A DNA stretch of 46,116 bases, from the NCBI GenBank assembly GCA_913048295.1, contig CAJWWK010000015.1, positions 1 through 46,116 of the forward strand, read 5' to 3'. Both the position numbers and the translations under genes were made by a program. Below the pieces are notes generated by a model. It saw only the letters and a program-made list of their open reading frames with translations. It had not been told where the DNA came from and did no database searches. The DNA comes from an uncultured Dehalococcoidia bacterium (GTDB lineage: Bacteria > Chloroflexota > Dehalococcoidia > Lucifugimonadales > Lucifugimonadaceae). Of the stretch, positions 1-46,116 are shown piece by piece. Positions within the stretch are counted from its first letter, which is position 1; each line of letters begins with the position of its first letter.

Positions 1-448
1 CATCGTCGAAGTCGTATTTGATCCGGTTTTTCACCAGGTGATCGAGAAACCACGGGTTTCCGTTCGAGAGGGCGATCAGCCTGTATCGAGTTTGGAGCCG
101 ATCGAGCGCCTCGACGCACTCAGGGAACGGCGAAAGCTGCTGCCATCCCGACATAAAGGTCTCGACCTGCGACGGCGTCGGGTCGAGCCTGTTGAGGCGC
201 GCAACGTACACGAACGCTTTCTGGGCCGTCTCCAGATACCCCGTATGGCCGAGCTCGACCATCGAATCCTGGTACTGCTCGATCCGCTGCCGGTAACGCA
301 ACTGCTGCCACATGGCGGCCGGTTTCAGGTCTGACACACACGTATCCAGAAAAATCTTCAAATGCGGAGTCAGCGATCCGCCAAGGTCGAGCACCGTCCC
401 GAACAGATCAAACGTAAGTGCCTTGCAGTTCTCAAAAACAGGATTCAA
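1..448 (-). CDS. HAD-superfamily type II haloacid dehalogenase-like hydrolase, C-terminus cut by window edge
   Basis: This is the first ~149 residues of a hydrolase read on the minus strand; the rest lies beyond base 1. HAD motif I is visible near the N-terminus (TFDLFGTVLD, with the nucleophile Asp), followed by an alpha-helical cap region rich in Trp, Gln and Arg and motif II (ALSNGNPWFLDH). This layout is that of type II haloacid dehalogenases (cap inserted between motifs I and II), cytosolic enzymes that hydrolyse 2-haloacids or related small organic acids through an aspartyl-ester intermediate. No ATG or GTG lies between an upstream in-frame TGA near 520 and motif I, so the start is taken as TTG at 446-448. 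Substrate cannot be told: many relatives are general phosphatases or dehalogenases. Confidence 0.8.
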   Translation of the reverse strand, partial: MNPVFENCKALTFDLFGTVLDLGGSLTPHLKIFLDTCVSDLKPAAMWQQLRYRQRIEQYQDSMVELGHTGYLETAQKAFVYVARLNRLDPTPSQVETFMSGWQQLSPFPECVEALDRLQTRYRLIALSNGNPWFLDHLVKNRIKYDFDD

Positions 449-698
449 CGCAAACTCCGGGGCGAGGTTGGGCCCTTGACGTGTGAGACGAGTACCGACT
501 GAATCGTCGAGCTGTCACCTGGCTGATATCCATTTTCGCGCCACAGTAACGGTGCACGATGCTGATGATCTGATTCTAGTGCACCATGGCAAAAACACTG
601 CGCCTGTCCTGAGACGCGAGTTTAGGCATCTACCAAGAAGCACAACCACACCAACCGCGCCGGCACCCATCAATCTCCCAGTAGACGTGCCCCCACAC

Positions 699-1685
699 CT
701 ACACGTCCAGCGTGCGCTTTACGGCTGCGACGATCTTTTCGGTGTTCGGGTACACGAGCTTCTCGAGGGCTGGCGTATAAGGAATGTGGACCTGTTCAGA
801 GGCAACTTTCTGGATTGGCGCCTGCAGGTCCCAGAACCCCTCTTCAGCAACGATCGAAGCAATCTCTGAAGCTGCGCTGCACACCTTGGGGGCAGGGTCG
901 GCAATCACCAGCCTCCCGGTCTTCTCAACCGACTTCAGCACCGTTGCCTTGTCGAACGGAACCAGCGTGCGTGGGTCGATCACCTCAATGGAAATACCCT
1001 CCTGCGCAAGCTGGTCGGCAGCTGCCACGGCATGGTTTACCGATGCCGCAATGCCCACGACCGTGCAGTCGGTCCCTTCCTGAACGACCCTGGCCTCGCC
1101 AAACGGAACGATCAGTTCACCGAGCGGGAGTTCCGAATCGTCCGGCACCTCGCCGCGCATCCCGAACAGCGTCCCATCCTCGAACACGATGCACGGGTCG
1201 TCGTCCCTGATTGCCGACTTTAGAAGGCCCTTCATGTCGGCCGGGTTCGACGGGATAATGATCTTGAGACCGGGCATGTTCATGAACATCGGGTAAGAGC
1301 GGTCGGAGTGGTGAGCTGCCGAACCGCCGCCATAGAACATCGTCGCCCGGTAGACCACGGGCAGAGTCGCCTGACCACCGAACATGTAACGCATCTTGGC
1401 CGCCTGGCTAATGAGCTGGTCCATGCCTACCCACATGAAGCTGGTCAGCGTCTCCACGACCGGTCGCATGCCCACAAGCGAGGCCCCAACAGCCGCCCCG
1501 AAAAACCCGTTCTCCGACAGCGGAGTGTCGAGCACCCGTTTTTCGCCAAATTCGCCCAGCAGGTTCGCGGTGGCGCCGTAAACGGCCAGGCGAATGTCCT
1601 CACCCATGATGAACACGCTCTCGTCGCGTCGCATCTCCTCGGCGATTGCCTGGTTGATTGCTTCGATAAATACGGTCTGCGCCAT
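699..1685 (-). CDS. pdhB: 2-oxoacid dehydrogenase E1 component, beta subunit
   Basis: 328 residues, the usual length for an E1 beta subunit. The N-terminal transketolase-like pyrimidine-binding domain (about residues 4-180) carries the Glu of the MGED motif near residue 29 that activates the thiamine diphosphate aminopyrimidine; the C-terminal transketolase-C domain follows from about residue 195 (VIDPRTLVPFD). With the alpha subunit encoded just upstream it forms the heterotetramer that decarboxylates a 2-oxoacid and acylates a lipoyl E2. The start is ATG with an AGGT-type ribosome site. Sixty-eight bases separate it from the alpha gene, consistent with one transcript. Pyruvate, branched-chain 2-oxoacids and acetoin are all possible substrates; no E2 or E3 gene is in the window to decide. 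Confidence 0.92.
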   Translation of the reverse strand: MAQTVFIEAINQAIAEEMRRDESVFIMGEDIRLAVYGATANLLGEFGEKRVLDTPLSENGFFGAAVGASLVGMRPVVETLTSFMWVGMDQLISQAAKMRYMFGGQATLPVVYRATMFYGGGSAAHHSDRSYPMFMNMPGLKIIIPSNPADMKGLLKSAIRDDDPCIVFEDGTLFGMRGEVPDDSELPLGELIVPFGEARVVQEGTDCTVVGIAASVNHAVAAADQLAQEGISIEVIDPRTLVPFDKATVLKSVEKTGRLVIADPAPKVCSAASEIASIVAEEGFWDLQAPIQKVASEQVHIPYTPALEKLVYPNTEKIVAAVKRTLDV

Positions 1686-1753
1686 TTTGATTGGTTACCT
1701 GTGGTGTGAGAAAACGTCGTTGATTTTTTGAAATAGACCCCGGACGAGAGTTG

Positions 1754-2743
1754 CTACGGCTGAGGGATTGGATTGGCCCACATGTCTTCATACAGGTCCG
1801 CTTCCTCAGGGAACGGGCTGTTGCGGGCAAAGTCGACTGCCCTGTCAACCTCCTGCTGCGTCTCGGCGTTCACGGCATCGCACTCCTCACGGCTTGCGAT
1901 GCCCTGCGAGATCAACCGATCTTCGTGGATCACTATCGGGTCGCGCTGACGCCAGCTGTCGATCTCTTCCTCGGTCCGGTACTCGCCCCTGCGCACCCGC
2001 CCCAGTCCCAGCGAATGCTCCTCGAACCTGTAAGTGAGACCCTCGATGAGCGTCGGGCCTTCTCCGGCCCTCGCCCTGCGCACTGCCTCGACAGTCGCCT
2101 CGTACATTGCGATAGCGTCCTGCCCGTCGATGAGCAGTCCCGGCATGTTGTAGGCGGAAGCGCGGTCGGATACATGCTCCACCGAAACCGTTGTTGCATA
2201 CGAAGTCGTGACGGCATACTGGTTGTTCTCACACACGAAAATAACAGGGAGGCTCCAGATCGACGCGAGGTTCATCGACTCGTGCAGCGCTCCCTGGTTG
2301 GATGCGCCATCGCCGAAGAACACCAGCGACACGAAGTTTTCTTCCCTGATTTTTGCCGCGAGCGCCGCGCCCACTGCTACCGGGACCGACGACCCGAGAA
2401 TTCCCGACTCACCGAGAATTCCGATCGAGAAGTCGGCAAGGTGCATCGAACCGCCCTTGCCCTTGCAGTAGCCGTCCACACGGCCGTAGAGCTCCGCCAT
2501 GGCCTTGTCGACCCGGCCCCCCTTGGCAATTGGGTGTCCGTGCGATCGGTGGTTGCCTGCGATGTAGTCGGTATCGTTGAGCGCGGCACAGGCACCGACG
2601 GCCACCGCTTCCTCGCCGATATACGGGTGGGCGGCCCCGGTAAATTCGCCTGCAGAGTGGACCTCTATCACCTTCAATTCGAAGTTTCGAATCATCCACA
2701 TGCGGCGAAGCATCTGCATCAGCGTATCGCGGTCAATATCCAC
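1754..2743 (-). CDS. pdhA: 2-oxoacid dehydrogenase E1 component, alpha subunit
   Basis: 329 residues, typical of pyruvate or acetoin dehydrogenase E1 alpha. The thiamine diphosphate/Mg binding motif is clear: GDGASNQG at about 144-151 with the closing Asn pair (ENN) near 172. The substrate-side HRSHGH segment (residues 65-70) and the GKGGSMH loop near 96-101 are conserved. The start is GTG at 2741-2743, preceded by GAGGGG about ten bases upstream; no ATG lies near. It is the upstream gene of the alpha-beta pair. The short chain and HRSHGH are shared by pyruvate-type and acetoin-type (AcoA) enzymes, so the substrate is not certain; a branched-chain enzyme is less likely. Confidence 0.92.
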   Translation of the reverse strand: MDIDRDTLMQMLRRMWMIRNFELKVIEVHSAGEFTGAAHPYIGEEAVAVGACAALNDTDYIAGNHRSHGHPIAKGGRVDKAMAELYGRVDGYCKGKGGSMHLADFSIGILGESGILGSSVPVAVGAALAAKIREENFVSLVFFGDGASNQGALHESMNLASIWSLPVIFVCENNQYAVTTSYATTVSVEHVSDRASAYNMPGLLIDGQDAIAMYEATVEAVRRARAGEGPTLIEGLTYRFEEHSLGLGRVRRGEYRTEEEIDSWRQRDPIVIHEDRLISQGIASREECDAVNAETQQEVDRAVDFARNSPFPEEADLYEDMWANPIPQP

Positions 2744-2933
2744 GTTGTTTTACCCCTCGGGTCTGTCCAGAAAAAACCAGCGCCCGTTGCCATTTGCAGC
2801 AGAAGCGACTTAGTTCGGTGCCAATCACAAATTCCGGGGAAACAACATGTTCGGGGGAACAGTAAATATCGCCAGATTTGCGAGATTATAGACCTGCCAG
2901 AATCACTCGTGTGACTTGTGCACGACGGTTCGC

Positions 2934-3230
2934 CTACGCAATCGCCGCATAACCGATGCCAGATATCGCGGCCATGTTCAGCCCGACCGCCAGCACGTAC
3001 CTGGCGATGAACGACCGTTTAGAAGTCTTGTGCCTGAACCTGCGCATTGCCCAGATGCCACCGGGCCACCCGCCAACTAGTGCCCAAACTAAAAGTGTCT
3101 CCTCGCGAATCCGCCTATGCCCCTTCGACGCCCGGCGCTTGTCCCACCAGATCGCGATTACCGAGACGACGTTCACCGCGGTGAGAATTCCCAGCGCAAT
3201 CACGCCGTACTGAAGATCTGATAAACCCAT
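2934..3230 (-). CDS. DUF1294 family small membrane protein
   Basis: 98 residues from the chosen ATG. Two hydrophobic helices flank the family signature: WDKRRA near residue 30, RIREETLL, then GGWPGG and FRHKTSKRSF. This pattern is that of DUF1294, an inner-membrane family of unknown biochemical role, sometimes fused to a cold-shock domain. A GTG at 3264-3266 would add twelve residues, but they are polar, unlike the family start, and have no ribosome site, so ATG at 3228-3230 is preferred. It reads away from gyrB. The 277 bases between this start and gyrB hold no gene; the region probably carries divergent promoters, and TATTAT at 3327-3332 is the only -10-like string noted. Confidence 0.82.
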   Translation of the reverse strand: MGLSDLQYGVIALGILTAVNVVSVIAIWWDKRRASKGHRRIREETLLVWALVGGWPGGIWAMRRFRHKTSKRSFIARYVLAVGLNMAAISGIGYAAIA

Positions 3231-3405
3231 GTTCGAACTCTTGCCTTCGAAATTGTCAGGCTGCACAAAAAAATCTGACCGATTTTTGTACTGGGCGCAA
3301 ACTGAGCGGAGAGACCCAGAAAATGGTATTATGAAGGTAGTGTTTGCAGTTTACGCAAACGTACGCGAATCAATCCCGGTTCGACCTCAGTTTTCCTGCT
3401 CCTGA

Positions 3406-6078
<2,673 letters not shown>

Positions 6079-6150
6079 GCGGTGGCACAGCCACGGTTGC
6101 CGAAAGGTCGACGGGTGTTATCGCTGCTGGTGTGGTAGCGCCTCATCAGC

Positions 6151-6187
6151 AACGCGTCCCGACCCCTGCGGAGGGACCCGTGGCGTT
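6151..6187. terminator. hairpin downstream of gyrB (possible bidirectional terminator)
   Basis: Inverted repeat made of AACGC+GTCCC (6151-6160) and GGGAC (6173-6177) plus GCGTT (6183-6187), with a 12-base loop and a 5-base internal bulge. It lies between the convergent ends of gyrB and the methyltransferase gene. There is no T-run, so it may be a Rho-dependent or simple stabilising hairpin. Confidence 0.4.
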
Positions 6188-6200
6188 GTCGCGCGGGGTG

Positions 6201-6263
6201 CTCCCCTAGGGAGACCGACTTCAGTGTGAGAAGTTTTGCGACGCGGCATTCACACTGCGTCGC
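6201..6263. other. cluster of overlapping inverted repeats
   Basis: A short palindrome CTCCC-CTA-GGGAG (6201-6213) is followed by two interleaved perfect inverted repeats: CAGTGTGA (6222-6229) with TCACACTG (6250-6257), and GCGACGC (6238-6244) with GCGTCGC (6257-6263). The last two stems cannot form as simple nested hairpins, so they are alternative structures or a pseudoknot. No protein is encoded here. Confidence 0.45.
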
Positions 6264-6287
6264 GCGTTACCCACCCTGTTCCTATTA

Positions 6288-6323
6288 TCGAAGGGCCTCG
6301 TCCTGAGCCTGTCGAAGGGCCTC
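6288..6323. repeat. dispersed repeat A, copy 1 (TCCTGAGCCTGTCGAAGG type)
   Basis: Contains TCCTGAGCCTGTCGAAGGG at 6301-6319, preceded by another TCGAAGGGCCTC at 6288-6299. Related copies occur near 26714, 29941, 34171, 41922 and 44950, all outside genes. The unit resembles a short intergenic palindromic element known from many bacterial genomes. Confidence 0.65.
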
Positions 6324-6330
6324 TCCAGTT

Positions 6331-7089
6331 CTATCCTGCCCGGGCGACCGTCAGCCACCGGTGCTCATTCGATCGGTAACGACCCACCGGGGTCGCGGTT
6401 CCGGTCACTACCCGTAGCAATGCTTCAGCAATATGTTCGAATTTAAGTTCAACTGGTAGATACGCCCCGATTGCCTTGATCTGAAAAAACAGCGATTCGA
6501 GATCAAGGAACTCGTAATCGACGTCGTATTCCTCGAATCGCTCAACCTTAAATCCGTTACTCAGAAACGAATCCCGAACGATCTCGGGGTGCTGATCCCC
6601 GTCGAACTTCTGGCCGCCGAACGGCGAGACAACGGCGGCAAGATTTCTCTCGCCCACGTGTTGGCTGATAAACAGGCCTCCCGGCCTCAACACTCTGGCG
6701 GTCTCGGGTACGTCAACAACCGAGTGCCGGTTGAGCACCACTTCGACAGATGAATCCTGCATGCCGGTCGATCGGGCTGTGCCGTTGCGAAAGTCGATCC
6801 GGCCTAACAGTTCGACAGGAAGGTTATGGCGGGCCGTCTCGACCATCTCCGGTTCGATGTCGATGCCCGTTGCCGAACCGAAGGCATCGGCCAGCTGGAC
6901 CAGCTTTTCACCCCCGACGGTTCCTACATCGAGCACTTTTTCGGTTCCGCCAAGCAGGTCTCTCACCACGGCGGAATAAACCTAGGGCACTGGCGCGCGC
7001 TTCACGTTGAGTCGACTGAAATCCCACCCTGTACGGTCGGCGACCGCATCCCATATTTCATGTAGTTGGCTGATGGAAGGAGTGTTCAT
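6331..7089 (-). pseudogene. class I SAM-dependent methyltransferase, interrupted by one in-frame TAG
   Basis: Reading from ATG 7087-7089 gives an N-terminus (MNTPSISQLHEIWDAVADRT and on) that runs in one frame to 6331 with a single TAG at 6982-6984. Beyond the stop the SAM-binding signature is intact (VLDVGTVGGEKL, then GIDIEPEMVETAR), followed by VLRPGG and a C-terminal domain. The stop falls in PVP-stop-VYSAVV, at codon 36, where a Trp is a likely ancestral residue (TGG to TAG is one transition). A shorter product from GTG 6967-6969 would contain the Rossmann fold but lack the N-terminal ~40 residues; it is possible. Full length would be 252 residues. The substrate is unknown; small-molecule methylation is the family norm. 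Confidence 0.75.
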
Positions 7090-7138
7090 GACCAACCCGA
7101 AGCGCTACCTCTCAACCGCGGCGACACGTAACGACATC

Positions 7139-7744
7139 TCAGGGGGTGTCGCTTGCGAGCTCGGGGAATGACGCCAGCGTCACCTTGCCCTCGGGAGTCG
7201 ATTCCCAGAGCTTGAAAAACGGGATACCGCGACGTTCGATCTCGCCGCTACCGCCCTGGTGCCGATCGAGTATGGCCATGACAAGCACAACCTTGCACCC
7301 GAACGCCTCGACCGCATCGATCGCTTCGAGCAGGCTCCCACCGGTCGAGACCGTGTCGTCGAAAGCGGCCACCTTCATGCCGGGTTTCAGGTTGCCTTCG
7401 ATCTGCTTGCCTGCTCCGTGTTCTTTAGCCTCGGGCCGAACGAAAAATCCGGCCAGGTCTTTGTGGTGGCGACTGGCACGCAGCGCCAGGGCACCCACGA
7501 TCGGCACTGCAGCAACCGTCGGCCCGCCGAACGCCTGGGCCCCGGTTTCGTTTATCGCAGACAAAAAAGCTTCGGAAATCAAGTCGGCTCCCTCGGGATC
7601 GGTCGAAAGCATCCTGCCGTCGAAGTAGTAGGTGCTCTTCTGGCCCGATGAGAGGGTGAAGTCACCGTACTTCAGCGAATCGAGTTCCAGCGCGCGTGCA
7701 TAAAGTCGCTCTGCGATTTCCCTCATATCAAGATCGTCGGCCAT
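7139..7744 (-). CDS. pyrE: orotate phosphoribosyltransferase
   Basis: 201 residues. It transfers phosphoribose from PRPP to orotate to make OMP, the penultimate step of UMP synthesis. The PRPP-binding motif is seen as VAAFDDTVSTGGSLLEAI (about 124-141), and the N-terminal segment carries KYGDFTLSSG and STYYFDGR, typical of orotate binding. The catalytic-loop region FFVRPEAKEHG (Lys and His) is present. Start ATG 7742-7744 has GGGAG six bases upstream. It lies eleven bases after nadD and is the last gene of obgE-nadD-pyrE. Confidence 0.95.
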   Translation of the reverse strand: MADDLDMREIAERLYARALELDSLKYGDFTLSSGQKSTYYFDGRMLSTDPEGADLISEAFLSAINETGAQAFGGPTVAAVPIVGALALRASRHHKDLAGFFVRPEAKEHGAGKQIEGNLKPGMKVAAFDDTVSTGGSLLEAIDAVEAFGCKVVLVMAILDRHQGGSGEIERRGIPFFKLWESTPEGKVTLASFPELASDTP

Positions 7745-7755
7745 AAGATCTCCCG

Positions 7756-8382
7756 TTAGCGATAAAACTCGTTCGCCGCGATGTAGTCCGCGACTGAATC
7801 GGGCACTAGCCCGGTGATCGATTTTTCAGCCTGGACCCGGTCTCTAATCGCGGTTGCTGAGACGTCGACCATCGGTCCTTCAACATACACTGCCCCTTCC
7901 GCAGGATGTGATTTCGCTAGTCGCCCATCGAACTCCAGGCCCGGCCTTCCAACCACTACCACGCGGGCAAGCGACCCGATCTCATCGGCACGTTTCCAGC
8001 GGTCCATCGACATTGCCGAATCAGCTCCTACGATCAAGTGGAGTTCCGTCGCTCCGACCAGTCGTTCGCGCAAATCGACCAGTGTGTCGGCCGTGTAAGT
8101 CGAGCCACCACGGACAATGTCTACATCCGAAGCCTCAAGACCGGCTGAATCCTCCACAGCCCGCTCGACCATTGCGAACCGTGCGGCCGCGCTTGCGACC
8201 GGGGGAACGGACCGCAGCCACTGGTCGGCGGCCACAACGAATAGAACAACGTCCAGGCCGAGTTCGTTCCGCACGGCTTCGGCGATCGCCAGGTGCCCGC
8301 TGTGCACCGGGTCGAACGTACCGCCGAGTACACCTACAGAACTGGCCGACGCCGTAACACTGCTATTCGATACAAGGCCCAT
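7756..8382 (-). CDS. nadD: nicotinate-nucleotide adenylyltransferase
   Basis: 208 residues. It adenylates nicotinate mononucleotide in NAD synthesis. The nucleotidyltransferase signature GGTFDPVHSGHL (about 20-31) with its two catalytic His is present, as are VSATAIRDRV near the C-terminus (the ISSTxIR motif) and VVGRPG. It starts seven bases after the obgE stop, so translation is probably coupled. The first ~15 residues are Ser-rich and not part of the fold; a start closer to VGVLGG is possible but no better codon is evident. Confidence 0.93.
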   Translation of the reverse strand: MGLVSNSSVTASASSVGVLGGTFDPVHSGHLAIAEAVRNELGLDVVLFVVAADQWLRSVPPVASAAARFAMVERAVEDSAGLEASDVDIVRGGSTYTADTLVDLRERLVGATELHLIVGADSAMSMDRWKRADEIGSLARVVVVGRPGLEFDGRLAKSHPAEGAVYVEGPMVDVSATAIRDRVQAEKSITGLVPDSVADYIAANEFYR

Positions 8383-8389
8383 GAAAAAA

Positions 8390-9685
8390 CTAATCCCAGT
8401 CGAATTCCCAGTTGCCGATCACGACCGTATCGCCAGTTTCGATCCCGGCGTCACGGAGCGCTTTTGTGACCTTCAACTGCTCCAACCGGTGCTGAAACTG
8501 TATGCGTGCCTCCCAGGAATCGAGGTTGCTGCCCCTGGCCAGTCGCACTGCCTTCTGGTGAACGATTCGGAGTGCGCCTCCCGGCTCGCGCACAATCACG
8601 TCGGTCGACCTGTTTACTTTCGGACGTATCACGGGGATTTCTTCTTCTGAAATCTCGGTTCCGGCTGTCGTCTCAAGCTCCGTGTTCGCCGCCTCGAGGA
8701 CGTGGAACATGGCCTGTTTCAGGTCGTCCAGTCCGTCGTAAGTGGCGGCCGAGACGAAAAAGGTCTGTGAGTGAAGTCCGTCGACACCCTCCAGGCCTTC
8801 TTTGATCTCATCCAGCAGCACCGAAACCTCGTCGAGGTCGAGCTTGTTAACCGCGAGGATCTGGGGCCGTCTGGCAAGTTCAGGGTCGAATTGCCTAATC
8901 TCATCGTTAATAGTTTTTATTCGCCCCGGCACGTCGTCCTCGCTGCCATCCACAACGTGCACGAGGACCCGCGTGCGCTGCACATGCTTCAGGAACTCGT
9001 CACCGAGCCCGACACCTTTGTGGGCACCTGCGATCAGGCCGGGGATATCCACAACTACAAATGCCTGTGGACCGTGTTCGACGACACCCAGCACGGGTTC
9101 GAGTGTTGTGAAGGGATAATCGGCTATCTTCGGGCGGGCGGCGCTGATAGCCGTCAATATGCTCGACTTTCCAGCATTGGGCATACCGACGAGACCGATA
9201 TCCGCCAGTAGCTTCAGATTGAGCCTGACCTTGCGTATCTCACCAAATTCTCCAGCCTCGGCCAGCAGCGGTTCCTGGTGCGTAGCCGAAACAAAATGCG
9301 CATTGCCCCAGCCCCCTCGACCACCCTCGGCCACGATCATCCTTTGACCCGGCCTGTTCAGGTCTCCGATCAGTTGCTTGTCGGTACCGTCTTCCCATAT
9401 CCACACTTCAGTTCCGACCGGTACCGTCACTTCGACCGAATCGCCGTTGGCCCCGTTTCGGTTATGACCATCGCCCCGCGTACCGTTATTGGCGATGAAA
9501 TGTGGTTGCCAGTGGAATTTCGTCAGCGTGTTGAGTGAAGAATCGGCAATCAGCGTCACATCGCCGCCCCGGCCACCGTCACCACCACCGGGTCCTCCGC
9601 GCGGCATGAGCGCTTCCCTTATGAAAGCGACTATTCCATCGCCGCCGTTGCCGGCCCTGACTTCTATTACTGCTGAATCAAGCAT
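8390..9685 (-). CDS. obgE: GTPase Obg/CgtA
   Basis: 431 residues with all three Obg domains: the glycine-rich Obg fold (residues 1-158, e.g. RGGPGGGDGGRGGDV), the G domain with G1 GMPNAGKSS (about 167-175), G3 DIPG (213-216) and NKLD (near 288), and a C-terminal OCT domain (about 355-428). Obg binds the 50S subunit and couples ribosome assembly to GTP/ppGpp levels. It heads obgE-nadD-pyrE. The start is ATG 9683-9685; its upstream region is AT-rich and has no strong ribosome site. Confidence 0.96.
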   Translation of the reverse strand: MLDSAVIEVRAGNGGDGIVAFIREALMPRGGPGGGDGGRGGDVTLIADSSLNTLTKFHWQPHFIANNGTRGDGHNRNGANGDSVEVTVPVGTEVWIWEDGTDKQLIGDLNRPGQRMIVAEGGRGGWGNAHFVSATHQEPLLAEAGEFGEIRKVRLNLKLLADIGLVGMPNAGKSSILTAISAARPKIADYPFTTLEPVLGVVEHGPQAFVVVDIPGLIAGAHKGVGLGDEFLKHVQRTRVLVHVVDGSEDDVPGRIKTINDEIRQFDPELARRPQILAVNKLDLDEVSVLLDEIKEGLEGVDGLHSQTFFVSAATYDGLDDLKQAMFHVLEAANTELETTAGTEISEEEIPVIRPKVNRSTDVIVREPGGALRIVHQKAVRLARGSNLDSWEARIQFQHRLEQLKVTKALRDAGIETGDTVVIGNWEFDWD

Positions 9686-10009
9686 GTGGAAAACTGGACC
9701 AACGAATTATTACTGTTAGTTAACCGTATTATCAGTAAACAATGTTGATATGTGAAAAACCTTCTTGATCTGAGTATAAGACCGCTGTTGGTTATTGGTT
9801 GGCAACTACCGTTTTAATGTCGGAATGATAGGTGAGTGCCAGCACGTAAGTGGAGTACGTGAAAATACGTACTTCAGAGACAGGTTCCAGCTTCCGGTAA
9901 TCCATAATTTCTGCCCGTTTAGCCGCGAGATATGTCGGTGTTTTCCACTGGACCAGACGAGATCGCTGGCATTAACCAACAGGCGATCCACAGACGTGTC
10001 GGCAGTGGT
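9686..10009. other. AT-rich spacer between obgE and the DinB remnant
   Basis: No gene is supported here. The obgE-proximal ~110 bases are AT-rich and presumably hold its promoter. A perfect hairpin AGTACGT-GAAAAT-ACGTACT lies at 9854-9873. Three strings resemble DnaA boxes (TGTGGAAAA at 9685-9693, TTTTCCACT near 9941, CGATCCACA near 9984), one to two mismatches each from the consensus TGTGGATAA or its complement. This is too weak to call an origin. Confidence 0.35.
9854..9873. other. perfect 7-bp hairpin
   Basis: AGTACGT and ACGTACT are exact reverse complements around a GAAAAT loop, in the spacer upstream of obgE. It could be an operator or a small RNA structure; no T-run follows. Confidence 0.4.
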
Positions 10010-10501
10010 CTAAAGAATCTCCGTGTCGACGGGCGAATGGCCTAGTTTTGTGAGCATCATTGCCACCTCGCTGCGGTGCTGGGTGCCGTGATTTATCACG
10101 TGAAGAAGTATCTCCTAGCGGACGCGTTTATTGCTGCTGCCATCAGGAAATCCGCGCTCAAATATGCGGTCTATATCTTCATTGGACTCGAGGGATTGAA
10201 TGCAGAGATCGACCCTCTCGTTGACCGCGTTGGCCAGGACCTTTAAGCTGCTCAGGCTAGGAAAATCCTCCGGCGAGAGCTCCCTGAGCGTTGGAGTTAC
10301 TCCATCGGCGCTGAAGTCCCATCAGGCGAAGTGGCTTTCGATCACATGGAACATGTGGAACAGAGTGTCTCTAATCGAGGGCTGACCTTCGACGATCACC
10401 GAAGTTAGCTCATCGCTTGAGAGATGCTCGGCCACATCGAGAATGTGTTTGTTCACTTCACGCTTCTGGGCGTAAAGGCGGACTATCGCATCGAGGAACA
10501 T
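10010..10501 (-). pseudogene. DinB-family protein, interrupted by in-frame TGA and TAG
   Basis: One reading frame from ATG 10499-10501 (GGAGG about ten bases upstream) to TAG 10010-10012 spans 164 codons, normal for DinB four-helix proteins. The fold is recognisable: FMFLDAIVRLYAQKREVN at the start, LFHMFHVIESHFA with the first metal His, and LLHVINHGTQHRSEVA with the C-terminal HxxxH pair. It is broken by TGA at 10322-10324 (HFA-stop-WDFSADG) and TAG at 10115-10117 (VR-stop-EILLHV, where Trp is common in relatives). No frameshift is needed. DinB/DUF664 proteins are often bacillithiol- or mycothiol-linked transferases, but a role is not claimed. It lies downstream of dnaA, same strand. Confidence 0.75.
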
Positions 10502-10607
10502 GAAGCAGTTTCCTCCGTTTGGCACGTGGGTTCGGCTCACACACTCTAGCCGGTAACCAACCCATTTCCAGTCGTGATGGCAGCACCTGACCGGCAGGAC
10601 CGGGCGC

Positions 10608-12026
10608 TCAGTCAGTCGATACGGAAACCCTGCGCGCCCTGATAACAATGTCTCTGACCGAGGCAAGGTGTTGCCGCACCGAACTGTCGGTTTCGAGCAG
10701 TTCCCCAAATCGCTTCTGGGCGTAAAGCACAGTCGAGTGGTCCTTGCCGCCGAGCGCCTGACCCACTCTTGTCGATGTGAGGTGCGCGTCTTCCCGCAGC
10801 ATGTACATCGCCATTCGGCGCGCCTCTGACGTCACTTTGTCGCGTTTCTTGCCGACGATCCGATCAACCGAAACGCCCGTGAACTCCGAGATAGCCGATA
10901 ACACCTCGTCGACCGTCGTGACATCGTTTGGCGTTTGTGCAAGGAGGCTCTTCAGGGCCAGCTCCGAAAGTGCGGGCGTCACCGGACTGCCCACCAGCTG
11001 TGAATAGGCGATGACCCGGTTCAGGGCACCTTCAAGTTCGCGGACATTCTGGTGGGCCCGCTGGGCAATCTGATCGAGCACCGCGGGTTGGAGCTCGGGG
11101 GCCTTACTCTGGAGGATCGCGTACCGCGATTCATAGTCGGGCGGTTGCAGGTCGACCTCAAGACCACCGGCAAGCCGGGATTGAATCCGCTCCTGCAGCA
11201 GGCTCTTGCTCGCCGGTTCGTCACCGGTCACCACTATTTGCTTGCCAGCCATGTGCAGCTCGTTGAAAGTATGGAAGAAGCCTTCCTGGGTCTGTGGCTT
11301 GGATGATATGAACTGGATATCGTCGACAAGCAGAACGTCGGCACTCCGATATCGCTCGCGGAACCGATTCGCGGAACCTTCGCGTATGGCGCTGATGTAC
11401 TCGTTGGTGAAACGTTCACTGCTCACGTACATCACTTTTTGGCCGCGCGCACTCAACACATGTCCGATCGCATGCAGAAGGTGGGTCTTCCCGAGGCCGA
11501 CTTCAGAATAGATATAAAGCGGGTTGTAGACGGTGCCGGGTGCTTCGGCGACCTTTGCCGCTGCCGCCTGGGCGAGCCGGTTCGATGGTCCAACGACAAA
11601 AGTGTCGAAGTTAAACGAAGGCTTCAGGGCGTAAGACCTGGCGTAGTCGACCCCGCGGGCAGAGGTACCTATATCCGGTCCGTATTCGAGATCCCCACTC
11701 CGGTCGCCAACAACGCTCTCGTCTGCCCGATCAGTGCCAGCGGTGCCGTCCGCACCCACAACTTTGAACTCGACTACGAGCTTCCGGCCCGCGAGGCGCG
11801 ACACTGTGCGGTGAATTGTTCCAGACAGCCGCTTTTCGAGCATTTCAGCCGCGAAAGGGCTCGGGGTAGATATTGAAAGCGTGTCACCGGTCAATCCCAC
11901 CGCTGAAGTGGGCTTTAACCATGTTTCATAATTTGGTCTGGGGATTTCTAGTTGGAGCTGGCCCAGCGCCGCTGACCATATTTTCCGTGCGTTTTCCGTC
12001 GCCAAGCCCTCGCAATTTTCGAGCAA
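10608..12026 (-). CDS. dnaA: chromosomal replication initiator protein DnaA
   Basis: 472 residues with the four DnaA domains: N-terminal domain I (about 1-85, IWSAALGQLQ), a short linker, AAA+ domain III with Walker A in SEVGLGKTHLLH (about 174-185) and Walker B LLVDD (232-236), and domain IV with the DnaA signature (GKDHSTVLYA) that contacts DnaA boxes. It binds oriC and opens the duplex. The start is TTG 12024-12026 with GGGTGAT just upstream; no ATG precedes the conserved N-terminus. Unusually, dnaN and recF are not next to it: fmt is divergent upstream and a DinB remnant lies downstream. Confidence 0.96.
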   Translation of the reverse strand: MLENCEGLATENARKIWSAALGQLQLEIPRPNYETWLKPTSAVGLTGDTLSISTPSPFAAEMLEKRLSGTIHRTVSRLAGRKLVVEFKVVGADGTAGTDRADESVVGDRSGDLEYGPDIGTSARGVDYARSYALKPSFNFDTFVVGPSNRLAQAAAAKVAEAPGTVYNPLYIYSEVGLGKTHLLHAIGHVLSARGQKVMYVSSERFTNEYISAIREGSANRFRERYRSADVLLVDDIQFISSKPQTQEGFFHTFNELHMAGKQIVVTGDEPASKSLLQERIQSRLAGGLEVDLQPPDYESRYAILQSKAPELQPAVLDQIAQRAHQNVRELEGALNRVIAYSQLVGSPVTPALSELALKSLLAQTPNDVTTVDEVLSAISEFTGVSVDRIVGKKRDKVTSEARRMAMYMLREDAHLTSTRVGQALGGKDHSTVLYAQKRFGELLETDSSVRQHLASVRDIVIRARRVSVSTD

Positions 12027-12361
12027 TGATCACCCGCAACCGAACCAGTCGGTTTAATGAAATTTCACCCGCATATGTGGATCACAATGACCGTCGTATT
12101 CGGCGGCTGGACGTCGCCTGAGGTGGTGCCGGTCTGGGGGCAACCGTACCATGCAATGGGTTGAGGTATGCAACCCCACCGGGGGGGTAATTATCCCAGA
12201 TTTTTTGGTAATTTCCACGAGATATTGTGACTTCGTTCACGCTCCAGTTTGAGGAGCCACTTTAATGGACACCGGGCGACCGGATGCTCCCCCAAGCGGG
12301 CGGGCGTTTTAACCGCGCCGCGCCCGGCGCGACAAAATTTAATCAGCCTTAAAGTTGTGGA
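12027..12361. promoter_or_regulatory. divergent spacer between dnaA and fmt
   Basis: No gene is seen. One near-consensus DnaA box, TGTGGATCA, lies at 12076-12084, so dnaA may be autoregulated. A hairpin GGGTTG/CAACCC lies at 12158-12176. The part near fmt contains GC-rich inverted strings (GCGCCGCGCCCGGCGC region near 12320) and an AT-rich patch. Too few DnaA boxes are visible to call oriC. Confidence 0.35.
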
Positions 12362-13303
12362 ATGCACATTATTTTCTTTGGCTCGCCACGCGAAGCCGCA
12401 CGTTCGCTTGAGACGCTTCTGTCGGTCGGCCACGATGTGGTTGGCGTTTACACGCGGCCCGATCGCAGCGCCGGGCGCGGGCTGGCAAAATCCCCGACAC
12501 CGGTCAAACTGTTCGCCGAACAGCAGGGTCTGCCAGTCTTCACGCCGAGAATTCTCGACCCCGCCATAGAGCCCGACCGCATGGTCGCTGCAAACGCCGA
12601 CGTATTTGTCGTTGTGGCGTACGGGCGCATCCTCCCCGCTGAACTCCTCGCGGTGCCACCCATGGGCGTGGTGAACGTCCACCCGTCGCTGCTGCCGATG
12701 TATCGGGGACCCAGCCCGGTCGTCACCGCGATACTCGATGGTCAGAGGCAGACGGGCGTCACGGTGATGCTCCTTGACGAGGGTATGGACACCGGGCCGG
12801 TCCTTGCGCAATCGCCACCGATCGTGCTCACGGGCAAAGAGCGCGCCGGCGAATTACAGGGCAGGCTCTTTGAGGAAGGGGCCTCCATGCTTCCCGCTGT
12901 GCTTGACGGTCTGGAAGATGTCACGATTGTTGCAACACCGCAGGACGATTCGAAAGCGACTGTGACAAGACTTATTGCCCGCTCCGATGGCGAAATCGAC
13001 TGGTCGCTACCGGCCGAGCAGATCGACCGCATGATCAGGGCTTACGACCCGTGGCCCGGAACGTTCACGTCCTGGAACGACAAGGGTCTGAAAATCCTCG
13101 ACGTAAATCTTTCTGGCAGGATAGACGCGGTTGACGACTCGGGCAGGGTGATCGTTAATGGCGGAAAACTTTTTGTCGGCAGCGGCAGCGGTCCGCTCGA
13201 AATCACCCGACTCCAACTGGAGGGTCGCCAGGGCGTTTCCGCCAGCGACTTCTTGCGCGGTCGACCTGATATCGACGACGCGGTGCTCGGGGTCCTGAGT
13301 TAG
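12362..13303 (+). CDS. fmt: methionyl-tRNA formyltransferase
   Basis: 313 residues, the usual Fmt length. It formylates initiator Met-tRNA using 10-formyl-THF. The formyltransferase domain carries the catalytic triad: Asn105 and His107 in NVHPSLLPMYRGPSP and Asp143 in EGMDTGPV; AYGRILP (about 86-92) precedes it. The C-terminal tRNA-binding domain begins near residue 205 (DGEIDWSLPAEQIDRMIRAY). ATG 12362 is preceded by GTGGA. The common HASLLPRWRG motif is HPSLLPMYRG here, as in other UDP-sugar and purine formyltransferase relatives, but the C-terminal domain supports Fmt. Confidence 0.93.
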   Translation: MHIIFFGSPREAARSLETLLSVGHDVVGVYTRPDRSAGRGLAKSPTPVKLFAEQQGLPVFTPRILDPAIEPDRMVAANADVFVVVAYGRILPAELLAVPPMGVVNVHPSLLPMYRGPSPVVTAILDGQRQTGVTVMLLDEGMDTGPVLAQSPPIVLTGKERAGELQGRLFEEGASMLPAVLDGLEDVTIVATPQDDSKATVTRLIARSDGEIDWSLPAEQIDRMIRAYDPWPGTFTSWNDKGLKILDVNLSGRIDAVDDSGRVIVNGGKLFVGSGSGPLEITRLQLEGRQGVSASDFLRGRPDIDDAVLGVLS

Positions 13304-13321
13304 TTTTCCAATCCAACTGAC

Positions 13322-13615
13322 TCAGACTGTCTCAATCTGGACGATTTCACGGTGAGCAAGGTGACTCCGGACGTGCACAACGTTGGCAAGCCACCACTCG
13401 CTGCCATAGAACGCAGCCTCTGCCGTTGCGATGTTCTCTACAGAATCGCCGTATGATCGAATCCAGATGAACTTCGTGCGCTCTTCGTTAACCCAGGTGC
13501 TTTCAACTTTGATGCCCGCGTCTTCCATCACTGGGATGAGCTTCGGAAAGAGGGCCAGCCAGTCGTCCATCATGCCTTTGTTGATCGTATAGGTGCGAAG
13601 ATGGGCGACGGTCAT
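13322..13615 (-). CDS. NIPSNAP family protein
   Basis: 97 residues forming one ferredoxin-like dimeric alpha/beta-barrel domain. The family pattern is seen: LRTYTINKGMMDDWLALF near the start, then WVNEERTKFIWIRSYGD and a C-terminal strand. NIPSNAP proteins are small cytosolic proteins of unknown reaction, often next to catabolic genes in Chloroflexota. It ends 18 bases from the fmt stop (convergent). Confidence 0.85.
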   Translation of the reverse strand: MTVAHLRTYTINKGMMDDWLALFPKLIPVMEDAGIKVESTWVNEERTKFIWIRSYGDSVENIATAEAAFYGSEWWLANVVHVRSHLAHREIVQIETV

Positions 13616-13728
13616 ATCGAATAAGACTCCGGGTGCATTGTTGTGTGAGTAGCAGGGCGCTAACTATGAGGAGTTCGAGTCTAACCGTTAGGCTCCGGGC
13701 GCGCGGGGTGCCCACCCCCGGAACCAAC

Positions 13729-13830
13729 CTCCCTCTCCCCCGGACCGGGGGAGAGGGAGAGAGGGAGGTATGCGACGCGCGACCAAGTCAGCCTCTGACG
13801 CCCGGAGCTAATAACACCACGCCCGGACCA
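13729..13830. repeat. composite intergenic repeat (families B and C) 3' of ffh
   Basis: A pyrimidine/purine palindrome, CCTCCCTCTCCCC ... GGGGGAGAGGGAGAGAGGGAGG (13729-13768), is followed by TGCGACGCGCGACCAAGTC (13771-13789) and by ACGCCCGGAGC ... CCACGCCCGGA (13798-13827). The first part recurs at 15326, 17490, 17594, 37942 and 45630; the second near 15365; the third near 45991. It may serve as a terminator for ffh. Confidence 0.65.
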
Positions 13831-13834
13831 AACT

Positions 13835-15175
13835 CTAGCTCTTGCCGATCATCCCCATCAGCGCACGCTTGCCCCCCGGCCCGGCCATCTTCTTCATCAT
13901 CTTTTGCATCTGCTTGAACTGGGCAAGCAGCTGGTTCACTTGGGCAGGTGTGCTTCCCGCACCGTTGGCAATCCTCTTGCGTCTCGAACCGTTAATGATG
14001 GAAGGCTCCCGCCGTTCGGCAGCCGTCATCGAGTGGATAATCGCCTCGACCTGCGCCATGCGCCGTTCATCGAGGTCCTTCGGGTTAAACTTGCCCCGTA
14101 GCGCTCCCATACTGGGGATCATACCGAGAATGTCGGTCAGCGAGCCCATCTTCTTAATCGCCTGGAACTGCTGCAGCATGTCGTTCAAATCGAACTGATT
14201 CTTCCTGATCTTCTGTTCCAGTGCCAGCGCCTGGTCCGTATCGAATTGGGTTTCGGCCTTCTGGATCAGCGATTCGACATCGCCCATGCCGAGGATTCGC
14301 GATGCGATTCGGTCGGGGTGATACACCTCGAACTGGTCGGGCCGCTCACCGATGGAGATGTACTTGATCGGGACTCCCGTAACCGATCTCATCGAAAGGG
14401 CCGCGCCACCACGTGCATCACCGTCCATTTTGGTGAGCACCATTCCGGTCACGCCGATGCGAGAACTAAACTCGCTCCCCGACCGCACGGCGTCCTGACC
14501 TGTCATGGCATCGAGCACAAGCAGAGTTTCCACCGGAGAAGTCGCGTCCCGAATCTCCTCGAGTTCGCTCATCAGCTCGTCGTCGATCGCCAGCCGACCG
14601 GCCGTATCGAGGATCAGGTAGTGAACGTTCTCCCTCGCCGCCTTTTTCACTGCTGCCCGGGCTACTTTTACGGGAGTTGAACTCGTTGGTTCTTCTGAGT
14701 ACACGCTGATATCAAGCTGCTTGCCCAGCTGCGTCAGTTGGTCGACAGCCGCGGGCCGCTGCAGGTCGCACGCTGTCATCATTACTGACTGCTTGTCTTT
14801 TCGGAGCGCGAGTGCGAGCTTCGCAGCCAGGGTAGTCTTACCTGAGCCCTGCAGACCAATCAGCATGATGACGCTCGGCGGTCGTTCGGCCCGGGCAAGT
14901 TCTGCGGCCTCGCCACCAAGCATTTCGGCCAGTTCTTCCTGAACGATGCGGATGACCGACTGGCCGGGGGTGAGCGAAGCGAAAATCCTGTCGCCGTCTG
15001 CACGCTCTTTAACCGTTTTCACAAACTGACGGGCGACCTTGAAGTCGACATCGGCCTCGAGCAGTGCGAGCCTCACCTCGCGTAGCGCGGCATCGATATC
15101 TTTTTCAGAAAGCTTGCCCCTGCTGGTAAGCCTCCCGAACACACCAACAAGTTTGTCGGAAAGTGACTCAAACAT
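13835..15175 (-). CDS. ffh: signal recognition particle protein Ffh
   Basis: 446 residues with the NG GTPase module and the methionine-rich M domain. G1 is GLQGSGKTT (about 107-115), followed by LILDTAGR and TKMDGDARGG; the M domain from about 300 on ends in QMQKMMKKM, which with SRRKRIANGAG binds SRP RNA and signal sequences. It targets nascent membrane proteins to FtsY/SecYEG. The gene is flanked on both sides by copies of the same palindromic repeat plus a shared GCGACxxGCGACCAAGTC string. ftsY and ffs were not found in the window. Confidence 0.96.
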   Translation of the reverse strand: MFESLSDKLVGVFGRLTSRGKLSEKDIDAALREVRLALLEADVDFKVARQFVKTVKERADGDRIFASLTPGQSVIRIVQEELAEMLGGEAAELARAERPPSVIMLIGLQGSGKTTLAAKLALALRKDKQSVMMTACDLQRPAAVDQLTQLGKQLDISVYSEEPTSSTPVKVARAAVKKAARENVHYLILDTAGRLAIDDELMSELEEIRDATSPVETLLVLDAMTGQDAVRSGSEFSSRIGVTGMVLTKMDGDARGGAALSMRSVTGVPIKYISIGERPDQFEVYHPDRIASRILGMGDVESLIQKAETQFDTDQALALEQKIRKNQFDLNDMLQQFQAIKKMGSLTDILGMIPSMGALRGKFNPKDLDERRMAQVEAIIHSMTAAERREPSIINGSRRKRIANGAGSTPAQVNQLLAQFKQMQKMMKKMAGPGGKRALMGMIGKS

Positions 15176-15325
15176 AGTTCGAGTTTACATGCGTTAGCTC
15201 CGGTCGTCGTCGGACGACTTGGTTGCGTATGCAGCTCCGCTGGGCACGCCAAGGCCTGTAATTACCTTCGCGCTTGACTACCTTGCAAAGTTTGCCGACG
15301 CCCCTCGCTCGCCCGGGGCAATGCG

Positions 15326-15384
15326 CTCCCCCTCCTTGGGGAGAGGGTCAGGGGGAGGGTAGATTGCGACGGGCGACCAAGTCG
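15326..15384. repeat. composite intergenic repeat (family B) 5' of ffh
   Basis: CTCCCCCTCCTTGGGGAGAGGG plus GGGGGAGGGT (15326-15360), followed by TTGCGACGGGCGACCAAGTC (15364-15383), which matches 13771-13789 at all but two or three positions. The rest of the ffh upstream spacer (15176-15325) holds no gene. Confidence 0.6.
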
Positions 15385-15414
15385 TCCGACGACGAGCGGA
15401 ACAAAACGCCTTCG

Positions 15415-15666
15415 CTATTCCGCGGTTTCCAACGGCTCTTCCACTACTGCGGTTTCAGTCTCGGGAACGAACAGCGTTGCGCTCACGGTCGACTCGGTTT
15501 CTCTCGCGTCCCTGCTGTCTATGGCCGACGAGACTAGAAACAGGATCACCAGCGCCAGGATGATTGCCAGGAGCATCCAGTATCCGATCGCCTCGTATCG
15601 CTTCCAGAAGCCGGAACGGCCTCCCGCCGCCTCGTTCTGCCGGGGCCTGACCGGTCCGATACGCAT
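15415..15666 (-). CDS. small single-span membrane protein, unknown function
   Basis: 83 residues. A basic N-terminus (residues 1-24) is followed by one strong transmembrane helix (about 30-48, MLLAIILALVILFLVSS) and an acidic, Thr/Glu-rich C-terminal tail, so it is probably membrane-anchored with the tail outside. No family is recognised. Its first ~210 bases overlap, in another frame, the 3' end of the preceding selenoprotein-like gene; the hydrophobic helix makes this frame the more credible one there, and the overlap suggests that the upstream gene has lost its proper stop. Confidence 0.55.
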   Translation of the reverse strand: MRIGPVRPRQNEAAGGRSGFWKRYEAIGYWMLLAIILALVILFLVSSAIDSRDARETESTVSATLFVPETETAVVEEPLETAE

Positions 15667-16666
15667 CGGAATATTCGACCACCGTCGCGACCGCGACCGC
15701 CATCTCGAGAAGGTCCAGGCCCGCCATCAGCACGGCACGTTGCTTTTCGACATCGAAAAGCGCCGAAAGGGGGTGCCCCATTGGGTGCGGTGTCAACAGT
15801 ACCCGCGCGTGGCTCATCGGCACTGTTCGGTCTTTGAACACAGTTGACATGATTATGACGCTCGGAATCCCCGCGTCCTCAAACGCCCTGGCTACGTGCC
15901 CGACCGACACGTGGCACACAGGTCAGACCGGAACCAGCACCGCGCCCTGGGCACCAGCCGACTTCGCTCGCTCTGCCTAGGCGGGTGCAATCTGTTTGCG
16001 CAGACGTAGCTGCGAGGTCAGTCCAACAAATGAAAAAGCAGGGTCCACGAATTTACCGATCACACCGTCTTTTTCGAGTTCCAACATGCGGTCGATCGGG
16101 AAGGAAGTGTTGCGATCGGCTTTGGCGGCCCGGATGTCGTAACAGGTGTGCCGGACCCGCGTCCTGTCGCGCGTTGTCGACACCGGAACTTCAGAGAGTG
16201 TCGGATCGGCCTTGCCCATCTCGACCGACATCTTCACGACCTGGCCCTGTGTCAGATTTTCCATGCCGAAGGGGTCGGGATCGTCACCTTCGGCAAAATG
16301 ACCTGTAGTCGTAAGCAGTGCGACTCGGCTTTCCGATAGCGGTTGCTACAGTGTTGCGAACGGCCCGGTGTCATAAACGAAGTGGCCCGCTCCTGCGTAC
16401 GCTTTCGACTGGGCGAGCACGATGACCTCGACAATTGGCTCGGTATCGCCGTCGTCGATCAGCTGCCCGGTCAGCCGCAGGAGTTCTTGAAGATATTCAT
16501 CGGCAATCTCCTCGGGCCCGGCTTTAAACCACTTGTGGAAGAGGTCGGTGCGAGAACCGCAAAAAAACGAATTGCGAAACTCATCGAACGATTCAGTCGC
16601 ATCCTGCCCGCCGGGATCCTGGTCTGCGGGAGTAATCGGAGCCGAGGGTTTATCTGTGGTCACCAA
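15455..16666 (-). pseudogene. GrdB/PrdB-like selenoprotein (glycine/sarcosine/betaine reductase B family), with two extra in-frame TAGs
   Basis: From ATG 16664-16666 a single frame encodes the family pattern: FDEFRNSFFCGSRTDLFHKW near residue 28, YDTGPF, SRVALLTTTGHF, DPDPFGMENLT, and after the redox motif GHVARAFEDAGIPSV. The in-frame TGA at 15923-15925 (codon 248, VLVPV-TGA-PVCH) makes a U-x-x-C motif, where selenocysteine is expected in GrdB/PrdB proteins, so this TGA is probably Sec. Two TAGs (16346-16348, codon 107; 15977-15979, codon 230) have no such explanation and suggest decay. The last ~70 codons overlap a membrane-protein gene in another frame and look non-native. Such proteins are thiol/selenol reductases; the substrate is unknown. 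It lies downstream of the CoA-transferase genes. Confidence 0.7.
15896..15917 (-). promoter_or_regulatory. candidate SECIS hairpin after the UPVC TGA
   Basis: Starting six bases after the TGA, GTGCC (15913-15917) pairs with GGCAC (15896-15900); inside, CG pairs with CG around a TGTCGGT loop after one bulged A. The distance from TGA to the apical loop is within the range usual for bacterial SECIS elements. Structure judged by eye only. Confidence 0.35.
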
Positions 16667-16744
16667 GCGGCAAGTCTACTCACCTTGTGGGCAAAGGGCC
16701 AAACCGGCAAAAGGGCGTGCCGGTCGGTCCAGCCAGCCGACCAG

Positions 16745-17431
16745 TTACGCCATCAGGCCCACGGTGCCATCGGCATCGAGCTCGGCTTCGGTTCGGGCCT
16801 GCACATCGTCGAACGACCACCCCGGTGCCACTTCCTTTAATACGAGGCGGCCGCGCGCCCTGTCGATTTCGATCACGGCAATATCGGTGACAATCTCATC
16901 GACGCAGGCCGGGGCCGTCAGTGGGAACGTGCACTCGTTAACTATCTTTGAGATATCACCTCGAACTGTGTGCTCCATCGCAATGAGCACGCGCCTGGCA
17001 TTTGCAGCGAGGTCCATCGCCCCGCCGATGCTGCCTATCCCGCGCTTTGGAATCATCCAGTTTGCAAGGTCCCCGTTTCTTGAGACCTGCAGCGCTCCGA
17101 GCACTGTCACGTCGATGTGACCGCCGCGGATCAGGTTGAACGATTCGACAGAATCGAAGAAAGCCATCCCCGGCACGTGTCGCGGGAACTTTCCGCCGGC
17201 GTCCATGAGGTTCGGGTCGCCCTCGCCCGGAGGTGCCAGGTCTTCAAAGCCGAGAACGCCGTTTTCGGCGTGGTATCTCAACTCGACTCCGGCGGGCAAA
17301 AAGTCGGCGCACAAAGCTGGAATGCCAATTCCCAGGTTCACGGTCGATCCGTCAACGAGGTCGCGTGCGGCCCGCTTTGCGATGGCTGCCCGGTCAAGGC
17401 GCGGAGCGGGATCGATCAGGTTCTGTGTCAC
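16745..17431 (-). CDS. scoB: 3-oxoacid CoA-transferase, subunit B
   Basis: 228 residues, the usual size. The catalytic Glu lies in the family motif ENGVLGFE (about 56-63); GIGIPALCADF near 35 and GHIDVTVLGALQVSRNGDLANW (first and last parts conserved) are typical of the beta subunit. With subunit A it moves CoA from succinyl-CoA or acyl-CoA to a 3-oxoacid or related acid. The start is GTG 17429-17431. It lies 205 bases after scoA; that gap holds two palindromic repeats, whereas these subunits are normally contiguous. Confidence 0.9.
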   Translation of the reverse strand: MTQNLIDPAPRLDRAAIAKRAARDLVDGSTVNLGIGIPALCADFLPAGVELRYHAENGVLGFEDLAPPGEGDPNLMDAGGKFPRHVPGMAFFDSVESFNLIRGGHIDVTVLGALQVSRNGDLANWMIPKRGIGSIGGAMDLAANARRVLIAMEHTVRGDISKIVNECTFPLTAPACVDEIVTDIAVIEIDRARGRLVLKEVAPGWSFDDVQARTEAELDADGTVGLMA

Positions 17432-17489
17432 TTAGAAATCATTTCTCTATCGATTCTTCTCCAGGGGAAGAGAGGGGCTGGCTGTCGTT

Positions 17490-17630
17490 CTCCCTCCCTT
17501 GCAGGGTGGGAGTTAGAGGGTGGGTTGGTTGCCATCGGCACGCGTGGTGAGCCACACGGCGACCAATGTTGCCGCCCGCAAAGCGACCAGCCACACCCTG
17601 ACCCTCTCCCTGCGAGGGAGAGGGGATTAA
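17490..17630. repeat. pair of family B palindromes between the CoA-transferase subunits
   Basis: CTCCCTCCCTTGCAGGGTGGGAG (17490-17512) with a GAGGGTGGG tail, and CACCCTGACCCTCTCCCTGCGAGGGAGAGG (17594-17624), in opposite orientation. Together they could form a long stem between scoA and scoB on the mRNA and change the ratio of the two subunits. Confidence 0.6.
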
Positions 17631-17636
17631 CCCACC

Positions 17637-18368
17637 TCATGGCAAAGGATCCCCCGCCTCCCGCTGCACAATCCGATCAACGTAAGTGCTCAGCGTGCCG
17701 ACCCGCTCGGCGTCGATCCCGCCCGGTTCAACAATCTCGTCGACCTCAACGATCGTGACCTTTGCAGCGGTTGCCATGGCGGGGTTAAATGCCCGCGATG
17801 TACCGATGTACTGCAGATTGCCCCGGGTATCGGCCTTCTGTGCCCGAATCAGCGCGTAGTCGGCATGCAGGGCGTGCTCCAACAGATAGGTGCGACCCTC
17901 GAACTCCCGCGTCTCTCGTCCCTCTGCTGTGGGAGTCCCGACGCCCGTCGGCGTGTAGAAAGCGGGAATGCCGGCACCGGCCGAACGAATCCGTTCGATC
18001 AGAGTACCCTGCGGCACGATATCGACCTCCGCACGATCTTCGCGCCAGGCCTTCTCGATTTCGCTCAACGGGTTCGTGGTACTGGGTACGGGGAAGGAGC
18101 AGATGATCTTCGTGGCCTGGCCGCTCTCGAAAAACATCCCCTGGTCGATCGGCTCAAGGTCATCGGGCCAGCCGTACCCAGTCGTTTTGGATATTCCAGC
18201 GACATTGCCGATAATCGTCAGGTCGCCAACACCCAAATCTCGCAGGGCGAGCATCAGCCTGGTCGGCTGTCCGCCCGCACCACCGAAACCGCCGATCATG
18301 ATCGACGAGCCCGGTGGGATGTCGGCAACGGCATCGGCGAACGAATTGAATGTTTTATTGACTGGCAC
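17637..18368 (-). CDS. scoA: 3-oxoacid CoA-transferase, subunit A
   Basis: 243 residues. The alpha-subunit CoA-binding signature is clear: GGFGGAGGQPTRLMLAL (about 27-43), then the oxyanion-region PQGTLIERIRSAGAGIPAFYTPTG (ends conserved) and GRTYLLEHALHADYALIRA. Start GTG 18366-18368. It is the first gene of a run with scoB and the GrdB-like gene. The substrate (acetoacetate, 3-oxoadipate or other) cannot be told from sequence alone. Confidence 0.9.
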   Translation of the reverse strand: MPVNKTFNSFADAVADIPPGSSIMIGGFGGAGGQPTRLMLALRDLGVGDLTIIGNVAGISKTTGYGWPDDLEPIDQGMFFESGQATKIICSFPVPSTTNPLSEIEKAWREDRAEVDIVPQGTLIERIRSAGAGIPAFYTPTGVGTPTAEGRETREFEGRTYLLEHALHADYALIRAQKADTRGNLQYIGTSRAFNPAMATAAKVTIVEVDEIVEPGGIDAERVGTLSTYVDRIVQREAGDPLP

Positions 18369-18453
18369 GGCGAGATTGTACGGCGATATTGACCGGTGTC
18401 ACATACACTTCGATGAATATTCGCCCTGACTGCTGCCGAGTTTTATAACCCCG

Positions 18454-19260
18454 TTGCCCGGTAAAAACAAGAATCCCGAATTCACCCTGATCGCCCACCG
18501 AGGGGCATCGTACGACGCACCCGAAAACACTTTCGAATCGTTCGACCTCGCACTTGAACTCGGCTTCGACAACTTTGAAACTGATGTTCAGTCGACGAGT
18601 GACGGCGTCCTGGTGCTGATCCACGACGACACACTCGACCGAACGACCGACGCCACCGGCCCCGTCGCAGAAACCTCGATTGCGAAGATGAAGTCGTTGA
18701 ACGCCGGGCTCTGGTTCGAGGGACCTGAAGACGGCGCTGGCGTTCACGGTCCGCTGGCCTACCCCGAGGCGTTCGTGCCGACACTCGACGACTTTCTCGA
18801 GCGGTACGCTGGCAGGGCCCATGTCCACCTCGAGCTCAAATCGACACAGCCCGAACTCGCGACCACCGCCATGAAATCGCTAGACCAGTGGGGCTGGCTC
18901 GACCAGCACACCGGCGACAGCGTAGCACCCGGCGTGACGATCTCATCGTTCCACTTCGAACAACTTGAACGCTCAATTGCGCTTATGCCAACCATCGCCC
19001 ACGGCTGGTTAGTTCAGAAAATCGATGGGGGTACAGTTCAGGCCGCAACAAAACTCGGACTCTCAGGCATCTACCCGAACGCCGGCAGGGTCACTAAAAA
19101 ACAAATGACCGACGCGAACTCGGCAGGGCTGGTCGTGCGCACGTGGGGCATCGACAATTCGAAAGCTGCGCTCAGGCGCGCGTACCGATCGGGAGCGGTT
19201 GGGACCACTGTAGATTGGCCCGCAAAGGCCCGCGAAATAATCGAGTCGCTCCAGAAATAG
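18454..19260 (+). CDS. glycerophosphodiester phosphodiesterase family protein
   Basis: 268 residues. The GDPD TIM-barrel signature is intact: AHRGASYDAPENTFESF (about 14-30) with the catalytic His and Arg-Gly, then FETDVQSTSDGVLVLIHDD with the metal-binding Glu/Asp and second His, and HLELKS further on. It hydrolyses glycerophosphodiesters to glycerol-3-phosphate and an alcohol. No signal peptide, so cytosolic. The start is TTG 18454-18456; the nearest upstream ATG is in another frame. Confidence 0.9.
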   Translation: MPGKNKNPEFTLIAHRGASYDAPENTFESFDLALELGFDNFETDVQSTSDGVLVLIHDDTLDRTTDATGPVAETSIAKMKSLNAGLWFEGPEDGAGVHGPLAYPEAFVPTLDDFLERYAGRAHVHLELKSTQPELATTAMKSLDQWGWLDQHTGDSVAPGVTISSFHFEQLERSIALMPTIAHGWLVQKIDGGTVQAATKLGLSGIYPNAGRVTKKQMTDANSAGLVVRTWGIDNSKAALRRAYRSGAVGTTVDWPAKAREIIESLQK

Positions 19261-19372
19261 CCCGCCACGCCAGCGTGCATGAACCGTTTGCGGTAAAGTC
19301 GCCCGATCATGTTCTGCTCGCAACCCTAATCCTCGGGATTCTTGAAATTATCGAAAACAGAGAAGCAAAAAC

Positions 19373-20575
19373 ATGAAGATCGAAAAAATCAGGCTACGAC
19401 ACGTTTTTGGGACTATCGAAACCGATGGCCGATTCTGGGAAGAGCGACTCGTACAGCCGCTCGACGTGTACCCGGAATTCCGCGATACGGCGAAACGGGT
19501 GGAGTGGAACGACCAGACGGCCACAAGTGAAATCGCCCACGATGCCTACTTTGTGCAGATCGAGACCGACGAGGGGGTAGTCGGAATCGGCGGTCCGATG
19601 GATAAAGCGATCGCGTTCATCATCGAAGACCAGTTGGCAAGCTTCCTGATAGATCGCGATCCGCTGGCAACCGAGTTCATCTGGGATGTGCTCCACCGTT
19701 CAGCAGTACACGGTCGACAGGGCAACACGATGATCGCCATTAGCGCCATCGACAACGCTCTGTGGGACCTCAAGGGTCGCTACCTCGACGTTCCTGCCTA
19801 TTCGATCATCGGCGGCCCCACGCGCAGCGAAGTTCCCGCTTACGCATCCATGCTCGGATACGACGTGCTGGACATGGGACTTGTCGCCGAGCGGGCAAAA
19901 CAGTTCCAGGAGCTTGGTTACACCGCCCAGAAATGGTTTTTCCGACACGGCCCGATGTCGGGCGCCGAAGGATTCAGGAAGAACGTCGAACTGGCCGAAA
20001 CGCTACGCAAAACACTTGGCGATGACGATGACATCATGCTCGACTGCTGGCAGTCGATGGACGTGAACTGCGTCATCAAACTGGCCGAGGCGATCGAAGA
20101 CACACACCCGAGGTGGCTCGAGGAAGTCGCCATGCCCGACCGTATCGATTCTTACCGAAAGATCAGGGAAGCAACGAACATTCCGCTTTCAGGAGCCGAG
20201 CACCACTACACCCGCTGGGGCATGAAGGAATTTATCGACGCAGAGGCGCTCGACATTCTGCAGCCCGATATCTACTGGGCGGGCGGAATGTCGGAGGTCC
20301 TCAAGATAGCGGCGCTTGCGACCGCGGCCGACCTCATCACGATCCCGCACGGCCACTCGACCAACGCGGGGATCCACTTCTCGGTCTCGCAGTCGCCGAT
20401 TCACACTCCGTACCAGGAGTACCTCATCAAGTGGAACACGATTCACCAGCACTTCCTGAAGGACGCGGTAACACCCGAAAACGGGATGATCGCGCTGCCC
20501 ACAACGATCGGAATGGGCATGGACCTCGACCCCGATAAGATCGAGAGAGAAGAAGAGCCAAACTTCGGCTCGTAG
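19373..20575 (+). CDS. enolase-superfamily sugar-acid dehydratase (mandelate racemase/muconate lactonizing family)
   Basis: 400 residues. The N-terminal capping domain (about 1-125) is followed by the TIM barrel. Metal ligands are visible as the Asp of MLDCWQ (near 224), the Glu of WLEEV (near 249) and the Glu of SGAEHH (near 276); PHGHSTNAGIHF (near 325) supplies the catalytic His. The His-Gly-His motif and N-terminal VFGTIETDGRFWEERL resemble L-rhamnonate and related acid-sugar dehydratases, which form 2-keto-3-deoxy sugar acids. Nearby rhamnose mutarotase and lactonase-type genes fit, but the exact sugar acid is an inference. ATG 19373 follows an A-rich leader with GAGAAG. Confidence 0.85.
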   Translation: MKIEKIRLRHVFGTIETDGRFWEERLVQPLDVYPEFRDTAKRVEWNDQTATSEIAHDAYFVQIETDEGVVGIGGPMDKAIAFIIEDQLASFLIDRDPLATEFIWDVLHRSAVHGRQGNTMIAISAIDNALWDLKGRYLDVPAYSIIGGPTRSEVPAYASMLGYDVLDMGLVAERAKQFQELGYTAQKWFFRHGPMSGAEGFRKNVELAETLRKTLGDDDDIMLDCWQSMDVNCVIKLAEAIEDTHPRWLEEVAMPDRIDSYRKIREATNIPLSGAEHHYTRWGMKEFIDAEALDILQPDIYWAGGMSEVLKIAALATAADLITIPHGHSTNAGIHFSVSQSPIHTPYQEYLIKWNTIHQHFLKDAVTPENGMIALPTTIGMGMDLDPDKIEREEEPNFGS

Positions 20576-20676
20576 GCCGCCGCCGCCGACTGAAGTCAAG
20601 ATGCACAGGTGGGATTGCAGCTACATGCCGAACCCCGGCAGTGCGCGAGTTCGTACTCCTTCGACGAACCGACCGG

Positions 20677-22571
20677 TCAGTCGACCGGAGCAGATCCGGT
20701 GCGCTGGCCGGTGGGGGCGTCGCTGGCACCGGGCAGGATCACCTGCATCCTGGTCCCCACGTCTACCGTGCTGGAAGCTTTTATCTCGCCACCGTGAAGC
20801 TCGACAAGAGTTTTTGATATGACCAGACCGAGGCCGGTACCGACCTCATTCCGAATTACTTTCCGATCCGACCTGAAGAACGGAGCGTAAATCTCGGCCA
20901 TGTCCTTAGGTGAAATCCCAAAGCCTTCGTCCTCAACGGAGATAACCACCTGGTCGCCCTGCCGTCCGATCTGTACAGAAATCGAAATAGAGGGCGGGGA
21001 AGACTTGCACGAATTGGTGATCAGGTTCGATATGACCTGGGTGATCCTTCCCTGATCTGTAGTGATCCAGATCGCGCCTGGCCGAACGCTCTTTTTCGGC
21101 CTCAACTCGCTCTGTAATGTCGCGCCGAACACCGATATACCTGGCAATTTCGCCATCGTTATCGAAAACCGGTGTCACGGAGGTTTCAATCAGGCATTCG
21201 GAGCCGTCTTTCTTTTGCGCGGTGAGAGTGCCGGACCAGGGTTGCCGCTGCGGGCGGTCTCCCACATTTCTTCATAAACGGTCGGCGAATCTTTGTCTGA
21301 ACGTAGAAACGGTGACTTTCTGCCTATCGGTTCATCCCTGGAGTACCCGGTGTCGCGCACGAACGCGTCGTTGCCGTATTCGATTGAACTGTCGGGCTTG
21401 AGAATTACGACGGCATCGGCCGAAGCATCAAGGGCCGCTGCCTGCTTCCTGATATCCGAAACAGCTTCTTGCAGTTGCCGATACTGATCGGCCGTGGCAA
21501 CGGCACCCGCGATCTGCGCGCCGATCTGTCTTGGCAGATCGACTTCGTGATCGCCGTACGGACTGGGCATCAACGAGCGGAAAGACAGAGTGCCAACGAC
21601 AGTACCCTTCCATGCAAGTGGCACAACGAGTAATGATTTCAGGCCAGAATCGAACCGGACCATTTCGGATGTGTGTGTCTTGACAACGAACTCGTATGGC
21701 GCGCCGTTTGCGACCAGTACTTCGTTATTTGCGATGACACTTTCTTTCACATTGTTTTCGATCGGGTGAATGCTCCCGGACTTTCCATCATCGATCGATT
21801 GGCCGCTAATAAATGCGTCCTTGATGGTTTCACCGTCTGAATTCACCAGTGAGATAACCACACGATCTAACGGAACTAAATGTGCGGCCTGTTCGACAAA
21901 CGCGCTGAAAACGTCGTCGAGATCCAGCGTTGAACTGACCATCCTGCCAATCTCCGCTGTGCGCAACTGTTCTTCGGCCAACCGCTCCCGCTCCCGCGAT
22001 TCGCTCTCCAATTTTGAGTACTGGTTCGACGCAGAAATGGCACCGGCGATCTGATTAGCGACCTGCCAGGCAAATTCAATTTCGTGCTCACCGAACGCGG
22101 CAGGCTCGAACGCCCGGAACGTCAGGACGCCGTGCACACCGGTTTGCCACACAAGCGGGATGATAAGCAGCGATTTAAGGCCCACCTGCAACCGCGCGAC
22201 TTCCTGTTGTGACCGCTTTTGATATTCGTCCATGTCAGAATCCGAGACTAGGAAATGGTTTTTTCGACGAACACCCGCCTGTACTGGTCATCGCGGACGA
22301 CAGGAGTACGTGGTTCCTCGGTCGGATCATTAATTCGAATCCCTCCGACGTACTGTTCAACCATCGCCGACTCATTTTCTGAAAATGTGGCGATTATCAT
22401 CCGGTCGAAAGAAATCAGGGCGCGGGTATGCTCGGCGGAACTCGGGTAAACCTCGGCCGGGTTTAAAGTCGAACTTATTACCCGACCAATTTCAGCGATG
22501 CGCCACAACTCTTCGGCAAGCGAATCGTGCCGATCAAAATCCGGCGGGACCGCCCGACGTTCTTTAACCAT
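20677..22571 (-). pseudogene. GAF-GAF-PAS sensor histidine kinase, frameshifted and lacking its phosphoacceptor domain
   Basis: The reconstructed order is GAF 1, GAF 2 (from LRTAEIGRMVSSTLDLDDVF), a PAS/PAC domain (IEYGNDAFVRDTGYSRDE, then ARYIGVRRDITERV) and a HATPase domain with N box VISNLITNSCKS, VEDEGFGIS, APFFRS and GTGLGLVISKTL. The frame changes at a six-A run near 22268 and at a CCC near 21243; each needs one added base. Near 21080 the text jumps from the PAS end (ITERVEAEKERS) straight to the HATPase N box region, so the ~70-residue HisKA helix pair with the phosphorylated His is missing and the frame changes again. As it stands it cannot be a working kinase. Confidence 0.8.
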
Positions 22572-22771
22572 CTATTTCCGCTATCAGTACGTTCAACAAC
22601 AGGTACTGACCTCCCGGGACGCTCCTGAGTTTCTCAGTGATTCATCACCCGCACGTGCGTGAACTCCCGATGCGGACAGTCGGGCGCCAGACTGCACGTT
22701 GCAACGTTAAATGCATCCATTTCGCACCGACTATCCCGTATAACCGCGATTAGCGCCGTGAGCAGCGGTTG

Positions 22772-23242
22772 CTAATCCGAACCAACAAGCTCACGAGCGT
22801 ATTTACGTTCCATTTCGGAAAGTTTGTCTACACGCCTGCGAAAGTCGGGATCCGACGAGAATTCGGCATTCACAAAAGCTTCAAGAACCTCCTTCGCAAC
22901 TGCGATCCCGATTATCCAGGCCCCAATGCAGATCAGGTTCACATCGTCGTGCTCGACACCCTGGTGGGCGCAGTGGGTGTCATGCGCGAGGGCGGCCCTG
23001 ATCCCGGGGACCTTATTTCCGGCGATCGCAGCACCAACTCCGGTTCCGCACACCAGGACACCTCGATCCGCTTCTCCCGAGAGGATCGCAGCGGTGACTT
23101 TCTGCGCGATATCAGGGAAGTCGACCGGGTCTTCCGAGTGCGTTCCGTGGTCAGTCACTTTGTGACCCAGCGATTTCAAATGCTCGACGACCGGGGCTTT
23201 CATAGGAAATCCCGCATGATCGCCACCAACGGCTATTTTCAT
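22772..23242 (-). CDS. rpiB: ribose-5-phosphate isomerase B
   Basis: 156 residues. It interconverts ribose-5-phosphate and ribulose-5-phosphate (or related aldoses). The RpiB/LacAB pattern is clear: AVGGDHAGFPMK at the start, the catalytic Cys in LVCGTGVGAAIAGNK (about 64-78), IRAALAHD and DVNLICIGAWIIG. A strong AGGAGG precedes ATG 23240-23242. The first Gly-Gly is where most members have SD or CD (phosphate site), a small variation. Its neighbours are broken genes, so it probably stands alone. Confidence 0.94.
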   Translation of the reverse strand: MKIAVGGDHAGFPMKAPVVEHLKSLGHKVTDHGTHSEDPVDFPDIAQKVTAAILSGEADRGVLVCGTGVGAAIAGNKVPGIRAALAHDTHCAHQGVEHDDVNLICIGAWIIGIAVAKEVLEAFVNAEFSSDPDFRRRVDKLSEMERKYARELVGSD

Positions 23243-23278
23243 TTCAACCTCCTGGTCTGTTAGCGCTCACCTGCACAT

Positions 23279-23528
23279 TTATGCGACGGGCGATGATTCA
23301 ACCACGCTCAATTGTTCGACCCGATAGCGCAGGACAAATCGCCGAAGCGTCACCAGCGACCAGACCGCCTCAATGACCGTAATCGGGTATACCCCGGCCA
23401 GCGCACTGTAGACCGCAGTGGCAGCCGATGCCGCCGCGAACACGAGTAACAAACCACCTCGAACGGGCTTCCAGTGTGTAGGACAGCATCATTATCGAAA
23501 CAGCTATAGAACCGAACAGGGTGAGCAT
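23279..23528 (-). pseudogene. small membrane protein of the CBU_0592-like type, frameshifted
   Basis: From ATG 23526-23528 the frame gives MLTLFGSIAVSIMMLSYTLE and ARSRWFV; from about 23450 on, the continuing family-like sequence (LLVFAAASAATAVYSALAGV, then VIEAVWSLVTLRRFVLRYR) is in another frame and ends at TAA 23279-23281. The region is 250 bases long, one more than a multiple of three, so a single extra base restores an ~82-residue, two-helix protein. The EAVWSLVTLRR pattern is typical of this membrane family. It could be a real mutation or a sequence error. Confidence 0.65.
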
Positions 23529-23622
23529 TGAACTTACCTGCGCGTTATGATCGGGTGGGCCAGAGTCGCAACAGTCTACGTGCAGTAAGGACGTATTGTT
23601 GCCGGACCTCGGAGGACTGATA

Positions 23623-23979
23623 TTGCAAAAAATGAAAATCGCCCGCATCTACACAGGGGATGACAACAAATCGCATTTCGATGAGATCGAAATAGAAATC
23701 GCACCGAACCTGTCCGGCCTCGTTTCGGAACTAATCCCAGCGACCGGAGTCATCTTCAGAGAGACCGGCGGCGATTACGATTACGATTTCCATAACGCCC
23801 CACGACGGCAGTACGTCGTGAACCTCGATGGCGCAGTCGAAATCACCCTCGGCAGTGGCGATAAACGAGTTTTCGGCCCCGGCGAAGTATTTCTTGCCGA
23901 AGATACCGAGGGACAGGGTCACATCAGCCGCGCGGTCGACGGTAAAGTTCGGCATTCTCTCTTCATCGCCCTCGATTAA
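23623..23979 (+). CDS. cupin-fold protein, unknown function
   Basis: About 118 residues. A single cupin domain is suggested by HNAPRRQYVVNLDGAVEITL, FGPGEVFLAEDTEGQGH and a final HSLFIAL strand. The start is chosen as TTG 23623, seven bases after a clear GGAGG; ATG 23632 in the same frame lies 16 bases from it and is the alternative. Cupins of this size are often sensors or isomerases of small metabolites; here no substrate can be named. It is convergent with the TPR gene, overlapping it by four bases at the stops. Confidence 0.75.
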   Translation: MQKMKIARIYTGDDNKSHFDEIEIEIAPNLSGLVSELIPATGVIFRETGGDYDYDFHNAPRRQYVVNLDGAVEITLGSGDKRVFGPGEVFLAEDTEGQGHISRAVDGKVRHSLFIALD

Positions 23980-24521
23980 GTCGCTTCGGGCTCGAGGTTC
24001 GAGCGGGCGGCACTCAGCATCTCTTCGAGTCGGATTTCGCCGACTCCCAGTGTGCGTGCAGTCGCGGCGTCCCGTTCCGATTTATCCTGATCACCGCGCT
24101 CGGCGTACGCAACGGCACGGTTCGCATAGGCCTCGCCCCAGTTGGGTTTGAGCCGGATCGCCTCGGAAAAGTCTTTTATCGCATCGACAAGGTCACCCAG
24201 GGCGTAGCGCGAGTTGCCGCGGTCGAGATAGGTGTCGGGGTAGCCGGGGGCAAGTCGCACAGCAACGTCGTAATCGATTATCGCTTCGCGGTGCTGGTCG
24301 TTCAGCGCAAAGGCATCGGCACGGTGGTGATAAAGCTTGTTCGATTCGGGTGCGGCCGAAAGTGCTTCGGTGAAATGCCTGATGGCCGCGGCGTAGCTGC
24401 CCCGCTCAACTTCTCGAACTCCCCTGTCATAGGCATTCAGCGTTTTCTCAGCCGTCGAAAGATTGCGCTGCCGAAATCGTTCGATAAGGCCAGACAACCA
24501 GCCCGGTACAGGAGCTCTCAC
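23976..24521 (-). CDS. TPR-repeat protein
   Basis: 181 residues with about four tetratricopeptide repeats (ALSAAPESNKLYHHRADAFA, then VRLAPGYPDTYLDRGNSRYA and IRLKPNWGEAYANRAVAYAE), a protein-protein interaction scaffold. The start is GTG 24519-24521, two bases after the stop of the VOC gene, so the two are translationally coupled. The frame is open further upstream, but that stretch overlaps the VOC gene and is its out-of-frame shadow. No signal peptide or membrane helix is seen. Partner unknown. Confidence 0.82.
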   Translation of the reverse strand: MRAPVPGWLSGLIERFRQRNLSTAEKTLNAYDRGVREVERGSYAAAIRHFTEALSAAPESNKLYHHRADAFALNDQHREAIIDYDVAVRLAPGYPDTYLDRGNSRYALGDLVDAIKDFSEAIRLKPNWGEAYANRAVAYAERGDQDKSERDAATARTLGVGEIRLEEMLSAARSNLEPEAT

Positions 24522-24523
24522 GG

Positions 24524-25000
24524 CTAGTTGGCCGTCGACCCGGCGGGTTTGTGATCGCGCGAAACCATTTCGAGCCAGTTGCCGTCGGGGTCCTGAAAGT
24601 AGATCGCGTATCTGGCCCACGGGTATTCGAGATCACGTTCGTACTTCGGACCAAACACGTTTATCCCCTCAGCTTCGAGTCGTTCTCGCCAGGCTGGCAC
24701 GTCGTCCACAACCATTGCGGCGTGGGCCGAGCCGGGCCGGTTGCGATCGGACTGGTCAGAACGTGCTTCGCCCCGTGGTAAGACATACTCGATCAACTCG
24801 ATCGAGTGGCCGTCGCCGACACCCACGTAGGCCATGTGCATTTCCACTTCTTCGTACCCGACAACCTCGGCCAGCCAGGGCGCATCGGCAACCACGGGTT
24901 CTCTTTCGATCACCATACCCAGCAGACCCGTGTAGAACTCGAGTGCCCGCTCCAGGTCGTTGACGACGAACCCGGTGTGGTAAATGGTTTGAACTTTCAT
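24524..25000 (-). CDS. VOC (glyoxalase/bleomycin-resistance) superfamily protein
   Basis: 158 residues with two beta-alpha-beta-beta-beta modules. Metal-site residues typical of the fold appear: His8 in YHTGFVVNDLERALEFYTGLLG, the Glu of SIELIEYV, His in SAHAAMVVDDV and the Glu of DPDGNWLEMV. These would chelate a divalent metal as in glyoxalase I, epimerases or extradiol dioxygenases. The reaction cannot be assigned. It precedes the TPR gene by two bases. Confidence 0.85.
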   Translation of the reverse strand: MKVQTIYHTGFVVNDLERALEFYTGLLGMVIEREPVVADAPWLAEVVGYEEVEMHMAYVGVGDGHSIELIEYVLPRGEARSDQSDRNRPGSAHAAMVVDDVPAWRERLEAEGINVFGPKYERDLEYPWARYAIYFQDPDGNWLEMVSRDHKPAGSTAN

Positions 25001-25079
25001 AGTGACAGGCGATGCCTTCTCCGAGATGTCGGACGCGGTTGGTTGATAACTAGTATTGTTCGTCGGGAAGGTGCGTAGT

Positions 25080-26579
25080 TTACTTTTGCGGGACTGGAAT
25101 CGGGGCAGGTTCTTCGGCCGACTCGACCTTACGTGGCCGCGCGGCTATCGACAGCGCCACCGCCATCAGCGCGAACACGACCACGAGTAAGAACCCAATG
25201 CGCCAGCCCGCCATAAACGCCTCTGTCGCCCCACTGCTCCCGGAAACGTCACTCAGCGGAATGTCGAACCCGCGGCTGACCATCACTCCAACGACGATAG
25301 CCGTCGTTATTGCCTGACCGACCACTACACCGACGTTGCGCACCAGGTTGGTCAGCGCTCCGACCACGCCCATTGCCGACACGGGAACCGAACCCATCAC
25401 AACGCTGTTGTTCGTTACGTTCCACGTGCCCATCCCGAATCCGCTGAAGAACAGGATTGTCATCACGATCCATACCGGCGTGCCGGCAGTTAAAAACATT
25501 AGTCCACCGGCAACCGCTGCTGTAGTTGTAAAACCTGCGATGAGGAATGGCAACGTGCCAAATTTATCTCCCAGTCGACCCGATAATTGTGCCGCGATGG
25601 CCACGCCGACCGGGGACAGGAACAAAATGCCGCCTGCAAGCGCTTCGTCAAATCCCCTGAGGCTGATCAGGTACACAGGCATCAGCAAGAACACCCCCGA
25701 AGAACCCAGGAATCCGAACAGGCGAGCGGTCGAGTTCATACTCAGAACTCGATTCCGAAACATCCTGAGGTCCAGCATCGGGGAGTCGCTGTTCAACTCC
25801 CACCAGACGAAGTAAGCAAACAGAATGACTACAGAAATTGCTCCACCGATCATGAGCGGCGAAACCACCGCGATGCCGAATGGGTTGTTTATCAGGATGA
25901 CGGCAAGAATGACGACTAATGCCGATACGACGGCGCCGACATAGTCGAATGGCGGTTTCTTCGCAGCCATGCCCCTGCTCACCTTGCTCTCGTCGAGCAC
26001 CGTTAGCGCGAGGACGATTGCGAGTCCGATCGGGATCAGCAGCACCCAGAAAATCGCCTGCCACGAGAAGAACTGGATCAACAGCCCGGCTAAAATCGGT
26101 CCCGTTGCCATCCCGATCGCCACCATCGTGGTTTGTGTGCCGAGAACTTTTCCTCGTTCCCTCCCCGGGAACACAGAGAGGATCATGCCGGTAGTGACCG
26201 ACTGAAGCATGGAGTTGCCGACGGCCGCGACCACACGCGCCCCGATAAGAAAGCCGAACCCGGGTGCGGTGGCCGTGAGCACTGTTCCTGCTGCGAAGAT
26301 AACGAGTCCGGCGAGGTGGACCTTCTTGCGACCGATAATGTCGCCAAGTCTTCCCATCGGCATCATCAGCGCGGTGATGGTCAGTCCCTGCACTATGACT
26401 ACCCACGCGACGGAACGCAGGGTCACGCCGAAATGGTCGGCGATCTCCGATAGCGCAACGGCGATCATCGTCATGCTCGCCACCATCACGACAAGTGCAA
26501 TGCCGATGGCAGTGAACGGAATCCACGGGTTCGATCCGTCCGACTGGTTGTCGACGGTCGGTGAGGAAGGCTGGGTCAA
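25080..26579 (-). CDS. MFS transporter, DHA2-like 14-helix family
   Basis: About 499 residues with roughly 14 hydrophobic helices. Motif A between helices 2 and 3 is GRLGDIIGRKK; motif C-like GMATGPILAGLL follows in helix 5. This architecture is that of DHA2 (EmrB/QacA) proton-driven drug or metabolite exporters. Start: TTG 26577-26579 leaves a short polar N-terminus before helix 1; a TTG at 26634-26636 would add nineteen residues. Neither has a strong ribosome site. The substrate is unknown and there is no adjacent regulator or membrane-fusion gene. Confidence 0.88.
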   Translation of the reverse strand: MTQPSSPTVDNQSDGSNPWIPFTAIGIALVVMVASMTMIAVALSEIADHFGVTLRSVAWVVIVQGLTITALMMPMGRLGDIIGRKKVHLAGLVIFAAGTVLTATAPGFGFLIGARVVAAVGNSMLQSVTTGMILSVFPGRERGKVLGTQTTMVAIGMATGPILAGLLIQFFSWQAIFWVLLIPIGLAIVLALTVLDESKVSRGMAAKKPPFDYVGAVVSALVVILAVILINNPFGIAVVSPLMIGGAISVVILFAYFVWWELNSDSPMLDLRMFRNRVLSMNSTARLFGFLGSSGVFLLMPVYLISLRGFDEALAGGILFLSPVGVAIAAQLSGRLGDKFGTLPFLIAGFTTTAAVAGGLMFLTAGTPVWIVMTILFFSGFGMGTWNVTNNSVVMGSVPVSAMGVVGALTNLVRNVGVVVGQAITTAIVVGVMVSRGFDIPLSDVSGSSGATEAFMAGWRIGFLLVVVFALMAVALSIAARPRKVESAEEPAPIPVPQK

Positions 26580-26701
26580 GAGCTTGATGTGATTGTCGTA
26601 ACTAATGCAGATTAATAAATGGCGCGTGTGTACCAATATTCGGGCGACATACTACTCCTGCATCGGGCCAGATTCATCTTGGAACCGAGTTACGCGCCCC
26701 G

Positions 26702-26732
26702 AGCGGAGTGCAGCCTGAGCATGTCGAAGGAT
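26702..26732. repeat. dispersed repeat A, copy 2
   Basis: CCTGAGCATGTCGAAGG at 26714-26730 in the spacer between the MFS and amidohydrolase genes; no gene is seen in 26637-26818. Confidence 0.55.
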
Positions 26733-26818
26733 CCGCGAAGCCGAGGGGCCTGGTGCGGAGTTGCGCGTGCGGCATCAAACGATGGGAATGGCTATTTGCC
26801 GATTCGGCACTGCAAACC

Positions 26819-27727
26819 CTATATCTTGTAAAACCTTTCCGCGTTGTCGTGGAAGAGCATTGCCCGATCTGCATCTGAAAAGTCGGATGTGATATCGCTG
26901 TACGCGTTCCACAACGTTGTGTAGTCGCTGAACAGGCTATCGACCGGGAAGTTCGAGGCAAACATACAGCGGTCGACGCCGAGAATGTCGATCGCATCAA
27001 GCACAAACGGCGCGATCGATTCGGTCGTCCACTGCTGGTCCAGCATCCCCAGCGCCGAAATCTTGGCCGATATGTTAGGGCCCGTTCCAAGCGCTTCAAG
27101 GCCCTTTCGCCACTCCCGCAACTCACCGGGGGACCTGCCGATCGGCATGGCGGTATGGCCAAGAATTATCTGCACTTCGGGAATATCGTTCGCTAGTCTG
27201 GCCGCATCCTCTAACTGCCACGGCCAGATCTGCACCTCGAACGACCCTCCGAAAACCTCCAGCAGCTTAAATCCCGAACGCCACTGCGGGTCTCTCATCA
27301 GGTCGCCCGCCTCCGCGAACCGGAAGTTGGGGCGGTCGTCCGACCAGTTCAGCATGTGGCGAATGCCGCGCCAGTTCTGGTGCTCGGCGTGTCGTTCGAG
27401 TACGCCCTCTACGTTGGGGTCGGAGAGGTTTGCATACGCGATGATGGCGTTCGGCATGCCCCTCGATCCGGGGTCGTCCGCAACACTCTGCAACCACGCG
27501 GTCTCGCCAACAGGGTCGACGTTGTGGTCCCACTCGGCCTGCACGTGAACAGATTTCCTGAGCGGGATGTCTTTGGCGCCCTCGTGCAGATCGCCGATCA
27601 GCCACGACTTGCGGATGGCCGAGTAGTCGCCAACGAAATGGTCAATCGGCTCCATCAACCACGGATACGGGTTGTTTTCAAGGTCCCATAGATGATGGTG
27701 GGTGTCGATGAAGGGTGGGACGGTCAT
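26819..27727 (-). CDS. amidohydrolase family protein (COG3618-type TIM-barrel lactonase/hydrolase)
   Basis: 302 residues. The metal-dependent hydrolase motif HHHLWDL lies at 10-16, the HVQAEWD strand near 61, GHTAMPIG near 190 and the late Asp in FASNFPVDSLF near 257. This set is typical of amidohydrolase-2/COG3618 proteins, which include L-fucono- and L-rhamnono-lactonases, so it may open a sugar lactone before the enolase-type dehydratase. That link is an inference from context; other members are decarboxylases or hydrolases. ATG 27725-27727 is the start. Confidence 0.88.
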   Translation of the reverse strand: MTVPPFIDTHHHLWDLENNPYPWLMEPIDHFVGDYSAIRKSWLIGDLHEGAKDIPLRKSVHVQAEWDHNVDPVGETAWLQSVADDPGSRGMPNAIIAYANLSDPNVEGVLERHAEHQNWRGIRHMLNWSDDRPNFRFAEAGDLMRDPQWRSGFKLLEVFGGSFEVQIWPWQLEDAARLANDIPEVQIILGHTAMPIGRSPGELREWRKGLEALGTGPNISAKISALGMLDQQWTTESIAPFVLDAIDILGVDRCMFASNFPVDSLFSDYTTLWNAYSDITSDFSDADRAMLFHDNAERFYKI

Positions 27728-27889
27728 GGTGTGGTACCTGGTGCCAGTGGCACGTTTACTGAGGGGTTGTATCCTGTCTTCGTTTGGTGCAGCGGCAAAA
27801 AATCGCTAGCCTGTGCCGAATCAATCCTGTTACTCGCAACCGGCCTGACCGGGCCCTCTGTAAGCCGCGCTCCGGCTACATTGCAGCGA

Positions 27890-28435
27890 TTACTCTCGTC
27901 GTGCGAGGAGCGATCCGATTATCTGCGGTGTAGCTTCGATGGCGCGTTCATGGATCTGCTCGGAGGTCAGGCTGCCTATTGGATGCTGGATCAAAGCGAA
28001 CGGGTAGTCGGGTATTCCGCCGAGGTTTGCCATTGCCCGTGCACCCGATTCAAACGGTTCCGTGCAGATGGCTATCGCCGGTACGCCCAGGGCTTCGAGC
28101 TTCAACGAGTCGTACACACTGGACGACGAGCAACTTCCTCAGTCGCCGTTTGCCAGTAATGCCACATCGACCTCGTTGGAGAAATCGCTGAGGAATTCCG
28201 GTTCGGCCGGTCTCGAGGCATCGCCCTTGTTGATCCTGTGAGAAGTCGAAACGTCGAAGCGCTCCGCCAGAACGTCGTATATGGCGTCGAGAAGCGCTTC
28301 CGAGTTGAGCTTGTCGTTAGAAAGCAGGCCGATCCGCTTGCCGGCGAGCGAATCCGGCCGTTCGGCCATGCCATCGGTTGCTATCGACAGAGTACCGGTC
28401 GGGTCGAGAACTCGAAGTGTGTTTTGATCTGCCAT
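27890..28435 (-). CDS. UGSC family selenoprotein (TGA read as selenocysteine)
   Basis: The frame from ATG 28433-28435 (AGGAG seven bases upstream) to TAA 27890-27892 is 181 residues with one internal TGA at 28139-28141 (codon 99). It falls in ALLANGD-TGA-GSCSSS, exactly the U-G-S-C motif that names this family, so the TGA is read as Sec99. Before it are LAGKRIGLLSNDKLNSEALL and VDVALLA; after it LEALGVPAIAICTEPFESGA and NLGGIPDYPFALIQHPIGSL. U-x-x-C suggests a redox or thiol-transfer centre; the reaction is unknown. The gene sits 22 bases after a conserved gene which itself follows rhaM by nine bases, so all three are one operon. No Sec machinery is in the window. Confidence 0.9.
28109..28127 (-). 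promoter_or_regulatory. candidate SECIS hairpin of the UGSC gene
   Basis: Eleven bases after the TGA, GTCGT (28123-28127) pairs perfectly with ACGAC (28109-28113) around a nine-base loop CCAGTGTGT. The position relative to the TGA is right for a bacterial SECIS element. Judged by eye only. Confidence 0.45.
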
Positions 28436-28457
28436 TTCGGACTCCTGCTATGAAATA

Positions 28458-29519
28458 TTACCTGACTGCGTTGATCAGCCGTGTAACGGCCTTTGTCTTT
28501 GCACCCAAACCCCACATCGGAATCACCGAGCTCCACGCTCCGCCCGCGCCGCCGACCACGATCGGCACCGCGGATTCTGGTGTTCGCAGGGTGCTGGCCA
28601 ACTCTTCGCCACCACTCCCGGGTTCAGCTCCGTTCTCCTGCCCCACCCCGCTCGGCATGCCCGCATTAGCCCACTCCGAAGCAGGTTTTCGGGTGTTTTC
28701 ATACAGGTACTGCCCGACCTGCGCTTTACTCCATCCGGCGCGGGCGAAGTGCTCGGCATGCTCGGGACATACGACCAGTACTACCTCGTGACTTCCGGGG
28801 CCGAGGGCATACAGCCGCTGTGCGAAAGCATCGAGTATTCCCTCGGGGGTGCTGGCCTCATGCTCGCCAAACTGAAGCCCGCTGAGTCCGGCGAACACCG
28901 TCACAGCGCTGTCGTTAATGTCGTGCCCGCGAGTCACATGCAGCGGTTCCCACGGCAGGCTCGCTTCGTTTTCGGCCACGCACCAGCTGTATTTTCCCGG
29001 ATGCCCGAGAGTGGCCTTGTCGAGACCGTCCCTGCTGCTGGTGCCCAGCACATTCATCACGATGAGCCTGATCGCCCGCCCGATCGTTGCATTGGCACGG
29101 TGCCCCGGCCCGAATGCCGAAACACCGGAGTTTATTTCCAGGGTCTGTGCGATCGGACCGTTCACGACCAGCAGAATCGCTGCCCCCATTGTCGAAACCG
29201 TTATCGCGTGGAGGTTGAACTCGTCTGCGGTGATCGCTTCGACGGCCGCAGCAACCACCGGCATGTACTCGGGTCGGCACCCGGCCATGACGGCGTTGAT
29301 AGCGGCCTTTTCAGCAGTGATTACCGCACCCTTGATAGGCTCGACTCCGAGGAGTGTATCGGGCGCAAGTTTCACCGCTTCAAGCGCAGCAGCCACTGCT
29401 TCGGGGGTCGGCGGCACGATGGGCAGGCCATCGGACCACCCGCGCTCGAAGTAAGCCTCGATCGCCTCGAACGCGTTGGCAACCTCGATGGAGTTAGAGC
29501 TAAGGCGGTTAGCTGTCAT
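28458..29519 (-). CDS. conserved protein of unknown function, operon partner of the UGSC selenoprotein
   Basis: 353 residues, no signal peptide or clear membrane helix. Conserved-looking blocks: GWSDGLPIVPPTPEAV (28-43), INAVMAGCRPEYMPVV with one Cys, ILLVVNGPIAQTLEINSG, FGPGHRANATIGRAIRLI, GHPGKYSWCVAENEASLPWE and a C-terminal VPIVVGGAGG. I recall similar proteins in environmental Chloroflexota and Proteobacteria but know no assigned reaction. AGGAAC lies eight bases before ATG 29517-29519. It starts nine bases after rhaM and ends 22 bases before the UGSC gene, which suggests that the two products work in one pathway. Confidence 0.85.
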   Translation of the reverse strand: MTANRLSSNSIEVANAFEAIEAYFERGWSDGLPIVPPTPEAVAAALEAVKLAPDTLLGVEPIKGAVITAEKAAINAVMAGCRPEYMPVVAAAVEAITADEFNLHAITVSTMGAAILLVVNGPIAQTLEINSGVSAFGPGHRANATIGRAIRLIVMNVLGTSSRDGLDKATLGHPGKYSWCVAENEASLPWEPLHVTRGHDINDSAVTVFAGLSGLQFGEHEASTPEGILDAFAQRLYALGPGSHEVVLVVCPEHAEHFARAGWSKAQVGQYLYENTRKPASEWANAGMPSGVGQENGAEPGSGGEELASTLRTPESAVPIVVGGAGGAWSSVIPMWGLGAKTKAVTRLINAVR

Positions 29520-29528
29520 ACGTGGTTC

Positions 29529-29852
29529 CTAATCCGTGTGGAAAACCTCTTCCCACTCGATCATGTTCTCGTCGGCATGTGCGCCTTCGGGTAGCTGGAA
29601 GTATGGCGACATCATGTCCTGCCACTTCTGGTTGATCTCCTCGCCAGCCATGCCAGCAAGCGACGCCTCGAACGATTCCTCGACCTCAACGTACCCGAAC
29701 AGCTGACCATCGGGCTTGAAAAATATCGAGTAGTTCCGCCAGCCGTGCTTGCGCAGTGCGTCGAGCAACTCGGGCCACACTTTCGTGTGCCATTCCTTGT
29801 ACTCGTCGGCCATCTCCGGCTTTATTCTTATTTCGAATCCGATTCGCTTCAT
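29529..29852 (-). CDS. rhaM: L-rhamnose mutarotase family protein
   Basis: 107 residues, the family size. It carries the RhaM pattern: RIGFEIRIKPEMADEYKEWH with the catalytic His22, VWPELLDALRKHGWRNYSI and a C-terminal WQDMMSPYFQ. RhaM interconverts alpha and beta anomers of L-rhamnose as a dimeric ferredoxin-like fold. GGGAGG lies eight bases before ATG 29850-29852. It is the first gene of the operon that ends with the UGSC selenoprotein. A substrate other than rhamnose is possible. Confidence 0.88.
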   Translation of the reverse strand: MKRIGFEIRIKPEMADEYKEWHTKVWPELLDALRKHGWRNYSIFFKPDGQLFGYVEVEESFEASLAGMAGEEINQKWQDMMSPYFQLPEGAHADENMIEWEEVFHTD

Positions 29853-29940
29853 TACTGGCCTCCCGGGGGCGGATTACGAGTTGCATGAGTGCGCCAGAGT
29901 GTAGGCTATGCGCCCACCAAAATCACTTTACCGGACTAGC

Positions 29941-29992
29941 CATCCTGAGCCTGCCTGCCCTGAGCTTGTCGAACGGGTCGAAGGGTCAAGAT
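29941..29992. repeat. dispersed repeat A, copy 3 (double unit)
   Basis: CATCCTGAGC (29941-29950) then CCTGAGCTTGTCGAACGGG and TCGAAGGG, with a closing ATGG, lies between the two divergent rhaM-like genes. Confidence 0.55.
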
Positions 29993-30025
29993 GGCAGGAG
30001 CGGTGAGTCAGCGGAGTCAATACCA

Positions 30026-30370
30026 ATGTCAAAGTCGATTGCACAGGTGCTCGACCTCAAAAACAATCCAGAACTCATCGCAAAATACGAGGAATACCAC
30101 CGCAACGTGTGGCCCGAAGTACTGGAGGCACTCAAAGGCATCGGTATCGAGCGGATGGAGATTTTCCGCAGCGGAAACCACCTGTTCATGTACTGTACCG
30201 TCCCCGACGATTTCGACCCCCGAAAAGACTTCCAGGGCTACACGGCCTCGAGGCGGGCCGAAGAGTGGAACGACCTGATGATGGAATACCAGCAAAAGGT
30301 CCCCGAAGCCGAAGAAAACGACTGGTGGTACCCGATGTCGCTGGCCTTCGACTCGGCCTGGGAGGCTTAG
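30026..30370 (+). CDS. second L-rhamnose mutarotase-like protein
   Basis: 114 residues. It shares the pattern of the divergent rhaM: LIAKYEEYHRNVWPEVLEAL with the His near 23, then a central strand (MEIFRSGNHLFMYCTV) and RAEEWNDLMMEY. ATG 30026 has GGAG nine bases upstream. It lacks the exact MKR..FE start and differs in the C-terminal part (WWYPMSLAF), so it may act on another sugar. The pair of diverged paralogues in opposite orientation flanks the shared spacer, which carries a repeat. Confidence 0.82.
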   Translation: MSKSIAQVLDLKNNPELIAKYEEYHRNVWPEVLEALKGIGIERMEIFRSGNHLFMYCTVPDDFDPRKDFQGYTASRRAEEWNDLMMEYQQKVPEAEENDWWYPMSLAFDSAWEA

Positions 30371-30436
30371 CCTCGTTTAATTTCAGGAACGAACGAAGTG
30401 GCGCGAAAAATCGCCAGAACAGGATAAGTGCTTGAT

Positions 30437-30939
30437 ATGAACGAAAAGATTGTTGGGCTGGACAACCCGGAGTTGAATCAAGAGGCGAACGACATCTGGG
30501 ACCGCATCGCCGGACCATGGGCCTGATGAATATGGCGTCGATAACCCCGCTGGCCCGGGCCTTGCCAGGATTAATCAAGCCGGGAGGCCGATTCGTGTTT
30601 TTCGTGGCTCATCCGGTGTTCGGCAGGGCAAGTGCCAGGCGGAAAATCGAGGATGACCACAGCACCGAGACTTCGCGCCACACGATAACAAGCTGGGATT
30701 ATCTCGACGCCACCCCGGATATGGGACTCAGCGTTCGAAAGCAAGCTGAAAAACAGTATTTCTTCGATCGTCCAATCGGAATGCTGTTGAACGCGTTTTT
30801 CGAACACGGCCTGGTGATGGACAGGCTGGAGGAACCGGTGTTCCCTGACGAGGTGGAGAACCCACGGCCTACCGGGTGGGCAAATTTCAAACTGATGCCG
30901 TTCTCGATGGCGTGTCGGTTGCGACGGATCGCGGTTTGA
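30437..30939 (+). pseudogene. SAM methyltransferase remnant with a large internal deletion
   Basis: ATG 30437 begins a typical N-terminus (MNEKIVGLDNPELNQEANDI) that runs into TGA near 30524. In another frame the C-terminal half follows at once: MNMASITPLARAL, LIKPGGRFVFFVAHPVFG, then SWDYLDATPD and WANFKLMPFSMACRLR. The segment that should hold the SAM-binding GxGxG Rossmann core, roughly 100-130 residues, is absent, and the joint lies near 30513-30520. It cannot bind SAM as it stands. Confidence 0.75.
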
Positions 30940-31002
30940 CGATGGCCGATTCGACGCGTAAAAGGCTTATGCATTGCAGCGTTTGAACGGTCAATAGACG
31001 CC

Positions 31003-31452
31003 GTGCGAACTCCGATAGAAAGGGCCGGGCATTTGCAGGCGAGAATCGTGAATAAGCTCGATCGCCCGTGGCTCTGGGGAGTGCTCTCATTCGCGTGGAT
31101 GGCGGTCATCTACGCGCTTTCGGACAGGCCGGCGGTTGACTACGACGGTGTGGACGACTTGACCTCATGGCTTCCCTTCGCAAGCTCAATTGCGCACGTC
31201 GGTCTGTACTTCGTACTCAGCATGTTCGTGTTCCGCACCATCACCATCACGAAACGTCTCGGTTTCGGGATGACCGCGTACCTGACACTGTTTACGGCGC
31301 TCGCATTCGGCGTCCTCGATGAGCTGCACCAGTCGAACGTCGAGGGCAGGGCATCAGAGGCCACAGATGTCGTTGCAGATGTTTTCGGCGCGGTGCTTGT
31401 AGTGGTATTTTGGTTCGGCCTCAGAAAATATCGGTCGAATGCGAGCGGATAA
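31003..31452 (+). CDS. VanZ-like family membrane protein
   Basis: 149 residues with about four transmembrane helices. The VanZ signature is present: YALSDRP after helix 1, HVGLYFVLSMFVFR, and FGVLDELHQSNVEGRASEATDVVAD (DE..Q and R...D conserved). VanZ-like proteins are widespread and mostly of unknown role; the name comes from teicoplanin resistance. The start is GTG 31003; GTG 31051 is also possible. It is followed by a small gene, ybeY and dnaX. Confidence 0.85.
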   Translation: MRTPIERAGHLQARIVNKLDRPWLWGVLSFAWMAVIYALSDRPAVDYDGVDDLTSWLPFASSIAHVGLYFVLSMFVFRTITITKRLGFGMTAYLTLFTALAFGVLDELHQSNVEGRASEATDVVADVFGAVLVVVFWFGLRKYRSNASG

Positions 31453-31456
31453 ACGG

Positions 31457-31789
31457 ATGCCAATCAAGGAAGCGGAAGAACTCTGGCCCACGGGTCCTGA
31501 AGTTCTCTTAACGCTCGAAGAAGCGGTGCAGATGGCCGAGGAGATGAGCGCGCCCCCGGCCGAACGCTGGGTCGCCCGCACGATCAGCGACAAACTGATC
31601 CCGAGCCTGTACGAGGCGCGTACTTATATTGAAGTCGGTCAGCTGAAATCACCCGAGATCCGCCTCGGTATCTCGCGGGCCGCGCTCGAGGCCGGCGGTC
31701 TCGCTGATGTCGACTCCCGATATGCCCCTCTTTATTCGAAGATTCGCGTGCTCGCCGAGGAAGCCGCAATCGCGTCTCGAACCATCTGA
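31457..31789 (+). CDS. small cytosolic protein, unknown function
   Basis: 110 residues from ATG 31457; ATG 31439 is in frame but overlaps vanZ. The product is mostly helical and charged (LTLEEAVQMAEEMS, WVARTISDKLIPSLYEAR), without a known motif. The good coding character, its place between vanZ and ybeY and the short spacings support a real gene. I do not recognise the family. Confidence 0.6.
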   Translation: MPIKEAEELWPTGPEVLLTLEEAVQMAEEMSAPPAERWVARTISDKLIPSLYEARTYIEVGQLKSPEIRLGISRAALEAGGLADVDSRYAPLYSKIRVLAEEAAIASRTI

Positions 31790-31835
31790 CGTCTAGTCCG
31801 GAATTCGTGGACCGACGTGCTAGCATAGCCTCACC

Positions 31836-32375
31836 TTGTTCTCCCCTCTCGACCCCGAGGTATTTCTTTCTGAAGATGGCCGTGTCGAGGTCGTTTTTGA
31901 TCTCGATGAGCTCTCGGAATCGAATATATCACTCGTTTTGAAAGCCGCAGTCGCTGCCCTTGATGCCCAGCACTGGGAAGGGCCGCGTATGCTCACAGTC
32001 ATGATTACCGGCGACGAGGAAATCAGAGACCTGAACTATATTTTCAAGGATGAAGACGAAGTAACGGACGTTTTATCGTTCCAGGAATGGAGCGGTGTAC
32101 CGGGTATCAGGACTGACAATGAGGAGTGGCCTGTTTTCCCGGAGTTCGGCGATTCGGATTTCGTTAACACCGAACGACTTGGCGATATCGTAATTTCGCT
32201 GCCGCAGATCGAACGCCAGGCGGCGGGAAACGGGAAATCGACAGAACGAGAGCTCGCAATGATCACTATCCATGGGGTATTTCACCTCCTCGGGTACGAT
32301 CATGCGGAACCTGAAGAAGAGAAGATAATGTTCGGCAAGACCGACGTGGTTCTCGCCGGAATATTCGGGGATTAA
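31836..32375 (+). CDS. ybeY: endoribonuclease YbeY (rRNA maturation factor)
   Basis: 179 residues. The zinc motif HGVFHLLGYDH (HxxxHLxGYDH) lies near 149-159, and ITGDEEIRDLNYIFKDEDEVTDVLSF is the usual upstream block (ends conserved). YbeY is a metal-dependent RNase acting in 16S rRNA 3' maturation and ribosome quality control. The start is TTG 31836; no ATG precedes the domain. It lies 35 bases before dnaX on the same strand. Confidence 0.93.
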   Translation: MFSPLDPEVFLSEDGRVEVVFDLDELSESNISLVLKAAVAALDAQHWEGPRMLTVMITGDEEIRDLNYIFKDEDEVTDVLSFQEWSGVPGIRTDNEEWPVFPEFGDSDFVNTERLGDIVISLPQIERQAAGNGKSTERELAMITIHGVFHLLGYDHAEPEEEKIMFGKTDVVLAGIFGD

Positions 32376-32410
32376 TTCCCGTTGTAGATACTTTTGGGAC
32401 CGATTGTTAA

Positions 32411-34126
32411 GTGACGACCAACCAGGTTTTTTACAGGAAGTGGCGCCCTACTCGTTTCGACGAAGTAGCAGGGCAGCAACACGTCACCCAAACCCTGAAA
32501 CGGGCCATCACTTCCGATCGCGTCTCGCATGCATACCTCTTCACTGGCCCGCGCGGAGTCGGCAAGACATCGACCGCGAGAATTCTTGCCAAGGCGCTGA
32601 ATTCTGAGGTCACCGAAGAGGGCGAGCCGATCGCGGATTCAGAGGTTTCGATAGCGATCGACGAGGGTCGGTATCTTGACCTGATCGAGATCGACGCCGC
32701 CTCGAACCGCGGGATCGACGCAATTCGAGAACTGCGTGAAAACGTCCAGTTCCAACCGGTTTCAGGCAAGTACAAGGTGTACATCATCGATGAAGTGCAC
32801 ATGCTGACTCCCGAGGCGTTCAACGCACTGCTGAAGACGCTGGAAGAGCCGCCACCGCGCATCGTGATGATCCTGGCCACGACCGACGCCCAGAAGCTGC
32901 CGGCAACGGTCATCAGCCGCTGCCAGCGGTTCGACTTCAAGCGACTCTCCAACGATGACGTAATCGAACGGCTGATCGAGGTTTGCGAGGCTGAAGAGAT
33001 CGAGGCGGATCCCGGCGTCCTTGAAATGATCGCCCGAATCGCATGGGGCAGCCTGCGTGACGCCGAAAACCTGCTTGAACAGCTTTCGATTTCGTACGGA
33101 CAGGCGGGCGATGACGGTGAGCCGGCCGAGATAACGGAAGAACAGGCGCGCGAGTTGCTCGGGCTCGGCGATACCGCTACCAGCACCGAACTGGCGACGG
33201 CGTTGCTGGAAAAGGACGCCGCGCAGGCCCTGACAATTATTAACCGTGAGGCCCAGCGGGGTGCCGACCTCCTCGCCCTGCGCTCGGGTACGGTCGACGC
33301 GCTACGTGTGGCTCTGCTGATGAAGGCAGGCGTGGAGGATTCGATCAGCCAGGGATCGGAGTTCTCTGAAACTATGGCGACCGCGGCAAAACCCGTCCGA
33401 CTGAACCAGATACTGCATATCCTGACATCGCTCGGCCAGGCCGATATGAAGGCAAACTCGTCGTCACCGCTCCCCCTCGAACTTGCGGTGTTGAAGGCAA
33501 CCACAAGGCTGGCGGCAAGTGCCGCTCCGGCCGCCCCCACCCCGGCTTCCTCAGGGGCCGCACCGGCTCGACCACAGGCCGCGCCGCAACAGGCTTATGC
33601 GCCCGCTGCCAGCACCACGAGTCCGGAGTCAACCCACCCTGCTCCGCGCCGTGAACGCACACCGAGCGAAGAACGGTGGGGGAAGGTCGTCTGGGCGATG
33701 CGACGCACGAAAAACCGCCGCTTCGTAGTCGGGTCGCTGCTGCGAAATATCGAGGCGCCGGAACCGGCCGACGGCAAGATCGCACTGCGTTTCAAGAGCA
33801 ACGCCCTGAAAAACAATTTCGTCGAAGAGATGCAGGACCAACGCTCACGCGACGCGTTGAAAGCCGCGATCACCGAGGCGTACGGCTCTGAACTGGACCT
33901 CCAGATCAGGTCGCCGCACGAGGCCGGCGATAGTGATGAGGCCGCTGCGGGGAACGCATCTTCGCCTGAGACCGGCCAGCCAACGTCGGCCGCACAGGAA
34001 AGCGCCATGGTGCGCGCCGCCCTAGCAATGGGTGCAACAGTAGTCGCCGAAGAAGACGCTGAAGCACAAGCCGACGCCGGTGAGGGTGAAGGCGCGCTTT
34101 CCGAAACGCCAGATACCGATTCCTGA
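32411..34126 (+). CDS. dnaX: DNA polymerase III subunit gamma/tau
   Basis: 571 residues. It is the clamp-loader ATPase: Walker A GPRGVGKT (46-53), IIDEVHML (Walker B), the sensor SRCQRF and domain III, then a Pro/Ala-rich linker (about 370-415) and a C-terminal domain from about 420. The start is GTG 32411. The short zinc module between Walker A and EIDAASNRG has no cysteine at all: positions 65, 74, 77 and 80 are Ser, Ile, Ser and Ser where E. coli has four Cys at the same spacing. Otherwise the motor looks intact. ybaB and recR follow, the common dnaX-ybaB-recR order. Confidence 0.95.
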   Translation: MTTNQVFYRKWRPTRFDEVAGQQHVTQTLKRAITSDRVSHAYLFTGPRGVGKTSTARILAKALNSEVTEEGEPIADSEVSIAIDEGRYLDLIEIDAASNRGIDAIRELRENVQFQPVSGKYKVYIIDEVHMLTPEAFNALLKTLEEPPPRIVMILATTDAQKLPATVISRCQRFDFKRLSNDDVIERLIEVCEAEEIEADPGVLEMIARIAWGSLRDAENLLEQLSISYGQAGDDGEPAEITEEQARELLGLGDTATSTELATALLEKDAAQALTIINREAQRGADLLALRSGTVDALRVALLMKAGVEDSISQGSEFSETMATAAKPVRLNQILHILTSLGQADMKANSSSPLPLELAVLKATTRLAASAAPAAPTPASSGAAPARPQAAPQQAYAPAASTTSPESTHPAPRRERTPSEERWGKVVWAMRRTKNRRFVVGSLLRNIEAPEPADGKIALRFKSNALKNNFVEEMQDQRSRDALKAAITEAYGSELDLQIRSPHEAGDSDEAAAGNASSPETGQPTSAAQESAMVRAALAMGATVVAEEDAEAQADAGEGEGALSETPDTDS

Positions 34127-34170
34127 GTCGAGTTCTTTATCACCACCGCGACCACCAGACGGCTCCTGTC

Positions 34171-34199
34171 ATTCTGAATCTGCCTGCCCCGAGCGGCGA
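34171..34199. repeat. diverged repeat A fragment
   Basis: TCATTCTGAATCTGCCTGCCCCGAGCGG resembles the 5' part of the copy at 29941 and lies between dnaX and ybaB. The match is partial. Confidence 0.35.
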
Positions 34200-34273
34200 A
34201 CAAGTATGATTATCGGATTCGCCTTTACTCTCCGCACCGCTCACTTAATACGACGAGCAGGACTCAAAACTTC

Positions 34274-34582
34274 ATGATGAACCGCAACATGCTCAAGCAG
34301 GCCCAGCAGATGCAGGCCCGCCTTGCTGCCGTGCAGGACGAGATTGCGCAGGCACGCACAGAAGCCTCCTCGGGTGGAGGGGTGGTGAAAGTCTCGGTGA
34401 TCGGCGGCTCGCACGTCGAATCGATCGAGATCGACCCTGAAGTTATCGACCCTGAAGATGTCGAAATGCTCCAGGACCTCATTCTCGCCGCCGTCAACGA
34501 AGCTATGGAGAGCGCGCAGAAGCTGGCCGCCGACAAGATGGGCGAAATTACAGGCGGGATGAATATCCCGGGCCTGATGTAG
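34274..34582 (+). CDS. ybaB: nucleoid-associated protein, YbaB/EbfC family
   Basis: 102 residues. The family pattern is clear: MLKQAQQMQARLAAVQ near the start, SSGGGVVKVSVIGGSHVESI and a C-terminal helix ending in MNIPGLM. It is a small homodimeric DNA-binding protein, here in its normal place between dnaX and recR. ATG 34274 or the next codon (34277) is the start. Confidence 0.93.
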   Translation: MMNRNMLKQAQQMQARLAAVQDEIAQARTEASSGGGVVKVSVIGGSHVESIEIDPEVIDPEDVEMLQDLILAAVNEAMESAQKLAADKMGEITGGMNIPGLM

Positions 34583-34600
34583 CTCTAATCGACCCAGTTC

Positions 34601-34642
34601 AACCACACGTAACCAGGCCCCGAATACGGGCCTGATGTGGTT
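34601..34642 (+). promoter_or_regulatory. stem-loop in the recR leader
   Basis: AACCACA (34601-34607) pairs with TGTGGTT (34636-34642), and inside it AGGCCC (34615-34620) pairs with GGGCCT (34628-34633). It ends 14 bases before the recR start and just before its AAAAAGG ribosome site, so it could attenuate recR or separate it from ybaB. Confidence 0.5.
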
Positions 34643-34656
34643 CAAAAAGGACCCTG

Positions 34657-35307
34657 ATGGCCCCTTCTGAAATCGCACCGTCCGCCGCCCCTCCGGTAGC
34701 CCGCCTGATCGAGGCGTTTCACAGGCTGCCCGGGATCGGCCCGAAAATCGCGCAGCGCCTCACTTATCACCTGATTCGTATGCCGCAGGAAGAAGCCGAA
34801 GAGTTTGCCGCGGCCATCCTCGGCGTCAAGGACAAAGTTGTTCTCTGTGAAACCTGCGCCAACCTCAGCGAATCGCAGGAGTGCGTCATTTGCAGCGACC
34901 TGCAGCGGGACCGCACCAAAATCTGCGTCGTCGAAGAACCGCTCGACGTGGTCGCAATCGAAAGGGCGCACGTCTACTCAGGCCTTTACCACGTTCTGCA
35001 CGGTGTCATTTCGCCGGTAAACGGCATCGGCCCCAACGACCTCAAACTACGAGAACTGCTCGAGCGGCTGCGTGACGGTTCGGTGACCGAGGTGATCGTC
35101 GCCACCAACCCGAACCTCGAAGGCGAAGCCACCGCGATGTACATCCAGCAGCTAATAGGCCCGCTCGGAGTATCGATCACTCGCCTGGCAAGAGGCCTCC
35201 CGAGCGGCTCCGACATTGAGTATGCCGACGATTCAACCCTCGCCCACGCCCTGGAAAGCCGGTCGGAAATCTCTTCACGTCCGGACGATCCAATTTCCGG
35301 ACCGTGA
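34657..35307 (+). CDS. recR: recombination mediator protein RecR
   Basis: 216 residues. The helix-hairpin-helix motif (LPGIGPKIAQRL, about 24-35), the C4 zinc finger with Cys64, Cys67, Cys76 and Cys79 (CETCANLSESQECVIC) and the TOPRIM domain (ICVVEEPLDVVAIE to EVIVATNPNLEGEAT) are all present. RecR with RecO/RecF loads RecA on gapped DNA. AAAAGG lies about six bases before ATG 34657. The zinc site is complete, unlike those of DnaX and RecO in this window. Confidence 0.95.
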   Translation: MAPSEIAPSAAPPVARLIEAFHRLPGIGPKIAQRLTYHLIRMPQEEAEEFAAAILGVKDKVVLCETCANLSESQECVICSDLQRDRTKICVVEEPLDVVAIERAHVYSGLYHVLHGVISPVNGIGPNDLKLRELLERLRDGSVTEVIVATNPNLEGEATAMYIQQLIGPLGVSITRLARGLPSGSDIEYADDSTLAHALESRSEISSRPDDPISGP

Positions 35308-35496
35308 TCGGCCGCGTAGAACCACTGCCACACGCGCGGCCGGGATCATGTACACGGTATCGGTACCGGTGAACTTCGGTTGAAGATTGCTCGTAAATAC
35401 ACGGTAACCGCCGCGTTTCGAAAACGGAACCGAGGCCTTACGTGGAGTCGAAATATCCTGAGCCGTGTAGGTAGTTCGACAGGTACGATTTCAGAA

Positions 35497-36642
35497 ATGA
35501 AATTCCTTCAATACGTCCGACATCGTTTTGCGAGAGCATCCCGGTCGAGTACAAAACTTCCGCTAATGCTCGGTTCAGTTGTGATCATCGCCTTCCTGTT
35601 TCTCAGCGCGTGCGGCACAGAACCGCTACCGGCCGCGGGTCGGCCCGAATTCCCGCAGCCGACGTTTGTTTCAGTCGAAGTAACCCCCGCACCGGTCTCG
35701 GTCACCGCCACGCCCTGGCCGAATTTGACAGAAGACGGCGTGCGGATGATTCCACCGGGTCTCGACCCCGAACTGTACTCACGGGCAGATCGCGAAGAAA
35801 TTGTCGATCTGTGGACCCAGTTCCTGACCGGTTCGACCATGCAGGCAACTTCAGGCAATTTTTTCTTCCGCAGACGCCCCCGTTTCGAAGGAGAACTGCA
35901 TCTCTGCCCGGGTGGGGCTGGATATCTCGAAGGCGAGCCGCAGGGACCCGCCAAATGGAGCGTGAATGCGTCGGCAGGGGCCTGGCATGAAGTGACCCTG
36001 ACCCATGAGATACCGTTTTCTGGCAACAGCATAACCTTCGCGCTCGGTATTCACGAAGGCATGCCCGCACGTTCGGGTAGTTCAAGCACTATCGAGTTTG
36101 TTGATAGCGATCGCTGCACTCTTTCCGAGCCGGGGATTCAGCCCGCGTTCACGGCCGACGAGCGCAAACTCACCGAGCCGGTCGAGCTGTTTGTCGCCGA
36201 GATCGAGGATATCCCGTGGGTCGATGGCCGCAGAGAATTCCCTGCCCGGCTGACAATTGAAGGCTCGCAGGAACTGGATGAGGAACAGGGCATCAACTAC
36301 TGGTATGCCTATCTTTCAGGCAGTGTTGTCGACGTGGTGGCGTATAACTACAGCACCCGTGCGGTGTCCCAGGCCTTCTCGGGGTCGCTCCACCTGTGCG
36401 ACGGGCGGGTTGCGGTGCTGGACGGCGATCCAGCCGGTATCGGCGAGTGGGCAGTGCAGTCGACGGGGCCGCACACTTATGATGCGAAGATCGTGTTCAC
36501 GCTTCCGGACGACCCAACGTTCAGGACGCTTGTACTTGGCGTGAGCGGCGAGGCTCCGGTCCGGATGGGCCGTTCAGCGGTGTCGGGTTTGATCGAGGCG
36601 ACTCCACTCGAACTGAGCGAATCGGACGAGTGTGGGGGGTAA
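35497..36642 (+). CDS. lipoprotein with two copies of one domain, unknown function
   Basis: 381 residues from ATG 35497. A signal peptide with lipobox (AFLFLSACGTE) predicts a lipid-anchored protein; a Pro/Thr-rich linker follows. The rest contains two related units: FEGELHLCPGGAGYLEGEP with a later KWSVNASAG (about 128-150), and FSGSLHLCDGRVAVLDGDP with EWAVQSTG (about 292-315), each with one Cys and each followed by a similar strand pattern ending in FALGIHEGMPARSGSS or LVLGVSGEAPVRMGRS. The internal duplication argues for a binding or structural surface protein. An upstream TTG at 35380 is less likely. No family is recognised. Confidence 0.75.
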   Translation: MKFLQYVRHRFARASRSSTKLPLMLGSVVIIAFLFLSACGTEPLPAAGRPEFPQPTFVSVEVTPAPVSVTATPWPNLTEDGVRMIPPGLDPELYSRADREEIVDLWTQFLTGSTMQATSGNFFFRRRPRFEGELHLCPGGAGYLEGEPQGPAKWSVNASAGAWHEVTLTHEIPFSGNSITFALGIHEGMPARSGSSSTIEFVDSDRCTLSEPGIQPAFTADERKLTEPVELFVAEIEDIPWVDGRREFPARLTIEGSQELDEEQGINYWYAYLSGSVVDVVAYNYSTRAVSQAFSGSLHLCDGRVAVLDGDPAGIGEWAVQSTGPHTYDAKIVFTLPDDPTFRTLVLGVSGEAPVRMGRSAVSGLIEATPLELSESDECGG

Positions 36643-37088
36643 ATGTGGATCCTCTTCCCGACCTTTGCGGAGGGATGCTTATAGACGGGAAACGACGCCC
36701 AGACCACCGTTCGGCACCCTTGTCATCCTGGACTTGATTGGCTCAGTCGACGCGACGCGGACGCAAGAAGTTGTCATCCCGGACTTGATCCGGGAACTCT
36801 CTCGGATGCGACATGAACCGCGGCGCGTGAGCAAGATTGCCCCGTTCTCAGATGAACGGTATTCGCTCACCAGAAAGGTTCTGAATCCAGTTCAGAATGA
36901 CTATAGCTACGCTGCGTTACATCGCACAAATGAATCATCTTTCGATCATGTCAACAGAGCTAACCCGATTCAGGACCGATGCCCGAGGCCGAGCGTCCTC
37001 ATAGAATCACGTCTCACCAGACTCGCCATCTGAGACGTTCCGATTGCGCCGGGACGACTCCTACCAACACCTCTATCATTGAGCCACG
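36643..37088. other. spacer with dispersed repeat D and hairpins
   Basis: No gene is supported. GTCATCCTGGACTTGAT (36722-36738) and GTCATCCCGGACTTGATCCGGGA (36773-36795) are two units of a short element in which CCCGGA and TCCGGG can pair. A further inverted repeat TTCTGAA-TCCAG-TTCAGAA lies at 36879-36897. The recO promoter is presumably in the last ~100 bases. Confidence 0.5.
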
Positions 37089-37868
37089 ATGACTTCGAGG
37101 CGCCCGATCACATACACCACCGACGGGGTCGTCGTGCGGGTTCTCGATCTTGGCGAGGCCGATCGCATAATCACGCTGGTGACCCCGGTCCACGGCCTTG
37201 TGCGCGGCGTGGCAAAGGCCGCACGAAAGCCGGGGTCGAAGCTCGGCGGGCACCTCGACCTGCTGCGGCACGTCAGCGTTTCCGTACGAGAAACCCGAAC
37301 CCTGCACGGCCTGAGCCAGGTCTCGACAGTTAACGGCTTCAGGGGTTTGCGAGACGACCTCGAAAGGTTCTCCAGGGCTTCGTACGTTTCAGAAATGGCC
37401 GAGCGCTTTTCCGTTGAGGGAGGCTCGAACCAGCCGCTTTTTCGGCTATTAACTCAGGTACTGGGACTACTTGAAAAAACTGAAAACCCCGAGATGGTGG
37501 TTCGCTATTTCGAGATGCGGTTGCTGCAACTCAGCGGTTTTGCACCGGAGCTTTCGCGGTGTGTCGAGACCGGTGTCGAGTTGAAGCCCGGCGACCACCT
37601 GTATTCACCCGATCGTGGCGGGCTGGTAAGTAGCGAATCTCGCCCCGTCGGCGAAACGGCGCTTCTCCCGGCAAGTCTGAACACGATCAAACTTCTGCGG
37701 TTCCTGGCCCGCACCGACGCAGAACAGGCCGACAAAATGAGCGTCAGCGAAGACAAGAACAGGCAGCTTTCCCGAATCCTACGGGCACAGGTCCATCACG
37801 TACTGGACCGCGGACTCCGATCGGAGGCCTTCATGGACGAAGTCAGAACGCGGCCGTACGGGGGCTGA
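37089..37868 (+). CDS. recO: DNA repair protein RecO
   Basis: 259 residues. The N-terminal OB-fold (about 1-85: DGVVVRVLDLGEADRIITLV, then GLVRGVAKAARKPGSKLGG) and the helical C-terminal domain are present. It works with RecR in RecA loading and strand annealing. The zinc site is degenerate: only Cys158 of the first CxxC remains (RCVETG), and the second pair reads GGLVSSES. It starts ATG 37089 after a 446-base spacer. Confidence 0.92.
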   Translation: MTSRRPITYTTDGVVVRVLDLGEADRIITLVTPVHGLVRGVAKAARKPGSKLGGHLDLLRHVSVSVRETRTLHGLSQVSTVNGFRGLRDDLERFSRASYVSEMAERFSVEGGSNQPLFRLLTQVLGLLEKTENPEMVVRYFEMRLLQLSGFAPELSRCVETGVELKPGDHLYSPDRGGLVSSESRPVGETALLPASLNTIKLLRFLARTDAEQADKMSVSEDKNRQLSRILRAQVHHVLDRGLRSEAFMDEVRTRPYGG

Positions 37869-38231
37869 CTCACATGGTCCCTTCCATCCGAAACAACATC
37901 ATATTTCCCGAGCGTGATCGGGGGATGTGCCGCGCGAGTAGTCCCTTCTCCCGCGGGGAGAAGGTTAGGTTGAGGGGGAACGCCCACGACACAGATCGCC
38001 CTCCAAACACCTCCAAAGGCGATGCAAACACCGTCTGAAAAAAGAGCTTGCCTTAACGCGGGGTCAACTTTCCGATGACTAATGTTCCGCCCGTGACCGG
38101 CAACAGATATGACACTCCGACCTCATACATTTGCGTCGAATTGCTACACTCGTTTCAACTGGTATCAAACTCGCGTTGATTGGATCCTCAGCGCGATGTC
38201 AGCAGCTTTTTCGACGAGGTCACTTACCACA
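37869..38231. other. uvrA upstream spacer with repeat B
   Basis: No gene is seen. A family B palindrome, CCCTTCTCCCGCGGGGAGAAGG with a GGTTGAGGGGG tail, lies at 37943-37977. No SOS-type operator of the usual patterns was found by eye. Confidence 0.5.
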
Positions 38232-38256
38232 AGGCCCGGCATTGGGCCTATCTTTT
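38232..38256 (+). terminator. hairpin plus T-run in the uvrA leader (attenuator candidate)
   Basis: AGGCCC (38232-38237) and GGGCCT (38244-38249) enclose a six-base loop and are followed by ATCTTTT. It looks like a short intrinsic terminator, but ends only five bases before the uvrA ATG at 38262, so it may attenuate or mask the start of uvrA. The same AGGCCC/GGGCCT stem occurs in the recR leader and at 41861. Confidence 0.5.
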
Positions 38257-38261
38257 AAAGC

Positions 38262-41200
38262 ATGCCCGACTCGGATATCGTCATTCGCGGCGCACGCGAA
38301 CACAATCTCAAGAACTTCGACATCCGTATTCCGCGCGACACACTCACGGTCATAACCGGTGTTTCGGGGTCCGGCAAGAGCAGCCTCGCCTTCGACACGA
38401 TCTTTGCCGAAGGGCAGCGCCGGTACGTCGAGTCGCTATCCGCCTACGCCCGGCAGTTTCTTGGCCGAATGGAAAAACCCGACGTCGATCACATCGAGGG
38501 GCTCAGCCCGTCCATCTCGATCGACCAGAAGGGTGTATCGAAAAACCCGCGCTCAACGGTCGGGACCGTCACCGAGATTTACGACTACCTACGGTTGTTG
38601 TTCTCAAGAGCCGGGCGTCCCCATTGCTACAACTGCGGCCGACCTGTCGAACGCCAGACCGTTCAGCAGATCGTCGACTCGATCCTGGCGATCGACGAGG
38701 GCACCCGGCTTCAGATACTTGCGCCGATGGTCACTCACATGCGTGGCGAGCACGAGCATATATTCGAAACGGCGCGGAACGATGGCTTCGTACGTGTGCG
38801 GGTCGACGGCGAAACTCGCGACCTCTCGGACGAGTTCAAGCTCGCCAAGACCAAGTGGCACGACATCGAGGTCGTTGTCGACCGGATCATCATTCGCGAA
38901 GACACCGAGCAGGGCAGGCTCACCGAGTCGGTCGAGGCAGCCCTGCGCCTTGCAGGCGGCAATCTGGTCGCCTCAAAGCTGGGCGTTGGCAAAAAAGGAA
39001 AAGACGAAGATGTCGTCTACTCTGAGCACTTCGCCTGCGTCCACTGTGATATCTCGATCCTTGAACTCGAACCGCGCAACTTCTCGTTCAACACGCCGTT
39101 CGGCGCATGCCCTACCTGCACCGGCCTCGGATTCAGCCTCGAAGTCGATCCTGAACTCGTTATCCAGGACAAGTCGCTCAGTCTCAACAAGGGTGCGATC
39201 ACCCCGTGGGCGCGGTCAGGCTCGAACTCTCCGTGGTACCACTCGACCCTCGAATCGCTGGCTGCGCACTACGGTTTTTCGATGGACACCCCGGTGCGCG
39301 AGATGGACCAGGACCAGCTGCGGATCGTCCTGTACGGAACCGGTGGCGAGAAATTGGAGGTGTCGCACCAGACGCAAAAAGGCCGTGTCTACAGCTGGAA
39401 TACCGCGTTCGATGGCGTGATACCGAACATGGAACGACGCCACGTCGATACTGAATCCGACAGCGTCCGTGAGGATATCGCCCGCTACATGGCGCAGCGA
39501 GCATGTGTCACCTGTGGCGGTGCCCGCCTGAAGCCCGAGGCCTTGGCCGTGACCGTACTCGGCATGAATGTTATCGAAGTTACAAGTCAGTCGGTCGAGA
39601 ACGGCCTGAGATGGATACAGGCCTGCCGGACCGGGACCTGGCCCGAATCGGAAACTGGCGAGGCCGCCCAGTCCGGCAAGGCTGCCGAGCCGCTGAGCGA
39701 CCGTGAACAGGCGATCGCCACGCAGATCCTGAAGGAAGTCGAAGCCCGGTTGGGATTCCTTTCGAGGGTGGGGCTCGATTACCTGACCCTGAACCGTGCG
39801 GCGGCAACACTTTCTGGTGGCGAAGGGCAGCGCATCAGACTCGCGACCCAGATCGGCTCGGGTCTGATGGGGGTGCTCTACGTCTGTGACGAGCCATCAG
39901 TCGGACTCCACCCTGCCGACAACGACCGCCTGATCGCGACCCTGAAAAACCTGCGCGATGTGGGCAACACGGTTTTGATCGTCGAGCACGACGAGGCTGT
40001 AATGCGGGCTGCCGATCACATTGTCGACCTCGGTCCGGGGGCGGGTCTGCACGGCGGTCATGTCGTTGTCGAAGGGACGATAGACGATGTCGTTGCCAGC
40101 GAAGAGTCGATGACCGGTGCTTACCTGAGCGGTAGAAAGTCGATTCCCGTCCCGAAGAAGCGCCGCAAGGGCAATGGCAACAGCATCGTCGTGCACGGTG
40201 CGAGGGCAAATAACCTCAAAAATATCTCGATTGCCCTGCCGCTCGGTACCCTGACCTGCATCACAGGCGTTTCCGGTTCTGGAAAGAGCACGCTCGTAAA
40301 CGAGATTCTTTCTAAAAAGCTGGCGCAGCATTTCTACCGTTCAAAGGACCGACCGGGCGAGCACGACGAGGTAACCGGCCTCGAACATATCGATAAGCTC
40401 ATCAACATCGACCAGTCAGCAATTGGCCGTACTCCTCGCTCGAACCCGGCCACTTACACCGGCGTCTTCACCACTATCCGCGAGATTTTCGCTTCAATGC
40501 CCGAAGCGAAGGCCCGCGGTTACAAGGCCGGCAGATTTTCGTTCAACGTGAAGGGCGGAAGGTGCGAAGCGTGCAGTGGTGCCGGGTACGTTCAGATCGA
40601 GATGCAGTTCCTGCCCGACGTCACGGTGCCGTGCGAAGTATGCCTGGGTGCACGCTACAACCGGGAAGCGCTTGAGATCAAGTTCAAAGGCAAGTCGATC
40701 TCCGATGTGCTCGATATGACAGTGTCGGAAGCCGCAAAGCTGTTCGAGAACATTCCGTCGATCGCAACCCGAATGAAAACACTGATCGATGTCGGACTCG
40801 GCTACATCCATCTGGGGCAGCCGGCGACGACGCTCTCGGGCGGCGAGGCGCAGCGAATCAAACTCGCATCCGAGCTCTCAAAGCGTTCGACCGGCCAGAC
40901 GATCTACATTCTCGATGAGCCGACAACCGGGCTGTCGTTCGATGATGCCGCAAAGCTGATGCTGGTCCTTCACCGTCTGGTCAATGTCGGAAACACGGTA
41001 ATCCTGATCGAGCACCACCTCGACATGATCAAAAACGCCGATTGGCTGATCGACCTCGGGCCACTTGCCGGCGAGCGCGGCGGTGAACTCGTCGCCCAGG
41101 GGACCCCTGAGTACGTGGCATCTGTGAAAAAGTCTTCCACCGGCCAGTATTTGAGGAACATGAACGGCATCAGGCCCGACTCGAAGGCACCCGGCACTAT

Positions 41201-41357
41201 TCGTCCCCGCAAACTCAAATCGTCGGTGAACGGTAAAGTCGTCGATGACATCACGTTACCGGATAGACCTGCCAGTTCGCCCAACGGTGCGACAAAGTCA
41301 CGTAGAAACACACGCAGGTGGCGACGTCGCCGACGTGGTGCCGCAACAGCCGGCTGA
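38262..41357 (+). CDS. uvrA: excinuclease ABC subunit A
   Basis: 1031 residues, about 80 longer than usual. It is the damage-recognition ATPase of nucleotide excision repair. Two ABC modules are complete: Walker [10 protein letters not shown] near 35 and GVSGSGKST near 668; signatures [12 protein letters not shown] and [12 protein letters not shown]; zinc fingers [11 protein letters not shown] ... CPTC and CEACSGAG ... CEVC. The extra length is partly a C-terminal tail, low in complexity and very basic ([13 protein letters not shown]), and a short insert after [12 protein letters not shown]. No clear ribosome site precedes ATG 38262; a hairpin sits there instead. Confidence 0.96.
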
Positions 41358-41580
41358 GCCTCCCCGAACGGGTGAAGCGAGTCGCGTGAACCCGCTGGCT
41401 CACCGCGGCGACACGGGTGGCTCATTTTGATGGGTGATGACTCACAGCCGCGTAGTGTAGCTAGCTTGGAGCCGACCATGTCTGTCGAGGCCTAAAGTTG
41501 TAGTCATCAGATGAACAGGCACTTACTGCAATCAAAAGGGCACTGGGTAATTGATCTGCGGCACGACAAAGGGCAATACG

Positions 41581-41823
41581 ATGACACTCATCAACATCAA
41601 GAGCACTTCAAACGGCACTGCGATCATCCCGGCAAGGGGTGGCCTCGGACTCTTGCTCGGTTCAGGTGAAGAGGGCACAGTTTGCCCCGAGGGTCTTCGA
41701 GGACAGGGTGCATTCTTTGACATGGTGTCACGTGGCCAGATCGCCGAGCAGACACGACTCGGCCGTTCGGCTCGCATCGTGAGCTTCACGCACCCGACCG
41801 ACGATTTCAACCAGGCCGCCTAG
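41581..41823 (+). CDS. small protein, unknown function
   Basis: 80 residues from ATG 41581, with AAGGG eight bases upstream. The N-terminal half has a Gly-rich segment (IIPARGGLGLLLGSGEEG) and one Cys; the C-terminal half is polar (GRSARIVSFTHPTDDFNQAA). I do not recognise a family. It is followed 26 bases later by a very strong perfect hairpin, which supports it being expressed. Confidence 0.55.
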   Translation: MTLINIKSTSNGTAIIPARGGLGLLLGSGEEGTVCPEGLRGQGAFFDMVSRGQIAEQTRLGRSARIVSFTHPTDDFNQAA

Positions 41824-41849
41824 AAGTCAAAACCGAACCACCAGCGTTT

Positions 41850-41893
41850 ACATATTGAACAGGCCCACAGCAATGTGGGCCTGTTCAATATGT
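41850..41893. terminator. perfect 20-bp inverted repeat with GCAA tetraloop
   Basis: The 20 bases 41850-41869 are the exact reverse complement of 41874-41893, around GCAA. As RNA this is a very stable hairpin with a GNRA loop. There is no T-run on either side, so it is either a factor-dependent bidirectional terminator (convergent genes lie on both sides), an mRNA stabiliser or a protein-binding site. Confidence 0.75.
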
Positions 41894-41921
41894 GATTACC
41901 GGTTGCGGGACACTAAAAAAC

Positions 41922-41982
41922 TCATCCTGAGCCCGTCGAAAGGTCGACAGAGGGTCCACACCGTTCGCCTTCAGGATGAACT
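41922..41982. repeat. dispersed repeat A, copy 5, with inverted half
   Basis: TCATCCTGAGCCCGTCGAAAGG (41922-41943) and the inverted CGCCTTCAGGATGA (41967-41980) form a long imperfect palindrome next to the end of the peptidase remnant. Confidence 0.55.
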
Positions 41983-41983
41983 G

Positions 41984-43083
41984 TCAGCCAGTCAGCCAGA
42001 TCACCCGCGGCAACTTGGACAGGACTCCAACTCCGGACTCGGTCACCACGAAGTTGTCCTTCCACTGAATAAAGTCGATCTCGTCTTGGCCAAACGGGAT
42101 CTCTATCGCGCCGTACATGCCAGGCATCCGCGGTGTTACGTCTTTTGTTGGATAGTCGGCAACTCATGGACCGAAAAGCCGATTCCATGGCCGATGTAGA
42201 TGCCCGCGGCATTGCCAACGGCGTTGGTGAGCGGGCGACGGAACTGCCCGAACTGGATCTCAGCAATGGCATCCTCGGCCACCGCGCAGAGTTCCGCCGA
42301 GGTGATGCCCGGTGTTATGGAACGTAGAATGGCCTGCACTACGACGCGCGTTCCCTGCGCATACTTGTGTATCTTCGCAGGCAGATCCGACCCGATATAG
42401 GCGTTGCAGTAAACGTCCGCCGCGTGCCCGCGGAAGCTCGCCCGCCATCGATCTGGATCAGGTCACCCCGCTCGATCTTCCTGTCGACCGGCGACGGCGT
42501 CATCTGGAGGATTCGGCCGGCCTGGAGCGCGAGGTATTCGTAGTTATTTCCGTTGTATGGGGTCTCTCCGCCCTGCATCAACCACTCTTCGGCAATAATC
42601 GCGATGAGATCGCGCTCCGTCATTCCCGGCGCCGCGGCGCGGAATGCAGCCAAGTATCCCGACTCGGTGATCTCGACGGTCTTCCTGATGCGCGCAATCT
42701 CCATCGCCGACTTCACCATGCGCGATCGGCCGACGGCTTCATCGCAATCGACGAACGCTACTTCTAGTAGCGCCGATTTCAGACCGCCCAGTTCGTCCGG
42801 CGTCATTCGAATGGACGATGCCGCCCCGAACTCGAGGCCGATGTTCGCAGCCCCAAGTCCGAACTCCCTGACCGTACTTGCGAGAAGATCGATGTTTGCC
42901 ATCCCGCGCGTGCCCCATATGCGCACATCTTAGAGGGGCGATGTCTGGCGTGCGTTTTCGTCGTGTACCTGGTCGACGAACAGCACGGGCGGCGAGGCCA
43001 GCTTTCAGCATTTCGCCCTGCAGGCTGCTGAACCTGCCTTCGTACTCCGCAAGCGGAAAGTCGAGGTAAGTTGCATCTCGCAT
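41984..43083 (-). pseudogene. M24 family metallopeptidase (Xaa-Pro aminopeptidase-like), degraded
   Basis: The gene starts normally at ATG 43081-43083 (MRDATYLDFPLAEYEGRFSS, then LQGEMLKAGLAA) but then jumps, in another frame, to IWGTRGMANIDLLASTVREF, so most of the N-terminal creatinase-like domain (about 60-80 residues) is missing. The M24 core continues (KSAMEIARIRKTVEITESGY, GDLIQIDGG), changes frame near 42430 (then ADVYCNAYIGSDLP and IGHGIGFSVHELP) and again near 42150 (PGMYGAIEIPFG), ending at TGA 41984-41986. Metal ligands can be recognised but no single frame joins them. Gap length estimated from the family. Confidence 0.8.
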
Positions 43084-43133
43084 ACTGAATCCTTCCCGGT
43101 AACTTACGGTCGCTCGGTATCGAACGACGGACC

Positions 43134-43619
43134 CTAAGGAATGGCGTTCACCAGGTTTTCGCAGGCCGAAATATCGGTCTGACAGAGCAGGACCATGTTC
43201 CCGGCGACCATCTAGGCGTGGTAGCTGGTGTGATTTCCGGTCGAAGTAATAATCCCGGCGCCCGAGTTTGAATTTGGGGAGCGTCCAATAGCAGCCAGCG
43301 CCGATTCGACGCCTGCCGAGTTGGTATCGGCGTGACTGGCGTACTTGCGGATCTCGATATCACGTCGTTCCGAGAAACTGTAATAGACGTTTTGTGCAAG
43401 CGGGACGGTATCGACGTCAAATTCCTTTAAAAGCTTGAAACCGGCAGTCTCAAACTGGTCGACCGTGAAAGTCTCGCCGGTGCGGACAATTAGCGCCTGA
43501 TCTTCGTCCGCCGCCGCACCGATAAAGGTTTCGGTACTCGAATCGTCGGAACCGCAGGCCGCCAGCACCACAGCCGTCAACAGTAAAAGTGCGGCAATGC
43601 CAGCAGATCGCAGATTCAA
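43134..43619 (-). pseudogene. lipoprotein with an in-frame TAG near its C-terminus
   Basis: The start is TTG 43617-43619 after a strong GGGGGGTGAC. A signal peptide with lipobox (LTAVVLAACGSDD) predicts a lipid anchor. The frame reads VDQFETAGFKLLKEFDVDT, YYSFSERRDIEIRKY and STGNHTSYHA, then TAG at 43212-43214 (codon 136), and continues in frame with MVAGNMVLLCQTDISACENL to TAG 43134-43136. The part beyond the stop is coherent (two Cys), so a single nonsense change removed the last ~25 residues, or the stop is read through. The truncated 135-residue lipoprotein may still work. No family name is recognised. Confidence 0.65.
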
Positions 43620-43680
43620 GTCACCCCCCCTCGCCTCCCCCCAACTGGGTCGCCAATACAACACAGACCTTAATAAATCT

Positions 43681-44904
43681 CTACCTCCTGCCGCCCGCCA
43701 ACATAGTCGCTTCCGGGATCGAGCGCAGCCGCATCATGGCAATCGTGCCAACCAATGGACCAATGGCCAGCATGGCGAACGCCCAACCCCAGCCGGAAGA
43801 GTCCCTGATAATCGGCAGCAGCCAGATCGTCACCGCGGTCAACGCGAACCCGATACCAGTCTGGAAAGTGAGCATCGTCCCCCGGTATACCGGATCGCTG
43901 AGTTCGGTCATTGCGGTCGAAAACTGTGCCGAATCGGCTACCACGGCCGCACCCCATATCATCACCAGAACAACGATAAACACGATCAAAACCGTCGAAT
44001 CCGGAGAAAGGAAACCGACGAACGATGCAATGCCACCGCTAACGACCATGGCGATGCTTGCAGTTGCCGTTCGGCCGATTTTTTCCGACCAGACACCCGC
44101 GTAGACACAGGCAGCGGCTCCAAACGCAAAAACCAGGAACGTGAGCGCGCTTGCCAGTTCCAGCCCATCGTCGAGAAGTGGTTTTTCACCAACCACGTAC
44201 AGCATGAAACTACCGATCCAGGTCCACATCGCGTAAATTTCCCACTGGTGACCGAGATATCCGGTGAGCGCCAGTGCCGGACCGCGCTTCGTCAGGGCGC
44301 CAAGGAGGTACCGGGGATTGAACTTCGCACCCCGAACGTCATGAGGCCCATCGGCAACCAGGAATTTCAGCACCAACCCCCCGAGCACCGCGAGTACCGA
44401 GCTGCCGATAATCACGGCCTGCCAGTTTTCAGAGAAAACCGATCTCAGCAGGTGGGGCGATCCCGAACCGATGGTCAGTGCCCCGACCATCGTCCCGAGT
44501 GCGAACCCCCGGCCTGTCGTGTACCAGCCCGATATGATTTTCATGGCCGGTGGGTACACGCCGCCAAGAAAGGCCCCGGTCGCGAATCTGGCCGCGATCA
44601 GCATCGGTGTCGATTCGAGCGGGATCACCAGCAGGTTTGTGGCAGCAGCGAGAACTGCCGATATTGCGAACATCGTGCGTGCGTTAATCAGGTCGGAAAG
44701 GTTGGTGAATGCAATTACGAGTGTTCCAAACACGAAACCCAGTTGAACCGCGATAGTAAGCAGTGCAATGGAAGATTCGTCGATCGATTTTTCGACTTCG
44801 AGTGCGCCAGAAATAGCGTTGGTCGAAAACCAGACCGAAAGAGAAAAGAATGTTGCTGCCGAAATCAGCAGGAGCGCCCGTGAACGTGATCTGGTTTGTC
44901 GCAT
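43681..44904 (-). CDS. MFS transporter, 12-helix
   Basis: 407 residues, about 12 transmembrane helices. Motif A-like residues appear as NLSDLINAR after helix 2, with FATGAFLGGVYPPAMK in helix 4 and GVWSEKIGRT between helices 8 and 9. The layout resembles CynX/NarK-like and metabolite:H+ symporters of the major facilitator superfamily. ATG 44902-44904 begins a typical basic N-terminus. The substrate is not evident; the adjacent lipoprotein gene lies on the same strand, 61 bases downstream. Confidence 0.85.
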   Translation of the reverse strand: MRQTRSRSRALLLISAATFFSLSVWFSTNAISGALEVEKSIDESSIALLTIAVQLGFVFGTLVIAFTNLSDLINARTMFAISAVLAAATNLLVIPLESTPMLIAARFATGAFLGGVYPPAMKIISGWYTTGRGFALGTMVGALTIGSGSPHLLRSVFSENWQAVIIGSSVLAVLGGLVLKFLVADGPHDVRGAKFNPRYLLGALTKRGPALALTGYLGHQWEIYAMWTWIGSFMLYVVGEKPLLDDGLELASALTFLVFAFGAAACVYAGVWSEKIGRTATASIAMVVSGGIASFVGFLSPDSTVLIVFIVVLVMIWGAAVVADSAQFSTAMTELSDPVYRGTMLTFQTGIGFALTAVTIWLLPIIRDSSGWGWAFAMLAIGPLVGTIAMMRLRSIPEATMLAGGRR

Positions 44905-44947
44905 AAGTGTTCGATGTACTGTTGGTGTGACCGGGTTCTAAATTACA

Positions 44948-44990
44948 GCCATCCTGAGCCTGTTGAAGGGCCGAACGGCATTCAGGATCT
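44948..44990. repeat. dispersed repeat A, copy 6
   Basis: CATCCTGAGCCTGTTGAAGGG (44950-44970) followed by the inverted ATTCAGGAT, in the 204-base spacer between the MFS and thioesterase genes, which otherwise holds nothing visible. Confidence 0.55.
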
Positions 44991-45108
44991 GTGCCGACTG
45001 AGCGGGCCCCTCAAACCCGAGAAACCAGCTCAAACCCTACCGCGCCGGAACGAAAGTCGATATCTTTTGGCGAGACGGTCGAGATTTAAAAATATTTTGG
45101 GGAGCAGT

Positions 45109-45618
45109 ATGAGCCAGGACGAATCGGAACGCACTTATTTCCAGGATGGACTTCATGGGAATCATTGCTTCGGCTGCGGGGCGTGGAACGACAGGGGATT
45201 GCGCATCAAGTCGTTTTGGGACGGCGACGAATCGGTATGTGTTTTTGAGCCTGAGCCGCAGCACGCCGCGATGCCTCCGGATGTCATGAACGGCGGGACC
45301 ATCGCCACGGTGATCGACTGCCACAGTGTCTGCTCGGCAATGGCGGACGCCTACCGCACCGAAGGCCGTGAGGTTGGGGAAGGCAACAAAATCTGGTACG
45401 CAACGGCCTCGCTGACGGTGAACTACAGGAAACCAACGCCGATCGACGGCCCGGTTACGGCGCGCGCCAGGCTAATCGAAAAAGGAGCCCGGAAAACGTT
45501 GTTCGCTGTCGACCTCTTCTCCCACAAAGGGGTTTTGACCTGCGATGCGACGGTACTGTCGCTGCGGGTCCCCGATGAATGGGCCGACCCGACAGGCCTC
45601 TTCCAACACCTCGAATAA
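45109..45618 (+). CDS. PaaI/hotdog-fold thioesterase family protein
   Basis: 169 residues from ATG 45109, with GGGGAG four to five bases upstream. The N-terminal segment NHCFGCGAWNDRGLRIKSF is typical of PaaI-like thioesterases; the hotdog core follows, with VMNGGTIATVIDCHSVCSA (active-site region on the long helix), then LTVNYRKPTPIDGPVTARARL. It would hydrolyse acyl-CoA thioesters in the cytosol. The acidic residue often used in catalysis may be the Asp of VIDCH. Substrate unknown. Confidence 0.85.
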   Translation: MSQDESERTYFQDGLHGNHCFGCGAWNDRGLRIKSFWDGDESVCVFEPEPQHAAMPPDVMNGGTIATVIDCHSVCSAMADAYRTEGREVGEGNKIWYATASLTVNYRKPTPIDGPVTARARLIEKGARKTLFAVDLFSHKGVLTCDATVLSLRVPDEWADPTGLFQHLE

Positions 45619-46030
45619 CGAGTGACAGGTCCTCCCTCCCTGCTAGGGAGGGAGGAATTAACGGCAATACCTGGGCAGCTTTCGTATTGGTTCTGAACTG
45701 CGACTTGATTCGCCAAATTTTGAGGAAAAAACAGGGTTTGGTCACTAACTGGTCACAAGCGATTCAAAACTAGTTATCGGCACGGGCTTCCGGTGTAGTC
45801 ATGGTTCTAGGCTATCGTTGACCTAGGAAACGCTGGAGTTGACTGAGATCCTCTTGCATAGCCTGTTTCATTGCAGCCGACGTTTCGGCTTACTCGGTTG
45901 ATCGGCCCCATTCACCGGCGTTTTACCGTGGTGTTAATCTTCGAGGATGCCGGAGAAAACGTGCCAATGGCACCTTGTTATTGCTCTGAGACGCCCGGAG
46001 CATAACGCCACGCCCGGAGGCCAACGGTAT
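45619..46030. other. gene-free spacer with repeats B and C
   Basis: A family B palindrome (CCTCCCTCCCTGCTAGGGAGGGAGG, 45631-45655) and a family C unit (ACGCCCGGAGCATAACGCCACGCCCGGAG, 45991-46019) are present. Nothing coding was recognised in 45661-45985. Confidence 0.5.
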
Positions 46031-46057
46031 TTCTAGGCTGGCCCGGCCAGTCTAGAA
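46031..46057. terminator. hairpin at the 3' end of the last (minus-strand) gene
   Basis: TTCTAG-G-CTGG (46031-46041) pairs with CCAG-T-CTAGAA (46047-46057), one G-T wobble, loop CCCGG. It overlaps the stop codon of the partial gene at the window end. No T-run follows. Confidence 0.45.
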
Positions 46058-46116
46058 ATGTATCGCCTCGCCAGTTACCGCCGCGCCGGCCTCTTTGACA
46101 GCCTCTGACAGTGTCG
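46052..46116 (-). CDS. C-terminal end of a protein, cut by the window
   Basis: The last 20 residues before TAG 46052-46054 read LSEAVKEAGAAVTGEAIHF, a coherent protein end, with a terminator-like hairpin over the stop. Too short to name a family. Confidence 0.5.
   Translation of the reverse strand, partial: TLSEAVKEAGAAVTGEAIHF

Follow-up and report, generated by a model that had tools for sequence, protein, structure and literature searches.

The window analysed here, the whole stretch of 46,116 nt, lies on contig CAJWWK010000015.1 (GCA_913048295.1) of an uncultured Dehalococcoidia bacterium of the family Lucifugimonadaceae, within the marine SAR202 group. Its minus strand carries a run of three genes encoding a RhaM-family protein, a 353-residue partner protein (P353) and a UGSC-family selenoprotein, flanked by several context genes:

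27890..28435, minus strand: UGSC-family selenoprotein, 181 aa, Sec at codon 99 (LANGD-U-GSC); PF24696 and NF041046
28139..28141, minus strand: in-frame TGA read as selenocysteine, kept in 24/24 relatives
28109..28127, minus strand: SECIS-like hairpin at columns 15-33 from the TGA, with one mismatch; family covariation
28458..29519, minus strand: P353, partner protein, 353 aa, without a Pfam or NCBIfam model
29529..29852, minus strand: rhaM-family gene, 107 aa, first gene in the run; PF05336
30026..30370, plus strand: second rhaM-family gene, divergent (context); companion of rhaM in the same 13/24 loci
26819..27727, minus strand: amidohydrolase, L-fucono-lactonase-like below the cut-off (context); PF04909 at 1.4e-38, NF052480 at 86 of 400 bits
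25080..26636, minus strand: MFS transporter (context); in 2/24 loci, one of them partial
24524..25000, minus strand: VOC/glyoxalase-family gene (context); in 10/24 loci

The gap between rhaM and P353 is 9 bases and that between P353 and the UGSC gene 22 bases, and purine-rich ribosome sites precede all three genes (GGGAGG at 29859-29864, AGGAA at 29526-29530 and AGGAG at 28442-28446). The gene arrangement given in the first-pass annotation, including these spacings, good ribosome sites and a TGA at the U of U-G-S-C, is thereby confirmed, and so is its assignment of the 181-residue product to the UGSC selenoproteins: the protein matches PF24696 over its full length (E = 2.7e-52, 177.8 bits against a cut-off of 25) and exceeds the NF041046 cut-off of 125 bits with a score of 132.8. 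The first gene had been called an L-rhamnose mutarotase; membership in the PF05336 family holds (E = 3.2e-30), but the narrower name is not established, since its score of 66.7 bits stays below the 99.6 required by the NCBIfam L-rhamnose-mutarotase model (TIGR02625). P353 of the window had no Pfam or NCBIfam match, an Rfam search over the whole window returned no match, and no relatives were found in the viral contigs searched.

The last gene of the run encodes a UGSC-family selenoprotein. Its TGA is retained at codon 99 in every one of the 24 relatives of the genome-contig set, and in a scored set of 104 distinct UGSC domain sequences, TGA stands at this position in 89 and Cys in 11, with 3 having neither and 1 being a fragment; Cys forms occur in Arthrobacter (L086) and Natrinema (L088). 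Because the relatives keep the TGA and UGSC domains mostly carry Sec or Cys, the TGA is not there by chance. Moreover, Sec/Cys99 and Cys102 are invariant in 31 diverse UGSC members. Homologues with neither Sec nor Cys, which had been named beforehand as evidence against this reading, do occur, but they amount to three distant fused members, against Sec or Cys in 100 of 103 domains (fragment excluded). Two of the three, from Sporomusa and Vibrio, have MGTS replacing UGSC and lie close to aconitase X genes; in these distant members the reaction may have been lost or changed.

The first-pass annotation had made its reading depend on the Sec machinery of the genome, and selA (508 bits), selB (323 bits) and selD (362 bits) are all present above their cut-offs in the source genome, which is 89% complete; the selD gene itself has a TGA. 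A tRNA-Sec that is cut by a contig end (G000:C36:1-89) scores 50.8 bits against 47 in truncated mode and has the anticodon loop CUUCAAC, with UCA. The initial top tRNA-Sec match, on contig C11, is a tRNA-Ser(GCU). Counting the source genome, 18 of the 19 genomes of the genus have a UGSC match. As selA is above cut-off in 321 of 400 Chloroflexota genomes, it is a poor marker of Sec use; of the 42 genomes with UGSC, 39 have a strong selA match and two a weak one (G217 and G329), and none was found in G344, a UGSC genome of 98% completeness.

The SECIS signal is strong family-wide. An 8-pair hairpin at columns 15-33 from the TGA is formed in 85% of cells (40 sequences), compared to 17-55% when the partner was slid as a control, and covariation, counted on 40 of 53 distinct sites, showed in 23 doubly changed cells where shuffles had 5.7. 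The fold is more stable than synonymous recodings, with a mean z of -0.70 (57 sites), compared to -0.19 for a control stretch (56 sites). The local hairpin of the window copy, with its one mismatch, is weak (-7.8 kcal/mol; z 0.10 against shuffles and 0.52 against synonymous recodings).

UGSC and P353 form a near-obligate pair across bacteria and archaea. In a set of 400 Chloroflexota genomes, 42 have UGSC and 42 have P353, with 41 in both groups, the exceptions being G251 (UGSC without P353) and G073 (P353 without UGSC). With up to 8 UGSC and up to 5 P353 matches scored per genome, we obtained at least 90 UGSC rows, including fragments (G164 twice, G305:C174), and in at least 74 of them P353 is encoded on the same strand no more than 1.5 kb away, downstream of UGSC in 50 and upstream in 24. 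Of the remaining rows, one has P353 on the opposite strand, one has it 2.95 kb away, and 14 have none on the contig; 13 of these 14 rows belong to genomes in which the full 5 P353 matches were scored (G122, G137, G312, G145 and G305), and the other is from G251. Seen from P353, UGSC is missing within 1.5 kb at 10 of 86 places, and three short second fragments of P353 matches were left out of the pairing count. In addition, 29 of the 90 UGSC rows lie within one open frame of at least 536 codons, which fits a fusion, and a second copy in the source genome (contig C7), followed through its whole sequence, is a fused chain of the two with the motif UGTC.

The same pairing is seen at closer and at wider range. 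P353 sits 20-60 bases upstream of UGSC in 22 of the 24 close relatives; the exceptions are L032, with P353 at a contig end and a distance of 2.5 kb, and L053, where UGSC has no P353 beside it. Sixteen plasmid loci were taken from 24 plasmid records with P353, and in 15 of them a UGSC domain adjoins P353 or is fused to it, the exception being L176, where P353 stands without UGSC; the hosts include haloarchaea, actinobacteria and proteobacteria. All 8 plasmid records with UGSC by tblastn are among the 24 P353 records. Distance matrices of the two proteins over 84 pairs correlate with r = 0.94, compared to 0.15 for the best of 1000 permutations, and the correlation for the divergent pairs alone is 0.75. 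On the grounds of co-occurrence, adjacency in both orders, fusion and mirrored divergence, we regard UGSC and P353 as one functional unit, as had been suggested from the window sequence.

P353 has few links to known families. Searches of its relatives (22; 34 members) against Pfam, NCBIfam and PDB gave isolated weak matches, the best being 1-cysPrx_C at E 0.0042. Seven residues are invariant in 34 sequences (D30, A73, G80, G121, N143, R148 and L152), and C81 and C180 are almost invariant. A relationship to GrdE, the partner of GrdB in glycine reductase, was rejected, with an HHalign score of 14.9 below the 22.1 of the best of 25 column shuffles. The structural model of P353 (pLDDT 75) has class I fumarase as its best Foldseek match (E 2.5e-4, prob 0.84), a lead that was dropped at a TM-score of 0.24 and an RMSD of 17.7 Å. 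Around the plasmid pairs, the annotated neighbours include carboxylate transporters (TTT, TRAP), CoA-transferases, LysR regulators, and citrate-lyase-like and PEP-mutase-like enzymes. One may ask whether P353 is itself a catalytic lyase or hydratase on organic acids, with UGSC as a redox regulator, repair or electron-transfer domain. The fumarase match would agree with such a role, as would the many neighbours acting on organic acids, the P353 without UGSC in L176 and the P353 fused to UGSC-like domains without Sec and Cys in L091 and L180. We consider it unlikely, since the superposition on fumarase is poor and Sec or Cys is kept in nearly all UGSC domains, as a catalytic residue would be.

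By profile comparison, UGSC is remotely related to the Sec domain found in GrdB and PrdB, from glycine and D-proline reductase, respectively. HHalign of 31 diverse UGSC against 14 GrdB-family proteins gave a probability of 96.3% (E = 1.8e-9) over 68 columns, in which UxxC falls over UxxC, followed by GIPT and then HPxG, and a larger set (64 UGSC against 26 GrdB) gave 94.8% with a score of 56.5. In the controls, the best of 60 column shuffles scored 22.4, reversing the profile gave 17.7, and with the motif columns masked the match still reached 84.8% (score 43.2). The match was 95.0% with full-length GrdB alone, 90.5% with short PrdB-like proteins and 88.7% with the close SAR202 set alone; 22 unrelated neighbour families reached at most 4.8%. 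PF07355 (GRDB) had no match in single-sequence hmmscan of UGSC members (20; 31), and the kinship may have been missed before because single-sequence Pfam scans do not reveal it.

At the structural level, UGSC had no match in PDB by sequence, and no solved GrdB-family structure was found there. The AlphaFold2 model of UGSC (pLDDT 77, pTM 0.76) is built of five strand-helix units, and its motif follows strand three. Its structural matches are mostly Rossmann- or flavodoxin-like among the 50 PDB matches listed; no thioredoxin is among these 50, and the predicted fold would not qualify as that of a thioredoxin.

Thioredoxin reductase is a neighbour of the pair in some lineages. By blastp, thioredoxin-reductase-like ORFs occur at 7 of 63 loci, each within 2 kb of the pair, and two further cases are annotated, trxB-trxA at L086 and trxB at L087, which brings the count to 9 of 63 loci within 2 kb; in Arthrobacter, a thioredoxin gene adjoins P353. 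None was found among 494 ORFs more than 3 kb from the pair, a count that may also miss far copies because the greedy ORF caller overlooked the annotated trxB of L086 and L087, choosing opposite-strand shadow ORFs instead. Pyr_redox_2 was found in 7 of 108 neighbour ORFs, a set that is biased, being hand-picked from 136 with shadow ORFs partly swapped for annotated genes including the trxB of L086 and L087. The window itself has no thioredoxin-reductase-like ORF. These neighbours, together with the invariant Sec/Cys99 and Cys102, make it probable that the step suggested at first pass depends on a thiol or selenol. They would also suit a thioredoxin-like redox or detoxifying selenoprotein for which P353 serves as redox client or scaffold, and the UxxC motif is in keeping with it. 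However, the UGSC model alternates strands and helices and has no thioredoxin among its listed matches, and the UGSC profile matches GrdB; we therefore hold this alternative to be quite unlikely.

The first-pass annotation had further joined rhaM to the pair, reading the three genes as one dedicated step on a sugar or sugar acid in a new pathway. Within SAR202 there is some ground for it. A rhaM gene lies close by in 13 of 24 close relatives, at ~30 bases to 3 kb from P353, and in L053 it adjoins UGSC alone; the lactonase-like amidohydrolase gene is found in 10 of the 24. In the cultured SAR202 species Ca. Lucifugimonas marina, strain JH1073 (L055) has rhaM, P353 and UGSC together, and passages of PMC10444878 report that growth of strain JH545 was improved by L-rhamnose, L-fucose, their lactones and acids. 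Against this, rhaM is absent from 11 of the 24 close loci, some of which are shortened by contig ends, and from the neighbour clusters common to at least 3 of the 63 wider loci, and the pathway passages of PMC10444878 name no such enzyme. The text of that paper contains no word starting with 'selen'. The neighbour count proposed at first pass bears out the bond between UGSC and P353 and not a general one with rhaM; neither a sugar or sugar-acid substrate nor a new pathway is demonstrated. Because the rhaM link is seen only there, the sugar-acid idea is limited at most to part of SAR202, and a dedicated step uniting all three genes appears highly unlikely to us. In another SAR202 subgroup, a CMD/AhpD-like gene lies downstream.

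We propose, with moderate confidence, that P353 and UGSC form a two-subunit reductive selenoenzyme, elsewhere fused into one chain, like glycine reductase protein B or D-proline reductase; here we infer the formation of a complex, its chemistry and the kind of substrate. The Sec of UGSC, placed after the third strand of the Rossmann-like domain, would attack a carbon that bears a leaving group and adjoins a carboxylate or carbonyl, and would displace that group; this selenolate displacement is proposed because of the homology to GrdB. Cys102 of the same UxxC motif would then free the Se-C adduct, giving a selenenyl-sulfide that thioredoxin and thioredoxin reductase would re-reduce. Binding and activation of the organic-acid substrate would fall to P353, in the role of GrdE/PrdA, and the net step would be the reductive cleavage of a carbon-heteroatom bond of a small organic acid. 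Small organic acids are our best guess for the substrate; in this SAR202 clade it may, speculatively, be a deoxy-sugar acid or derivative, perhaps from L-rhamnose or L-fucose acids.

The proposed enzyme shares several features with GrdB, protein B of glycine/sarcosine/betaine reductase (PF07355), namely a UxxC Sec motif in the same position within a homologous domain and the two further aligned motifs, and the GrdB system likewise has a second subunit and thioredoxin as reductant. They differ in size, with ~430-490 aa for GrdB compared to 181 aa for UGSC, and in partners: the GrdB system has GrdE and GrdA, whereas here the partner is not GrdE-like, and neither GrdE (PF09338) nor GrdA (PF04723) was found in the 89% complete source genome. 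Of the 31 UGSC members scanned, a single one has a marginal PF09338 match (E 0.074), which we take as chance. GrdA was not found here and exceeds its cut-off in only 6 of the 42 genomes with UGSC, so the pair does not seem to depend on the acetyl-phosphate branch known from glycine reductase. To our knowledge, D-proline reductase needs no GrdA. A further difference from the GrdB systems is that many UGSC hosts are aerobic.

In glycine reductase, as described in passages of PMC13188914 and PMC10298544, the Sec-containing protein B takes up glycine and drives out ammonia, with formation of a carboxymethyl selenoether, and thioredoxin serves as reductant. The former also presents PrdB, the Sec subunit of D-proline reductase, as a GrdB homologue, and the latter describes D-proline reductase as working without substrate-level phosphorylation. 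According to a 2023 review, D-proline reductase is NADH-dependent and not thioredoxin-dependent, in contrast to the thioredoxin that we propose for UGSC. FarB and FarE, homologues of GrdB and GrdE whose operon also includes a radical-SAM gene and an antiporter, are proposed in passages of PMC10838667 to cleave the C-F bond of fluoroacetate, and would be a precedent for a GrdB-type Sec that displaces a different leaving group from an organic acid, in that case fluoride. More tentatively, UGSC/P353 might represent a third class within the GrdB superfamily of reductases, one that has a substrate subunit of its own and allows aerobic marine bacteria and haloarchaea to cleave stable carbon-heteroatom bonds in organic acids with thioredoxin, outside the Stickland fermentations from which such chemistry is known.

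The UGSC family itself has been known since 2008 (Zhang and Gladyshev; PMC2398784), and the protein of the window is a full-length member with Sec in UGSC. Passages of that report guess a thioredoxin-like fold, give no reaction and have a partner in the form of a fusion domain alone, the uncharacterised 'Unknown_1'; compared to this account, we find a near-obligate partner, P353, and a remote kinship to GrdB. UGSC makes up 8.2% of marine selenoprotein genes in a passage of PMC9402790, and a 2026 review (PMC13188914) ranks it among selenoproteins of largely uncharacterised function. The UGSC passages of the paper collection searched contain no relation to GrdB, no reaction and no partner beyond the fusion domain of 2008, and a search of that collection for SAR202 and selenoprotein returned no paper. 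With respect to these passages, the P353 pairing and the GrdB kinship are new, and the family and its fusion to 'Unknown_1' were already known. A family without a reaction so far thereby gets a suggested one that can be tested, as partner and mechanism class define an enzyme of two genes with a thioredoxin reductant and a substrate class, and the cultured strain JH1073, which carries the pair, aids such testing. A 2016 report, cited in a passage of PMC5330540, described UGSC proteins whose Sec is encoded by a different codon.

Genes of the selenocysteine (Sec) machinery are located on contigs C36 and C10 of this genome (G000):

L004 (G000:C36), 1-89 and 220-1167: tRNA-Sec gene, located at a contig end, and integrase-like gene
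L027 (G000:C10:15984-16913): selD, itself carrying an in-frame TGA

The integrase-like gene, a name given from by-eye reading of its sequence, sits directly behind the tRNA-Sec gene, and the arrangement looks as if an element had integrated at that place.

Within the window, a GrdB/PrdB-family frame and a second rhaM-family gene were also identified:

15600-16438, minus strand: GrdB/PrdB-family frame (PF07355, E=2.5e-8)
30026-30370, plus strand: second rhaM-family gene, divergent from the first

The GrdB/PrdB-family frame has the motif VPV-U-PVCH with TGA at the U, in addition to two in-frame TAG codons, and represents either a decayed gene or sequence errors. The divergent arrangement of the two rhaM-family genes is shared by 13 of the 24 close loci.

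UGSC genes, in part paired with or fused to that of the 353-residue partner protein P353, also occur in other bacteria and in haloarchaea, in several cases on plasmids:

L090, 8416-10017: UGSC-P353 pair with TGA, conjugative IncP plasmid of Acidovorax sp. T1
L177, 8429-8956: UGSC gene, Paracoccus plasmid pFER4
L091, 8317-10041, and L180, 8344-10029: fused proteins with MGTS replacing UGSC, Sporomusa and Vibrio, respectively

The Acidovorax pair, which is partly unannotated, has IS91-like and IS1071 transposases no more than 6 kb away. The annotation of pFER4 apparently divides the UGSC gene at its TGA into two hypothetical genes; selA and selB are at most 10 kb from it. Haloarchaeal plasmids at L093, L174 and L181 each possess a single Cys-type UGSC between two P353 genes, and each MGTS fused protein is encoded near aconitase X and DUF126 genes.
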